Assembly: GCF_000384075.1 (NCBI RefSeq)
Contig: NZ_KB913025.1
Span: forward strand, 188,238-252,237
From: Methylovulum miyakonense HT12
Lineage (GTDB): Bacteria > Pseudomonadota > Gammaproteobacteria > Methylococcales > Methylomonadaceae
Length of the DNA: 64,000 nt
Direction: 5' to 3'
Shown: in pieces, positions 1 through 64,000 of the stretch
Numbering within the stretch: the first letter of the stretch is position 1
Layout: each line of letters begins with the position of its first letter
The notes under the pieces: model-generated
Seen by the model: the letters and a program-made list of their open reading frames with translations, nothing else
Told to the model about the DNA's origin: nothing
Database searches by the model: none
Program-made: the position numbers and the translations under genes

Positions 1-799
1 GACGCAGTCGCTGGACACTGAGATTGCTTGGGCAGCACATGGTTGAACTGGGCCATGTGGAAAGCGTATCCCACGAAACTATCCGGCAAACACTAAAAAA
101 AATGAGTTGAAACCTTGGCAGAATAAAGAATGGTGTATCCCGGCTAAAGAGAATGCGGAATTTGTCTGCGCTATGGAAGATGTACTGGCTGTTTACAAAC
201 GCTCGTATGATGACACTCATCCGCTGGTTTGTATGGACGAAAGCAGCAAGCAACACATTAAGGAAACACGTCAGCCGATACCGGCAAAACCAGGCACCGT
301 CGAAAAGTATGACACGGAGTATGAACGTAATGGGGTGAGTAATCTGTTCCTATTTTTTGAACCGTTAGAGGGGAAACGGCATGTGGTGGTAACGGATCAA
401 CGGACGGCGGTGGATTGGGCGCATCAAATCCGCAACCTGGTTGATGTCGAGTACCCTCGTGCTGAGCGCATCACACTGGTTATGGATAATTTGAACACCC
501 ACACGGGAGCATCGCTGTATAAGGCGTTCGCCCCTGAGGAAGCGCGAAGAATTCTGGATAAATTGGAAATCCACTACACGCCCAAACATGGCAGTTGGTT
601 AAATATGGCGGAAATAGAATTGAGCATCTTGTCTCGCCAATGTCTGGATCGGCGCATTCCGGACCAAGAAACATTAAGGATGGAAATCGCAGCTTGGCAA
701 GAACAAAGAAATGCTATTGCTCAGCCTATGGAATGGCGATTTACCAGTGAAGATGCCCGGGTAAAATTGAAAAAACTTTACCCGACAATAAAAAAATGA
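1..799 (+). CDS. IS630-family transposase, 5' part outside the window, two reading frames
   Basis: This is the 3' part of an IS630/Tc1-type DDE transposase. The first frame is open from the window edge and stops at the TGA at 108-110; it reads like the end of the helix-turn-helix half (HETIRQTLKK). The second frame, upstream of and through 107, carries the catalytic half to the stop at 797-799. The frames meet at a run of eight A at 95-102, where a -1 slip gives the usual LKKNELKPW join, so this is probably programmed frameshifting rather than decay. The DDE residues are visible in CMDESS, LVMDNLNTH and the NMAEIELS segment. The left end of the element is outside the window and I could not define the right terminal repeat. 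The family call is firm; activity is unknown. Confidence 0.85.
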
Positions 800-803
800 C
801 TGA

Positions 804-1052
804 GTACTAGGGTCATTCGCCGTTGTTACCAATAGTAAACTCAAGCGTCCAGTAACGCCTCAACTATCGGGGCAAGCGAAGCCGAATAAATGGCGGGTAT
901 ATTTGGAAGCAGCCGGATTTCCGTCTGCCAGTCATTTTTGGCTCATCCTGGTACGCTGGATTCCGGCAATCCCTGCCAAGGCGAAGGTTGAGCCGACAGT
1001 TGCGGAACCATCCCCGAAATACTTTATGCCCGTAAAAGAAGCCGCAACTTAA
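804..1052 (+). pseudogene. Start-less open frame, probable gene remnant
   Basis: An open frame of 82 codons runs from just after an in-frame TGA (801-803) to TAA at 1050-1052. It has no usable start codon. The translation (for example KPNKWRVYLEAAGF and EPSPKYFMPVKEAAT) looks like real protein but I do not recognise it. It lies directly behind the IS630-type transposase, so it may be the tail of a gene interrupted by the insertion. The stretch 944-980 (GGATTCCGGCAATCCCTGCC) resembles dispersed intergenic repeats, which is an alternative reading. Nothing else is seen between 800 and 1132. Confidence 0.3.
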
Positions 1053-1132
1053 AAAAACAGTGGTTCCGGATTTGGGCTGAGATATGGCAGCTCCTGCACA
1101 TCCGTCCGCACCGGAATAATCACACCCGGCCC

Positions 1133-2476
1133 TCATGGCAAATAAACGGCCCACTTCATCCCCCCCAAAAGCGTACTTTTGCCTCCTTCCAACTTGCCCC
1201 CCAGCAGCGTGACCAGTTCATAAACCACGCTCATGCCAATGCCGTGGCCATGGATATTTTCATCCGCCCGCACACCCCGTTTTAAAATCTCGTTGAATTT
1301 TCCTGGCGGGATACCAGGCCCGTCATCTTCAATTTGTATCTGCACGGAAAAATTGCGGCGGTTATTGCGGACATTGATTGAGACACTGACCTTAACGCTG
1401 TGCTTACACCATTTGCAGGCGTTATCAAGCAGATTGCCGACGATTTCATACAAATCGCCTTCTTCGCAATAAATCAAACAGGATTCCGGCATGATGGCGG
1501 TGATGGTGATGCCCTTATCGAGATAGACTTTGTTCAACGACATTGTGATCTTGTTGATGATGAGCGGCAAATCTACGGTTTTGATGACTTTCTGTTTGCC
1601 TTGGGCAGCGGCACGGTGCAGTTGGTACTCGACGATTTCATCCATGCGCGAAATTTGTTCCTTAACCGTTTCAGTGTTGGCGCTGAACGATTCGACACAG
1701 CCACGTAAAATGGCCAACGGGGTTTTGAGGCTGTGCGCCAGATCGGCGAGGTTGTTGCGGTAACGCTCCAAATGCGCCCGTTCCATGGTGATAAAAGCAT
1801 TGAGGTTGCCGACCAGGCCTTTCAATTCGCTGGGATACGTGCCATCCAACAGGGTTTTATTGCCCTGCTCTATCGCTTCCAAGTCGGTGGCGATGCTGCG
1901 TAAAGGCTTTAAACTCCAGCGCAAGAGCGCAAACTGGATGGTCACGAGCACGACACCAATAAACAGTAACCAGACGCGCAAGGTTTCTTGCAACTGCTCC
2001 ACTTGGTTCCTGACAAACTGGGCGTCTTCGGCGACGGTGAAGGTGTATTCACGTTCAACACCGGAGGCGTTTTGCCAAAACACTTCGTAATGCAGGACAT
2101 AACGCCCGTGCTTGTCGAATGAAAACAAGGAATCCCCGACATTTAATGGCGGCGGGGTGATGACATCCAAACCTATCGCCGAAGGCGAACGCCAGAGCAA
2201 TTGGTTTTTTTTCTGTTGGATAAAACCGTATAGCCCGGAACCCGGATTGATAAAACGCGGTTCAGGCAAGTGTTCGGGCATTTTCAGCTCGCCTGCATTA
2301 TTGATTTCCGCTGATGACAACAGGGAATAAATCTGCACTTGCAGACGTTCTTTTAGGGCTTGTTCGGCACTGTCACGAAAACCTTGTTCAAGGATGATGG
2401 CGACCAATGCAAAAAAGACGGTGAGCGCCAGCCCTTCGGCAACTAACAGACGGAAACTGAGGGATTTAAGGCGCAA
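1133..2476 (-). CDS. Membrane sensor histidine kinase (PhoQ/QseC-like)
   Basis: A 447-residue sensor kinase of a two-component system in the inner membrane. It has a first membrane helix at about residues 10-30, a periplasmic sensor region of about 135 residues, a second helix at about 168-186, and a HAMP-like linker. The H-box is ADLAHSLKTPLAIL with phospho-acceptor His248. The ATPase module has the N-box GNLLDNACKW near residue 350 and DDGPGIP near 387. The HSLKTPLA form of the H-box is typical of PhoQ-like kinases. The gene follows the response regulator with a 9-base gap, so the two are co-transcribed. The ligand is unknown; PhoQ-like kinases sense divalent cations or envelope stress, but the sensor region here gives no clear clue. 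Confidence 0.9.
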   Translation of the reverse strand: MRLKSLSFRLLVAEGLALTVFFALVAIILEQGFRDSAEQALKERLQVQIYSLLSSAEINNAGELKMPEHLPEPRFINPGSGLYGFIQQKKNQLLWRSPSAIGLDVITPPPLNVGDSLFSFDKHGRYVLHYEVFWQNASGVEREYTFTVAEDAQFVRNQVEQLQETLRVWLLFIGVVLVTIQFALLRWSLKPLRSIATDLEAIEQGNKTLLDGTYPSELKGLVGNLNAFITMERAHLERYRNNLADLAHSLKTPLAILRGCVESFSANTETVKEQISRMDEIVEYQLHRAAAQGKQKVIKTVDLPLIINKITMSLNKVYLDKGITITAIMPESCLIYCEEGDLYEIVGNLLDNACKWCKHSVKVSVSINVRNNRRNFSVQIQIEDDGPGIPPGKFNEILKRGVRADENIHGHGIGMSVVYELVTLLGGKLEGGKSTLLGGMKWAVYLP

Positions 2477-2485
2477 CGGCTATAC

Positions 2486-3160
2486 TCAGGAGGTTGCGGG
2501 GATACGGTAACCGCGCCCGCGTAAGGTCTCTATGGGTTTGCGGCTTCCGTCGGGGTCGAGCTTTTTGCGCAAACGGCCGATGAACACTTCGATGACATTG
2601 CTGTCGCGGTCAAAGTCTTCATCGTAAATGTGCGCGGTCAGGACGGATTTGGAAATCAGCTCGCCTTTGCGGAACATCAGATATTCCAGCACTTTATATT
2701 CGTAGGCTGTAAGTTCGAGTTTGACACCGGACACACTGACTTCCTGGGCGACGGTGTCCAGCTCGATATTGTCATGGGTGAGGATCGGATGCGACTGCCC
2801 TGCCGAACGCCGGATCAGCGCATTGATCCGCGCCAACAATTCCTCATAATGGAACGGCTTGACCAGATAATCATCGGCCCCGGCTTCCAGCCCTTCGACT
2901 TTTTCCTGCCAACGGCTACGTGCGGTCAGGATCAAAATAGGGACGGCAATTTTGTTCTTGCGTAGGCGCTTGATCAGTTCGATGCCTGAAAAATCCGGCA
3001 AACCAATATCAACCACCGCCGCATCAATGGGAAATTCCTTACCCATGTAAAAACCGTCACTGCCATTATGGGCGGTATCCACAGCAAACCCCCGCTCGGC
3101 AAAAAAATGTTGGATTTGTTCACAAAGCGTTATTTCATCTTCAACAACTAGAATACGCAT
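2486..3160 (-). CDS. OmpR/PhoP-family response regulator
   Basis: A 224-residue transcription factor partnered with the kinase downstream. The receiver domain (1-115) has the acidic pocket VVEDE, phospho-acceptor Asp51 in VVDIGLPDFSG, Thr79 in LILTAR and Lys101 in VKPFHY. The C-terminal winged helix (about 125-224) ends RLRKKLDPDG...IETLRGRGYRI, diagnostic of the OmpR/PhoP class. It sits between a PepSY gene 17 bases upstream and the kinase 9 bases downstream, which suggests a three-gene operon. PhoP-type regulators commonly control their own operon, but I see no clear direct-repeat box. Confidence 0.93.
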   Translation of the reverse strand: MRILVVEDEITLCEQIQHFFAERGFAVDTAHNGSDGFYMGKEFPIDAAVVDIGLPDFSGIELIKRLRKNKIAVPILILTARSRWQEKVEGLEAGADDYLVKPFHYEELLARINALIRRSAGQSHPILTHDNIELDTVAQEVSVSGVKLELTAYEYKVLEYLMFRKGELISKSVLTAHIYDEDFDRDSNVIEVFIGRLRKKLDPDGSRKPIETLRGRGYRIPATS

Positions 3161-3177
3161 GATGTCCTCAACGTGAG

Positions 3178-3450
3178 TTAGTCGATTAATTGGCCTGTTT
3201 CGGCATCGAACTTAAAGTGGCGGATATGGCCTTGTCCGGTCAAGACCTTGATGACGTGGATAGGCCTATCGTTTATCTGTTCGGTTTCCGCGCCCAGTAT
3301 GCGGTTGTTTTCGTCTTTAACCAGCTGGTTGGCGGCACGTTCCAAACTGATGGTTTGGCTTACCATTTCGGGACGGGCAATTTCGCCTTCAGCAAAGCAG
3401 CCGTTCCCAGAAAACAGCATTAATAAAATGATAGGGATCAAGTTTTTCAT
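3178..3450 (-). CDS. Periplasmic PepSY-domain protein
   Basis: A 90-residue secreted protein. I chose the ATG at 3450 because it is followed at once by a signal peptide (MKNLIPIILLMLFSGNGCFA); longer starts would put charged residues ahead of it. The mature part is a single PepSY domain ending HIRHFKFDAETGQLID, which matches the usual domain end (hYxhDaxTGxl). PepSY domains are small extracytoplasmic modules thought to modulate proteases or sensors. As the first gene of a regulator-kinase operon it is likely either a target or an accessory input of the kinase. The Cys at the signal-peptide end (NGC) could make it a lipoprotein, but the lipobox is poor. Confidence 0.8.
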   Translation of the reverse strand: MKNLIPIILLMLFSGNGCFAEGEIARPEMVSQTISLERAANQLVKDENNRILGAETEQINDRPIHVIKVLTGQGHIRHFKFDAETGQLID

Positions 3451-3565
3451 AAGATTCGCCAGAGGGTTGAACCACAACAAAGAAAGTGCTTTTTGTGTAG
3501 GGATGATAGCTTAACGCCCCACCCTGAACCCGCGCTTAATTGTGTGCTGGCGTTGGCCCAACACC

Positions 3566-3600
3566 GCCACCCTTCCGGCAATCCAAACCGGAAGGGCGGT
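3566..3600 (-). terminator. Hairpin after sppA
   Basis: Nine-base perfect stem CCCTTCCGG / CCGGAAGGG (3570-3578 with 3588-3596) extended by further G-C pairs after one mismatch. It lies just after the sppA stop and before the PepSY gene, so it probably separates the two transcripts. No U-run follows on the minus strand, so termination is inferred from position and stem strength. Confidence 0.5.
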
Positions 3601-3619
3601 TGCTATAGGCCAAACCGTA

Positions 3620-4585
3620 TCAACGCAACGACGGCGTCTGCAACACGTTGCTAACCACATGCCCAAATGACGCGCCCAATTTCCCCGCCAACTTGTCTAT
3701 CAACGCCTCTTGCTGGGTAAAATCAACCCGCTTTTCAGCACCGATAATGTCACGCGCCACTTTATCTTCATCGGCAAACTCATCCGCGATGCCATTCTTG
3801 ACGCCGGCTTCGCCCGTCCAGACCAAGCCTGAGAACATGTCCGGCGTTTCTTTCAAACGCTCACCGCGCCCGGCTTTGACAGCGGAGATAAATTGCTGGT
3901 GGACTTGATTGAGCAAATCCTTCATATAGGCCGTTTCATCGTCTTTAGGTGGCGAGAACGGGTCAAGCATCGCCTTATGGGTTCCAGCCGTCAGTAACCG
4001 GCGCTCCACACCTAGGCTTTTCATCGCATCGACAAAGCCAAAGCCATCCATCAAGACGCCTATTGAGCCAATCAAACTGGCGGGGTTGACAAAAATCTTG
4101 TCACTGGCAGAGGCGATGTAATAGCAACCCGATGCGCAAATGTCGCTGACGACCGCATAAATGGGTAATTTGGGGTGTTCTTTTTTGATTTTCCTGATTT
4201 CATCGTAGACATAAGCCGATTGCACCGGGCTACCGCCAGGGGAATTGGCGTGGATGATGATGCCCTTGGTATTTTCATCCTTAACGGCATCCCGTAGGCT
4301 TTCAATCAAATCGGCGGCATTGGCGTCCTTGCCTTCAGCGATCATGCCCACCAAATTAACGACCGCCGTATGGCCAGTGGAACCCTTATCCATTTTGATT
4401 TTTGGATAAACCGCGATGCCCAGCAAAACCAAAAGATACAAAAACAAAAGCGATTTAAAAAATACCCCCCAACGGCGGGTGGCTTTTTGTTCCGAAAGGG
4501 CCGCGAACACCAGTTTTTCTAAAACCTCATGTTCCCATCCCGCTGCACTGGCGGGTTTTGTCGAGTTATCTTGTTGATTGTCCAT
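3620..4585 (-). CDS. sppA: Signal peptide peptidase SppA (36K type)
   Basis: A 321-residue inner-membrane serine protease of the S49 family that degrades signal peptides left after secretion. It has a cytosolic N terminus, a single membrane helix at about 48-65 (LLFLYLLVLLGIAVYP) and a ClpP-fold domain. Visible motifs are INSPGG-like HANSPGGSP (oxyanion strand), then VVSDICASGCYYIASASD with the probable nucleophile Ser in ASGCY, and GSIGV. The length fits the short homo-oligomeric SppA, not the E. coli double-domain form. It is last in a rluC-HAD-sppA cluster on the minus strand, 11 bases after the HAD gene, an arrangement common in Gammaproteobacteria. Confidence 0.93.
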   Translation of the reverse strand: MDNQQDNSTKPASAAGWEHEVLEKLVFAALSEQKATRRWGVFFKSLLFLYLLVLLGIAVYPKIKMDKGSTGHTAVVNLVGMIAEGKDANAADLIESLRDAVKDENTKGIIIHANSPGGSPVQSAYVYDEIRKIKKEHPKLPIYAVVSDICASGCYYIASASDKIFVNPASLIGSIGVLMDGFGFVDAMKSLGVERRLLTAGTHKAMLDPFSPPKDDETAYMKDLLNQVHQQFISAVKAGRGERLKETPDMFSGLVWTGEAGVKNGIADEFADEDKVARDIIGAEKRVDFTQQEALIDKLAGKLGASFGHVVSNVLQTPSLR

Positions 4586-4596
4586 TAGATTTAACC

Positions 4597-5247
4597 TTAA
4601 ATGATTTCCAGTAATTGCGTAGGCAGCTGTAGACAGCGCAACGGGTTGTATTGTTGCAAGTGATCTTCAGTATGCGCCCCGCAAGCAACGCCTATGGACG
4701 CAATTTGCGCGTTTTGTGCCATCTGTAAATCGTGTATGGAATCGCCGACCATTAGCACACGCTCCTTAGCGACTTGGGCCTGTTCTATAATTTCATGCAA
4801 CATGCGCGGGTCAGGTTTGGACGCGGTTTCATCAGCGCAACGGGTCGTACAAAACAACTCCGACGTACCCGTGCCAGCCAACGCTTCATCAAGGCCTGCA
4901 CGGGTTTTACCCGTGGCAACGGCAAGCTGATAGCCGTTGGCTCTCAGTTGCACCAGCATGTCATAAACGCCGATAAACAAATCATCTTGGTGGATTTGTT
5001 TGGAAAAATAAGCCTTACTGTAATGGCCCACCAATACTTCGATTTTTTCATCATCAGCATCAGGAAACAAAGCCTGCATGGCCGAATGGATACACAGGCC
5101 AATAACATCTTTGGCGGCTTGCCGCTCAGGGATGGGATAACCGCATAATGCGCCCGCCGTTTGCAAGCAATGGGTGATCCAGTCTATCGAGTCAATTAAT
5201 GTCCCATCCCAATCGAATATAATTAAATCAAAGGCTTTTTTCTTCAT
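4597..5247 (-). CDS. HAD-IA phosphatase (phosphoglycolate phosphatase-like)
   Basis: A 216-residue cytosolic HAD hydrolase. Motif I is IFDWDGTLIDS (nucleophile Asp plus the general acid two residues on), motif II is in VATGKTR, and motifs III/IV are SKPDPRML and MVGDSIHDLQMA. The helical cap between about 20 and 85 places it in subfamily IA with Gph-like enzymes. The substrate cannot be read from sequence; relatives next to rluC are annotated as phosphoglycolate phosphatase-like. Its start overlaps the end of rluC by 20 bases, so translation is probably coupled. Confidence 0.88.
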   Translation of the reverse strand: MKKKAFDLIIFDWDGTLIDSIDWITHCLQTAGALCGYPIPERQAAKDVIGLCIHSAMQALFPDADDEKIEVLVGHYSKAYFSKQIHQDDLFIGVYDMLVQLRANGYQLAVATGKTRAGLDEALAGTGTSELFCTTRCADETASKPDPRMLHEIIEQAQVAKERVLMVGDSIHDLQMAQNAQIASIGVACGAHTEDHLQQYNPLRCLQLPTQLLEII

Positions 5248-6193
5248 ACGTTATCAAATCATCCAATTGTTGGGGTAAAGGGGCTGAAACCGTTAATAGT
5301 GCACCGGAAACCGGATGCTGGAATTGCAGGGTGGCGGCGTGCAAAAACATGCGCTTAAAACCACGGCTGCGGAAAGTTTTGTTGGTTTCGTCCTGACCAT
5401 AGCGTTCATCGCCGACTATTGGATGTCCCAAGCTAGTGGCGGCATGGACGCGGATTTGGTGGGTGCGTCCGGTTTTGGGCGCGGCTTCGACCAGGGTGGA
5501 ATCGGCAAATAGCTTTATCCTACGGAACAGGGTTTCCGCTTCCTTGCCCGCCTTGCTGACAAACACCATGCGTTCGCCACCTTGGGTCAGGTTTTTTTGC
5601 AACGGCGCATTGACGACCAGTTTTTTGCGTTCCCATCGGCCCGCCAGTAACGCAATGTACGTTTTTTGCACTTGATCCTCGCGGAACAAGGTATGCAGTT
5701 TTTTTAGGGCGCTGCGTTTTTTGGCAACCAGCAAGCAACCGGACGTGTCCTTATCAAGGCGATGCACCAGTTCCAAAAAAGGCGCATTGGGGCGGATAGA
5801 CCGTAAACCTTCGATAATGCCCGAATTGACGCCGCTGCCGCCATGCACCGCATAACCGGCAGGCTTGTTGATGACCATAAACGCTTCATCTTCAAATAAA
5901 ACGCCTTGTTCAAGCGCGTCTTGCAAATGATGGCCGACAAACAATTCGGGGGCTTTTTCCGCGACCCTGACGGGCGGGACACGCACAATATCGCCCGTTT
6001 CCAGACGGTATTTCACATCGACCCTGCCTTTATTCACCCTGACTTCCCCTTTACGGACAATCCGGTAAATATGGCTTTTGGGCACACCTTTCAGGAACGT
6101 GATTAAAAAATTGTCCAAGCGCTGGTCACATTGCTCTTCGGTGATTTCGACCAGTTGGACTTTGGGGGACGAGCTCTGCTCTGTTGTAGTCAT
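5228..6193 (-). CDS. rluC: 23S rRNA pseudouridine synthase RluC
   Basis: A 321-residue RNA-modifying enzyme. An S4 RNA-binding domain occupies about 18-80 (QRLDNFLITFLKGVP...IVRKGEVRVN). The RluA-type catalytic domain follows with the signature HRLDKDTSGCLL, whose Asp is the catalytic residue, and the GRTHQIRVH motif. The S4 domain and size point to RluC, which in E. coli modifies positions 955, 2504 and 2580 of 23S rRNA. Divergence from rne, 514 bases away, is the standard gammaproteobacterial layout and supports the assignment. Confidence 0.93.
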   Translation of the reverse strand: MTTTEQSSSPKVQLVEITEEQCDQRLDNFLITFLKGVPKSHIYRIVRKGEVRVNKGRVDVKYRLETGDIVRVPPVRVAEKAPELFVGHHLQDALEQGVLFEDEAFMVINKPAGYAVHGGSGVNSGIIEGLRSIRPNAPFLELVHRLDKDTSGCLLVAKKRSALKKLHTLFREDQVQKTYIALLAGRWERKKLVVNAPLQKNLTQGGERMVFVSKAGKEAETLFRRIKLFADSTLVEAAPKTGRTHQIRVHAATSLGHPIVGDERYGQDETNKTFRSRGFKRMFLHAATLQFQHPVSGALLTVSAPLPQQLDDLITYEEKSL

Positions 6194-6707
6194 TATGAGT
6201 AAATAATATCAGTATTATGGACTGGATTGATTCTTTAAATTGCTGTAGGGCGATAAGGTTGCTATATTAAGCACGTTTTCAAAAAAAACATACCGCCCCG
6301 CAGTCCCATGACGGAACTGGCTTGGGGCAAAAACATGAAGTTGACAGGGCAACCCCATAACGCCGCTAACTTTCGGCTTCATAACAAAAGAATTTTCGGG
6401 TTCATCGCTCGACCCTAGATGCGCGATTTTAAACTCCTGCTGAAAACAGAATTTACCACTAAGACTGATTTGACTTAGTATTTGTGAGCGCAAGTATCGT
6501 TGCCTTCATTGTTGCAGAGCAAGATACCCACAACAATGCGCCGATAAACCAACGCCGATAAACCAACAATAGCACTGTAAAAGCCCAATTGATGGTATTT
6601 TTCACCCCTATCGCCATTATTGTATTGATGACTCACTTTGCACTAGAAATTAAGCCAGTCTGATTAATAAAGTCTGACCATGGAGCAGGACACCACAAGG
6701 ATACACA
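6194..6707. promoter_or_regulatory. rluC/rne divergent intergenic region and long rne leader
   Basis: A 514-base gene-free stretch between divergent rluC and rne. It should hold both promoters and a long rne 5' untranslated region; in E. coli the rne leader is the site of RNase E autoregulation. A perfect 14-base tandem repeat (GCCGATAAACCAAC twice, 6540-6567) lies about 140 bases before the rne start. The rne ribosome binding site is AAGGATA just before 6708. I see no convincing small gene here. Confidence 0.55.
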
Positions 6708-9395
6708 ATGAAAAGAATGCTTATCAACGCCACGCAGGCGGAAGAACTGCGGGTCGCTTTGGTAGACGGTCAAAAACTATATGATTTTGACATAGAAGTA
6801 CCATCAAAAGAACAAAAAAAATCCAATATTTATAAAGGCATCATCACCCGCGTAGAACCCAGTTTAGAAGCCGCCTTCATCAACTATGGCGCAGAAAAAC
6901 ACGGTTTTTTACCGTTCAAAGAAATCTCCCCCGCTTACCGTAATGCGCCGGAAGGTGCCGAAGAAGGCCGCCGCGCCTCTGTAAAAGACCTGATCAAAGA
7001 AGGCCAGGAAATCGTCGTCCAGATTGAAAAAGAAGAACGCGGCAACAAAGGCGCGGCCTTGACCACCTACATCAGCCTCGCCGGAACTTATTTGGTGCTG
7101 ATGCCCAATAACCCCAAAGCAGGCGGCATTTCCCGCCGCATTGAAGGCGAAACCCGTAGCGAATTGCGCGAAGTCATGGCTTCCTTGACCATCCCTGACA
7201 ATATGGGACTGATCGTCCGTACTGCTGGCTGCGGCAAAAATGCCGAAGAACTGCAATGGGACTTGAACTACCTGATGCAGTTATGGGAATCCATCGAACG
7301 CTCATCCAGCGAACAAAAAGCCCCGTTTTTGGTGTTCCAGGAAAGCAACGTCATCATCCGCGCCCTGCGTGACCACTTGCGCGGCGATGTCGATGAAATC
7401 CTGATTGACAACCAAGAATCCTTCGCTTTGGTGCAAAAATTCTTGAAGCAAGTCATGCCCCATTTCTTGCCCAAAGCCAAGTTGTACCAAGACGCCGTGC
7501 CGCTGTTCAACCGCTACCAAATTGAAGCGCAAATTGAAGTCGCCTACAACCGCGAAGTGTCCTTGCCTTCCGGCGGCTCCATCGTCATCGACCACACCGA
7601 AGCACTGACGTCCATAGACATCAACTCGGCGCGCGCCACAAAAGGCAGTGACATCGAAGAAACCGCGCTTAACACCAACCTGGAAGCGGCGGAAGAAATC
7701 GCCCGCCAATTGCGTTTGCGTGACTTAGGCGGCCTGTTCGTCATCGACTTCATCGACATGATGTCCAACAAAAACCAACGCAGTGTCGAAAACCATCTGC
7801 GGGAGGCCATTAAAATTGACCGCGCCCGCATCCAAACCGGCAAAATATCCCGCTTTGGCCTGTTGGAAATGTCACGGCAGCGGATGCGGCCTTCTTTAGG
7901 GGATTCCACGCAAATCATCTGCCCGCGTTGTAAAGGCCAAGGCACGATACGCAACGTTGAATCGGTCGCGCTATCGGTGTTGCGCCTGATTGAAGAAGAG
8001 GCGATGAAAAAAAGCACAGAAAAAGTCATTGTGCATTTGCCGATTGAATCCGCGACCTTCCTGTTAAATGAAAAACGCAGCGCCATTGAGCAAATTGAAA
8101 ACCGTTTGAAGGTCGGCATTGTCATCCTGCCCAGCAAACACATGGAAACGCCCGCTTACGAGATAGAGCGTATCAAAGAAAAGGAAACGGCAGATGAGAA
8201 ACCCAGTTACAACCAGATAAAAGCGGAAGAAATCACCATCCCTGATTTTGCCCAGCAGGTCAAAACCAAAGTTGACAAGCCGTTTATCCAAGAATTTATC
8301 CACGACATTCCTGAGCCCATAACACATAAGAATGAGGCCGCAGGCTTGATCAAACGCTTCTGGCACAAGCTGGTCGGAGCGGTGGCCAATAACGAGCCAG
8401 AAAACAAGGACGCACCGGCCGCCGCCGATGCCCCTGTAGAAGCCGTCGAAACCAAAACCAACGCCGAAACGCCTCCAGCCCGTAGCCGCAACAACTCCAG
8501 GCGCAACCGCAACCGTAACAAAAACAACCGGGATCGTGAGCGCGAACCAGGCATAGGCCAGGATGCGGAAAAACCGGCCAAGCCGGACGAAGCTGCACAA
8601 GCGCCACGCCAATTCAGGGGGCCAGGCCGTAACGTCCGCCCGAATATCATTCCGCCAGCCGCTGTTGCGCCCCTAGCCGCAGCCCCCGAAGAGGCGCCCG
8701 TAAAAGACTATATTGACCATGACGTTAATGCCGGACTGGAAACCTCGTCACCGGAGCTGGAAAACTCCATGGAAGAATCCAGCGAAGAGCAGGCAAACAA
8801 CCGTTCGGCATCCAGACGCCCAAACAGGCGTGGCCCCAACCGCAGAAGGCCCCGTAACCCTAACTACAAAAAACCTGAAGACAATACTGAGGGTAATGAC
8901 GAGTTTGAGGAACAACTGGCGGTTCAAGACAGTTTTGACGACACGGGTCACCAGGAAGAGCATGCCCATAAACAAGCCCCTGCCCAACACCAAAATGTCG
9001 CCGCCTCGGTGTCTGAAAACACACCAGAAAACAGCCTAAGCCATGCCCCTGATCACATGGCGGACGCAAAAGTTGAGGCTGCCGTCGAACACGTTGCCCA
9101 GCCGGTTGGGCATCATTCTAAGCCACCCCATGTTGTGGCGGAACCTTCCCAGCCACCTGAACCTGTAGCACCCATCATCGCTGTTTTCGAAGCCGTAGCT
9201 CCTGTGCTTCCAGAAACACCGGTTACAGCAGTGCCTGAGCCCGCTGCCGGGCAGGCCGTCGCCCACACGGCACCGCCAGAGCTGGCAGCGGGGCAACCCG
9301 TCGCCGTCCAACAGCCTGAAAGCAACAAGCCAGCACCGGAAGCCGTAAGCGTTAATGAAAACGTAGCGGCAAACAAAACCGATCCTGAAATCTGA
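6708..9395 (+). CDS. rne: Ribonuclease E
   Basis: An 895-residue endoribonuclease that begins most mRNA decay and matures rRNA and tRNA; it scaffolds the degradosome at the inner membrane. The N terminus [21 protein letters not shown] is near identical to family members and fixes the start. The S1 domain is at about 37-120. The magnesium ligands are Asp304 ([10 protein letters not shown]) and Asp347 (FVIDFIDMM). The zinc link is CPRC at 405-408. After about residue 525 the protein becomes disordered, with Arg/Asn-rich clusters ([18 protein letters not shown] and [15 protein letters not shown]) likely to bind RNA, and a long Pro/Ala/Glu tail. This tail diverges from E. coli, so degradosome partners cannot be predicted. 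Confidence 0.97.
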
Positions 9396-9401
9396 AAAAA
9401 C

Positions 9402-9430
9402 CGGGGTGCAAAATGCGTTTTTGCACCCCG
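9402..9430 (+). terminator. rne terminator hairpin
   Basis: A 12-base stem, CGGGGTGCAAAA / TTTTGCACCCCG (9402-9413 with 9419-9430), with a five-base loop, starting six bases after the rne stop. The 3' side lacks a U-run (CCTCCCCCC follows), so it may act with a factor or as a 3'-end stabiliser. Confidence 0.65.
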
Positions 9431-9623
9431 CCTCCCCCCTTAGAGCCACCTTCCCCAGCATTCGGAAAGCCCGCATGGCCCACTGGTCAGCACATGCTTG
9501 TATTGGATAGCACCGCCACGATACAAGCCACATATCATTGATAAAAGTGGCTGATGTTTAACGGATTTTTCATCTAAGCTATTCTATAATCCTAGCCTTT
9601 CAAACAACGGGAGGAAACAGCCC

Positions 9624-10157
9624 ATGCTAGAAATCATCCTAATTTTTGCCGCAGTCACTGTCATCGTGTTTATCATTATCGCAGCCAGGCAACCGGCCGA
9701 ATTCCGGGTCACCCGGACAACCACAATTTCCGCGCCTGCCGCAGCCATATTTCCCCATGTCAACACCTTGCAAAAATGGCATGCCTGGTCGCCCTGGGCA
9801 AAACTAGACCCCAACGCCACAACCACCTTTGATGGCCCCGAATCGGGCATCGGAGCCGTCATGGGTTGGGCAGGCAACAACAAAGTCGGCGTGGGCAGCA
9901 TGACCATCACCGATAGCCACCCCGATGAATACATCCAATTCAGGTTAGATTTCCAAAAACCTTTCAAAGGCACCAACTCCGCAGAATTCACCTTCCAAGC
10001 CGATAGTGGCCAAACCAAGGTCACTTGGACGATGACAGGCCGAAACGATTTCATCAGTAAGGCAATGGGCTTGATCATGAACTGCGACAAAATGGTCGGG
10101 GGACAATTTGAAAAAGGCTTGATGAACTTAAAGTCAGTTGTTGAAGCGCTTGCTTAG
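9624..10157 (+). CDS. Membrane-anchored SRPBCC-fold protein
   Basis: A 177-residue protein with an N-terminal membrane helix (about 2-21, IILIFAAVTVIVFIIIAA) followed by a SRPBCC/START-like hydrophobic-pocket domain. Typical signs are the strand TRTTTISAPAAAIFPHV, the WHAWSPWAKLDPN segment, and the long C-terminal helix beginning MVGGQFEKGLMNLKSVVE. Proteins of this type are annotated as polyketide cyclase/dehydrase or lipid-transport family, usually without known substrate. The ribosome binding site GGGAGGAA lies ahead of the ATG. It appears monocistronic. Confidence 0.8.
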   Translation: MLEIILIFAAVTVIVFIIIAARQPAEFRVTRTTTISAPAAAIFPHVNTLQKWHAWSPWAKLDPNATTTFDGPESGIGAVMGWAGNNKVGVGSMTITDSHPDEYIQFRLDFQKPFKGTNSAEFTFQADSGQTKVTWTMTGRNDFISKAMGLIMNCDKMVGGQFEKGLMNLKSVVEALA

Positions 10158-10389
10158 CGACGGCTAACTGCCGCACAAGCCAGATAACGGGCTCCTGGAC
10201 AAAAAAAGCATCGCATTATTACCCGGCACGGAGCCAATGGCCTACCCTCCATACAAAACCCAAGCATACTTAAAGCAATAGGCCTATAGTGTGCCTTCGG
10301 GGCCTTTCAATTCGTTGGCGGCGCGCTGGAAGCAGTGGCATTTAACGGATATTAAGAAAAGCCCCATCAATCAATTTGGAGTTGACACT

Positions 10390-10494
10390 ATGAGTAAAGA
10401 ACAAAAAAGCAATAAGGAAGACAAGAAAAAACCAGCCCTCAACCCGAAAGAAAAGAAAGCCTTGAAAAAAGCCAAGAAAGATTCCAAGGATTGA
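10390..10494 (+). CDS. Lysine-rich micro-protein (34 residues)
   Basis: The ATG at 10390 follows GGAG at a 9-base spacing and opens a 34-codon gene. The product is very basic: about 15 of 34 residues are Lys, with four acidic Glu and some Asp, ending EKKALKKAKKDSKD. There is no membrane segment. Such a peptide may bind nucleic acid or ribosomes, but this is inference from charge only. A strong hairpin terminator follows about 100 bases on. Longer in-frame starts (to 10291) lack a good ribosome site. Confidence 0.55.
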   Translation: MSKEQKSNKEDKKKPALNPKEKKALKKAKKDSKD

Positions 10495-10598
10495 AAAAAC
10501 AATTTGAGCGGCATAGTTTAAGAGGCGGCGCCGCCCTGTCTCCCGGTAGGCGTGGCAAGCATTAGTAATGCGGTATCCGAAGAAAAGACGGGGATTTG

Positions 10599-10633
10599 AA
10601 AGGCTCCGTACGGAATTACCGTACGGAGCCTTT
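10599..10633. terminator. Bidirectional terminator
   Basis: A perfect 15-base stem, AAAGGCTCCGTACGG / CCGTACGGAGCCTTT, with loop AATTA. U-runs are present on both sides (CCTTTT on the plus strand, CCTTTC on the minus). It lies between the convergent micro-protein gene and the di-heme peroxidase gene and can serve both. Confidence 0.85.
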
Positions 10634-10704
10634 TGAGATGGCTGATTGGGCTTCTTAAATTGAATTTGCCAATCAACTTGCAAAGCTATGCACCATTTGT
10701 GAAA

Positions 10705-12843
10705 TTAAGGTTTGAGATAGCTTTGGAAGGGTTTTAACGGTCCTAAGGTGGTATCACGGCCATTTCTGCCAACTGCGGGAATTTGTAAATATTGGTCGGC
10801 CGCCAGTTCGGGATGCTGGATATTCGCACTTTCCTTATGCCCGTGGGGCACTATCAGCTGCGGATGGTCAAAGGGGGCCCGTTCCCAACGCACCCGTTCG
10901 TCAGTCAATGATTTTAGGAACGCCACTAAATCCGCTTTTTCCGGGCTTGAAATGCCTTGTGGAAATACCAGTGTCGCAAAATGATGGCTATTTTTAAAGT
11001 TGTTCCCTCCCCTGAAATAAAAATCAACGACTTGTTCCAGCGTCAGCAGGCTACCGTTGTGCATATAAGGCCCGGTCAGCTCGATATTGCGCAAGGTGGG
11101 CACTTTAAACGCGCCTTTGATAGCCACCAAGGCGCGGCCCTGTTTCCTTTTTTGAAGTTCCGCGAGCAACACCGGAACCGTCGGTATTTTTGCATAAAGC
11201 CCACGGGTGTCACAGCTACCGACAATATAGGGGTCATCCATCAGTTCGCTATCCAAATAATCCTGGGCAAAAGTATTGTCCATGTCGCAGGAATTGACCG
11301 CGACCGGGTCTATCATTGGCGTGCCGTTAAGCAACTTATCGAAATATTGTTGGCTAAAAGACAACGGATTGCCATAAGGGTCTTTACCACCAACACCTAC
11401 GTCATTATCCGTTGGGGCAACGCTAGTGTTAAAAAAACCTTCATCCAGCATACCGTTGACAACGCCATTCCCATTGAACGCCCCGTTCATGGTCTTACGG
11501 TTGACCAAACGTTGCGAGGAAAAATTATTGGATGGCGTGACAATGTCAGGATGGGCGGCCGTGGACAGGGTTGGCCCGGCATGGCAAACGGCGCAATGGG
11601 CGTTAAGAAAAATTGTCAGGCCGCGTTTTTGTTGCCTATCCAAACCTTCCGGCATTTTGGGGAAGCTTCCTGGCACACGGGGCGTATCAAAGGGGGTTTG
11701 GTCAGAAACCAAGGTTTGTTGGTAAAGTTGCAGGGCCAAGCCAAAAAACAAGGAAAAATTAGCTTCTTTCTGGGAATAAGGGGCGGCAGCCAGATCTGCA
11801 GGACGCCCAAAATCGCCCGTTTTTGACGACCAATAACGCGGGGCAAATGCCTTTCTGACTAAATTATCATAGGACACCCTCAAGCCTTTGCCGGAAGGGT
11901 CGCGTAGCCCGGCCAACACGCTATCTTCAGCATGGACGGCTTGTGCCGCCAATGGCTGGCGGGTCAATAATTTACGCCCGATGTCAGGGAAAGTCCGTTG
12001 CCTACAAGACATTTCGGTGTTGTTCATAGGAGGGGCAACGGCTTGCGAGGCCAAAGATGCATTTTCCAACCGGAGCGGCTGTTTGCTGACGCTTCCACCA
12101 GCTTGCACAACCCAAATACCGGCGCCCTGGTCACGCAGACCAAAAGGTGAAACCCCGTTAAAAATATTGTTGGCCCTACCATCCCAAAAGTTACGGAAGT
12201 TATAACCCGCATTAATGACGCTGGGTGCTTGGCGAGCCTGGACTTGACGGGTATTTAACGTCCCTAGATGAAAAATGTCATCGGCTCTCGGAGAACAGTC
12301 ATCGTGACCGTTTTTAGCTTGGCTGAGGCCTTCAAAACGCGACAAAAAGGTGCCTGCCGATGCAACGACATCATCCGTACTGAACAATACGGCGGAATCC
12401 CTATCGGCAGGGTTCGTCAGTTGGTAAAGCGGGAAGTCGCTACGTTTGAGGATGTAATTAGGCCCGCCGACACCACCGGATGCGGTCGCTTCAAAAGATT
12501 GCCCCGTTGTGGCGAACCGATGCAGTTTCCCTGGGGCAAGCTGGTTTTTGAAACGCCCGTCAACCCCGGCATGAAAGTGGCATGAGCCGCAAGCCATACC
12601 GTCACTGCCTACCTGGGTATCCCAGAACAGGGCCTTGCCCAACTGGATGGCCGCCGCTTTATTGGTGACAATAGGGCTGTCACCGTCAAGCAAACCGGGT
12701 GTTATGGGCATTGCAACACCCTTGAGCGGAGGTGGGGTATCACCATGTGCGCTGACCTCGGTGCTGAGGATTGCCCCCATCAACACCATGCTAGGTAGAA
12801 TAAAATGGGGCAATAGGGTGTCGGCACGCTGAGCTGTGGACAT
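10705..12843 (-). CDS. Di-heme cytochrome c peroxidase, CorB/SACCP-like (MauG superfamily)
   Basis: A 712-residue exported di-heme protein. From the ATG at 12843 the N terminus is a signal peptide (FILPSMVLMGAILSTEVSA). The two c-type heme sites are CGSCH at residues 85-89 and CAVCH in the second half (HCAVCHAGPT). C-terminal motifs such as FKVPTLRNIELTGPYMHNGS are typical of bacterial CcpA/MauG proteins; the N-terminal half is longer than in classical peroxidases. The gene lies downstream of the CorA-like gene on the same strand. That pairing is the one described in methanotrophs, where the peroxidase is surface-associated. Function is inferred: redox partner or maturation factor of the copper-binding protein. 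Confidence 0.85.
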   Translation of the reverse strand: MSTAQRADTLLPHFILPSMVLMGAILSTEVSAHGDTPPPLKGVAMPITPGLLDGDSPIVTNKAAAIQLGKALFWDTQVGSDGMACGSCHFHAGVDGRFKNQLAPGKLHRFATTGQSFEATASGGVGGPNYILKRSDFPLYQLTNPADRDSAVLFSTDDVVASAGTFLSRFEGLSQAKNGHDDCSPRADDIFHLGTLNTRQVQARQAPSVINAGYNFRNFWDGRANNIFNGVSPFGLRDQGAGIWVVQAGGSVSKQPLRLENASLASQAVAPPMNNTEMSCRQRTFPDIGRKLLTRQPLAAQAVHAEDSVLAGLRDPSGKGLRVSYDNLVRKAFAPRYWSSKTGDFGRPADLAAAPYSQKEANFSLFFGLALQLYQQTLVSDQTPFDTPRVPGSFPKMPEGLDRQQKRGLTIFLNAHCAVCHAGPTLSTAAHPDIVTPSNNFSSQRLVNRKTMNGAFNGNGVVNGMLDEGFFNTSVAPTDNDVGVGGKDPYGNPLSFSQQYFDKLLNGTPMIDPVAVNSCDMDNTFAQDYLDSELMDDPYIVGSCDTRGLYAKIPTVPVLLAELQKRKQGRALVAIKGAFKVPTLRNIELTGPYMHNGSLLTLEQVVDFYFRGGNNFKNSHHFATLVFPQGISSPEKADLVAFLKSLTDERVRWERAPFDHPQLIVPHGHKESANIQHPELAADQYLQIPAVGRNGRDTTLGPLKPFQSYLKP

Positions 12844-13012
12844 AAGAAGACCTGCTGATTGTTCTATCTTTGGGGGCAAACAGGCATTAGCAATATAAAT
12901 CTGATTTGCGACAAAAGATAAAGTGAGTAGAAAATATTAGATGGATATCGTCCGGTTGCCCCTTTGCCGTGCATATAAAGGGACAACACGGCATAAATCA
13001 AGCTGGAATGGC

Positions 13013-13663
13013 TTAAGGAGTTGTCGCTACTGGTGTGGTAACAACCACTGAGGCGTTTATGTTATGTTTTATGGTGTTGTCAACACCCACATCAGGGTTA
13101 AAGCCCCCTACCACAAAGATGTAAGGACCTGAGTTTGGTGCCTTAAACGTCAATACCAATTGGCCTGGAACGTCATCTTTTATGCCATTGAAACTTTTAA
13201 CACGTTTGCTATTGCCATCCTGGTCATAGCCAAAAGCCTTAATACGCATAATAATATTGCCTAGGCTGGCTCCAGTGCCTTCATCAGTCGCACCGAATTT
13301 AGTGAAATTGGCGTATTGTGGATAAAAATGATCCACAACGTAGGAGTCTGGAGCCGTGTCATCTTTATCACGGAACCAAACCGTAACAGCTGGATGTACG
13401 CCTATGGTTTCAGAGGTTAATTTGATGGTCACTGTTTGGCCTTTTCTAGCGACAAAGCGGCCCCAATCGGAACTATGCGTCCAACCCATATCACCAAAGG
13501 CCGGGTCGCTCCAAGCCTTACTTTTTACCGTAAAAACATCAGTGGTTCTTTTTGCCGTAAAATTGGTAATTTGGCTAGGCTGGGTTGCTGCGAAGCTTGC
13601 TGAAGCAGCGAGGAAACCCGCTGTCGCCAATAAAGTAAAGCTAGCTAATTTATTAATTTTCAT
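13013..13663 (-). CDS. CorA-like copper-repressible surface protein
   Basis: A 216-residue exported protein. I start it at 13663, where AAGGACA precedes the ATG and a clear signal peptide begins (cleavage near SFA-ATQ, residue 25); the longer frame adds a basic non-signal stretch. The mature protein has no Cys; candidate copper ligands are His63 (GWTHSSDWG), His90 (GVHPAVTVWF) and His112 (DHFYPQY), with several conserved-looking Trp (51, 61, 67, 96). In methanotroph CorA and the related MopE, copper is held by His and a Trp-derived kynurenine. I recognise the pattern and the neighbouring di-heme gene rather than a strict motif. Not to be confused with the CorA magnesium channel. Confidence 0.75.
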   Translation of the reverse strand: MKINKLASFTLLATAGFLAASASFAATQPSQITNFTAKRTTDVFTVKSKAWSDPAFGDMGWTHSSDWGRFVARKGQTVTIKLTSETIGVHPAVTVWFRDKDDTAPDSYVVDHFYPQYANFTKFGATDEGTGASLGNIIMRIKAFGYDQDGNSKRVKSFNGIKDDVPGQLVLTFKAPNSGPYIFVVGGFNPDVGVDNTIKHNINASVVVTTPVATTP

Positions 13664-14150
13664 CGATGTTGTCCTTGTATGACGCTTGGTTTTTTTAAAA
13701 GGATTAAAAAATTGCAGCCAACCCACCATTAACAGGAGCTCTGGCGCAGGGATTATCGTCCTGATTAACTATTTTTTGCAGCCAATCAGCATAGGGTAAT
13801 GTATGTTGCATTTTGCCGGCCATGGCTGTGACCCACCACGACCCAAAAAAACATCTACCTACGCATTAGACAAAGCATGATGTATGCCAAAAAATATATT
13901 CAAAAAAAACACAATATTAGCTTTTCATTAAATATAAAAACCTGTCATTTAACACAGTTCAATTAAAAACTAGGCGATATGGCGCACTTTCAGATGAAAT
14001 TACATAAAATTTGCATGGTTTTTATCCGGCAACAAACCTTAGAAAATAATTTATTCAAACAAATCAAAATATTATGATTTTATAAGATATAAAAATTGTG
14101 TCATTTGACACAGTTAAAGCGAAAAACCATGGGGTTATGGGGTGGTTACA
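13664..14150 (-). promoter_or_regulatory. AT-rich corA upstream region with a duplicated palindromic site
   Basis: A 487-base AT-rich gene-free stretch. Two copies of a related block occur: CTGTCATTTAACACAGTT at 13942-13959 and GTGTCATTTGACACAGTT at 14098-14115, each preceded by ATATAAAAA. The second contains a perfect palindrome, GTGTCA-TT-TGACAC (14098-14111). The first keeps the outer CTGT/ACAG arms. Two spaced palindromic copies upstream of a gene whose relatives are copper-repressed look like operator sites. The regulator is unknown. Confidence 0.45.
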
Positions 14151-14977
14151 CTAGGTTCTGTTGACGTTTGTCGAATAGGTTAAGATTATCCGATTTGGAT
14201 GGCATGAACCGAATAGAGCTGAGTGATGACGAGTGGGGCCGCTTATTGGCGTTCTTAAAACAATTGCCGTGCATCCATGTCGGCTGTCCCGAGCAATGCA
14301 AGCGGTTCGTTGGGGCTTGCCTGTGGATATTACGTTCGGGGGCGCAGTGGCGGGTTTTGCCGCCAACGTACGGCAAATGGAACACCATCTTCAAACGTTT
14401 CTCGCGCTGGTGCGCGAATGGGGCTTGGGAGAAACTCCTCGGATATTTTTCCGAAGCCGCTGATTTACAGGATGTTTCCATGGATGGGTCGGTAATCAGG
14501 GCACATGCCTGTGCGGCGGGGGCGGCAAACAGCTCCGACAAGGAAGAGGCGTTGGGGCGTTCCAAAGGCGGCTTTGGCTGCAAGATCCATGCGGTCTGTG
14601 ATGCCTTGGGGCTACCGGTCAGATTCATCCTGACGGGCAGCCAAGGGGCGGAGTGCAGGCAGGCTATCCCCTTGTTGGAAAACCTCAGTGCCCGCGCCGT
14701 TTTGGCGGACAAGGCCTACGACACCAATGCCTTACGGGAGTGGTTGGAAACACGGGGGATAAAAGCCGTCATCCCGCCCAAATCGAACAGGAAAGAAGAA
14801 ATTGACTGCGATTATTGCCATTATAAGGAGCGGCACGTCATCGAATGTATGTTCGGCAAGCTCAAGCACTACCGCAGGATTGCCACCAGATATGAGAAAA
14901 AAGCCATTAATTACAGGGGGATGTTGTCATTTGCATCCGTGCTCTTATGGCTCCGATGAAACGTCAACAGAACCTAG
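14151..14977 (+). mobile_element. Complete IS5-family insertion sequence
   Basis: The element is bounded by perfect 16-base terminal inverted repeats GGTTCTGTTGACGTTT (14154-14169) and its complement (14959-14974). The complementarity extends through a flanking CTAG on each side, so the duplicated target is TA or CTAG and cannot be separated from the repeat ends. Its length is about 0.82 kb and it encodes one intact transposase. It lies between the corA upstream region and the 3' end of atpG. Confidence 0.9.
14204..14959 (+). CDS. IS5-family transposase
   Basis: A 251-residue DDE transposase starting at ATG 14204 (MNRIELSDDEW); the upstream TTG at 14168 lies inside the inverted repeat. The N-terminal DUF4096-like segment carries LRSGAQWRVLPPTYGKWNT. 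The catalytic residues are in VSMDGSVIRAH, VLADKAYDTN and RHVIECMFGKLKHYRRIATR; the last is the Y(2)R(3)E(6)K-type signature. The frame is intact to the TGA in the right inverted repeat. Close to the IS427/IS1031 groups by size and signature. Confidence 0.92.
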   Translation: MNRIELSDDEWGRLLAFLKQLPCIHVGCPEQCKRFVGACLWILRSGAQWRVLPPTYGKWNTIFKRFSRWCANGAWEKLLGYFSEAADLQDVSMDGSVIRAHACAAGAANSSDKEEALGRSKGGFGCKIHAVCDALGLPVRFILTGSQGAECRQAIPLLENLSARAVLADKAYDTNALREWLETRGIKAVIPPKSNRKEEIDCDYCHYKERHVIECMFGKLKHYRRIATRYEKKAINYRGMLSFASVLLWLR

Positions 14978-15073
14978 CCAGAATGCTGGCTTACGTTAGT
15001 TAACCTAATGAGGGGGGCAAATGAAGGTTCAAAAAGCGGCGTTAAAGGTGCCAAGGAATTCGGATCCGCCTGG

Positions 15074-15991
15074 CTACCGTTTTATATTGGACAAGGCTTC
15101 AAAACCAGAGACCACATCGAACAATTCCTCGTCGATGCCGCTCTGGCGTAACTGGTGGAAAGCGCTGTGGAAATTCTCCAGCAATTCGTCAATGTTGTTA
15201 TCGGCGCGTTCCATCGCCGCCAGCCGGCTCGCATTTTCGCTGGCCAGCGATTCGGCGCACGCCCGGAACAGCGAGACAAAAAGATATTCCCGGATCAGTC
15301 CGCGTAGGGTGGCGATGTCACTGCCCATCACTTCAGGCAGGTTTTTGGTCGGCCAAGGCAATTGATAAAGCTTACGCCGCCAGTTTTCATCCAGCGGCAA
15401 CAGGCGGTGGCAAGACGGGGCGTAGGCCGCTTCGGCTGTAGGGCGGTTATAAAACAGGTAGAGCCCGGTAGCTTCGCCCTGCCCTGCGCCGAAAGTGGCG
15501 GAAGGGTCGTGGCGCGTTTCGCTCTCCACCAAAATCCGCCCGACCAACGGGGCAATGGCCTTGACGGAATTCGGTACGGCAAACAACCCTATTACCGGGA
15601 ACCCTGCGTCGGCCAAATGGGCATGGACACGTTCACCGACCGCCCAAATGTGCGGTTTGCCGGGCAGCTTCGCGAGGGTTTCAAGCGCATAACCGGCCAC
15701 CACCTCATTAAACTGCCCGACCAACCCTTGGTCAGAGCCAAACACCACCGCACCCGCCACATCAAAAGCCTTGTGCCCGTCACTCCCCCATTTCAAATTC
15801 CCTAGGCCGTTTGCCCGCAGGCAGACATTTAGCCCTAGCTCCACCGTCCGGTAGTAATCGTTCAAGGCACGTACGGATTGTTCGTATTGGCCGACACTTG
15901 AAGCGGCCAAGGCTTTCATGGTGCGGACAACAGATTGCAGGTCATCGGCGCTGTTGATTTTACGGCGCAAGTTCGCCATGTTGCCGCTCAT
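15074..15991 (-). CDS. atpG: N-type ATPase gamma subunit
   Basis: A 305-residue rotor-stalk subunit. The N-terminal helix [28 protein letters not shown] and the C-terminal helix [25 protein letters not shown] match gamma subunits, where both helices form the coiled-coil shaft. It is the last gene of the operon; its start overlaps the atpA stop by 4 bases. The sequence between is more divergent than in ordinary F-type gamma, as expected for N-ATPases. A small hairpin, AGCCAG-AATG-CTGGCT (14976-14991), follows, cut off from downstream DNA by the IS5-type element. Confidence 0.9.
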
Positions 15992-17574
15992 GGTTTTTTA
16001 ATCTGCACAGAAGGGGGATTTGCGGATTTGGCCTCGGGGTTTGCACCGGGCTGGAAGCGGAGCAACGCTAGCCGCGCGATTTCGATAATGGCCTGGCGGT
16101 CTGCGTCGCCCAAATTTTCGGCAACCTCCAAGCGGGCAAGCACGTCCGTTGGGATATTGACGGCGGCGCCTTGTACGGCCTTTTCAGCATCCGCCATCTG
16201 GGCTAGTGGCACTAGTTCAAAAAGCCCGGCCGTCAAAGCCAGCAGGATGGTGATTTGGGCAGGCACGGACACGGGTGCGGATTCGGCTTGTTTGAGGCAG
16301 GCGCGGATGCGTTGCCCATGTTCGATGGCCTTGCGGGTATTGTCATCCAGACGGGCGCCGAAGCGGGCAAAAGTTTCAAGTTCCTCAAACTGGGCGTAAG
16401 CCAGCTTGAGGTCGCCCGCCACCGCCCGGTAGGCCGCCCGCTGCGCCTTGCCGCCGACACGCGAAACGGATTTGCTGACATCAACGGCGGGCAGCACCCC
16501 CAATTCAAACAGCGTAGGCGAGAGGTAAATTTGCCCGTCGGTGATGGAAATCAAATTGGTCGGAATATAGGCGGAAATGTTTTGCGCTTCGGTCTCGATG
16601 ATGGGCAAGGCGGTGAGCGAGCCGCCGCCCAGTTCCTTGCGCAGATGGGTCGCCCGTTCCAACAGGCGGGAATGGATATAAAAAATGTCCCCCGGAAACG
16701 CTTCCCGGCCCGGCGGCCTACGCAACAGCAGGGAAAGCTCGCGGTAGGCGCGGGCGTGTTGGGCCAGGTCATCATAAACGATCAGCACGTCCCGTCCGGC
16801 TTCCATGAAATGCTCGGCGATACTGGTCGCGGCGTACGGTGCGATATAAGCCAAGCCTGGCGGGTCGTTGCCCTCGGTCACCACCACCACGGTGTAGGCC
16901 AGCGCACCTTTCTCCCGCAAGATGGCTACGGTTCTCGCCACAGAGGACGCCCGCTGCCCGATGGCGCAATAAACGCACACGACGTTTTGGTCATGCTGGT
17001 TAAGGATGGCGTCAAGCGCGATGGCGGTTTTGCCGGTCTGCCGGTCACCTAAAATCAGCTCGCGCTGGCCACGTCCGATGGGGATCAGCGCGTCAATCAC
17101 TTTAAGCCCGGTCTGCAGTGGTACGGTGACGGGCGCACGGTCCATAATTGACGCCGCCGGGCGTTCGATGGGCAAACGCTGGCTGGCCATCACCCGTCCG
17201 CCACCGTCGAGCGGACGGCCCAGCGGGTCGACGACCCTTCCGAGCAAACCCTCGCCGACCGCCACATCCATGACCCGCCCGGTGCGCGTGACTTCATCGC
17301 CAGCCTGCAAAGCCACATATTCGCCGAGCAGCACAACGCCGATCTCCTCCTCATCGACATTAAAGGCAATCCCAAACACACCGCCTTGAAACTTTAACAA
17401 TTCTTCATACCCCACATTCGGTAGCCCGGACACCTTGGCAATGCCCGTGGAGACCGTCATGACCCTGCCGACTTCGTGCGGGGCCAATTGCGGCGTGAAC
17501 GCTTCCCGCCCTTGGCGGATCCCGGCGAAGGTGCGTTCGAAGACTTGCTGCAAAGTATCCGATGGCACGCTCAT
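15988..17574 (-). CDS. atpA: N-type ATPase alpha subunit
   Basis: A 528-residue non-catalytic nucleotide-binding subunit of the F1 head. It has the Walker [14 protein letters not shown], the Walker B region [13 protein letters not shown], the alpha-specific segment [13 protein letters not shown], and the arginine-finger segment [14 protein letters not shown]. Overlaps: 4 bases with atpG (ATGA type) and 4 bases with atpF. The C terminus has a short extension rich in Pro and Lys. Position after a long atpF without an atpH gene is typical of N-ATPases. Confidence 0.95.
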
Positions 17575-18401
17575 TTGATGGCCTCGGCGTCAGCGGGGGC
17601 ATTTGCGGGTACTGGCTTAGGCTCGGAGCGGGCCTTAGGCTTGCATTGTTCTTCCAGCAGTCCGCCGACATTTTTTTCCAACTCGGCAACATAATCCGCG
17701 ATGCTCCAGGCGACTTTCCAGCCGTTTGCCACCAATTCAATGCCACTGATCAGGTCGGCTGAAACCTCGAAACGGATGTCGGTTTCAGCCGCCAAGGCTT
17801 CGTTGAGCGTTTGCCGTATCGCCGCGCATTGCGGTATCGGCAGTTCAAACGCGCTACGCACTATGACCGGCCCGGAAGCTACCGCAAGGGCTTCGGCAAG
17901 GCTGGTTTTTGCAGGGCCATCCAACTCCCGTAGGCGGCGGACAAACATCTCCCCCAACTGCGCTTCCAAACTTGCCGAAGCCAGGTCGCCCAGCACCTTG
18001 CGGGCTATGGCGAACACTTCCTGCTGGGTTTGGCGGCTGATCGCCTGGTTCAGGTTATGGGCATCGTTTTTCAGCGTCTCCATGCACTGGTCCCGCAACA
18101 CTTCAGCCGCCATACGTGCTGCATTTAATAAACGTTGGCGTTCGGCTTTTGCCTCACTGGCCACTTGGCCAAAGAGTTCGGCACGTTGCTGGTCGAAAAT
18201 CTGGTTCTTGTGTTGGAAGTCGTCACGCTCTTTTTGCGCTTCGGCTTTTTTCGCGTCGGCATCGGCGAGTTCTGCGGCGATCCGCCGTTCCCGTTCATCA
18301 ATGGCGTGGAGGATAGGCCGATACAGGAAGCGTTTCAGCAACCACACCAAAATGAGGAAGTTGACTGTCTGCGCACCGACGGTGAACCAATCGATGAGCA
18401 T
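17571..18401 (-). CDS. atpF: N-type ATPase b subunit with delta-like C-terminal half
   Basis: A 276-residue stator subunit, far longer than the usual 156 or so. The N-terminal membrane helix is [18 protein letters not shown], followed by a charged coiled coil (about 35-150). The second half has [23 protein letters not shown] and [19 protein letters not shown], which resemble the C-terminal part of the delta/OSCP subunit. There is no separate atpH in the operon, so the stator delta function is probably fused here. The C-terminal 35 residues are Pro/Ala-rich and probably flexible. Confidence 0.9.
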
Positions 18402-18404
18402 GGC

Positions 18405-18686
18405 TTAATGCCCCGCCGTTTGGGCAATGACATGGTTCCAGAAAGGGTTGGCGAAAATGAGGATCATCGAAACCACGAAGCAATAGATGGCGGTGGACTC
18501 GATCATCGCCAAGCCCACAAACAGCGTCCGCGTGATGGTGGCGGAAGCGTCGGGCTGTTGCGCCAGTGCGGTGAGGGCCGTCGCGACCGCCCGCCCTTCC
18601 GCCAATGCCGGCCCCATTGTGCCAAAACCGGTGGTGATGCCAGCGATGACGATTGAGGCCACCGCAATGATAGTCATGTTGTCCAT
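18405..18686 (-). CDS. atpE: N-type ATPase c subunit
   Basis: A 93-residue hairpin of two membrane helices that forms the ion-carrying rotor ring. Helix 1 has GFGTMGPALAEGRAVATALTALA with a Glu, and helix 2 has VGLAMIESTAIYCFVV, where the ES pair holds the ion-binding carboxylate. The two-carboxylate arrangement and ESTAIY are typical of N-ATPase c subunits. The family was proposed as sodium-translocating, though at least one N-type ring has been reported to be proton-coupled, so ion choice is open. The start at 18686 keeps the hydrophobic N terminus MDNMTIIAVAS. Confidence 0.94.
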   Translation of the reverse strand: MDNMTIIAVASIVIAGITTGFGTMGPALAEGRAVATALTALAQQPDASATITRTLFVGLAMIESTAIYCFVVSMILIFANPFWNHVIAQTAGH

Positions 18687-18700
18687 AGTGATTCCTTGGG

Positions 18701-19393
18701 TTAGTTTTTATTCAGCGCGGGTCTGCGCTTGCTGGTGCTCATGGCGGCGGCGATGTACACCGCCGCCAAGATACTGAAAATGTAGGCCTGCACCATGCCG
18801 GTAAGGAGGCCTAGCACGGTCATGACGATAGGGAAAATGAACGGCGTGATGGTCAGCAAAATGCCGATGATCATCGCCCCGCTCATCATATTGCCGAACA
18901 GGCGCACCGCCAAGGCCAAGGTGCGGGAAACTTCACCGATGACATTAAACGGCAACATGATGAACGTGGGTTCAATATAGGTCTTAAGATAAGCGCCCAA
19001 TCCCTGCCCTTCTATACCGAACAACGGCACCGCAATCAACACGCACAACGCCAATGCGGCGGTGGTCGAAAGCGATCCGGTCGGTGGTTCGTAGTAGGGG
19101 ATGATGGTGCAAAGGCTGGCGGTGGCGACGAATAAAAACAGCGTGCCGAGAAAACCAAGATATTTCCTAGGTTCACTTAGGCCAACTTCCTCGATTTGTT
19201 TCACGATAACGGTGACGATAATTTCCAGCAAATTCTGCCAACGCGAACGCTGCAAATCTAGGGAAAGCTTACGTGTGACAAGCTTTGCACCCATCACCAA
19301 CACCAACATCAAGCCCCAGGTGTACACGATAGTCGCATTGAGCTTGAAAAAACCATATTGCCAAAAAATCAGCTCATCGGGGCTAAGGTGCAT
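18701..19393 (-). CDS. atpB: N-type ATPase a subunit
   Basis: A 230-residue ion-channel subunit. I start it at 19393 (MHLSPDELIFWQYGFFKLN); a longer frame overlaps atpR extensively. It has five to six membrane helices. The essential Arg is in the helix VIGEVSRTLALAVRLFGNMMSGAM, matching the stator arginine motif RLFGN. The C-terminal helix GLLTGMVQAYIFSILAAVYIAAA is standard. It overlaps atpR by 11 bases and precedes atpE by 14 bases. Confidence 0.94.
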   Translation of the reverse strand: MHLSPDELIFWQYGFFKLNATIVYTWGLMLVLVMGAKLVTRKLSLDLQRSRWQNLLEIIVTVIVKQIEEVGLSEPRKYLGFLGTLFLFVATASLCTIIPYYEPPTGSLSTTAALALCVLIAVPLFGIEGQGLGAYLKTYIEPTFIMLPFNVIGEVSRTLALAVRLFGNMMSGAMIIGILLTITPFIFPIVMTVLGLLTGMVQAYIFSILAAVYIAAAMSTSKRRPALNKN

Positions 19394-19721
19394 GGCGGCT
19401 CTCCTGCGTTGGCTTGCCCGGTTTTTTTTCTGATGGCTTGGCCCACGATTCCTGTCCTGGACGTAACAGAAAAGCCACAAGCAGGCGTGCCATGATAAAA
19501 CCCAAAAGGCATGGCAATAGCCGTTGCCACTGGCCGCCGCCGACCCAATAAAACCCGGCCAACGTAATGCCCATCCTCAATAGCAGGCTGCCTGAAAACC
19601 ATAAGCCCGCCCGGGGCGATGATACGCATTGCTTAACTGTCCACCAAAGGCCGCCGTAAAAAACCACACCCAACAGCCCCCCTATCAGCCACGGCCAAAA
19701 CAACGCCAGCATTTCATTCAT
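19383..19721 (-). CDS. atpR: N-ATPase-specific membrane subunit AtpR
   Basis: A small membrane protein of about 112 residues with three predicted helices (LFWPWLIGGLLGVVFYGGLWW; GLWFSGSLLLRMGITLAGFYWV; LPCLLGFIMARLLVAFLL). AtpR is found only in N-ATPase operons and is thought to aid assembly of the c ring through conserved Arg residues in the second and third helices (here LLLRMG and MARLL). I start it at 19721 because AGGAGG lies six bases upstream; the ATG two codons earlier abuts the AGGAGG. It overlaps atpQ by 8 bases and atpB by 11. Confidence 0.88.
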   Translation of the reverse strand: MNEMLALFWPWLIGGLLGVVFYGGLWWTVKQCVSSPRAGLWFSGSLLLRMGITLAGFYWVGGGQWQRLLPCLLGFIMARLLVAFLLRPGQESWAKPSEKKPGKPTQESRHAP

Positions 19722-20049
19722 CGTCATCCTCCTGTTCATCCCGTATCGCCTGGCTTTCTTTGGCGACCCAATACCAAGCCGTCCAACAGCCTAAGGTGAG
19801 TCCCGCCACTAACAAAGCTAGCGTCCATGAGTGCGGGCCGGGGTAATGCTTATCCAGCCAAAGGCCGAGTGCGGCACCCAGCAAAGTCGGCACCACCACT
19901 GACCAGCCAATCATCCCCATCATCCCCAACCCGGACCAGACCCCAGGCGTGGCGTTGCGCCGGGCCTTAAGTTTGCGTCCGGCCTTAGCCCCGACTTGGG
20001 TGGCGAAATCCGGCGCACCTTTCGGATTTTTTTTAGGTTTTTTATTCAT
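19714..20049 (-). CDS. atpQ: N-ATPase accessory membrane protein AtpQ (AtpI-like)
   Basis: A 111-residue protein with a basic N terminus (MNKKPKKNPKGAPD) and two membrane helices (GMIGWSVVVPTLLGAALGLWLD and SWTLALLVAGLTLGCWTAWYWV), the AtpI/Gene1-like pattern. In N-ATPases this gene lies between atpC and atpR and is called atpQ. I chose 20049 because the basic start after atpC fits the family; the longer frame overlaps atpC. The tail is acidic (DEQEDDDE). Confidence 0.87.
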   Translation of the reverse strand: MNKKPKKNPKGAPDFATQVGAKAGRKLKARRNATPGVWSGLGMMGMIGWSVVVPTLLGAALGLWLDKHYPGPHSWTLALLVAGLTLGCWTAWYWVAKESQAIRDEQEDDDE

Positions 20050-20446
20050 GTTGAAAACTCGCGAAACGGCGCAGGAAGCCGCTTTCCAATTTTGCCATGA
20101 CGGCGCGTACGCTTTGTTCATCCTCATCCAATGTCAAGAACTCCTGTTCCACCGCAGCACGCAATTGCGCCAGCCCCATGCCTGCCAACGCCCGGCGTAC
20201 GGAAACCAGCACGTCCGCCCCAGTTTTCACCAACACCCCTTCATCAACGGCCACAAACACTTCACCTTCCGCTACGGTTTCGTAAGCCAAAATCCCTGGC
20301 GGAAGCGCCGCCACACAATCGAGACGTTGCGGCAAAAGGCCGAACGATCCTTCGCGCGTTTCCGCGACTATGCGTGACACCCCCGCTTTTTCGGCGAAAA
20401 CTTGGAACGGCAGGAGAATTTTAAGGTTCATGGATGTCGGTGGCAT
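20042..20446 (-). CDS. atpC: N-type ATPase epsilon subunit
   Basis: A 134-residue stalk subunit. Start at 20446 has GGAG seven bases upstream. The N-terminal beta-sandwich contains ETREGSFGLLPQRLDCVAAL, which corresponds to the GxFGILPxH motif of epsilon, and FVAVDEGVLVK. The C-terminal helical part is short. It lies 13 bases after atpD and overlaps atpQ by 8 bases. The atpD-atpC order at the front of the operon is a hallmark of N-ATPases and differs from the ordinary F-type operon, where these two come last. Confidence 0.92.
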   Translation of the reverse strand: MPPTSMNLKILLPFQVFAEKAGVSRIVAETREGSFGLLPQRLDCVAALPPGILAYETVAEGEVFVAVDEGVLVKTGADVLVSVRRALAGMGLAQLRAAVEQEFLTLDEDEQSVRAVMAKLESGFLRRFASFQHE

Positions 20447-20459
20447 GTTCGGTCTCCGG

Positions 20460-23544
<3,085 letters not shown>

Positions 23545-23880
23545 GGTTATTCCTTTTAAGGTGCTAGTCTGGGATATTCCGAAATGCAGTGCCAGTTTCC
23601 AGCCGCAACGGTGATGCATCCGCCACGACAGGTTATGCAGCCGCACTGGATTTGATGATACAACACTTGCCAAACCGCTAAAACAAGAATGCCACCCATA
23701 TCCCGCGCCTTTTAACCGGAAGGCCATTTCGACCGGGCAAAAACGGCTGCATACATCAAAAAATATACCCGCATTAAATCTGTACGATAGCACACATTAA
23801 AAGGGGCAAAGCCTTTTTGGGAGCCGTCATTGAGGACGCGTGGCCGTGGAGGCGTTGCCGCGCTTTAATTTTAAACTGAC
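23545..23880. other. pgi upstream region
   Basis: Gene-free stretch upstream of pgi. It must hold the pgi promoter and possibly that of the N-ATPase operon. I find no distinct boxes or hairpins here. The open frame continuing upstream of the pgi start has no recognisable protein content. Confidence 0.4.
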
Positions 23881-24150
23881 GTTACGCAGTAACGTTGTTT
23901 AACACCCGTTTGCCGCGCCGAGCACCGCAGGTTTTGTCGGGAACAGCCCGAAGGGGTGCGGCAAGGATGCCGCACGTCAGCAGGAGGGCAGGAAGCCCTC
24001 TCTGCTGACCCCCGACAAAACCGAGGAGCGCAAGGAGGAAGCGGTAACGGGCCGCCTTTTCTTTGGCTACTTTCTTTCGGCGGAGCAAAAGAAAGTAGCT
24101 CGCCGTCGGGTGCGAGAACCCGATTAAAAAGCCGTCGCGATAGCGACTCT
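23881..24150 (+). repeat. Highly structured element with GGA-loop hairpins, possible CsrA-binding RNA
   Basis: A nested set of inverted repeats. The outer stem is GGTTTTGTCGGG (23930-23941) with CCCGACAAAACC (24011-24022). It encloses hairpin A, GTGCGGCA-AGGA-TGCCGCAC (23956-23975), and hairpin B, a 14-pair stem (23976-23989 with 23995-24009, one bulged T) with loop AGGAA. Then come GAGGAGCGCAAGGAGGAAG (24022-24040) and hairpin C, GCTACTTTCTTT / AAAGAAAGTAGC (24066-24077 with 24088-24099), whose loop contains GGAG. A GTCGC-GATA-GCGAC hairpin follows (24133-24146). GGA in hairpin loops on the plus strand is the binding form for CsrA/RsmA. Similar sequences recur in many proteobacterial genomes, as I recall, usually mis-annotated as small proteins. 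Confidence 0.55.
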
Positions 24151-24302
24151 TTGTCATTTGGTTTCAATCCGCAGAAAATGTCTGCGTAACATCCGTTTTA
24201 AAGATAACGGCACTGAAATATATTTTCAAGGTTACTTTTTATTAATTGCATATCCGCCAGCTATTGATATAATAAGGTTACTTTTTAATAATTGAGTAAC
24301 CC

Positions 24303-24536
24303 ATGACCAAGAAAAAAGACAAACGCGGACGCAAGGCTTTACCGCCGGAGCAGAAGAAACCTCCGCAACCGACGATAAAGATTAATCCCGTGCTGCATCC
24401 TTTCGTTAAGCTCTTAAAACGGCAATATAAGGCTGGCCATGTCGATGCTGACAAACTGTCGGTATTGACCGAAATATTGCTTAGTGGCATGGACGATCCG
24501 GTTATTGAAGAGCAGGCAGGCTCTGACAGCCAATAA
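24303..24536 (+). CDS. Small basic protein of unknown function (77 residues)
   Basis: A 77-residue protein with a basic, proline-containing N terminus (MTKKKDKRGRKALPPEQKKPPQP), a central helical part (LHPFVKLLKRQYKAGHVDADKLSVLTEIL) and an acidic tail. I do not recognise the family. The layout resembles small DNA-binding or plasmid/mobile-element accessory proteins but no motif is decisive. It stands alone between the structured repeat and a micro-protein gene. A TTACTTTTTA(A)TAATTG sequence is present twice upstream (24231-24245 and 24279-24294). Confidence 0.5.
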   Translation: MTKKKDKRGRKALPPEQKKPPQPTIKINPVLHPFVKLLKRQYKAGHVDADKLSVLTEILLSGMDDPVIEEQAGSDSQ

Positions 24537-24645
24537 GCCAAGTGTGGCACACTGGCCTAAAGCCAGCAAAGCCCTGGTTGGTGTGCGGGCTTATTGGATC
24601 GGAGGGCTTTAGGTGGGGAGTTATGATGTCGGGAGGTAGTCGGCA

Positions 24646-24750
24646 ATGAAACAGGTAAAAAATCAGTTTGACGAGTTAAGGTTTTTTTGGATATTTGGCC
24701 TGGTGGTAGTGACAATCATGTTTTTTACCGTCTTTTTTGGCAATTTCTAA
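24646..24750 (+). CDS. 34-residue single-span membrane micro-protein
   Basis: The ATG at 24646 follows GGGAGG at about nine bases and opens a 34-codon frame ending TAA at 24748-24750. The product has a short charged N terminus (MKQVKNQFDELR) and one long hydrophobic helix (FFWIFGLVVVTIMFFTVFFGNF), the form of a small inner-membrane protein. A tiny frame (24623-24649, MMSGGSRQ) with its own GGGGAG overlaps its start by ATGA and could couple translation. Function unknown. Confidence 0.5.
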   Translation: MKQVKNQFDELRFFWIFGLVVVTIMFFTVFFGNF

Positions 24751-24809
24751 TCAACTTCTCCCAAACTTGCAGAGCCGCACCCATTGCGTCTCTGCACCCT
24801 AAACCGCCT

Positions 24810-25439
24810 TTATTTCAGATTTTTTTGGTAACGGTACCTTGCCAAATCGGCAGGCGTGTCCACATCCCATTGCTCCGGCAATTCATAACCACCTAGCCGC
24901 AAGTTCCTGATACGTTCACGGGTTTGCTGCAAAACGCAAGATGTGCCCCACCTTATCCCACGAAACAATTCAGGAACGGGCTGGCTCAAGCCAATCAAGC
25001 TATACCCGCCATCCTCGGTTGGAGCCACCACGCTATCATAGCGCCCGTCCAAAACCAGCAAGGCTTGGCGCAAATCGGCGGCCGTCAACGAAGGGCAATC
25101 ACAACCGATAATCAGCGCGTAAGCATGGTCTTGCAACACATGACAAAACGCCCCGTGCATCCGCTCCCCTAAATCCTCCCCCCGTTGTTGCCTCAGCGCC
25201 ACCCCATAATCTGTCGCCGCCGTCTGGAAAAATGAATGCCCTGTCGAAGGCGCGCACCACAACTGCACCGGACACAACTGGCTGCCCACCGCCAATTGCA
25301 ACGTATGGATGCTGAGTTCCCTATGCACACTGGCCGCCTCCTGTGCGGTCAGCCCAGCCATTAAGCGGGTCTTCACCTGTCCGGGAATGGGGGCTTTACA
25401 AAAAATCATTATGACGGCGTCAGGGAAAGGGTAAACCAT
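24810..25439 (-). CDS. DUF2064 / TIGR04282-type glycosyltransferase-like protein
   Basis: A 209-residue protein with a nucleotide-sugar transferase (GT-A-like) fold. Its start, MIFCKAPIPGQVKTRLMAGL, is the typical P-loop-like signature of this family, and ALIIGCDCPSLTAADLRQAL plus APTEDGGYSLIGL form the metal and substrate site. Some members are linked to arsenosugar synthesis, others stand in unrelated contexts; none of the arsenic genes is nearby. It is monocistronic here, so its substrate is not inferable. Confidence 0.85.
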   Translation of the reverse strand: MVYPFPDAVIMIFCKAPIPGQVKTRLMAGLTAQEAASVHRELSIHTLQLAVGSQLCPVQLWCAPSTGHSFFQTAATDYGVALRQQRGEDLGERMHGAFCHVLQDHAYALIIGCDCPSLTAADLRQALLVLDGRYDSVVAPTEDGGYSLIGLSQPVPELFRGIRWGTSCVLQQTRERIRNLRLGGYELPEQWDVDTPADLARYRYQKNLK

Positions 25440-25654
25440 ATTTTTTATCTCAGGGTTACGGGGGCATAGGCTTTAACAAAAGCGGTACAATGTGGCAAAA
25501 GCCATAAGCGACTTAGGGCTATAGTAACAATATGGCATAAATTTTATGACATCCTAATCCCAAATACAGGCCGTTAAAAATACCGTTTTAACTTCCAATC
25601 GTTTTTCAAAACATTTTCACAACGCCCCTTCCATCAGCTTTTCCCCAAAACATC

Positions 25655-26260
25655 ATGAAAAAACAATTTTCGATCCTGAATAAGGAAACCTTATATAACG
25701 GCTTTTTTCGCCTGGAAAAACTTCATCTAAAACACACGCTATTTGCTGGCGGTTGGAGCGCCGGCCTGAACCGGGAATTGTTTGTACGCGGGAATTGCGT
25801 CGGTGTCTTGTTATATGACCCGAACACTGACCAAGTGGTGCTTATCGAACAGTTTAGGGTCGGGGCCATCATGCAAACTGACCGCACTTGGCTGGTGGAA
25901 ATTGTCGCAGGTGCGATAGAAGCGGGCGAAACCGCCGTTGAAGTCGCTTATCGTGAAGCCTTGGAAGAAGCGGGCTGCGCCATTGAGGAATTACTGGAAA
26001 TCAGTGAGTTTTATACCACACCCGGCGGTTCATCAGAACGCCTGACCTTATTTTGCGGCAAGGTTGACACCAGCAAAGTGGGCGGCATCCACGGGCTTGC
26101 CGATGAGGGCGAAGATATTCTTGTCCGTGCAGTGGCTTTTGCCGATGCCTATAAAATGCTGGAAACGCGTGAGATTGAATCGGCAATCCCGATTATCGCC
26201 ATCCAGTGGTTGGCGTTGAACAGGGAATCGCTGAGGCGGCAATGGGGGGTTACGGAGTAA
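25655..26260 (+). CDS. nudF: ADP-ribose pyrophosphatase (Nudix)
   Basis: A 201-residue cytosolic hydrolase. The Nudix box reads GAIEAGETAVEVAYREALEEAG (GX5EX7REUXEEXG pattern, two residues longer than I quote elsewhere), and the upstream VLIEQFRVG and downstream YTTPGGSSERLTLFCGKVD fit ADP-ribose pyrophosphatases of the NudF type. It cleaves ADP-ribose to AMP and ribose 5-phosphate. In many Gammaproteobacteria nudF lies near tolC/ppx genes; here it stands alone and converges on the RTX gene. Confidence 0.9.
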   Translation: MKKQFSILNKETLYNGFFRLEKLHLKHTLFAGGWSAGLNRELFVRGNCVGVLLYDPNTDQVVLIEQFRVGAIMQTDRTWLVEIVAGAIEAGETAVEVAYREALEEAGCAIEELLEISEFYTTPGGSSERLTLFCGKVDTSKVGGIHGLADEGEDILVRAVAFADAYKMLETREIESAIPIIAIQWLALNRESLRRQWGVTE

Positions 26261-26264
26261 AAAA

Positions 26265-26324
26265 GGCATGGAAGCCACCCTAAGGCATGGAAGCCACCCT
26301 GCGGCGCTTAACTTACAGGGTGGC
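26265..26324. repeat. Tandem 17-base repeat and convergent hairpin
   Basis: GGCATGGAAGCCACCCT occurs twice (26265-26281 and 26284-26300), period 19. The second copy forms the left arm of a hairpin, GCCACCCTG / CAGGGTGGC (26293-26301 with 26316-26324). It lies between the converging nudF and RTX genes and may terminate both. Confidence 0.6.
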
Positions 26325-26332
26325 CCAACAAA

Positions 26333-29300
26333 CTAAGCCAGATGGATCGCGGTAGAGCTAAACCCGCCAGTCGAAAGGCTGGTCGCCGTGGTTACGCCCA
26401 CTAACGCCACCAAAGTGTCGTTAGTGCCATTGTCCTGGAAGACCCAAGTGCTAAGGACAGAAGAACCTGTGGTAGTCGTAGGGTCCGGAGCCATACCTTG
26501 AAAGGCAACAATTGAACCAGTTAAATCACCGGTAATATTCAATTTCAAATATTCAACCACATCCCCCAAATTGGCTGCCGTAATGCTGACAGGCGAGGAA
26601 TAGACATCCGAATCATCGAAGCGGATAATTCCGTTGAGTATAGAATGGCTTTTGAAAATGGCTCCATTACTGCCGTCAAAAGAGTTCACATTTGCAGCGA
26701 TTTTCAGGGTGCCTGCCAGATCAAGAGTGTCTTGCCCCAAACCAAATTTTACAACCCGGTCAGCCGTGCTGGAAGAAGCGGCCGAACTGTCACCCAACGC
26801 AATGACAACCTTATCGCTAACCTGGGCTGTTTCGGTCAGATTGAGGACATCCGCACCTAAACCACCCGTTAAAGTATCGCTGCCATCCTTGCCGGCCAAT
26901 GTGTCATCACCCGCAAGGCCCGTCAGCGTATTGGCCTCGCCATTACCGGTAATCACGTTGTTGCCGCTATTGCCAACACCGACTTTCGCCGAAGCGGCAT
27001 TTAACACCAAATTTTCTATATTGGCCGTTAGACTTAGCACATCATAGTCAACAATAATGGTATCAGCATTACCTTCCCCTGATTTTTCAGTGACTATATC
27101 TTTATCCGTATATAACTGATAAGTATCATCGCCCAGGCCGCCAACCAACGTGTCTATACCCCCGCCACCGTTCAAAGTGTCATTGCCACCTAAGCCGTAT
27201 AGCGTGTTGACATTCTTATTGCCCAAAATGGAGTTATTGAGATCATTGCCAGTGCCGGTAGTTGCCACGCCATCCAACAAACTTAAATTTTCAAAATAAC
27301 CCTTTGTATTATCCGCTAAACTGAAATTGACGGAGCTTTCTACCGTATCAATCCAGCCAGTTTTGATATTACCTAAGGCATCAGCCTGAGGATTGACCAC
27401 TTCAGTCAAGGTGTCTGTTATGGTGTCAACCTCATACACATCATTACCCAAGCCACCGACCAAGGTATCGTGCCCCCCCCCTTTACCATCCAACCGGTTA
27501 TTGCCATCATTACCCAGTAAGCGGTTATTGGCGGTGCTGCCATCTAAATTGAGGTTGCTGGTGCCCGTCAACTTACCGTTTTCAATACTGCCACCCCAGT
27601 TATCTTTTGCCAAATCCAAACTGATTTTGTCGGACTGCATCCAATCATCCCCTTGTCCGGGAACTTCAGTAATGCTTTCTGTGGTGTCACTGACCACATA
27701 AGTGTCATCGCCATAACCGCCAAAAAAAGTATCTACCCCCGTACCGCCATCCAGATAGTCGTCTCCAAATTGGCCCCTTAGGATATTGGCTGTACCATCT
27801 CCAATAATCCGGTTATTGAGGTCATTCCCGGCTCCTTCTTTGAGGTTGCCTACTATCGTCAGGTTTTCAACCCCGTCTGTCAATTTATAGTAACTGACTA
27901 ATGTGGCGCTCTTGAATTGGACGGTATCGGTACCACCATTAGTAATGAAGTCTTCTTTGACAATATCAGTGGCTTCATCAATACGGTAAATATCATCGCC
28001 TGAACCGCCGAATAATTTATCTGTGCCAGTGACTTTGTTGGTTACCGGATCATAGTAATTCGTATAATACCAGCCATCGAGAATGTCATTACCGGCATTG
28101 CCAATAAGTATATTGTTGGCATAGTTGCCGTACAAAACGTTGTTGGCCGTATCACCAGTCGCAGTTGAAGCGCCTGCAATATCCAGTAAATCAATATCTT
28201 CCACATTTTTTATTAAACTGCTTGCAAGGCTAAAACTAGTCGTTGCACCGATAATATCTTCCCCTGCACCGCCATCAATCGTATCAGTACCTTGATTCTG
28301 GCCTGCAAAAATCACATCATTACCGTCACCCGCACTGACGGTGTCATTGCCTAGGCCGCCGTCCAAAATGTCATAAAGGTTACTGCCTTTGAGGTTGTTG
28401 TTCAGGTTATTGCCAATTAACCAAGCAATAAAGTAGGTCAACGTGTTAGGGTTATTGACATAGATCTGGTCATCCAACACGCCATTTTCTATCCAATCGC
28501 CTAAGGTGACCTTATAGTCGATGTCGGCGGCCAGCGGGTCAAACTCCTTGCCATCACTGCCCGCATCATCATCCCGGCCATCGCCTTTAAAATCCCGTAT
28601 GTAATACACCGTGTCGAAACCGCCCGATGCAATCTCTTTAATCGTTTTTGCCCCGGAGCTAGGGTCACCGTTTTTATCAACAAAATCATCAAAGGTAATC
28701 ACATAGCTATCATTCCCGGCACCACCTTCCAAGTAGTCTACCCCGTAACCGGAAAACAGCACATCATTGCCCGAACCAGCTTTAATTGTGTCCGTACCCA
28801 GCCCGCCTTCCAACCAAGAACCTAGCGCGGCATTGGTGTTGGAGACCGTGATGGTGTCATTGCCGATGCCACCAACCACTGTGCCCTGATTCTTAATGTT
28901 GAAAGCATCGTTGCCCGCACCGCCAAACATCCTGTCATAACCGCCATAGAATACGTCATTGCCATCACCACCAATCATTTCATCAATTTCGGTAGCAAGC
29001 GCCCCATAGGTTGCCTTATTATCGGTATCGTATAAAGTGTCGTCACCCTCGCCGCCATCGAGCACATCCGAACCGGCACCGCCAAATAAATTGTCCGCAT
29101 CACCTCCTCCGAACAAATAATCGTCACCAGTACCGCCATTCAGTGTATCTTTGCCCGTACCGCCATAGACGATGTCATTGCCCGCATCGCCAAAAAGGGT
29201 ATCGTCTTCAGTGCCACCATCCAGGATATCGTTATCGTCACCACCATACAGGATGTCGATTCCCGCCCCTCCGGCAATAAGGTCTTTCCCCTTATTACCG

Positions 29301-29413
29301 CGTAGAGTATCGTTACCGGCACCGCCATCCAGCGTATCATCGCCAGCCAGCGCATCAACATTATCGTTACCACTTGTACCTTGCCAATTATCATTACCTG
29401 ATGTGAACGCCAT
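26333..29413 (-). CDS. RTX-type calcium-binding repeat protein
   Basis: A 1026-residue protein built from many GGxGxDxxx nonapeptides, for example GGAGNDTLRG, GGDDNDILDG, GGAGSDVLDGG and GGLGNDTYQL. The start at 29413 is preceded by GAGGAA and begins MAFTSGNDNWQGTSGNDN. Repeats are dense over the first 130 residues, then recur in blocks separated by ENLxL-type beta-roll spacers (VENLTIVGNL, FENLSLLDG, IENLVLNA). There is no Sec signal peptide; such proteins normally leave by type I secretion using a C-terminal signal, here after about residue 900. No adhesin, protease or hemolysin domain is visible, and no type I transporter lies nearby. A surface-layer or matrix role is plausible. Confidence 0.9.
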   Translation of the reverse strand: MAFTSGNDNWQGTSGNDNVDALAGDDTLDGGAGNDTLRGNKGKDLIAGGAGIDILYGGDDNDILDGGTEDDTLFGDAGNDIVYGGTGKDTLNGGTGDDYLFGGGDADNLFGGAGSDVLDGGEGDDTLYDTDNKATYGALATEIDEMIGGDGNDVFYGGYDRMFGGAGNDAFNIKNQGTVVGGIGNDTITVSNTNAALGSWLEGGLGTDTIKAGSGNDVLFSGYGVDYLEGGAGNDSYVITFDDFVDKNGDPSSGAKTIKEIASGGFDTVYYIRDFKGDGRDDDAGSDGKEFDPLAADIDYKVTLGDWIENGVLDDQIYVNNPNTLTYFIAWLIGNNLNNNLKGSNLYDILDGGLGNDTVSAGDGNDVIFAGQNQGTDTIDGGAGEDIIGATTSFSLASSLIKNVEDIDLLDIAGASTATGDTANNVLYGNYANNILIGNAGNDILDGWYYTNYYDPVTNKVTGTDKLFGGSGDDIYRIDEATDIVKEDFITNGGTDTVQFKSATLVSYYKLTDGVENLTIVGNLKEGAGNDLNNRIIGDGTANILRGQFGDDYLDGGTGVDTFFGGYGDDTYVVSDTTESITEVPGQGDDWMQSDKISLDLAKDNWGGSIENGKLTGTSNLNLDGSTANNRLLGNDGNNRLDGKGGGHDTLVGGLGNDVYEVDTITDTLTEVVNPQADALGNIKTGWIDTVESSVNFSLADNTKGYFENLSLLDGVATTGTGNDLNNSILGNKNVNTLYGLGGNDTLNGGGGIDTLVGGLGDDTYQLYTDKDIVTEKSGEGNADTIIVDYDVLSLTANIENLVLNAASAKVGVGNSGNNVITGNGEANTLTGLAGDDTLAGKDGSDTLTGGLGADVLNLTETAQVSDKVVIALGDSSAASSSTADRVVKFGLGQDTLDLAGTLKIAANVNSFDGSNGAIFKSHSILNGIIRFDDSDVYSSPVSITAANLGDVVEYLKLNITGDLTGSIVAFQGMAPDPTTTTGSSVLSTWVFQDNGTNDTLVALVGVTTATSLSTGGFSSTAIHLA

Positions 29414-29821
29414 GATTATTCCTCGACAGTTTTGCTTAAAAAATGAACACCCCAATTTTTAGAGAAAAAGGGGTGGATTTAGAACGGACACCGGTCTATT
29501 TTGTATAATGCCGGAAGTATTCCAACAAATTTCTTGATGTTACGGGCGGCACTTGCATTCTGCGGCAAATAACCGTTAAGCTGCGGCTTCCTTGCTTTAT
29601 TGTCAGTTACTTTTGATTCTGGGCACCCGATCTTGGCATTTAAAAAACACCCATTCCGGCAAACCAAGATCGAAACCGACTTGAGGCATTTAAACTGATA
29701 CCTTGACTAAGGTTAATAATATAGCGGATTAATATCGAAAAAAATATGAACTATTCACGTTTTGGAAGCTATTTAATGGATATTTCCACGCTCCGTATTA
29801 ATAACTGTTTTTCGAATTAAC
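29414..29821. other. Gene-free stretch between RTX gene and NlpC/P60 gene
   Basis: About 400 bases with no convincing gene. A 62-codon minus-strand frame (29479-29667, containing CPESKVTDNKARKPQLNGYLP) looks protein-like but is unrecognised and lacks a good ribosome site; it could be a decayed element. The rest should hold the divergent promoters. Confidence 0.35.
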
Positions 29822-30325
29822 ATGCCAATGAAAAGGATACTGGTTTTTCTAAAAATTGGCATCGTGCTGCTGTCGATTTTAATCGTAGGTTGCGCCAGCG
29901 CACCTGAACCTCCAGCCCCCAGTTCTGTTAGAGCCACACCGAAACCCGTGGTTGCGTATGCCCTGAGCCTGCGAGGCAAACCCTACCGCTATGGCAAGGA
30001 ATCACCGCAGGAAGGTTTTGATTGCAGCGGGTTTGTCCGCCATGTCTATCGCCAGCAGGGGGTTTTACTACCACGCACGAGCCGTGAAATGGCGATAAAG
30101 TTGCCCCCTGTCCCTAAAAACGCCATCCAATCCGGCGACCTATTGTTTTTCAACATTGATGGCAAAGTGTTTTCACATGTCGGAATTTACATTAACAATG
30201 ATAATTTCATACACTCGCCTAGCCAGCGTACCGGCAAAGTGACCGTTTCCAGCTTAAAAAATAATTACTGGCAAAAACGTTTCATGGGGATCAGGCGCCC
30301 ACCCACTACCAAATTTGCCAATTGA
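29822..30325 (+). CDS. NlpC/P60 peptidoglycan hydrolase lipoprotein
   Basis: A 167-residue exported lipoprotein. The signal peptide ends in a lipobox, SILIVGC, with Cys near residue 24, so the mature protein is membrane-anchored. The NlpC/P60 domain has the catalytic Cys in EGFDCSGFVRHVY and the His in FSHVGIYIN, with a third polar residue following in NFIHSP. The fold cleaves peptide stems of peptidoglycan, often the D-Glu-mDAP bond. Length and layout match the E. coli Spr/NlpC type. Confidence 0.93.
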   Translation: MPMKRILVFLKIGIVLLSILIVGCASAPEPPAPSSVRATPKPVVAYALSLRGKPYRYGKESPQEGFDCSGFVRHVYRQQGVLLPRTSREMAIKLPPVPKNAIQSGDLLFFNIDGKVFSHVGIYINNDNFIHSPSQRTGKVTVSSLKNNYWQKRFMGIRRPPTTKFAN

Positions 30326-30435
30326 CCCTAACATATCAGCTCTATATTCCCGCCAAAACCTGCTTAAGCCCATGGAGGATAAGACGGTTGCGGTATAATG
30401 GAACGATAACCAGTAAATTCCTTGAGAGCATCCCC

Positions 30436-31275
30436 ATGATCCATATTGGCAAAACCAATACCCTAAAAATCGTTAAACAACAAGGTGCTGATTTTTATCT
30501 CGGCGATGAAACTTCCAATAAAATTTTGTTAGTCGACAAAGCGCCTACCCATTGCCAGCTTAATGACAGCTTGGAGGTGTTTGTTTATGTCGATACGGAC
30601 GGGCATTTGGCCGCCACCAGAAAGATACCCTTAGCGCAAGTGGACGAAATTGCCTGGTTACCCGTCGTATCCGTCAACTATACGGGTGCGTTCCTAGCCT
30701 GGGGATTGCCAAAAGACTTATTGGTGCCTTTTAGCGAGCAACACTTGGAAATGGAAGTCGGCCACTCATATTTGGTCAAACTGTTCCTTGACGACAAAAG
30801 CCGCGTTGTGGCGACCACCAAAATAAACCGCTTCCTGGCCGAAACATCCGTGTATTTCAAAGCGGGTGAAAAAGTGTCGCTGCTGATCGCTGAAAAAACC
30901 GACTTAGGCATTAAGGCCATTATCAACCACACCCACTGGGGTATGCTGTATCACAATGAACTGTTCCAAACCGTCCAAATTGGCCAAAAATTGGACGGTT
31001 ATATCAAACAAATCAGGGAAGACTTAAAAATTGACCTGACTTTGCATCAGCCAGGTTATGGCAAGGTTGAGCCGCTCACAGAAACGATTTTGGCAAAATT
31101 GCAAGCCAATAATGGCGTGCTCATGTTGAGTGACAAAAGCCCGCCCGAAGCGATTTATGCGGCCTTTGGCGTGAGTAAAAAAGCTTTCAAACAAGCGATT
31201 GGGGCTTTATATAAAGACCATAAAATCATTTTAGACAAAACCGCTATCAAGCTGGTCAACCCACAATCACGGTAG
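30436..31275 (+). CDS. cvfB: CvfB-like S1-domain RNA-binding protein
   Basis: A 279-residue protein. I start at 30436 (MIHIGKTNTLKIV), preceded by GAGAG, instead of the longer frame that overlaps the NlpC gene. It carries tandem S1/OB-fold units (FYLGDETSNKILLVDK..., then VSVNYTGAFLAWGLPKDLLVPFSEQ, then LGIKAIINHTHWGMLYHNELF) and a C-terminal winged helix (PEAIYAAFGVSKKAFKQAIGALYKDHKI). This is the CvfB/YitL arrangement; these proteins bind RNA and affect virulence or growth, with an uncertain precise role. It is 9 bases from the next gene. Confidence 0.9.
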   Translation: MIHIGKTNTLKIVKQQGADFYLGDETSNKILLVDKAPTHCQLNDSLEVFVYVDTDGHLAATRKIPLAQVDEIAWLPVVSVNYTGAFLAWGLPKDLLVPFSEQHLEMEVGHSYLVKLFLDDKSRVVATTKINRFLAETSVYFKAGEKVSLLIAEKTDLGIKAIINHTHWGMLYHNELFQTVQIGQKLDGYIKQIREDLKIDLTLHQPGYGKVEPLTETILAKLQANNGVLMLSDKSPPEAIYAAFGVSKKAFKQAIGALYKDHKIILDKTAIKLVNPQSR

Positions 31276-31283
31276 GGGCATTT

Positions 31284-32150
31284 ATGGGGCGGTATGATCG
31301 GGATTCCGGGCGATATTCACGGTTTCAATCCAAACAGTCAAGTGGCATACCTACGGTTGTGGTATTTATACTGATAGTCTGTTCCGCACTGGCTGGCTTT
31401 TTCGCCAGGCCTTTCATTGACTCGCTCATCGAACCCGCCAGCCGCTTGCTTACATTAGCAGACGGGCCCGCAAAATCCCCCGAAGCAAAGCCAACAACTG
31501 AAACCAAGGCTCCAGAAGCAGAAGCAGCCACCGGGACATTTGAACAATTGGAAACGCCTCCGGCCGTGGTCATCTTACCGGAACTCGATAGTAGCGACAG
31601 CGAAATCCGCAACGCCATCACTACAGTTTCGCCGGAACTTGCACCTTGGTTGAAAGGTGAAGGTTTAATCAGAAAGTTTATGGTGCTAGTGAATGATTTT
31701 TCACAAGGATTGCGGATTAACAAGCATCTGGATTTTATAAAATTGCCGCAAAGCCTTACGGTTAAGGAAACCAATGACGGTATCTTTATTGCACCTGAAA
31801 GCTACCAACGCTACAACGCATTGGCCATGGCAATTGACCATATTGACGTAACCGCCTTAAGCACCGTGTACAAAACCTTCAACCCATTGCTACTACAGGT
31901 ATTCAAGGAATTCAGCTATCCAGAGGATTACCCTATAGAAACCATGTTGAATAAAGCGGCTATGGAAATTTTGTCAGCGCCGATTATCGAGGGGCCGATT
32001 CCATTAACAAAACAATCCGTCCGCTATCAGTTTGCCGATCCACAGTTGGAAGCACTAAACCCGGTACACAAACAAATGCTACGCATGGGCCCGGAGAACA
32101 CAAGGATAATTCAAGATAAGGTGAGGGACTTGCTAGGCGTTGTTAAATAA
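31284..32150 (+). CDS. DUF3014 membrane protein
   Basis: A 288-residue protein with a charged N terminus, one membrane helix at about 23-40 (PTVVVFILIVCSALAGFFA), a Pro/Ala/Glu-rich linker, then a DUF3014 domain (SPELAPWLKGEGLIRKFMVLVNDFSQGLRI..., ending VHKQMLRMGPENTRIIQDKVRDL). It is probably a periplasm-facing inner-membrane protein. The family has no established function. It follows cvfB by 9 bases and looks co-transcribed. Confidence 0.85.
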   Translation: MGRYDRDSGRYSRFQSKQSSGIPTVVVFILIVCSALAGFFARPFIDSLIEPASRLLTLADGPAKSPEAKPTTETKAPEAEAATGTFEQLETPPAVVILPELDSSDSEIRNAITTVSPELAPWLKGEGLIRKFMVLVNDFSQGLRINKHLDFIKLPQSLTVKETNDGIFIAPESYQRYNALAMAIDHIDVTALSTVYKTFNPLLLQVFKEFSYPEDYPIETMLNKAAMEILSAPIIEGPIPLTKQSVRYQFADPQLEALNPVHKQMLRMGPENTRIIQDKVRDLLGVVK

Positions 32151-32207
32151 ATCAAAATTCAGATAAAGCCACCCATTTTTAACGCCAGTTAAATTTTTAT
32201 TAGGTTA

Positions 32208-33301
32208 TAAGTAATTTGACATAAGTTTTATGGTATAAAATATAAGCTTTTTGAGCCACCGCCCCCATGCCACGTTTAAAATTTGTCCGGCCACTCAGCG
32301 ACACAGACAAGCAAGAGTTGGATGCGCTTTACAAGACCCACCCAAACTTTAAGGTGCGAAGACGCGCCCACGCCTTGTTGCTGAGCGGCAGCGGGCATAC
32401 GATAAACCAGCTACAAGCCATTTTCCAGGTTGACCGTGACCCTATCAGCCAGTGGATCAACCGCTTCAACGCGCAAGGTGTCGGCGGGCTTGGGGATTTA
32501 CCGCGCTCCGGGCGTCCACCGATTTACACGCCCGAAGAAATCGCACTGTTCCGGGCCCAATTGGACGAAGAACCGCGCCAAATCAAGCAGGCCCAAGCCC
32601 TTCTGGAGGCCCGGACCCGGAAAAAGTCGGCGACCGGGACGTTAAGGCGCATTTTAAAAAAACCGGTTATTCATGGCGGCGGTGCAGGCGCTCCGTAAAA
32701 GGAAGGCGTTGTGCCAATGGCTTTGCCAAGGCCAAAGCCATCCAAACCGTCATGAAACAATGGGCCGATGAAGACAAAATCAGCCTGTACTATTTTGACG
32801 AGTCAGGCTTCAGCACCGCGTCCTCCGTGCCTTACGCCTGGCAACCCAAAGGCCGGACGTTGGAAATCCCCTGTTTCCATAGCCAGCGCCTCAATGTCCT
32901 GGGGTTTGTTTCCCGGGACAGCCGGTCTTTTTTCCACACCGTTGAAGGGCGCGTCAAAACAGAACAGGTGGCCGGGGCCTTCGACCTGTTTGCCGCACAC
33001 TATGGCGACGGCTACGCCGTCCATAAAAAACCGTGCGTCGTCATTATTGACAACGCTTCCATGCACACCAGCCGTGCCTTTTTGGCACGCCGCGACGACT
33101 GGATGGCGCAAGGTGTCGTGTTGCATTATCTGCCGCCCTATAGCCCTGAGCTTAACCTGATCGAAATCGTCTGGCGCAAGATCAAGTATGAATGGCTGCC
33201 CCTATCGTGCTATGCCAGTTACGGGACATTGAAACAGGCCGTATTGGACATCCTTTCAAAATTCGGCGATGAATACCGGGTTACTTTTGTGTAATTACTT
33301 A
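32208..33301 (+). mobile_element. IS630-family insertion sequence
   Basis: Imperfect terminal inverted repeats are visible: ATAAGTAATTTGACATAAGT starting at 32207, and the complement of ACTTTTGTGTAATTACTTAT at 33283-33302. Both ends are flanked by TA (32208-32209 and 33300-33301), the target duplicated by IS630-type elements. The right repeat overlaps the transposase stop codon. The total length is about 1.1 kb. It encodes one transposase in two overlapping frames. Confidence 0.85.
32267..33294 (+). CDS. IS630-family transposase requiring a -1 frameshift
   Basis: The first frame (32267-32698) gives a helix-turn-helix domain, with motifs VRRRAHALLLS and INQLQAIFQVDRDPISQWI. The second frame, joined by a -1 slip at A7 (TTTTAAAAAAACC, run at 32656-32662), continues ILKKTGYSWRRCRR into the DDE domain. 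Catalytic residues are in LYYFDESGFS, VVIIDNASMH and SPELNLIEIVWRKIKYEW. The joined product would be 342 residues. The slippery run at the same relative place as in the first IS630-type copy argues for programmed frameshifting. All DDE residues are intact. Confidence 0.88.
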
Positions 33302-33633
33302 TCCATGCTCCAAACATGATTCAGACAAACTACGCTTACCCTCTGCGAAGATTAAAGATAACAATGGGTCATAAAAGTCCGTTATTATCCGTAACTACCC
33401 ATAGATAGTTACGGGGTTGTAACAGCCGGAACAATGGTTCCAGCGTTTACTTCATCAAGGTTAGAATTAGTTTCCCTATCGCAGTGGAATCAAAATGATA
33501 GGGACAAAAATGCATTCCAGCATCCAATAGCCAATAGCCACTAAGCCGTGTTGTTAAAACAGAACCTAAAGCCACTTAGGATGGTTAACTGGAACAAGAT
33601 AACCCGTAACCCAATGGGCTAAAAATTGTCACC
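33302..33633. other. Gene-free stretch between IS630 and hns-like gene
   Basis: About 330 bases. I see no gene, tRNA fragment or attachment-site repeat. AATAGCC occurs twice in close tandem (33526-33540) within CCAATAGCCAATAGCCACTA. It may be the downstream side of the hns-like transcript. Confidence 0.35.
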
Positions 33634-33978
33634 TTATATGATAAAGTCATCAAGCGTTTTTCCAGTGCCTATCAGTTCAACCAACCAAGCGGGCTTTCTG
33701 CCATTACCGCTCCACGTTTGGGAATGGTTGTCTGGATTACGGTATTTAGCTTCAGCACGCCCTTTTTTATTTTTGGTGGACACTGTTTTGTCTGCCAACA
33801 ATTCTTCTATTGTGAATCCAGATTCTTCAGCCATTGAAACGAACTTGTTGATCAGTTCCTTTTTATCGGCAACTTTTCTGAGCTCAATCGCTTTATTGAT
33901 ATTGTCTTGTAATCTGCTTAAGTCTTTTATCGGGAAATTTTTTAAATCATTTACCGAAAGGTTTATCAAATCATTCAT
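33634..33978 (-). CDS. H-NS family nucleoid protein
   Basis: A 114-residue protein. The N-terminal part is helical and would dimerise (NDLKNFPIKDLSRLQDNINKAIELRKVADKKELI). The C terminus is the H-NS DNA-binding motif YRNPDNHSQTWSGNGRKPAWL, near the consensus YRNPxNPxQTWSGRGRxPxW. H-NS proteins bind AT-rich curved DNA and silence horizontally acquired genes. Its position next to an AT-rich methyltransferase operon makes it either a silencer carried with that region or part of it. Orientation is the same as that operon. Confidence 0.9.
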   Translation of the reverse strand: MNDLINLSVNDLKNFPIKDLSRLQDNINKAIELRKVADKKELINKFVSMAEESGFTIEELLADKTVSTKNKKGRAEAKYRNPDNHSQTWSGNGRKPAWLVELIGTGKTLDDFII

Positions 33979-34098
33979 ATGCTATTATCTCTTTAATTGT
34001 AAAAAATATATTTTACCTTAAAAATAAAATCCAATTGCAAAGATATAATAAACCGATTGATTGTTTAGTTAGGCATAGGTAAAACAATTACTATTTGA

Positions 34099-35940
34099 TT
34101 ATTTAGAAAAATCTAAGCCAACACGGGACATTGTTGCACCGAATCGTTGAAGTAAATTCAGGGCGTATTCGTATTGGAGCTGTGCAACAATTCGTACTTT
34201 GTGCTTTTCCATTGTTATATGCTCATCGTTTGGATTTTTGCTAGGCCGAAAAATTTGTAATTCTTTGGATTCAATATCAAAAACCCCATTGTTTGCTGCA
34301 ATCATTTGCTCCCAAACTAGGTTAGAGTGTAAGTAGCCGCTACGATGAATGGTAAAAGTACAAATTTTCTTATCAATTTCAAGAAAAACAAAAATATTGA
34401 GGTTCACCTCTTCAATCGCTTTTTGTTCACCAATCTCCGTTAATTCAACGGCAACAAACGGCATTGAACCTTCAACTCGACGATATAAACCAGCTGTTTT
34501 TTGTTCTGGTACTAAATCACAGGCCGGGGATAAGCATATCCAATATTCTTTTTCTGGCCCGTTATCAAGTTCCAAAATGTGCCCAGTGGTCAAATGGTAG
34601 CCATCAACGGGTTTCGTGTTGTTATAACAGTTAATGTGCTTATTTATTTTTTTTAACTCGGGATCAATATTGGTTTTAGATTGTTTTTCAGGTGCAACAG
34701 TATCATCTTTATTTTTAATGTCCGCGATATTGATCTTAATATTACAGTGTTTAGCAATTACATCTGCTGTATCGTAGGTCTTCAAGTGCGATGTAAGTTT
34801 ATCGGCAAACGTACTAATGTCTTTTCTCAACACGTCACCTAATGCTTCCCAATGTTTACTGACAGTATTGTTAATTAGTTGTTTTTGGGCATAGGCCTTT
34901 GTTTCAAGCAATTCCATTAACCAGCCCGCTTGTAAGTAATTATTTTCAAGAATTTCAGATTCGGCTATTACGCCACGGTCATCCATAAGGAAACGCATTT
35001 GGCTCATTAACAGCCTATGTGGTTTTGGACACCATTCGTGCAAAGCATCCAATAACTTTTCTGGGAGTGTATCGGGCGGATTATTTTTTTTGACTACAGT
35101 AACAAACAGGCAATCCGTTCTAATCCAATTGATGTCAGTTTCTGGTGAAGCGGTTGATACATGACCTAAAGATTCAATTGATAATTTTTCTTTTATTTCG
35201 TTTTCTTTTTTCAATAACAACCATTTAATAATATCAATAGGCTTAATATTTAAACTTTTAGGTCGTTGTTTGTGCAATGCTATTATATTTTTCCCTTCAG
35301 GTTGCCTCAGTATCTGATTACAACCATTTTCTTTTGTAGCACGATAATTCAGGTATACCTGCTCGGTAATTTCAGCATTGAGCTTATCGATAATTTTTTC
35401 ATCTTCATCTTCCCAAATACCAAGTTGTGACTTAATTTTTTCTTCTTCGCCATGCAAAAATGCAAGTTTCTCATCAGTACAAGTTAAGCCCAAAGTAATA
35501 TCACGAGCCACGTCCTTTATTTCAGCGTTTGTGTAAACAACCACCATATTAAAATGGTTGTTACTAGCGAGTTTCCTAAGGATTTTGATGGCTTTTTCGC
35601 CTGTATCGTTAAGATTGAAGTCCAATATCATCAAATCGCTGTGAATCAAATGCGGGGCAATAACTTCTTCGCCTTTAAAAGGGATATTGCTGCCGTCATG
35701 AACATCAACTAGCCAAGGCTTTTCTTTATGCCGACAAAATTGAAGAATGTCTTTGACAGTTTTAACATCGTCAAGCTTACCTTTCCATGCTCCGTTTTCG
35801 TTTAATTCCTTTGCTATCATGCCATCCAAGGAAGGAAATTCATCATCAATCACCACGACTGTGCGAATAGGGTCTATGTAAACCTCTTTTATTAAATCAC
35901 GATATTCGCTTGTTGCTGCCACGACAGCCGCCTTACTCAT
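34099..35940 (-). CDS. Receiver-domain protein of a methyltransferase/GHKL system
   Basis: A 613-residue protein. The N-terminal 150 residues look like a phospho-receiver: TVVVIDDEFP (acid pocket Asp32-Asp33), LMILDFNLNDTGEKAI (phospho-acceptor Asp107) and MVVVYTNAE (Thr137). The distance from the acid pocket to Asp107 is about 75 residues, against about 40 in ordinary receivers, so there is an insertion. The remaining 450 residues have no DNA-binding or output domain I recognise. A distinctive stretch is YWICLSPACDLVPEQ at 467-480, and no nuclease motif is evident. It overlaps the upstream ATPase gene by 8 bases, so the pair is coupled. It may resemble a receiver family found beside Hsp90-like ATPases in restriction loci; that is recollection. 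Confidence 0.75.
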   Translation of the reverse strand: MSKAAVVAATSEYRDLIKEVYIDPIRTVVVIDDEFPSLDGMIAKELNENGAWKGKLDDVKTVKDILQFCRHKEKPWLVDVHDGSNIPFKGEEVIAPHLIHSDLMILDFNLNDTGEKAIKILRKLASNNHFNMVVVYTNAEIKDVARDITLGLTCTDEKLAFLHGEEEKIKSQLGIWEDEDEKIIDKLNAEITEQVYLNYRATKENGCNQILRQPEGKNIIALHKQRPKSLNIKPIDIIKWLLLKKENEIKEKLSIESLGHVSTASPETDINWIRTDCLFVTVVKKNNPPDTLPEKLLDALHEWCPKPHRLLMSQMRFLMDDRGVIAESEILENNYLQAGWLMELLETKAYAQKQLINNTVSKHWEALGDVLRKDISTFADKLTSHLKTYDTADVIAKHCNIKINIADIKNKDDTVAPEKQSKTNIDPELKKINKHINCYNNTKPVDGYHLTTGHILELDNGPEKEYWICLSPACDLVPEQKTAGLYRRVEGSMPFVAVELTEIGEQKAIEEVNLNIFVFLEIDKKICTFTIHRSGYLHSNLVWEQMIAANNGVFDIESKELQIFRPSKNPNDEHITMEKHKVRIVAQLQYEYALNLLQRFGATMSRVGLDFSK

Positions 35941-38902
35941 ATTTCGCCCCTTTAAAATCTATCATGAAGTTTGCGCCGGGCAGCTTTTTGAGATTCCCGT
36001 CTTGAATGTAATCAATGGTATGTCCGCCTACCGCTAAATTGGCGCGGCATAGATATAGCCCTACACCGCGCCCGCCCCGAAGCTTACGGGTGAAGAACAG
36101 GCTAAATAAATGTTTAAGATCATCTTCTTCAACCCCGGGGCCATTATCGGCAACAATGACTTTGCCATCGGCAATATCCAAAAGTATTGTTTTAGGTTCG
36201 GCATCGCTTTGGCTGACCCAATAAGCAGCGTTATTGACTAAATTGATGAACACCGGATAAATTCGCGCAGGTTGTTCGTAAACGCTAAAACGCCTAAAGC
36301 TGGGTGTTGCTTCTAGGATAATTTTGCGGTCTGCCAGATTACTACCCATGAAACCTTGAATATAATCAAGCAATTTATCGCCTGTTAGCCAAGTTTTGAT
36401 TTTTTCACCGGATAATTTAAGTGGCGATAAAAACCGCAATCTATCAGCCAAGGACTCATGCGCGGTTTTGACGGCGAGATAAGCGGAGGTAGTTTTTATG
36501 GATTCAGGCATTTCGCGTAAGCCGCGTGACATAGTCATATCCAAGCCTTCAATTTCGTGGCCGATAAATTCCACGGTAATGCCCAATTGGGCCAGGGCAT
36601 TCAATTCATCCAGCTTTTTATTTAAATTCGCCGATTCTTCTAGGGTGAAACTGATTAACGCCTCCACATCCACGCTTTCTTGCAGGCTTTTTAGCACTGA
36701 AATATACGGCTCGAATACTTCGGCGTTTTTGCTGTCTTGGCGGTCACGCTCCCTATCAAATTCATCCAGTGTTTGCGCCAAAGAGATGCGCTGATGTTCC
36801 AAATCGTCCAGCAAGGGCAGCATTTCAAGATGGTAGCTTTTGTTGCGCTCTTCGGTCAGTTGCGAAACACGCTTTAATTCGGCGTTAAGCAGTTCTGCGG
36901 CTTGGGCATTCCATTTGCGTAAACGGTTGTGTAAAAAGGCGGCGTTACGGTTTAGGTTGGAATAGGCAATCTCCGTGGATGATTTTGGCTTTAGGGTTTC
37001 CAGCTTTTTAGTCACGGTGTCGTTGAGCTGCACACATAATTCGGCAACTTCGCGGCTATCACGGCGAAAGGCTTTATACGGTTCTTCCAATATACCTAGG
37101 GAGCTAGGCGGCTGGCCTAGTGATAATTCGCGCACTTCATTTTTTAAGCCGGATAAGCGTTCCCTGAAAGCCAAAACTTCGTATTCATCATCGGGAAAAC
37201 CAATTCGGGCTTGGTCTGCCAGTTGCCTTAAGGCATATAAGGATTGCTGTAGTTTGACTGTAAAGTCTTGTAAGTTTTTGCGGAATTCTTTGCGTTTACG
37301 GGCTTTGACCTTTTTTTGAGCTTCGTTGGCTTTCAGTTTAGCATTGCTTTCTTGAGTTAAACGTAATGACTCTTTACGGTGTAAAGCTTTGGTTCCGAAA
37401 AATCTGTTCGCAGAAGCAATTAGAATATTTTCTACAAGATCTCTAAATACTTTTGAAGCCTTGTTGTCGATTATACCTTCCCGCCCTGCTTTATCTCTAA
37501 GGTTTGGGTTGTGCGATCGTGTTAATGCGATTCGCCCAAAAGTACGCCTATTTGACCAAAACTCGCGGCCTGCATGTTGAGAACGCCTCTTCTCAATTTC
37601 AAAAAAATCATTGTCTTCTCTACCATAAGGCATAACTCTTAAACCATTTCTGTAAATTAAAAGTCCGCCGTAGCGTTCTGATTGGCCTTTAAATTTACTC
37701 CAAACCTCAGCCGGATGAGTTGAATTCATTTCTAGTCCTTCATAAGATCCTAGACGTATACGAAATAATCCAACACGGCTATCAGAACGGGTAGGAACTT
37801 TTGCTTTCGGTATAATTTGAATTTCGCCCTCTAACCATTGGCCGAAAGCTTTGATGCGGCCTTTGAAAATACCCAACTCATCAACCGTACCATCAAGAAT
37901 ATGTTCCAGTTCTTCAAGATTGCATAAGTCAAACTCCCTATCACTAGAAATAATAGGACGGCTTAGTAAGCCTTCCCATGCAGTGACGGAAACATCAAAG
38001 TCTTCTGCCGCATAGCCCTGTAAGATTTCTGAAGCATCTACAAAAGGATCAGTAAAATTTTGCAAGGTTTCAAATAAACGATCTTGCGCTTTTTTAGCGG
38101 TTTCTTCTTCATCAAACGTAGTTTGATTCTTTAGTTGCGCCTCCAAATCGAAAGAAATATTGCCTATAAAAAGGGCTGTGCCATGTGTTTTTTTGCCGTT
38201 CCAAACATTCCATTGTTGTAAATGACGGGGTTCAAAAACAGTGGCAATCAATACTGTTTCAATGGCTTTGCTGGTTAATTGTTTATTTTCGTTCTCTTCT
38301 AATTCGTCAAAACTTTGCCAAGCAGCTTTTATACGTTGATCTCTCGCAAAATCCCGACCATCACCCCATAAATTACCCATTAAGCGGTCAAACATTTTGG
38401 GCAGTTGTTCCAACAGCTCATTGGGGTCATAAAATTCGATGATGGGGATTTCTATGTCTTGCAGATACAGGAAGGGGTTTTCAAATAAGCGCCAATCTAC
38501 CAAAGTGGCGACAAAAGGTTGGGTGGTTTTTTTGGAGACCAGTAATAACAAAGAGCCTAAATTAGCGGATGATAAACGGCCTATACCTTTTTGCCCTTGC
38601 TTGGGGCGTATAGGTAATTGATTTCTATCTGATACATCTAATGCTGCGCTTGAAGTTTTTGATTCTGTGCCGACCACTAGCCATTTTTCAATAAAGTCTT
38701 CCCGGCTCATGCCATGACCATCATCGACTATTGCCGCAATCGGCATTTCGCCATCAAAAATATGCAAAGCGACTTCTCGTGCATAGGCATCGTAGGCGTT
38801 TTTCCATAATTCGGAAACGGCGGTTGGGCAGTCGGCGATTTGCTCTCGCCCAAGGTGGTCTATGGTTCTGGCCCGTGTTTTAAAGGCTGCGGTTTCGATC
38901 AT
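35933..38902 (-). CDS. Double-GHKL protein: MORC/Hsp90-like ATPase plus histidine-kinase-like C terminus
   Basis: A 989-residue protein. The N-terminal Bergerat ATPase has ELWKNAYDAYA (31-41, Glu and Asn of the N-box), IVDDGHGMS (58-66), and KQGQKGIGRLSSANLG (101-116), all typical of MutL/MORC/Hsp90-like enzymes. A transducer-like segment follows with NLRDKAGREGII. Residues about 510-730 are highly charged helix, probably coiled coil. The C terminus is like a histidine kinase: VEFIGHEIEGL with His782, N-box INLVNNAAYW (886-895), DNGPG (919-923) and GGRGVGLYL (943-951). No membrane segment is present. It lies 16 bases after a cytosine methyltransferase and overlaps a receiver-domain gene. Function is inferred as a restriction/defence ATPase with a phospho-signalling module. 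Confidence 0.8.
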   Translation of the reverse strand: MIETAAFKTRARTIDHLGREQIADCPTAVSELWKNAYDAYAREVALHIFDGEMPIAAIVDDGHGMSREDFIEKWLVVGTESKTSSAALDVSDRNQLPIRPKQGQKGIGRLSSANLGSLLLLVSKKTTQPFVATLVDWRLFENPFLYLQDIEIPIIEFYDPNELLEQLPKMFDRLMGNLWGDGRDFARDQRIKAAWQSFDELEENENKQLTSKAIETVLIATVFEPRHLQQWNVWNGKKTHGTALFIGNISFDLEAQLKNQTTFDEEETAKKAQDRLFETLQNFTDPFVDASEILQGYAAEDFDVSVTAWEGLLSRPIISSDREFDLCNLEELEHILDGTVDELGIFKGRIKAFGQWLEGEIQIIPKAKVPTRSDSRVGLFRIRLGSYEGLEMNSTHPAEVWSKFKGQSERYGGLLIYRNGLRVMPYGREDNDFFEIEKRRSQHAGREFWSNRRTFGRIALTRSHNPNLRDKAGREGIIDNKASKVFRDLVENILIASANRFFGTKALHRKESLRLTQESNAKLKANEAQKKVKARKRKEFRKNLQDFTVKLQQSLYALRQLADQARIGFPDDEYEVLAFRERLSGLKNEVRELSLGQPPSSLGILEEPYKAFRRDSREVAELCVQLNDTVTKKLETLKPKSSTEIAYSNLNRNAAFLHNRLRKWNAQAAELLNAELKRVSQLTEERNKSYHLEMLPLLDDLEHQRISLAQTLDEFDRERDRQDSKNAEVFEPYISVLKSLQESVDVEALISFTLEESANLNKKLDELNALAQLGITVEFIGHEIEGLDMTMSRGLREMPESIKTTSAYLAVKTAHESLADRLRFLSPLKLSGEKIKTWLTGDKLLDYIQGFMGSNLADRKIILEATPSFRRFSVYEQPARIYPVFINLVNNAAYWVSQSDAEPKTILLDIADGKVIVADNGPGVEEDDLKHLFSLFFTRKLRGGRGVGLYLCRANLAVGGHTIDYIQDGNLKKLPGANFMIDFKGAKYE

Positions 38903-38918
38903 AGAAGGTCAACTGATA

Positions 38919-39998
38919 TTAATGGTCTGGCGTAAAGTTTAGGCCATTTGCGATAGTCCGCAATAAAACTTCACCTAATTTTACGGGTACGGCGTTGCCG
39001 ATTTGTTGGCTGGCGGCAATGATGCCACCTTTAAAGACGAACGAATCAGGAAAGGTTTGGAAACGGGCGGCATGACGCACAGATATGCCGTGGTGTTCGG
39101 TGGGATGTACAAACCGGCCTTTGGACGGATTAGTGCAAGCCGTCGTCATTGTTGGCCCTGGCTGATTTGGATCAATTCTTCCATAAACGTCTTGATGGCC
39201 TTTATGGTTTTCATGGCAAGGCAATACCCGATTTGAATGTTTCCGGCTACCTCCGTTTAAAGGGGTTGATTTAAATACCTCAATTAATTCAGCGGTGTGA
39301 TTCATGTGAATATTATTTTCATCATTTTCATCCACTGGCTTCTCAAAAACGTGGGCTGCTGTTTGCCAAGGTTGGAGGCGTGGGTTATGTTTTACATTTT
39401 GAATATCACCATGTGTGGGTGCTGGAGGCCATGATACATTAAATTCCACATCCGGCCTGATACCTAAAATAAATATGCGTTTTCTTCTTTGCGGTAAACC
39501 GAAGTCTCTGGCATCAAGAGTAACTGGCGGCATTAGGCGATAACCTGCTTTTTCCCCTGCTTCATAAAACGCATCCAAAAATTTTCTGTGTCTAAGCCAT
39601 AAAATACCCGGTACGTTTTCCATAAGGAAAACCCTTGGCTTAAGTACTTTTACGAATTCAAAATAACGTAAAATTAATTTGTTGCGTGGATCATCAATTC
39701 CTGAATTATTGATTCTGTGGATAGAAAATCCTTGGCATGGAGGCCCCCCTAAGACAATATCACATTGTTTCTCAGCATTAAAACAGTCGTTCAGAATTTC
39801 TGTGGGGCTGATTTCGAGAATATCCCGATTATAAAGCTTGGTCGAATTGCCATTTATTAGGTTGGCTTCATACGTATCGCAAGCATGTCTGTTGAGCTCA
39901 ATCGCAGCTGCAACTGAGAAACCAATATTTTGTGCCGCCAGCGAAAACCCACCGGCGCCTGCAAACAAGTCAATGCAATATAAAGGTTTATTTTCCAT
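38919..39998 (-). CDS. C5-cytosine DNA methyltransferase
   Basis: A 359-residue DNA methyltransferase. Motif I is DLFAGAGGFSLAA (10-22), motif IV GGPPCQGFS with the catalytic Cys88, motif VI MENVPG (Glu126), motif VIII QRRKRIFILG, and motif X QQIGNAVPV. The target-recognition region lies between motifs VIII and IX; specificity cannot be read. Motif I begins at residue 10, so the ATG at 39998 is right, yet no Shine-Dalgarno sequence precedes it (ATTAAAATAGC). It leads an operon with the GHKL and receiver genes. No restriction enzyme lies beside it. Confidence 0.95.
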   Translation of the reverse strand: MENKPLYCIDLFAGAGGFSLAAQNIGFSVAAAIELNRHACDTYEANLINGNSTKLYNRDILEISPTEILNDCFNAEKQCDIVLGGPPCQGFSIHRINNSGIDDPRNKLILRYFEFVKVLKPRVFLMENVPGILWLRHRKFLDAFYEAGEKAGYRLMPPVTLDARDFGLPQRRKRIFILGIRPDVEFNVSWPPAPTHGDIQNVKHNPRLQPWQTAAHVFEKPVDENDENNIHMNHTAELIEVFKSTPLNGGSRKHSNRVLPCHENHKGHQDVYGRIDPNQPGPTMTTACTNPSKGRFVHPTEHHGISVRHAARFQTFPDSFVFKGGIIAASQQIGNAVPVKLGEVLLRTIANGLNFTPDH

Positions 39999-40480
39999 GC
40001 TATTTTAATATCGTATTATTAATGGATATATCACCAGTAATTTTGAATTTTTTAGCCCAAGGATGTTTTAAAGTCTTATATAAAAAGAGCCTAGCATTTA
40101 ACAGAGCAAATATAAATATAAGAAAAAGATGTGGGAATCCTTAAATCCAATTGCCAAACATGGAGGATTCTCAGAATGGAAAAACGATCATTTGAAGATG
40201 ATAAGCTTTGCCACTGTTTGTAGCAGGATTCAGTCTTATCAAGACCATCATTTGTTAATTCTTCTTGGCTCTATATGTGTTTTAGTTCTTTGCAAGCCAA
40301 AACACCTCAAAGTTTAAAAATAGGGGGAAAAATGGGTGTTTTGACCTATAAATCTGCTGATATTGGATTACAAATTTAGGTTTGCATCCAATAAAAGACA
40401 TTTGAAACTTTTTAGCCACCATCATTCAAAAAGACCCTGAAACCCATATTGAGTCTTTTTCTTTAATTTAACGGGCAATA
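39999..40480. other. AT-rich region upstream of the methyltransferase operon
   Basis: About 480 bases, strongly AT-rich. A possible -10 (TAATAATACGAT) lies just before the methyltransferase gene on the minus strand. A weak hairpin with arms AAAAAGAC / GTCTTTTT spans 40428-40461. A 62-codon plus-strand frame (40129-40317) has no ribosome site of note and no recognised domain; I do not call it a gene. No integrase or direct copy of the tRNA-Pro end is visible. Confidence 0.4.
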
Positions 40481-40513
40481 AAAAACCCGCCAAGCAAAAG
40501 CTTGCGGGTTTTT
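40481..40513 (-). terminator. tRNA-Pro terminator
   Basis: Hairpin AAACCCGC-(C)-AAGC / GCTTGCGGGTTT with loop AAAA. On the minus strand it is followed by TTTTTTATTG, and it lies 35 bases beyond the tRNA-Pro 3' end. The plus strand also has a T-run, so it can work both ways. Confidence 0.85.
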
Positions 40514-40547
40514 ACACTAATCCCATCCTATTTATTGGATGATTGTT

Positions 40548-40624
40548 TGGTCGGGACGACAGGATTTGAACCTGCGACCACTTGTCCCCCAGACAAGTAC
40601 GCTACCAAGCTGCGCTACGCCCCG
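40548..40624 (-). tRNA. tRNA-Pro(GGG)
   Basis: The minus strand folds as a 77-base cloverleaf: acceptor CGGGGCG paired with CGTCCCG, anticodon loop CTGGGGG giving anticodon GGG, T-arm with GGTTCAAATCC, discriminator A and encoded CCA. It lies downstream of ihfA on the same strand, as in pseudomonads. Confidence 0.96.
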
Positions 40625-40854
40625 AATTGTTTGATTATTGTACTACAAATAAGCATAAATCAGAGATAAAAATGCGCTCTGACTCACTACAAGGCAATAT
40701 AAAAATACACTTGGCTTCTCTATAGAAAACCCATTTAGTTAAAAATGGGTTAGGGATTTCTCATCTCAGCGTTGCTGCATTTAGCGAAGGATCAAAACAG
40801 GTTTTGAATTCCTTCTTTGGCCAGTCAGCTATGCAAAACGGCGGCAATGATCTG

Positions 40855-41154
40855 TTATTGTTCAGCTTCTGCGTAAACTTCTACGCGGGCTTTCAGTTTT
40901 TGGCCTGAGCGGAAAGTGACCACGCGTCTGGCGGTAATGGGAATTTCCTCGCCAGTTTTCGGGTTTCTACCTGGGCGGCTGCTTTTGTCGCGCAATTCAA
41001 ATTTGCCAAAACCGGAGATTTTGACTTGTTGGCCTTGTTCTAAAGAGCTTTTGATTTCTTCAAAAAACAATTCCACCATTTCTTTTGCTTCGCGTTTGTT
41101 CAAGCCCAGTTCGTCAAACAATTTTTCAGCAAAATCTGCTTTTGTTAATGCCAT
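40855..41154 (-). CDS. ihfA: Integration host factor alpha subunit
   Basis: A 99-residue DNA-bending protein of the HU/IHF family. [27 protein letters not shown] and the arm [23 protein letters not shown] mark the alpha subunit; it acts as a heterodimer with IhfB. It lies 4 bases after pheT, the classical pheST-ihfA arrangement, and is followed by tRNA-Pro. Confidence 0.96.
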
Positions 41155-41158
41155 ATCG

Positions 41159-43534
41159 TTAATCCCTCAGTTTTGCATTGATGTCATTGGTCAATCTAGC
41201 CAAGATTCTGGTTAATATCGCATCAATCTCAGAATCGGTTAGTGTTTGTAATTCGTTTTGTAAGTGTAAGCTTAAGGCGACGCTTTTATAGCCGTCTTCT
41301 ACGCCTTTACCGCGATATATATCAAAGATAACAACATCTTGTAAAGTCAATTCCTGAGAATCTTTAATACAACCAGTAATATCGTCAGCGGAAACGCCTT
41401 CTTTAACAATTAATGCCAAATCCCGGCGTACGGACGGGAATTTGGATAAGGGTTTGAAACGAGGCACTTGTTTAGCTAGCAATAAGCCTTGGTCAAGATC
41501 AAACAAGAATACTTGGCTATCAAATCCGAGTTGTTTTTCTAAAGTAGGATGCAACATGCCTAGCCAGCCGATAGATTCACCAGTCAACGTTAAGATTTCC
41601 GCTGATTGGCCTGGATGTAAGGCCGCATTTTTGGCAACGGCAAATCTGACTTCACGGCCTGTTAGTGCAAACAAGGCTTCCACATCGGCTTTGATGTCGA
41701 AAAAGTCGACTTTGCGGGATTTTTCACCCCACTGCTCAGAATATGCAGAACCTAAGGCCAAACCTGCCAAACGGCTTTGTTGATGGGTGACGCCGTCGAT
41801 TTTGATAAATCGCAATCCGGTTTCAAACAAGCGGACGCGGCTTTGTTGGCGGTTAGTGTTGTACAAGGCCGCTTTCAGCAAACCGCACCATAAGGTCGTG
41901 CGCATCATCGCCAATTCTGAGGAAATGGGATTTTTCAGGCGGATGACTTCTGCTTCAGGGTCTACAGCTTTTTGAATGTCTTCGTCGACAAAGCTATACG
42001 TGATGGCTTCTTGATAACCTCTGTCCACCAACAAATCAGCGGCGCGGCTAATGTCCAACAGGCTTTCGGTGGCTTTGCCCAAATCCGCCCGCATCAATAG
42101 GCTGTTACTTGGCAATTGGTTGTAACCATAAATGCGGGCGATTTCTTCGATCAGATCGGCTTCTATGGCGATGTCGAAACGGCAACCAGGAGGTGTGACC
42201 TGCCAACCATCGGCTTGCGCAACTACCGTCATACCTAGGCGTTGGAAAATATCCGTGATAATGGCATCGTCAAGCGCAACACCTAAGATTTTTGCGACAC
42301 GCTGTTTTCTGATGAAAATGGGCAAACGTTGCGGTAAGGTCGCCGTTGTGGTGACTTCGGTGACATTGCCAGCTTTACCGCCAGCAATGTCAATGATCAA
42401 CTGGGTGGCGCGGGCAATGGCACGCTCTTGCAAGGTCGCATCAACACCGCGTTCAAAGCGGTGTGAGGAATCGGTATGCAAACCGAAACGACGGGCTTTA
42501 CCAGCTATGCTTTGTGGTGTGAAAAATGCGCATTCTAAAAATACGTTTTGCGTAGCATCACTGACCGCCGAACTGCTGCCACCCATAACGCCTGCCAATG
42601 CTAAAGCCTGTTGGTCATCAGCAATGACTAAGGCTTCACTATCGAGTTTAATGGTCTGTCCGTTCAATAAGGCCAATTCTTCATCGGTTTTAGCCCAACG
42701 GACGGTGATGCCGCCTGTTAACTTATCAGCATCAAATGCATGTAAAGGCTGACCCAATTCCAGTAAAACGTAATTGGTCACATCAACCACTGGCCCTAAG
42801 CTGCGGACACCAGATCGGCGCAAGCGCTCTTGCATCCATAATGGCGTTTCAGCTTTGGCGTTGACACCTGTGATTAAACGGCCTAAATAACGTGGACAGG
42901 CATCGGTAGCTTCAACAGCAACCCCCAAAGTGTTAGTTTCGGTAATTTCAAAAGACTCAGCCGCTAAAGCGGACCAATCGAGCTGGTTCAACACAGCCAC
43001 TTCGCGGGCTATGCCTTCGACGCTTAAGCAATCGGCACGGTTTGGGGTCAGGTCAACTTCGATCAACATGTCGTTTAGGGACAGGTAATCACGGATGTCA
43101 ACACCAACAGGCGCATCAGACGGCAATTCCATTAAGCCATACGCTTCGGCAACCAAACCCAATTCTTTCTCAGAACATAACATGCCGAACGATTCAACGC
43201 CGCGCAATTTGGATTTTTTGATCTTGAAATCGCCTGGCAACACAGCACCGCACAAAGCCGCAGGGATTTTTAAACCGACCCGGACATTGGCAGCACCACA
43301 AACAATTTGCAAAGGCTCGGTTTCTCCGACCGCGACTCGGCAAACGCGTAGACGGTCAGCGTCAGGATGCTGTTCCATAGCCAACACTTCACCAATGACC
43401 ACGCCACTGAATACGGCAGCGGCTGGTGTCACTGAATCGACTTCCAATCCTGCCATCGTCAGTTGCGCGACCAATTCGTCGGTACTGATGGCTGGATTGA
43501 CGTATTCCCTTAACCAGGCTTCACTAATTTGCAT
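41159..43534 (-). CDS. pheT: Phenylalanyl-tRNA synthetase beta subunit
   Basis: A 791-residue subunit of the alpha2-beta2 enzyme that charges tRNA-Phe. It begins with the start helix [22 protein letters not shown], then the tRNA-binding EMAP-like domain ([20 protein letters not shown]), B3/B4 editing region, B5 domain and the C-terminal ferredoxin-fold anticodon domain ([22 protein letters not shown]). The length is normal. It follows pheS by 17 bases. Confidence 0.97.
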
Positions 43535-43551
43535 GACTTTTCGGCCCTTGC

Positions 43552-44673
<1,122 letters not shown>

Positions 44674-44677
44674 TCAA

Positions 44678-45040
44678 TTAGGGCTTGCTTTGGTTGGCAA
44701 TAGCAATTTTTGCTATTTCACCAAATGCTTCAATATCGCGGACAGCAATATCAGCCAAGACTTTACGGTCTATGGCGACATTGGCTTTCGTCAAGCCATT
44801 GATCAAACGGCTATAAGATATGCCATACATGCGCGCAGCGGCGTTGATACGGACAATCCACAAAGCGCGGAATTGGCGTTTTTTCTGTTTGCGGTCACGG
44901 TACGCATACTGGCCTGCTTTGATAACCGCTTGTTTGGCGACGCGGAAGACCCGACTACGGGCACCGTAGTAACCTTTCGCTTGCTTTAAGATTTTTTTGT
45001 GTCTGGCTCTGGCTGTTACACCGCGTTTCACTCTAGGCAT
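44678..45040 (-). CDS. rplT: Ribosomal protein L20
   Basis: A 120-residue 23S rRNA-binding protein of the large subunit, starting [26 protein letters not shown] and containing [21 protein letters not shown]. In E. coli L20 represses the rpmI-rplT operon. It follows rpmI by 10 bases. Length and sequence are normal. Confidence 0.97.
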
Positions 45041-45050
45041 GATTCACTCC

Positions 45051-45248
45051 TCAACTGTAAGGCATCATGCGTATAGCCATACGCACATCGGATGGATGGA
45101 CAGACGCGGGTTTACGCAACTGGCGTTTTCTTTTGGTAGATTTTTTCGTCAGGATATGACGACGGTGTGATTGACCACATTTAAAACCACCGTTGCCAGT
45201 ACGTCTGAGACGCTTGGCGGCACCACGGTTTGTTTTTATTTTTGGCAT
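45051..45248 (-). CDS. rpmI: Ribosomal protein L35
   Basis: A 65-residue protein of the large subunit. I start at 45248 ([21 protein letters not shown]), the conserved L35 N terminus, instead of the longer frame. The C-terminal [24 protein letters not shown] is typical. It is followed by rplT 10 bases on, and preceded by infC 141 bases upstream. Confidence 0.96.
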
Positions 45249-45389
45249 TTGTTTGCTCCAATAATTAAAAGTACAAATTCCCTGAGAAATAACCCAGCAA
45301 GGCAAAATGCATGGCCCTGAAGGATTAGCCGCATCATAAATGATGCTTTAAACAGCGCCTCCGGCACTGCCCAGCAAAGGCGGATGCCT

Positions 45390-45914
45390 TTACTTTTTCT
45401 TTTTGGGAGCCATCACCATAATCATTTGCCGCCCTTCCAATTTAGGGAATTGCTCGACTATCGCTATCTCTTCCAAATCTTTTTCGATACGCTTAAGCTG
45501 ATCCATACCGATTTCACGGTGCGCCATTTCACGCCCACGATACCTGACCGTAACCTTGGTTTTGTCACCGTCGTTCAGGAATTTGACCAGACTCTTTAGC
45601 TTGACCTGATAATCACCTTCATCCGTACCTGGCCTGAACTTGATTTCTTTGACTTGTATTTGCTTTTGCTTTTTCTTGGCTATGGCCAGTTTTTTATTTT
45701 GTTCAAACTGGTATTTGCCATAATTCATTATCTTGCAAACCGGAGGATCCGCATTTGGCGATATTTCCACTAAATCCAAGTCTGCCGCATAAGCAATTTG
45801 TTTGGCTTCATCCAAAGAGATAATACCCAACGCTTCCCCATCTGCGCCGGTAACCCGCACTCGTCTAGCGGTGATCATGTCATTGAGACGAGTTTCATCT
45901 TTTTTAGCAGCGAT
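45390..45914 (-). CDS. infC: Translation initiation factor IF-3, probable AUC start
   Basis: A 174-residue factor that blocks premature 50S joining and proofreads initiation codons. The first ATG (45878) is inside the conserved N terminus. Upstream in frame, ATC at 45912-45914 follows GGAGG at 8 bases and gives the expected leader [21 protein letters not shown]; an in-frame stop (TAA) precedes GGT-ATC, so the start must lie there or at the ATG. IF-3 is known to use rare AUU starts in E. coli as part of autoregulation, and AUC fits that logic. Other motifs: [22 protein letters not shown] and [16 protein letters not shown]. Confidence 0.9.
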
Positions 45915-45936
45915 ACCTTAATCCTCCAAAATAATG

Positions 45937-47844
45937 TTATTTTCTGTCTGCAATCATGGTTTTTAACTGTTCGGTAAACTCATGGATTGCCAGACTGCCT
46001 AGGTCATCACCCTTTTGTGTCCGCACCGTAATAGTTTGTTGTTCTAATTCTTTATCACCGATGATGACAAGATACGGGATGCGTTGCATGGAGTGTTCGC
46101 GGATTTTAAATCCTATTTTTTCATTCCTCAAATCTATTTTGACCCTGAAACCTTGTTGTTCAAGGCCTTGCAACACTTTCCCCGCATATTCATGATGCCG
46201 GTCAGCGATGCTCAAAACTACGATTTGTACAGGGGCTAACCATAACGGGAATGTGCCCGCGTGCTGTTCAATCAGGATACCGATAAAGCGTTCCAAAGAC
46301 CCCAGTATCGCCCTATGCAACATCACCGGGATTTGTTTGGAGCCATCTTCCGCAATGTATACCGCATCCAGACGGTTTGGCATCGAGAAATCAACTTGGA
46401 TCGTGCCGCATTGCCAGACCCGGCCGATGCAATCTTTTAACGAAAATTCAATTTTAGGCCCATAAAACGCCCCTTCACCAGGCTGCAGTTCCCAAGCCAA
46501 GCCTTTGTTATCAAGAGCCAATTGTAGGGCGTCTTCCGCCTTATCCCAAACCGAGTCATCACCGACACGATTTTCAGGCCGGGTCGACAGTTTGATAATG
46601 ACTTCACTAAAACCAAAATCTTTATAGACATCAAACAACAAATCAATGAATGTCGAAACTTCGCTTTGGATTTGTGCTTCAGTACAGAAAATATGCGCAT
46701 CATCCTGCACAAAATTGCGCACACGCATTAAACCATGCAAGGTGCCGGAAGGCTCGTTACGGTGGCAAGAACCGAATTCCGCCAAGCGTATCGGCAAATC
46801 ACGATAACTTTTTATACCTTGGTTATAAATCTGCACATGGCAAGGGCAGTTCATCGGCTTGATCGCATAATCGCGGCTATCCGAATGGGTAGTAAAGATC
46901 ATGCTACCAAATTTGTCCCAGTGGCCAGATTTTTCCCACAAGGAACGGTCCACCACCTGTGGAGTTTTGACTTCGGCATAGCCATTCAAACGCAACTTAG
47001 CACGGACATACTGTTCAACTTGCTGATAAATTGCCCAGCCTTTTTCGTGCCAGAAGACCATACCAGGCGCTTCTTCTTGGGTATGGAACAGATCCAAAGT
47101 TTTGGCCAATTTACGGTGATCGCGTTTTTCAGCTTCTTCCAAACGGTGCAGATAAGCTTGTAAGGCCTTCTTGTCAAGCCAGGCTGTGCCATAAATGCGC
47201 TGTAACATGGCATTATTGGAATCGCCACGCCAATAAGCACCCGCCACCTTCATCAATTTGAAAGCACCTAACTTACCGGTGCTAGGGACATGGGGACCCC
47301 GGCATAAATCAGTGAAATCAGCTTGCTCATACAAAGACAAATCCTGATCCGCAGGGATAGCCTCGATAATTTCAGCTTTGTATTGTTCGCCTTGTCCACG
47401 GAAAAAACTGACTGCCTGATCTCTTGGCAGGACAAAACGCTTGATGGGGTAATCATCGGACACCAACTGCTGCATCTTAGCTTCAATTGCAGCCAGATCA
47501 TCAGGGGTAAACGCCCTTTGATAGGCGAAGTCATAGTAAAAACCGTTTTCTATGACAGGGCCGATGGTGACTTGTGCATCAGGAAACAATTGCTTAACCG
47601 CATGGGCCAGCAAATGCGCCGTGGAATGGCGGATAATCTCCAATCCGTCTTCATCTTTGGAAGTGATTATTTGTAGGCTGGCATCTTCCCCAATAAGGAA
47701 GCTGGCATCAACCAATTGCCCATTAACCCTTCCTGCCAATGTCGCTTTCGCCAAACCGGAACCGATAGATTTGGCGACATCCATAACTGTTACAGCTTGT
47801 GCAAATTCACGCTGAGAACCATCAGGAAGAGTAATGACTGGCAT
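45937..47844 (-). CDS. thrS: Threonyl-tRNA synthetase
   Basis: A 635-residue class II synthetase. It starts [16 protein letters not shown] (TGS domain), followed by the N2 editing domain with [16 protein letters not shown], class II motif 1 ([13 protein letters not shown]), motif 2 ([22 protein letters not shown]) and motif 3 ([21 protein letters not shown]), and the anticodon domain. The catalytic Zn ligands include Cys in [12 protein letters not shown]. It lies 22 bases before infC, the standard order. Confidence 0.97.
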
Positions 47845-47873
47845 TGTTCAGTTAATTTCGATTGGTATCTGCA

Positions 47874-47900
47874 ATAAAAAAAGCACTGCCGTGCAGTGCT
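47874..47900 (-). terminator. tRNA-Val(GAC) terminator
   Basis: Stem AGCACTGC / GCAGTGCT (47882-47889 with 47893-47900), three-base loop, followed on the minus strand by a run of T (complement of 47875-47881). It ends the tRNA-Val transcript just before thrS. Confidence 0.85.
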
Positions 47901-47909
47901 TAGGAATTC

Positions 47910-47985
47910 TGGTAGGCGCGATTGGACTCGAACCAACGACCCCCACCATGTCAAGGTGGTGCTCTAACCAACTGAGCTACGCGCC
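47910..47985 (-). tRNA. tRNA-Val(GAC)
   Basis: Minus-strand cloverleaf of 76 bases: acceptor GGCGCGT with ATCGCGCC end, anticodon loop TTGACAT giving GAC, T-loop GGTTCGAGTCC, discriminator A and encoded CCA. Upstream of thrS, same strand. Confidence 0.96.
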
Positions 47986-48078
47986 TGAAGTTATTAGCTT
48001 CAAGGCCAGCTATTATACCAACCCATTTTTTTTACGCAACTGTTAAACGCATCCACTACACAAAATGTAGTGCAACGC

Positions 48079-49296
48079 TTAAAGGATAGCCTGCCCCTTA
48101 GCCAGTTTGGGCAAATTCCCTTCCAACCCCATCGCGCTACGCATCACTTTATTTTTCGCCGGCAAAATACGCTCCGCCAAACCCAAACCTAAATTGCGCA
48201 ATACTTTTATCGGCAACATGTCATTACTGAAGACCTGATAAAACACATCCATAACCGTCATCATTTTTAAATTCTCATTGCGGCGAATCTTCTCATAACG
48301 CTTCAAGACCGTTAAGCCACTGATGTCCTGACCTTTTTTAGCCGCTTCAACCAAAACCTCCGCCAACACCGCCGCATCCAATAAACCAATATTGACGCCC
48401 TGCCCCGCCAATGGGTTGATGGTATGCGCCGCGTCGCCCACCAAAACAACCCCGGGCTTTACATAACTTTGGGCATGTTGGCGCCTTAACGGAAAACTGG
48501 CGGTCGCCAATACCCGATTGACCTGCCCCAAACAATCAGGAAATGCGGCAACCAACTCATCTTTAAGCGCCTCGCCCGGCAAGGCCTTCAGGCGATTGAC
48601 CTCATCGGGGGAGTTATACCAAACAATAGACCCGTAATGTCCGGTCAATGGCAAAAAAGCCTGGGGCCCGCTAGGGACAAAACGCTGCCACGTTATATCT
48701 TGCTGCCCATACGCGGTTTCAATATAAATGACCAAGGCATGCTGGCCATAGTCCCAACTGGTCACGCCTAATCCGGCAACTTGCCTGACCCTGGACTGGC
48801 CACCGTCAGCGGCAACCAATAATTTTGCTGACAACACGCGCCCGTCAGCCAAGGCCACTTGGCTGACCTGCCCCGGATAATAAGTGATTTTATCGATAAC
48901 AGCGGGACAAACCAGCTCAACATTAGCAAAATCTTGCAACCGCTCAAGCAACGCCAACTGGGTGACCCTGTTCTCAACGATATAGCCAAGCTCAGGATAA
49001 CTGATGTCGTCACTGCAAAATTCGGTGTCACCCGCCGTTTCCCAAACCCGCATACGCCGAAACGGGCAAACACGGCGCCCCACCACACCGCGCCAAGCCC
49101 CAACGGTCTCAAGAATATTTTTTGATGCTATACTCAGGGCGGAAACCCTAAGGTCATGGGGTTGGTCGATGGCGAAAGGGACAGGCGGGAGGGCCTCTAT
49201 GACAGCGACTTTCAAAGGGCCGCCACCCAAGCCACAAGCTACCGCAGCACCGACCATGCCTCCACCCACTATGAGTACATCAAAAATTTCTTCCAT
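48079..49296 (-). CDS. UbiH/UbiF/VisC-family FAD monooxygenase
   Basis: A 405-residue flavoprotein hydroxylase. I start at ATG 49296 (MEEIFDVLIVGGGMVGAA), since the upstream codon is TTG. The Rossmann GxGxxG (VGGGMVGAAVACGLGG), the DG motif (LVAADGGQSRVRQ) and the GD motif (GVVLVGDAAHTINPLAGQGVNIG) are clear. The family hydroxylates the ubiquinone ring. UbiH, UbiF and UbiI cannot be separated from this sequence. It stands alone on the minus strand, diverging from gltB. Confidence 0.9.
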   Translation of the reverse strand: MEEIFDVLIVGGGMVGAAVACGLGGGPLKVAVIEALPPVPFAIDQPHDLRVSALSIASKNILETVGAWRGVVGRRVCPFRRMRVWETAGDTEFCSDDISYPELGYIVENRVTQLALLERLQDFANVELVCPAVIDKITYYPGQVSQVALADGRVLSAKLLVAADGGQSRVRQVAGLGVTSWDYGQHALVIYIETAYGQQDITWQRFVPSGPQAFLPLTGHYGSIVWYNSPDEVNRLKALPGEALKDELVAAFPDCLGQVNRVLATASFPLRRQHAQSYVKPGVVLVGDAAHTINPLAGQGVNIGLLDAAVLAEVLVEAAKKGQDISGLTVLKRYEKIRRNENLKMMTVMDVFYQVFSNDMLPIKVLRNLGLGLAERILPAKNKVMRSAMGLEGNLPKLAKGQAIL

Positions 49297-49544
49297 ATTA
49301 ATCAACTATCAAGTAATCTAATTTTCTGCAATTAAAAACTGGCACAGTGTGACAGATAAGCTTGGCTGTATTACAATTGCCAGGTTTCACCAAATGAAAT
49401 TTATCTGAAAGATTTGTGGCCTTGCCATGAACGGGCCCGGCAAATGCCGACTCTACCACGCATTGCATGAAAAAACGACCACATACCGCAAGAAAAACGA
49501 CATTACACGCTGTATTACAGCATGAATAGACAACGGGCTGCATC

Positions 49545-52500
49545 ATGAACTCAAATCCCCGATTAACCCAAAAAGAACCTATGCTTTACGACCCTGAGCT
49601 ATCGCAGGATAGCTGCGGCGTGGGCTTTATTACCCATAAACAAAGCAAGCAAACCCACGATTTATTGGTAAAATCCCACGAAGCCTTATGCACGATCCCG
49701 CATCGCGGCGGCATGAGCTCCGAAGGGATTGGGGATGGTGCAGGCGTTAATATTGATTTATCCCTTAAGTTTTTCCGTAAAGTCACTGGCATGGCCACAC
49801 TGGAAAAAGGGGGGTTTGGGGTTGCCAACTTTTTCTTTCCCGAAGACCATGACCACTACGATTCCGCGGCACAAGAATTAGTCGAACGCCACTTTAAAGC
49901 GGCCGGCTTGCCAATTTTGCTTTGGCGCACAGTCCCGGTCGACAAAAACGTCTTAAATGAAGCCTCCTTAAAGGCACAATTGCCCATTAAACAATGCATT
50001 TTTGGCCGTCCTGAAGCGCTGCAAGACGCGACCCATGCTATTTTTGAAGACCATATCCAAGCGACCTTATTGGATATTGAGGTCGAAGGCTACACCCGCC
50101 CTGAACTGACGGGTTTTTATCCTTTATCCATGAGTTCGCGTACCCAGGTCTACAAAGGCCGCCTAAATTCGTTTGAAGTCATCCCCTATTTCATTGACCT
50201 GTACGATACCGACCACGAGATCAGCACCTTATTTTTCCACACCCGTTTTTCGACCAACACCGCCCCCGCCACTACCATGGCGCAGCCTTTCCGGTATTTG
50301 GCCCATAACGGTGAACTGAACACCGATAAAAAAAACCGCTTAAGCGAAAGCGCGATTGCCCGCCAAAACAATAAAAACATCATCTTTCCTTGCGGCCAAT
50401 CCGATTCGGGACGGCTAGACCAAACCTTATCGCGCCGCATCAATGAAGACAACATGGACATTGTCACCGCCGTGTTGGCGATGATGCCGCCTGCTTGGGA
50501 AAACGACACCACATTGTCCCCGCAAGTCCGTGCCATGCTGGAGTATTTCAGTTTATACGAAGAGAAAAATGACGGCCCTGCCGCGTTGATTTTCTTTGAC
50601 GGCATCCGCGTTGGCGCCCGTCTTGACCGTTTAGGTTTACGCCCGCTACGTTCAGTTGAAACGGGCGACTATCTTTGCGTGATGTCCGAAGCGGGGCAAA
50701 TCGACTTCCCGCCTAAAGAAGTGCTGAAACGCGGCCGTATCGAAGCGGGCGGCATGCTGTATTTTGACCATAATACTGGCGAAGCCTACAACAGCCATCA
50801 AGTCATGGAGCGTCTGGCTTCTGAAAAAGATTATCAGGCCTTGCTCCTGCAACGCTGCATACACTTGTCCGAACTACCCAAAGTGGAGCTTTCCGAACTT
50901 GAAAACCAGCATGCTTTCAACGTCGACCAACAACACACGGCCTACTCTTTAAACCAAGAAAGCTTCAGGTTCTTGCTAGATCCTATGCTCGCGTCCGGCA
51001 TGGAAAAAGTTACGGCGATGGGCTACGGGATCACGCCCAATGCGCTGTCCAGCGCCGAAGGGGGCATGTCCCGTTATTTCAGCCAACGTTTCGCCCAAGT
51101 CACCAACCCTCCCCTGGACTCCATCAGAGAAAGCGATGGCATGACCTTGCGTGTCGCCTTAGGCGCGAAACCAAACTTTTCCGACAGCGCCACCAAGCAA
51201 CTGGTGATCAGCACGCCCATTTTGCAACGCACACAGTTGGAACAGATCCGCAAGCAATCAGCCGTCAGCACAACAACAGTCGCCATGCTGTACACGCCGG
51301 ACTTTGCTGACGCGGAACAGAACCAAGAAAACCTTGAATTGGCTTTATTGGCCGCTTGTGACCAAGTTGAGCAAGCCGCCAAAAACAACATCGGCATAAT
51401 CATCCTAAGTGACACCCAAATAAGCCCTGACCGGGCCGCCATCCCGGCATTGCTGATGATCGCCGCCGCCAATCAACGGTTGGTCCAACAAGGCTTGCGC
51501 TTTAATTCGTCGCTCATTGCCGAAACTGGACAAGCCGCCAGCCCACACGACATAGCGACTATCCTAGGTTTCGGCGCGTCAGCGATTTGCCCTATCAGCG
51601 TCCATAACCGCGTCATTAGCCATTATGCGCCTGCTGAACATCAGAAAGTCCTCGATAAATTCGTAAAAGGCACGGAAAAATCGCTGATGAAAACCATGGG
51701 CAAATTTGGTTTGTGTACGGTTGAAAGCTACATCGGCGGCGAATTTTTTGAATCCAATTATCTCGACACCGACGAGCCTAAGCTTAGCCCCTATTTCCCT
51801 AATATCCATGCTTCCGTTGGCGGCGTCCGTTACGCGGATATTGCCGCCAGCGCGACCGAGTGGCATCACAAAGCCTTGAACGTCCATGAAGAAAAGGACA
51901 TCCCCTTTTTAGGCCTGTTCAAAGAACGCCAAGATGGTGCTGGCCATTCCTACGGCAATACGGCGGTGCGCGAATACATCAATATGACCGATGAGGCGAT
52001 ACTTTATATTCCCCAAGAAAAATCGCCTGAAGCCAGCGATACGGCGTATATTGATTTTGGCTACGGCAAGCGCACTGACGGGCAAATAGACACTTTTGGC
52101 ATAACCCCCGCCTACCGCAGCTTTACCAAAAACCTGTATCTTGAACGCGATGCCAGACCCGCGGCGTTACGGGATATTATGGATTTCCCTGCGGATGTCA
52201 GCAAGGCGGAGACTTGTGCGGATTTTGACCGTATCCTCGGCAAACAAAACCTTTACGGCAACATCAACTACCTGATCCGTGGCTTAAAGGTCGGCCAAAC
52301 CGATGGGCGCACGTTTACCATTTCCTTGACCGAAAACACTTCGGCCAACCGCTTAAAACAACTGGCGGAGCATTATAAAAGCCGTTTTGCAGCTATTGAG
52401 TTCACCGTCACGGTCAAGGAAGACGCGCTGATTATCAGTTTGGTTGACACCAATAACGTATTGGCAACTTATTTGGCCGCAATTCGGCCTACACGCGACG

Positions 52501-55025
52501 CAATCCCGCTGTCTGACGTACAAGCCGCGCATGAGATCACCGCAACGTTAGCTTCAGGTGCGATGAGCCATGGCGCCTTACTGGCGGAAGCGCATGAAGC
52601 AGTCGCATTAGGCACAAACATTGTCGGTGGTTTAAGCAACTCCGGCGAAGGTGGCGAACACTCCAGCCGATTCAATACCTTACGCTCATGCAAAATCAAA
52701 CAATTTGCCTCTGGCCGTTTTGGGGTTTGGGCCGGTTATCTTGCCGACCCCACTATCCGCGAAATTGAAATCAAAATCGCCCAAGGGGCGAAACCTGGCG
52801 AAGGCGGGCAATTGCCGGCCGCTAAAGTTTCGGTCGAAATCGCCGCCTTGCGTGGCGGCACACCGAAAGTTGAGTTGGTCAGCCCCCCGCCGCACCATGA
52901 CACCTACTCCATCGAAGATTTGGGGCAATTGATCCACGACGCCAAAGCCGCCCGCGTTAAAGTTGGCGTGAAACTGGTGTCATCGGAAGGCATAGGCACA
53001 ATTGCGGTCGGCGTCGCCAAAGCCGGGGCGGATGTGATCAACGTCGCCGGTAACACAGGTGGCACGGGCGCGGCGGCGGTCACCAGCCTAAAAAACAGCG
53101 GACGTTCGCCCGAAATAGGCATCGCCGAAGTCCATCAAGCCTTGTCAGCCAACGGCTTGCGCGACAAGGTCGTCTTACGTTGTAGCGGCGCCCACCAAAG
53201 CGGTACAGACGTTGTCAAATCGGCTTTATTAGGGGCGGACTCCTTTGAGTTTGGCACAACTGCGCTGATGATGCTGCGCTGTGTCATGGCCAAAAACTGC
53301 AATGTCAAATGCCCGGCCGGCCTGACCACATCCCATGAAGAGTTTAAAGGCGACCCGCGTGTCTTAGCCCAATATTTCATGAATCTGGCACACGAAGTCC
53401 GCGAAATACTGGCGACACTAGGCTATACCAGCTTGCAAGAAATACGCGGCAAAACTGATTTGTTGCATTTGATTGACCATCCGTCTATGGTCGGTCAAAT
53501 TGATTTGCGCAAAATGCTCCATCACGTTGATGAAATCAAAATCGCCAAACCCATTTACCTGGAAGCCAACTTCAACGTCGACAATAGGATCATTGAACGC
53601 GTCAAATCCGCGCTGCTTGATAATAAACAGCAAATCATTATTGAAGGCGATGGCTTTAAACTCAATAACTGCAATAAATCCGTGGGAGGCCAAGCGGCTA
53701 TTGATATAGAGCGTTTCCTGGCTTATGAAATCACCGGTGAGCAAGTTGCCCATTCACCAATCATTTACCAGACCTCACGTGGCCGCCGCTATTTGGCCCC
53801 TGACAGTGTCATCATCCGTACCCATGGCTCCGCCGGGCAAAGTTATGCCGCCTTCCTGAATGACGGCATGCGCATGGAACACTTGGGCACTTGCAACGAT
53901 GGCGTAGGCAAATCAGCTTGCGGCGGCACAATAGTCATCGAATCCCCTGGCGGCGGCATCAAAACGCCTGGCAACAACGTGTTAATTGGCAATTTCGCGC
54001 TATTCGGCGCTACTGGCGGGCAAGCGTTCATCAATGGGGAAGCGGGTGACCGTTTCGCCGTACGTAACTCTGGCGCCATGGCAGTGGTTGAAGGTGTCGG
54101 TGATTTTGCCTGTGAATATATGACAAACGGGGCGGTGTTGAATATCGGCGGTTTCGGTAAAGGCTTCTGTAACGGCATGTCAGGTGGTAATGCTTACCAA
54201 TATGACCCTGAAAACCGCTTGGAAAACCTCTATGACAAGTCATCGGTGGAACTCCACAGCCTAACTGAAGATTCAGAAATGGCCAAAGCGCATGAACAAT
54301 TCATCCTCGCCATGCTGGAACAACATGCCGAGCATGCCAATTCGAGCAAAGCCAGAAACTTGCTCAATAACTGGCAGCAAGAGCGCGTGCACTTTAAGTT
54401 TGCATTGCCTTTATGGTTGTACAAAACGCAATCCGCTCCATTCTTAAAGCAAACGGTTGACCGCAAAGAGATGATAGAGGAATTGTCCCTGGAGTTGGCC
54501 CAACAACAAATAGAGCAAGTCAAACAGGCTTACAACAACACCCAACCGTTGTTTGGAGGCCTTATCCCTAACTACGGCTCAGCTGATACCGATTTGACGT
54601 TTAAATTGATCAACAGTTTCGCGGTGCTTGACAAAGCCCAACAAGTTGCACGGGATAATTTGAAGCATGTGCCAGAAAGCCAGCGCACACAAAACCAGAT
54701 AGAACAAGCCGCCCGTAAAATCATTCTGGAACGCCCCCGCAAGTTACAGGAAGCTCTGGTAAAAAGTATTCGGGAAGCTTATAGCAATTACAATGATGAC
54801 CAATTGGCTTGGTTGCTGGCGGCAAAACGCCTTAACGATTACAAAACGGCGTTGATTAACCGCTCAGTGCAAAGCATCTATTCCATAGGTTCCACCGCCT
54901 GGATTATTGAACAGCAAACCAGCAACAAACTCGCATTAGCAGACATCCCTTCCATTGAACAATATTTGGCTAGCTTGGTTGGTTTGGGCATTGTTCAAAA
55001 TATGCTGAGCGAACAAGCTGCTTAA
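49545..55025 (+). CDS. gltB: Glutamate synthase large subunit with long C-terminal extension
   Basis: An 1826-residue protein, against about 1500 for GltB. The glutaminase domain starts with the catalytic Cys in DSCGVGFITHKQSK, about residue 24, which needs propeptide removal. The synthase FMN domain has GEGGEHSSRFNTL and GAKPGEGGQLPAAKV. The iron-sulfur cysteines are CVMAKNCNVKCPAG, a C-x5-C-x3-C spacing instead of the usual C-x5-C-x4-C. The C-terminal glutamate synthase domain has repeated GG segments (GGFGKGFCNGMSGGNAYQ). About 270 residues follow that I cannot assign, including a helical, Gln-rich stretch. Function: 2-oxoglutarate plus glutamine to two glutamates. There is no gltD nearby; a flavoprotein gene follows. 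Confidence 0.88.
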   Translation: MNSNPRLTQKEPMLYDPELSQDSCGVGFITHKQSKQTHDLLVKSHEALCTIPHRGGMSSEGIGDGAGVNIDLSLKFFRKVTGMATLEKGGFGVANFFFPEDHDHYDSAAQELVERHFKAAGLPILLWRTVPVDKNVLNEASLKAQLPIKQCIFGRPEALQDATHAIFEDHIQATLLDIEVEGYTRPELTGFYPLSMSSRTQVYKGRLNSFEVIPYFIDLYDTDHEISTLFFHTRFSTNTAPATTMAQPFRYLAHNGELNTDKKNRLSESAIARQNNKNIIFPCGQSDSGRLDQTLSRRINEDNMDIVTAVLAMMPPAWENDTTLSPQVRAMLEYFSLYEEKNDGPAALIFFDGIRVGARLDRLGLRPLRSVETGDYLCVMSEAGQIDFPPKEVLKRGRIEAGGMLYFDHNTGEAYNSHQVMERLASEKDYQALLLQRCIHLSELPKVELSELENQHAFNVDQQHTAYSLNQESFRFLLDPMLASGMEKVTAMGYGITPNALSSAEGGMSRYFSQRFAQVTNPPLDSIRESDGMTLRVALGAKPNFSDSATKQLVISTPILQRTQLEQIRKQSAVSTTTVAMLYTPDFADAEQNQENLELALLAACDQVEQAAKNNIGIIILSDTQISPDRAAIPALLMIAAANQRLVQQGLRFNSSLIAETGQAASPHDIATILGFGASAICPISVHNRVISHYAPAEHQKVLDKFVKGTEKSLMKTMGKFGLCTVESYIGGEFFESNYLDTDEPKLSPYFPNIHASVGGVRYADIAASATEWHHKALNVHEEKDIPFLGLFKERQDGAGHSYGNTAVREYINMTDEAILYIPQEKSPEASDTAYIDFGYGKRTDGQIDTFGITPAYRSFTKNLYLERDARPAALRDIMDFPADVSKAETCADFDRILGKQNLYGNINYLIRGLKVGQTDGRTFTISLTENTSANRLKQLAEHYKSRFAAIEFTVTVKEDALIISLVDTNNVLATYLAAIRPTRDAIPLSDVQAAHEITATLASGAMSHGALLAEAHEAVALGTNIVGGLSNSGEGGEHSSRFNTLRSCKIKQFASGRFGVWAGYLADPTIREIEIKIAQGAKPGEGGQLPAAKVSVEIAALRGGTPKVELVSPPPHHDTYSIEDLGQLIHDAKAARVKVGVKLVSSEGIGTIAVGVAKAGADVINVAGNTGGTGAAAVTSLKNSGRSPEIGIAEVHQALSANGLRDKVVLRCSGAHQSGTDVVKSALLGADSFEFGTTALMMLRCVMAKNCNVKCPAGLTTSHEEFKGDPRVLAQYFMNLAHEVREILATLGYTSLQEIRGKTDLLHLIDHPSMVGQIDLRKMLHHVDEIKIAKPIYLEANFNVDNRIIERVKSALLDNKQQIIIEGDGFKLNNCNKSVGGQAAIDIERFLAYEITGEQVAHSPIIYQTSRGRRYLAPDSVIIRTHGSAGQSYAAFLNDGMRMEHLGTCNDGVGKSACGGTIVIESPGGGIKTPGNNVLIGNFALFGATGGQAFINGEAGDRFAVRNSGAMAVVEGVGDFACEYMTNGAVLNIGGFGKGFCNGMSGGNAYQYDPENRLENLYDKSSVELHSLTEDSEMAKAHEQFILAMLEQHAEHANSSKARNLLNNWQQERVHFKFALPLWLYKTQSAPFLKQTVDRKEMIEELSLELAQQQIEQVKQAYNNTQPLFGGLIPNYGSADTDLTFKLINSFAVLDKAQQVARDNLKHVPESQRTQNQIEQAARKIILERPRKLQEALVKSIREAYSNYNDDQLAWLLAAKRLNDYKTALINRSVQSIYSIGSTAWIIEQQTSNKLALADIPSIEQYLASLVGLGIVQNMLSEQAA

Positions 55026-55106
55026 CCCTTCTTTTGCCCGCCTTCTCACCCTACACCTCCCCATGCCAGACATGGGGGGCTGATTCAAATTTGATTTTGC
55101 AGTGAC

Positions 55107-56852
55107 ATGATGAAAACACCTCATATTCCATTAGACGCGCCTTACAGCGCAAACCAACGCGCTTGGCTAAGCGGTTTTTTTGCTGGGATGCATACCCAAA
55201 TGGTGCAAAACACCAGCACTGTCAACCAAACCGATGTCCGCGTCATAAATATCCTTTACGGCAGCCAAACTGGCAATGCCGAAGCTGTCGCTAATGATGC
55301 GGCAACTATCGCCAAAACACACGGTTTGAAACCCATCGTCAAAAGCATGGATGAGGTCGAAATTGATGCGCTTAACGCAATGGAGTATTTGCTGATTATC
55401 ACCAGCACTTATGGTGAAGGCGAGATGCCCGATAACGCCCAAATGCTTTGGGACGCGGTTGCTTCGGATGCCGCGCCTAAGCTGGCAAATATCAAATATT
55501 CAGTCTTGGCCTTGGGTGACACCAGCTATGATTTGTTCTGCCAAGCCGGGAAAGATTGGGATATGCGCTTATCCGAACTGGGCGCAACGCGGATTTATGA
55601 CCGGACTGATTGCGACGTTGATTTTGAAGAGCCCGCCCAACATTGGCTTACCACGGTTATCCCACAAATAGCTGGCGGAGCCAGCACTTCAGCCGTCATT
55701 GATATATCAGCCCCCGTAAACGAAAAACCACAATACAACCGTAAAAACCCTTTTCCCGGAAAATTGCTGGTTAACCGCATCGTTACTGACCCTAAATCAT
55801 CCAAAGAAACCCGCCATTACGAAATTTCAATTGCAGGTTCCGGTTTAAGCTATGAAGCAGGCGACGCCTTATGCGTCATCCCCACCAACTGCCCAGATTT
55901 AGTGGCGGACATACTGAAATCAATAGGTTGCCGGGGAGATGAAGAGGAACCCGTAAATGGCGAACTGATGCTGCTAGCGGAAGCCTTACGCACGCGCTTC
56001 GAAATTAAGCTGCCCAGCAAAGAATTTGTTGAAGAAATTGCAAAACGTTCAGGCGACCAGGAGTTGAACGGCATACTTGCGGGCGGGGACAAAGAAGAAT
56101 TGGCGGCTTATTTATGGGGACGTGACATGCTGGATTTGTTATTGCAATTCCCGCAAGTGGAATTCTCCGCCGCTGAATTGATTCGCTTGCTGAAACCCTT
56201 ACAGCACCGCGCCTATTCCATTTCTTCCAGCGGTAAAGTACATCCTGAAACCGTCCATTTGACGGTCGCTAGCGTACGCTACGAAAGCCATGGCCGCCAA
56301 CATAAAGGCGTTTGCTCCACCTTTTTGGCAGACCGGGTTGACAGCAACACCTACGTGCACTGTTTCTTTACGCCTAACAAAGTTTTCCGCGTCCCTGAAG
56401 ACAACAATTTGCCGATGGTCATGGTCGGCCCCGGAACGGGTCTCGCCCCATTCCGTGCGTTTTTACAAGAACGCCAATTCCGCAAGGCATCCGGCAAAAA
56501 CTGGCTGTTTTTCGGTGACCGTAATGCCGCAACCGATTTTATGTATCGTGAAGAATTGGAAGCGATGCAGGACAGCGGTTTGCTAACCCGCCTGGATTTG
56601 GCCTTTTCGAGGGATCAAGAAGCTAAAATCTACGTTCAAGATAAAATGCGGGAAAATGGCTTAGAATTGTTCACGTGGCTGGAAAATGGCGGCTATTTCT
56701 TTGTTTGCGGAGACGCCTACAGAATGGCGAAAGATGTGGATAAAGCCTTGCATGACATCATTGCCGAACATGGCAAATTGACAGGGCAACAGGCTGTTAA
56801 TTATGTCAACCAGTTGAAAAAAGATAAGCGTTACGTTCGGGACGTTTATTAA
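55107..56852 (+). CDS. CysJ-like diflavin reductase
   Basis: A 581-residue NADPH-dependent diflavin reductase. Flavodoxin domain (about 46-190): LYGSQTGNAEAVANDAA, TSTYGEGEMPDNA, ALGDTSYDLFCQAGK. FAD domain: HRAYSISSSG and HKGVCSTFLAD. NADPH domain: VGPGTGLAPFRAFLQERQ, FFGDRNAATDFMY, and the C-terminal RYVRDVY. This is the architecture of sulfite reductase alpha (CysJ, 599 residues), with a normal end. No cysI or cys gene lies near; it follows the long gltB by 81 bases. Electron donor for the glutamate synthase is an inference. Confidence 0.88.
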   Translation: MMKTPHIPLDAPYSANQRAWLSGFFAGMHTQMVQNTSTVNQTDVRVINILYGSQTGNAEAVANDAATIAKTHGLKPIVKSMDEVEIDALNAMEYLLIITSTYGEGEMPDNAQMLWDAVASDAAPKLANIKYSVLALGDTSYDLFCQAGKDWDMRLSELGATRIYDRTDCDVDFEEPAQHWLTTVIPQIAGGASTSAVIDISAPVNEKPQYNRKNPFPGKLLVNRIVTDPKSSKETRHYEISIAGSGLSYEAGDALCVIPTNCPDLVADILKSIGCRGDEEEPVNGELMLLAEALRTRFEIKLPSKEFVEEIAKRSGDQELNGILAGGDKEELAAYLWGRDMLDLLLQFPQVEFSAAELIRLLKPLQHRAYSISSSGKVHPETVHLTVASVRYESHGRQHKGVCSTFLADRVDSNTYVHCFFTPNKVFRVPEDNNLPMVMVGPGTGLAPFRAFLQERQFRKASGKNWLFFGDRNAATDFMYREELEAMQDSGLLTRLDLAFSRDQEAKIYVQDKMRENGLELFTWLENGGYFFVCGDAYRMAKDVDKALHDIIAEHGKLTGQQAVNYVNQLKKDKRYVRDVY

Positions 56853-56980
56853 AGCAGTCGTATTTTTTCGCTTATTTGTGATCTAAGTTAAGTTATTGGG
56901 TAATATTGCACTTTACTTAAAATAAAAATTGCCTATTATGGACAAAAAAATTAGCCCGTATCATTAATAAATAACTTACC

Positions 56981-58321
56981 ATGATCTCGACACTGTGGCC
57001 TTTTCGAAAGAAAAAAGAAATAAAAAAACTAAGCCACAATTATGGTTCCGTAGTTGAGAAAACGTACACCCCCGTTTCTCAACTAGTGTTGGGCATGTAT
57101 GTAGTTGAACTCGATAGGCCTTGGCTAGACACACCTTTCTTATTTCAGGGCTTTGAAATAAGGACACAAAGCCAACTTCAAGCCGTAAAAAGCCTTTGTG
57201 CTTATGTTTTTATCGATACCACAAGAACCAGAAAAATTGTTTTTACCCGGGGTATTACCAGCAATTCGGAAAATACTAGCTTATCGAAAGCCATCAATAT
57301 AGAAAATAGTGTGCCACCTAAAAAACTCGGTTCTTTCGAAAAAGAAATTGTGAAAGCAGAGCAGGCTTATACTGACACTAATACTTTGCTTACCGATGTC
57401 ATGAAGCAAGCGGCGCAAGGTAAAAATATTGATGGGTGGCTAGCCAAAAAAGCGGTTTCAGATTGTGTCAATACCGTCCTACAATCACCCGATGCGATGC
57501 TATGGCTGATCCGGCTAAAAGAAAAAGACGAACATACGGTGACACACAGCTTAAATGTATGTGTTTTGGCAATCGTCCTTGGCCGCCATCTTAACCTTCC
57601 GGAAGCAGCCATGGTGAATCTGGGTCTCTGCGGGCTATTGCATGATGTAGGGAAAATGCAAATCCCTTATAGGCTTATCACTAGACAAGGAAAACTGGAA
57701 GGTGAAGAATTAAAGATTATGCAATCCCACACTAAGCTGGGTTATGAGCTGCTTAAATCCAGCGACAATATTGAATCTTGTGTACTGGAAACGGCCTTGA
57801 CCCATCATGAACGCTTAGATGGTACCGGCTACCCTCGCCAACTTAGGCAAGCCAGCATATCTGATTTCACAAAAATCATTTCAATAGTCAACACCTATGA
57901 TTCATTGATCAACAACCGTGCAAACCAGAACTACAAAACACATCTTGAAGCCACGCACTTAATGACAAAATTGGTCGGCACTAAACTTGACCGGAGTTTG
58001 CTCATTAAATTTATTGAAAGCCTAGGCGTTTACCCCCCCGGGTGTGTTGTAATGATGACCAATGGCGCAATCGCAATTGTCGTTGAAGTCAATGACCGGA
58101 TGAAGCTTCGGCCTAAGGTTATTTTGCTTCGTGATGAAGAAAACAATCCAATGCCTGAACAATTGATTGATCTGGCACAAATGGCCACTGACAAGAATGG
58201 CAACGTCTATACTATTAAAAACGTCGTCAACCCTGATGATCTAAAAATCAATCCTAAGCAATACCACAACACAAATTTTTTGGAATCGAAGTTCGCCCTA
58301 AGAAAACATTCAGGCCGATAA
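56981..58321 (+). CDS. HD-GYP cyclic-di-GMP phosphodiesterase
   Basis: A 446-residue cytosolic protein. The N-terminal DUF3391 is YTPVSQLVLGMYVVELDRPW with FEIRTQSQL. The HD-GYP domain has HSLNVCVLAIVLG, GLLHDVGKMQIP (HD pair), HTKLGYELL, and HHERLDGTGYPRQL, which keeps the full HHExxDGxGYP metal and substrate site, so it is probably active on c-di-GMP. The C terminus after the domain is LRPKVILLRDEENNP. It stands alone, and probably controls surface or biofilm traits. Confidence 0.92.
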   Translation: MISTLWPFRKKKEIKKLSHNYGSVVEKTYTPVSQLVLGMYVVELDRPWLDTPFLFQGFEIRTQSQLQAVKSLCAYVFIDTTRTRKIVFTRGITSNSENTSLSKAINIENSVPPKKLGSFEKEIVKAEQAYTDTNTLLTDVMKQAAQGKNIDGWLAKKAVSDCVNTVLQSPDAMLWLIRLKEKDEHTVTHSLNVCVLAIVLGRHLNLPEAAMVNLGLCGLLHDVGKMQIPYRLITRQGKLEGEELKIMQSHTKLGYELLKSSDNIESCVLETALTHHERLDGTGYPRQLRQASISDFTKIISIVNTYDSLINNRANQNYKTHLEATHLMTKLVGTKLDRSLLIKFIESLGVYPPGCVVMMTNGAIAIVVEVNDRMKLRPKVILLRDEENNPMPEQLIDLAQMATDKNGNVYTIKNVVNPDDLKINPKQYHNTNFLESKFALRKHSGR

Positions 58322-58506
58322 GCTTATCGCCCCCTCCCCACGTTCCTGCCATTCGCAAAGAAGCTATCCACTTTGCCCATTCTGTATAATTACACACCAC
58401 TGCTTCATAGCCCCCACGAAACCTAAATTAGCCGTTTCCGGGAGAACCCGCAAAATATAATAAGTTTGCGGATAAAACCAATGCCCATTTTACCTTGAAT
58501 TTGACG

Positions 58507-60384
58507 CTATTCGGTCAATTGCGGGGGCTTTGCCTGGACAGATATGTCCGCATCCGCTTCCAGACTGTTTAACACGGCATTAAATTCAGTTTGGCCAAAT
58601 GCATTGCCTATATTCTTTTTGGCCAGTTCCAGTTGTCTTTTATCACCGTCCGACATGCTCCCTTCTGTCACTTTACCCAAAATCGCCACAATTTGTTCAC
58701 CGGAAGGAAGCGCCGTTACAAATACACTAGGTTTACTGCCAATGGGTTTAGCCGCTTTAAATATTGCTTGGCTTAATGGCTCCGGAAGATCTGCTTTGCG
58801 GCGTGTCAGTCCTTTTATATTTTTAAGTTCAAGCTTATTTTCTACAGCGACTACCTGTATAGCGGCACCTGTTTGCAAACGGGCCTTGATTTGCTTAGCT
58901 TTTTCAACCGCCAGTTGCCGGGATTTTTCATTAGACAAAATCGCTATAATATCCTTCTTTACAGCATCCAGATCTTTTGTTGCCGCTGGCTTGTGTTCCT
59001 GCATACGCAATACCACCAAAACCTCGGTGCCAAGCTCTATCGGCGTGCTGTTGTTGCCTTGCAATACTTCTTCTGTAAAAGCGGCGCTTCGGATTTTATC
59101 ATCTGCGGCGATGCCGTCCCCGTGATCTTTCGTAAACAAGGAAGATTTTTTTATCGTTAGCCCAAGCGCATCGGCCGCCGCCTGTAAGCTATCGGGATTC
59201 TGGTAGCTTGTTTCCGTAAGTTTTTCGCCAGCCTCATAAAAGCCATTTTCAGCCTGCGCTTTTTGATACGCTTTTACTACTTCGTTTTTGACACTATCAT
59301 ACGGCTTTATCTGGCTAGGGATCAATTCAGTGACTTTGATGAGATGGTAACCGAAAGCCGATTTTACTGGTTCAGATACCTCTCCCAGCGTTAAGGCAGT
59401 CGCCGCGTCTTCAAAGTTTTTTTCCATAACGCCGGCACTAAACAAACCCAAATCACCACCTTGTTTAGCGGTTGCCTTATCGTCCGAAAGCTCGGCCGCC
59501 AACACAGGGAATTCCTTATTGGCAAGTTCCTTCTTGGCTTTTTGGGCTTTTTCAAAAGCCGCTTTCTCACTTACCTTATCATCTATGGCAAACAGAATAT
59601 GGCTTATTTTCCTTCGCTCAGGTGTTGTGTATTGCTCTTTTTGTTCATCATAGAACGCTTTTAATTTTTCATCCGTCACTAAAACTTTTTTTGCCATGTC
59701 AGCAAGTGACAATTCAATATAGTCAATGGATAGCTGTTCTGGGGTTTGGTAAGCATTTTGATGTTGCTGATAATAACTGGCAATTTCCTCGTCCTTAGGT
59801 TGTTCGGCCACTGCTTGCAACGGTATTGTCAAGTAATCCACATCACGCTGCTGGTTTTGGATCTTAAAAAAACTTTCTACATCATATTGGCTAGCAAAAC
59901 TGCTGTCGACAATGCTACGCTGGAACTGCTCCATTATCATTGCATTTTTGACCCTACTGACAAATTCATTAGATGACATCCTTTGTGTTGCCAGCAACGA
60001 TTTATATTTGCCCTCATCGAAGTGGCCATCCGTTTGAAAATACTCTAGGGATTTGACGTATTCACGGACGCTGTCATCTGGAGCAGTTAAGCCCCTTGCT
60101 TGGACATATTGCAATAAAACTTCGTCTTTGATGAGTTTTTGCAACGCTTGCGTTTTTAAGGTTTGTTCATCAATGCCCAAACCCCGCAAGCTCTGGCTAT
60201 ATTGCTCATAAGCTTTATTGACATCACGCTGGTAAAAATCCTTATCCCCTACGGACGCGACGGGGGGCTCCTTCCCTCCATCCATATAATTGTTGATGCC
60301 CCATAAAGCGAAAGGCACGCCAATTAATAATAAGATACCCCATGCGAAAGCACCTTGTGATTTTTCTCTAATTGTCGTCAACAT
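58507..60384 (-). CDS. ppiD: Periplasmic folding factor PpiD (SurA_N/parvulin)
   Basis: A 625-residue membrane-anchored chaperone. One N-terminal membrane helix (about 15-32, WGILLLIGVPFALWGINN) is followed by a SurA-type chaperone domain, then a parvulin domain (RRKISHILFAIDDKV...FGYHLIKVTE, about 260-355). The parvulin region lacks some catalytic residues, as in E. coli PpiD. It associates with the Sec translocon. It follows hupB and two tRNAs, the conserved lon-hupB-ppiD order. Confidence 0.94.
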   Translation of the reverse strand: MLTTIREKSQGAFAWGILLLIGVPFALWGINNYMDGGKEPPVASVGDKDFYQRDVNKAYEQYSQSLRGLGIDEQTLKTQALQKLIKDEVLLQYVQARGLTAPDDSVREYVKSLEYFQTDGHFDEGKYKSLLATQRMSSNEFVSRVKNAMIMEQFQRSIVDSSFASQYDVESFFKIQNQQRDVDYLTIPLQAVAEQPKDEEIASYYQQHQNAYQTPEQLSIDYIELSLADMAKKVLVTDEKLKAFYDEQKEQYTTPERRKISHILFAIDDKVSEKAAFEKAQKAKKELANKEFPVLAAELSDDKATAKQGGDLGLFSAGVMEKNFEDAATALTLGEVSEPVKSAFGYHLIKVTELIPSQIKPYDSVKNEVVKAYQKAQAENGFYEAGEKLTETSYQNPDSLQAAADALGLTIKKSSLFTKDHGDGIAADDKIRSAAFTEEVLQGNNSTPIELGTEVLVVLRMQEHKPAATKDLDAVKKDIIAILSNEKSRQLAVEKAKQIKARLQTGAAIQVVAVENKLELKNIKGLTRRKADLPEPLSQAIFKAAKPIGSKPSVFVTALPSGEQIVAILGKVTEGSMSDGDKRQLELAKKNIGNAFGQTEFNAVLNSLEADADISVQAKPPQLTE

Positions 60385-60415
60385 AGCTTAGTCCTAATAA
60401 ATCAACTCATGATGC

Positions 60416-60455
60416 AAAAAAAAAAGCCCCGAACCAAGTGGTACGGGGCTTTTTG
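60416..60455. terminator. tRNA/ppiD intergenic terminator
   Basis: Strong hairpin AAAAAGCCCCG / CGGGGCTTTTT (60421-60431 with 60444-60454) with internal ACCA/TGGT pairing and long T-runs on both strands. It ends the tRNA transcript on the minus strand before ppiD. Confidence 0.9.
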
Positions 60456-60461
60456 ATTTTT

Positions 60462-60538
60462 TGGCGAAGTGGACGGGGCTCGAACCCGCGACCACCGGCG
60501 TGACAGGCCGGTATTCTAACCAACTGAACTACCACTCC
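60462..60538 (-). tRNA. tRNA-Asp(GTC)
   Basis: Minus-strand cloverleaf of 77 bases: acceptor GGAGTGG with CCACTTC, anticodon loop CTGTCAC giving GTC, T-loop GGTTCGAGCC, encoded CCA. Between hupB and ppiD. Confidence 0.96.
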
Positions 60539-60544
60539 AAAGTC

Positions 60545-60620
60545 TGGTGGGTGCTGAGGGGTTCGAACCCCCGACCCTCGCCTTGTAAGGGCGACGCTCT
60601 CCCAGCTGAGCTAAGCACCC
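60545..60620 (-). tRNA. tRNA-Val(TAC)
   Basis: Minus-strand cloverleaf of 76 bases: acceptor GGGTGCT with AGCACCC, anticodon loop CTTACAA giving TAC, T-loop GGTTCGAACC, discriminator A and CCA. It follows hupB and precedes tRNA-Asp in transcription. Confidence 0.96.
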
Positions 60621-60632
60621 GACTAATGACAA

Positions 60633-60905
60633 TTAGTTTACAGCATCTTTTAAAGATTTACCAGCTTTAAATGACGGAATTTTTGCAGCCTTGATTGTTA
60701 TCTCTTCGCCCGTCTGTGGATTACGGCCTTTACGCTCAGCACGTTCTTTTACAGAGTACGTACCAAAACCCACTAAAGCGACTGAATCACCTGCTTTCAA
60801 AGCACTTTCAACTGCCTTAATAAAACCATCCAAAGCACGACCGGCATCAGCTTTTGTCAGTTCAGCCGAATCCGCTATCGCATCGATAAGTTCCGATTTA
60901 TTCAT
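60633..60905 (-). CDS. hupB: Nucleoid protein HU beta
   Basis: A 90-residue histone-like DNA-bending protein. I start at 60905 ([22 protein letters not shown]), preceded by GAGGGGGGAAATA. The arm [23 protein letters not shown] and the C terminus KSLKDAVN are typical of HupB. It lies immediately after lon, the standard arrangement, and is followed by tRNA genes. Confidence 0.96.
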
Positions 60906-61101
60906 TATTTCCCCCCTCAGGAAGTTGTTGTTATATGTGTTGTGCAAGACGCACGTGTAATTCTTATGCCCTGATTGCAGCAACACAAGAAACGATAGTA
61001 TTTATATCAACTGCGATCATATAGTGTCAAGCATTAACGCCCGCCAAGCCTTGATATTTGCGGGCTTGGCTCATTTTTTACTGGCTTGCACCCCGATACT
61101 T

Positions 61102-63534
61102 TCAATGCGCAGTCAAACCGGCCTTTAAGCCCTTAACGGTATCGGCTTCTGTTTTTGCCTGCTCTTCAACCACCCTTTTTTCTATCGGAACAGGCACATA
61201 CTGCAAAGCCAACTCAAGCACTTCATCGATCCAATGCACGGGCTTAATCGTCAGATTGGCTTTAATGTTATCAGGGATTTCCACCAAATCTTTTTCATTT
61301 TCTGCGGGAATGATCACTGTGGTTATACCGCCACGATGCGCGGCCAACAATTTTTCTTTCAAACCGCCAATCGGTAGCACTTCCCCACGCAAGGTGATTT
61401 CGCCTGTCATCGCAACATTTGCCCGGACAGGTATTTTAGTCAAGGCCGAAATTATAGCCGTACACATGCCTATGCCTGCGCTGGGGCCATCTTTGGGCGT
61501 TGCGCCTTCCGGGACGTGGATATGGATGTCATTTTGCTGGAACAGGTCATTATCTATGCCGAGAACCCCTGAACGGCTCCTGACCACCGTCATCGCCGCT
61601 TCGATGGACTCTTTCATGACATCACCCAATTTTCCCGTTGCCGAATGCTTGCCTTTGCCCGGGATCACCGCCGTCTCGATGGTCAACAACTCGCCGCCGA
61701 CTTCCGTCCACGCCAGGCCAGTGACTTGCCCGATTTGGTCTTGCTCTTCGGCCACGCCGTAATTGAAGCGTTTAACCCCCAAATAGTCGTTCAAATTTTC
61801 GGCGGTCACCACCACCTTGCCTTCGACCGATTTTAACAGCAAGGCCTTAACGACTTTCCGGCAAATTTTGGAAATGTCCCGCTCCAAGCTACGCACCCCC
61901 GCTTCCCGCGTATAATAGCGGATCATGTCCCGCACCGCCGCTTCGGTAATTTCGATTTCATGCGGCTTCAGGCCATTGTTTTTGATCTGTTTGGGCGCCA
62001 GATAACGCAAGGCGATATTGATTTTCTCGTCCTCGGTATAGCCCGCCAACCGTATCACCTCCATCCGGTCCAACAACGCGGGCGGGATGTTCATGGTATT
62101 GGCGGTGGCGACAAACATCACATCGGACAAATCGAAATCGACTTCGAGATAATGGTCAGAAAAAGTATGGTTTTGTTCAGGGTCTAAGACTTCCAACAAT
62201 GCAGAAGCAGGATCACCGCGGAAATCTGCCGCCATCTTGTCGATCTCATCCAACAAAAACATGGGGTTGCGGGTTTTCACCTTAGCCAGGTTCTGCAATA
62301 TTTTGCCTGGCATGGAACCGATATAAGTCCGGCGATGCCCGCGTATTTCTGCCTCGTCACGCACGCCACCCAAGGCCATGCGCACATATTTGCGGTTTGT
62401 CGCACGCGCAATTGACTCGCCAAGCGATGTCTTACCCACCCCCGGAGGCCCCACCAAACATAAAATCGGGCCTTTGAGCTGTTTGACCCGCTGATGCACA
62501 GCCAGATACTCAAGTATCCGCTCTTTCACTTTATCCAGGCCATAATGCTCGGTTTCGAGCACCTGCTCGGCAATTTTCAGGTCATGGCGGACTTTGGTTT
62601 TTTTCTTCCAAGGCACATTGATCATCCAATCAATGTAATTGCGCACCACCGTCGCTTCCGCCGACATCGGCGGCATCAGCTTCAATTTGTTCAGTTCGGT
62701 TTCCGCCTTGGTTTTTGCTTCTTTGGACATGCCCGCTTCGGCGATTTTCTTTTCCAGCTCTTCGATTTCATTGGTGGCGTCTTCCATATCGCCCAATTCT
62801 TTTTGGATCGCCTTAATTTGCTCGTTAAGATAATACTCGCGCTGGTTTTTTTCCATTTGCTGTTTGACACGGACACGGATTTTCTTTTCCATTTCCAAAA
62901 TGTCCACCTCGCCTTCCATCAGCATCATCAGGTTTTCCAACCGGCCCTGGATATTGGCATTCTCAAGGATGCCTTGTTTTTCCTGGACTTTAAGGCTCAT
63001 GTGCGCCGCCATGGTATCCGCCAAACGGCTGGGGTCATCAATCCCGGCAAGGGATGTAAGCACTTCAGGGGGTATTTTATTGTTTAACTTGACATATTGC
63101 TCAAACGAACTGATCGCCGTCCGCTGCAACACATCCAGTTCCTGTTCGGATAAGGTCTGGATTTCTTCGAGCGGACGGACCACCGCTGAAAAAAACGTCC
63201 CCGTATCCTGATAATTGCTTACCGCAATACGTTGGCTGCCTTCAACCAGCACTTTGACGGTACCATCGGGCAGCTTTAATAATTGGAGGATATTCGCCAA
63301 TGTCCCGACTTCATAGAGGTCAGTAAAATTGGGCTCATCAATTTCGGCTTCTTTTTGGGCGACCAACAAGACTTGCTTGCTGTCACGCATTGCCGCATCC
63401 AACGCATCAATTGAGCGCTCCCGTCCGACAAACAAGGGGATCACCATATGCGGATAAACCACCACATCCCGTAGCGGCAAAACCGGAATCAATACATCGC
63501 TTGGTTGTAACTCTGTCATGTCATGTGTTTCCAT
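61102..63534 (-). CDS. lon: ATP-dependent protease Lon
   Basis: An 810-residue cytosolic AAA+ protease. N-terminal substrate domain ([20 protein letters not shown]), Walker [15 protein letters not shown], Walker [13 protein letters not shown], arginine-finger region, and the Ser-Lys protease domain ending with the catalytic Ser in [14 protein letters not shown] and Lys in [22 protein letters not shown] lies before 63534. The short tail after residue 780 is [17 protein letters not shown]. Degrades misfolded proteins and regulators. Confidence 0.97.
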
Positions 63535-63666
63535 AAATGCGTCCTTAAAACACCATTGTAAAAATACGATTATGAGGACGGTAATTAAAATAGCAAGGAT
63601 TCGGTAATAAAATAGGCTTAATAAACCTTAAGGCCCTACAAATTTGGAGATTGATTGCATTGGGCG

Positions 63667-64000
63667 CTATAACGTGTTGTGGAATTTGGATTTAAGCATC
63701 ATTTCAATTTTTAAGTAACCGCGCAATAATTTACGCCAAAACGGCAAAATAGGGGATTTTTCCCGCCAAATCAACAGCTCGTCCAAGGCCCGTTCAGGCG
63801 TCGTGAACTGCCCCGTGGTACGGCTAATATAAGTCGGATACAGAATCAACGTCCCCGCCACCAGTTCATCCAAAGCCAACCTACGGGTGCGCCTAGCCAC
63901 TGGCAATATATCCTCGGTTAGACCCCAACCTGCATAAAACGGCAAACCGTAGCAGACCACTTTTTTTCCCCGTAACAACGCCTCAAAGCCTGTCAGCGAA
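63667..64000 (-). CDS. kpsC: KpsC-like capsule Kdo glycosyltransferase, 5' part outside the window
   Basis: Open to the window edge and read from the right end as [30 protein letters not shown], the conserved motif of KpsC, the beta-Kdo transferase that starts capsule linkers. The end includes [22 protein letters not shown]. The gene stops at 63667; 132 bases separate it from lon. Only the last about 111 residues are seen. Confidence 0.85.

Follow-up and report, generated by a model that had tools for sequence, protein, structure and literature searches.

A widespread trio of cytosine-5 methylase, predicted MORC-type ATPase-histidine kinase and receiver protein in Methylovulum miyakonense, with a probable antiviral or DNA-policing role

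The window analyzed here is a 64,000-nucleotide stretch of the Methylovulum miyakonense HT12 genome (NCBI RefSeq assembly GCF_000384075.1, contig NZ_KB913025.1, positions 188,238 to 252,237). Three intact genes on its reverse strand form an operon at positions 34099-39998, in which a DNA methyltransferase gene is followed by an ATPase gene and then by a receiver gene (Table 1). The initial annotation had described a cytosine-5 methyltransferase, a 989-residue protein with GHKL motifs at both ends and a receiver-like protein, all tightly packed. The open reading frame coordinates bear out the packing, with a gap of 16 bases between the methylase and ATPase genes and an overlap of 8 bases between the ATPase and receiver genes, and Pfam agrees with all three identities. 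The GC content of the trio is 37-43%, versus 50% in the rest of the window. In comparison with the nearest relative, pN/pS was 0.26 for the receiver gene and 0.20 for both the ATPase and the methylase gene, ratios that indicate protein-sequence constraint on all three. Against the same relative (locus L016), pS was 0.49 in the receiver gene and 0.77-0.78 in the ATPase and methylase genes, and the receiver gene has a GC content of 37% versus 43% for the other two; the low values may reflect either recombination or a composition effect.

Table 1. Features of the module and its flanks, in window coordinates.
Feature	Positions	Strand	Evidence or remark
IS630-type transposase, two overlapping ORFs, possibly read by frameshift	32267..33294	+	borders the module
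H-NS-like protein gene	33634..33978	-	flanking; 120 bases downstream of the receiver gene
Receiver (Response_reg_2) protein, 613 aa	34099..35940	-	ORF, Pfam, model
C-terminal beta-barrel, aa 443-605, SH3/MazF-PemK-like fold	34126..34614	-	model, structure search
Lys285, end of beta5, completes the receiver active site	35086..35088	-	invariant, 81/81
Mostly helical insertion of ~130 aa, beta4-beta5 of receiver, aa 141-270	35131..35520	-	model
Pfam-defined receiver part, aa 25-154	35479..35868	-	PF19192, E 4e-14, 53.7 bits (cut-off 27)
Asp107, predicted phosphorylation site	35620..35622	-	invariant, 81/81
MORC/paraMORC-type ATPase fused to histidine-kinase module, 989 aa	35933..38902	-	ORF, Pfam, structure model
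C-terminal HATPase_c (CA) domain, aa 878-965	36008..36271	-	PF02518, E 9e-14
HEF_HK (DHp-like) region, aa 772-829	36416..36589	-	Pfam PF19191, 22.7 bits (cut-off 24.1)
His782, predicted phospho-accepting His	36557..36559	-	invariant, 73/73; followed by E/D
Long helical linker, probably coiled-coil, aa 481-742	36677..37462	-	secondary structure of model
Middle S5/transducer-like region, aa 240-480	37463..38185	-	Foldseek to MORC3/MORC2 over ~500 columns; exact boundary inferred
N-terminal GHKL ATPase domain, aa 27-134	38501..38824	-	PF13589, E 3e-18
C5-cytosine DNA methyltransferase, 359 aa	38919..39998	-	ORF, PF00145, E 5e-63
tRNA-Pro	40548..40624	-	flanking; upstream of the module

The methylase carries the motifs FAGAGG, PPCQGFS, ENV, QRRKR and GNAVP, all intact, and its closest solved relative is M.HaeIII. 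In terms of a type II restriction-modification (R-M) system, the window contains a methylase with intact motifs, and no cognate restriction endonuclease was recognized in it.

The 989-residue protein was aligned with its relatives and modeled. Among 73 ATPases, residues E31, N35, D60, G62 and G64 and the GQKGIGR loop are invariant or nearly so. His782, N887, N891, D919 and G921 are invariant, and the other tested positions of the N, G1, F and G2 boxes show at most two exceptions; the H, N, G1, F and G2 boxes of a two-component kinase are all present. The structure prediction reached a mean pLDDT of 81. Foldseek searches with this model matched the N-terminal half to MORC3 (5ix1) and MORC2-DNA (9cdh) structures and the C-terminal half to whole DHp-plus-catalytic modules, those of CpxA, HK853 and ZraS, in each case with a probability of 1.00. 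Model confidence is low (~45-66) over residues 741-790, which include His782. MutL-type models also match the N terminus. With both the GHKL motifs and a MORC-type middle domain found, the model bears out a fusion of a MORC-type ATPase with a histidine-kinase module; the histidine-kinase fold that the initial annotation had supposed for the C-terminal half is present in it.

A complete set of receiver active-site residues was found in the 613-residue protein. Across 81 receiver proteins, D32, D33, D102, D107 and K285 are invariant, and position 137 is Thr in 77 and Ser in 4, so that the acidic pair, the Asp, the Thr/Ser and the Lys of a canonical receiver are all accounted for, with Asp107 at the correct acceptor position. 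The model of this protein is confident (pLDDT 90.6, pTM 0.86), and structure searches with it returned receiver folds with probabilities up to 0.90. Because strand 5 and Lys285 follow the insertion of ~130 residues, the receiver spans about residues 25-303 in this model, beyond the part that Pfam defines. A GapS6a similarity (NCBIfam, E 0.01) was put down to chance, because only 1 of the 81 members has it. No PADLOC model fits the protein, and it has neither a recognizable DNA-binding output nor a recognizable nuclease domain.

The invariant residues of the receiver protein also include G453, C474, D475 and Y592 in the barrel, with R606 and G608 just past it. In structure searches, the best matches of this predicted barrel were MazF among PDB entries (probability 0.96) and, in a viral library, a PemK-like protein (0.80), at E values of 0.03-0.05 and an rmsd of 7.5-11. 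Homology to MazF was rejected, since comparing its profile with that of 21 PemK proteins gave no support (hhalign probability of 0.35, scale 0-100), and the barrel lacks an Arg that all 21 share. The likeness is one of predicted fold only, a lead rather than membership in the family.

We then asked about a nuclease. None was recognized in the trio proteins by Pfam, NCBIfam or PADLOC, as the initial annotation had also noted, and a tblastn search of the whole window with five nuclease families gave no significant match. The restriction-enzyme matches of the trio are confined to the GHKL part of the ATPase, which resembles GHKL-containing enzymes (NF050001, PDLC03419). The effector had been supposed either to be hidden in the 613-residue protein or to be absent; no recognizable nuclease lies inside that protein, and a neighboring nuclease is absent at this locus. 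A Vsr acting in trans was rejected as a candidate, the single vsr of this genome adjoining another methylase at about C1:2.086 Mb. That separate locus (L099:5972-8569; C1 about 2.085-2.088 Mb) combines a C5 methylase, vsr and a restriction-enzyme-like gene.

The H-NS-like gene sits where the nearest relatives have vsr. It was rejected as a fourth member of the module, since no H-NS family occurs among the genes that recur beside the module in relatives. The tRNA-Pro gene was likewise dismissed as an attachment site, there being no duplicated 3' end downstream. A 15-nucleotide direct repeat with 93% identity (34027-34041 and 40143-40157) brackets the module and may plausibly be due to chance. 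For an empty-site comparison, no relative was found with both flanks on one contig. In Methylobacter tundripaludum SV96 (L017:5786-9999), the related ATPase gene is broken by an insertion, part of which (6221-6363) resembles the IS630 element beside the module in the window.

Is the trio a fixed unit? Bacterial genomes scanned with an alignment of the receiver protein gave 79 loci, to which viral contigs and plasmids added three each; 87 loci were analyzed, and counts are slightly inflated because two pairs are duplicates (L013/L022 and L071/L096). Wherever the contig reaches far enough, the gene immediately upstream of the receiver gene, in the same orientation, is that of the ATPase; the sole apparent exception (L013) is a locus read on the opposite strand. 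Of the 87 loci, 83 also have a C5 methylase. The linkage of the ATPase gene is not circular, because the search patterns were derived from the receiver protein, and searches of plasmids started from either the receiver or the ATPase yielded the identical three records. Both genes were found in 4 of 369 genomes sampled from one class (~1% of the class). None of 18 other genomes from the genus has the trio, and the phage genomes searched contained no match. The absence of the trio from these 18 genomes together with its low GC content suggests that the module was acquired horizontally.

Pairwise distances over 79 loci revealed a difference between the members of the trio. Those of the ATPase and the receiver protein are correlated with r=0.94, a value to which common descent contributes besides interaction and which is no proof of contact, whereas those of the methylase and either partner are correlated with r of ~0.4. 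The relatives show several types and positions of methylase. On the basis of these correlations, the kinase and the receiver look like a fixed core, and the methylase looks as if it had been replaced more than once.

Known nuclease families recur close to the module in relatives. Within 2.5 kb of it, Vsr was found in 35 of the 87 loci, HNH_2, NOV_C and another HNH family in 5 each and an AspBHI-type nuclease in 4; none of these families was found farther out, although the outer regions amount to nearly twice as much sequence. In the nearest relative, vsr lies 16 bases downstream of the module. Classification of 138 flanking proteins with Pfam and PADLOC gave 25 Vsr, 7 HNH and 4 methyl-directed type II restriction enzymes, and flanking genes match the methyl-directed and type II restriction families of PADLOC. 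In 41 of the 87 loci, including clades with a bare trio, none of these nuclease families was found, a count that includes loci that end at contig edges or may carry unrecognized nucleases. Similar open reading frames near the module at two loci (L072:4795-5322 and L025:11987-12514) are ArdA antirestriction-like, and Pfam found ArdA in one scanned flanking gene.

The trio also occurs in Escherichia coli. Its version in strain SE15 is 48% (ATPase), 45% (methylase) and 32% (receiver) identical in protein sequence to that of the window. Downstream of it lies the gene for an HNH nuclease, which the annotation calls a phosphorothioated-DNA-binding enzyme. Trios of the SE15 type (at least 80% present) were found in 205 of 5426 E. 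coli genomes and a second version in 7; one example of the latter was examined, and no nuclease adjoins it. In 26 further genomes, which may be clonally related, less than 80% of the SE15-type trio was detected; among the matches shown, for example that of strain 55989, all that is left is a 3' piece of the receiver gene. In strain 55989 (L156:5288-7536), where this piece is short, the break is marked by an IS1 copy and the nuclease gene is intact despite loss of the trio. Survival of a nuclease after loss of the methylase is at odds with a simple type II pair; such a nuclease would either need the trio for its activation or recognize something besides unmethylated sites.

Because the same trio recurs in dozens of genomes, its arrangement is more than chance. 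The joint travel of the three genes that the initial annotation had predicted holds in nearly all of the 87 loci, and the trio is a genuine, widespread unit with a probable role in antiviral defense or DNA policing. Our main reading, to which we give a probability of roughly 45%, is that the operon encodes a DNA-sensing, phosphotransfer-gated, restriction-like defense system. The C5 methylase would mark host DNA as self. The MORC-type half of the ATPase would close on DNA in an ATP-dependent manner and discriminate unmarked or abnormal DNA, and the long helical linker would carry the signal on to the kinase half. The kinase half would autophosphorylate His782 and hand the phosphate to Asp107 of the 613-residue protein, and the phosphorylated receiver would act by its own barrel or license a nuclease encoded nearby or elsewhere. 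Sequence and structure prediction show the linkage, the invariant residues, the folds, the co-variation, the constraint and the enrichment of nucleases; DNA sensing, phosphotransfer, methylation as a self mark, the effector and defense itself are inferred. The sporadic distribution of the module also counts in favor of this reading. Several results count against the defense reading: the window contains no nuclease, the recurrent nuclease families are missing in about half of the loci, model confidence is low around His782, the barrel has neither the MazF Arg nor profile support, and the nuclease gene outlives the trio in some E. coli (55989).

Other explanations have to be weighed against this reading. 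One is a stand-alone immunity, in which the MORC-type clamp would report foreign DNA through the His-to-Asp relay to a PemK/MazF-like barrel as effector, with no separate nuclease; we regard it as unlikely. Also doubtful is the speculation of a 2021 paper (PMC8011034) that a two-component-like pair adjusts how a neighboring R-M system is expressed or how active it is and does not itself execute defense. The kinase-plus-receiver architecture, the nuclease genes near half of the loci and the judgment of those authors themselves speak for such tuning, but the receiver protein has no recognizable DNA-binding output, many loci have no recognizable nuclease to regulate, and the methylase has been exchanged independently of the kinase-receiver pair.

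Could the locus in the window instead be an incomplete remnant, in which a nuclease or vsr was lost and methylation alone persists? The closest relatives do have vsr directly downstream, and in the window its place is taken by an H-NS-like gene and an IS630 element. The three intact frames, the retention of all catalytic residues and a pN/pS of 0.20-0.26 argue otherwise, as do whole clades of relatives that keep the bare trio, and we consider a remnant quite improbable. A dedicated unit for methylation maintenance and mismatch repair, in which the MutL/MORC-like ATPase and Vsr would fix T:G mismatches arising from deamination of 5-methylcytosine, appears very unlikely. Vsr is the commonest neighbor of the module, in the closest relative its immediate one, and MutL-type models match the N terminus of the ATPase; however, more than half of the loci, this one included, have no Vsr, a kinase-receiver relay would be superfluous for repair, and Vsr accompanies C5 methylases generally, as it does the separate methylase in the host genome.

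MORC proteins form a family that silences DNA in eukaryotes. If the DNA-sensing, phosphotransfer-gated defense reading is right, bacteria employ a two-component phosphorelay for signaling within a restriction-like defense that has a MORC protein as its sensor, and the trio would offer a bacterial, biochemically tractable model for the reading of DNA state by MORC ATPases. The natural E. coli versions put phosphotransfer and phage assays within reach.

Several known systems share parts of this architecture. The paraMORC R-M families, as outlined by Iyer, Abhiman, and Aravind (2008, PMC2292703), have the N-terminal GHKL and MORC-type middle domains in common with the trio ATPase and likewise adjoin C5 methylases, Vsr and HNH nucleases; the trio ATPase differs from them in having a histidine-kinase module in place of a fused nuclease. 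A GHKL ATPase N terminus is also shared with Shedu type I-D/paraMORC3 (VcSduA, PMC12137116), a protein with a shown role in phage defense. VcSduA has a C-terminal DUF4263 nuclease, whereas Pfam found no DUF4263 in the trio proteins. With BbrUII/HgiDII-type enzymes (NF050001), the ATPase part alone is in common (aa 12-129, E 2e-18), and the score of 66 bits is far from the cut-off of 550. MazF/PemK toxins are the top structural match of the receiver-protein barrel in two libraries, but the barrel has neither profile similarity to them nor the PemK-invariant Arg. A figure of unvalidated candidates in a 2026 prediction paper (PMC13092281) shows a HATPase + REC system that may be the same trio.

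The closest counterpart is the set of HEF_HK/Response_reg_2 genes with a C5 methylase described by Bellieny-Rabelo et al. (2021, PMC8011034), where tight linkage is seen in 91.6% of 644 regions. That paper reports no functional experiment, and its accessible part does not describe the C-terminal barrel of the receiver protein. Full-text searches of a library that mostly lacks subscription papers and preprints brought up no subsequent work on what these domains do. A nearby Vsr or nuclease is frequent but not universal in that system, whereas none is found here, and the HEF_HK region of our ATPase scores just below the Pfam cut-off. The domain order of the ATPase (HATPase_c_3, putative HEF_HK, HATPase_c) is that of their group 1, and the receiver family, the neighboring C5 methylase and the tight linkage are the same. 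The initial interpretation thus stands in its linkage, its kinase fold and its receiver, which proves to have a complete active site, and the joining of R-M to two-component signaling that it proposed had already been published in 2021. The trio is an additional case of this published kind and is less novel than was first supposed.
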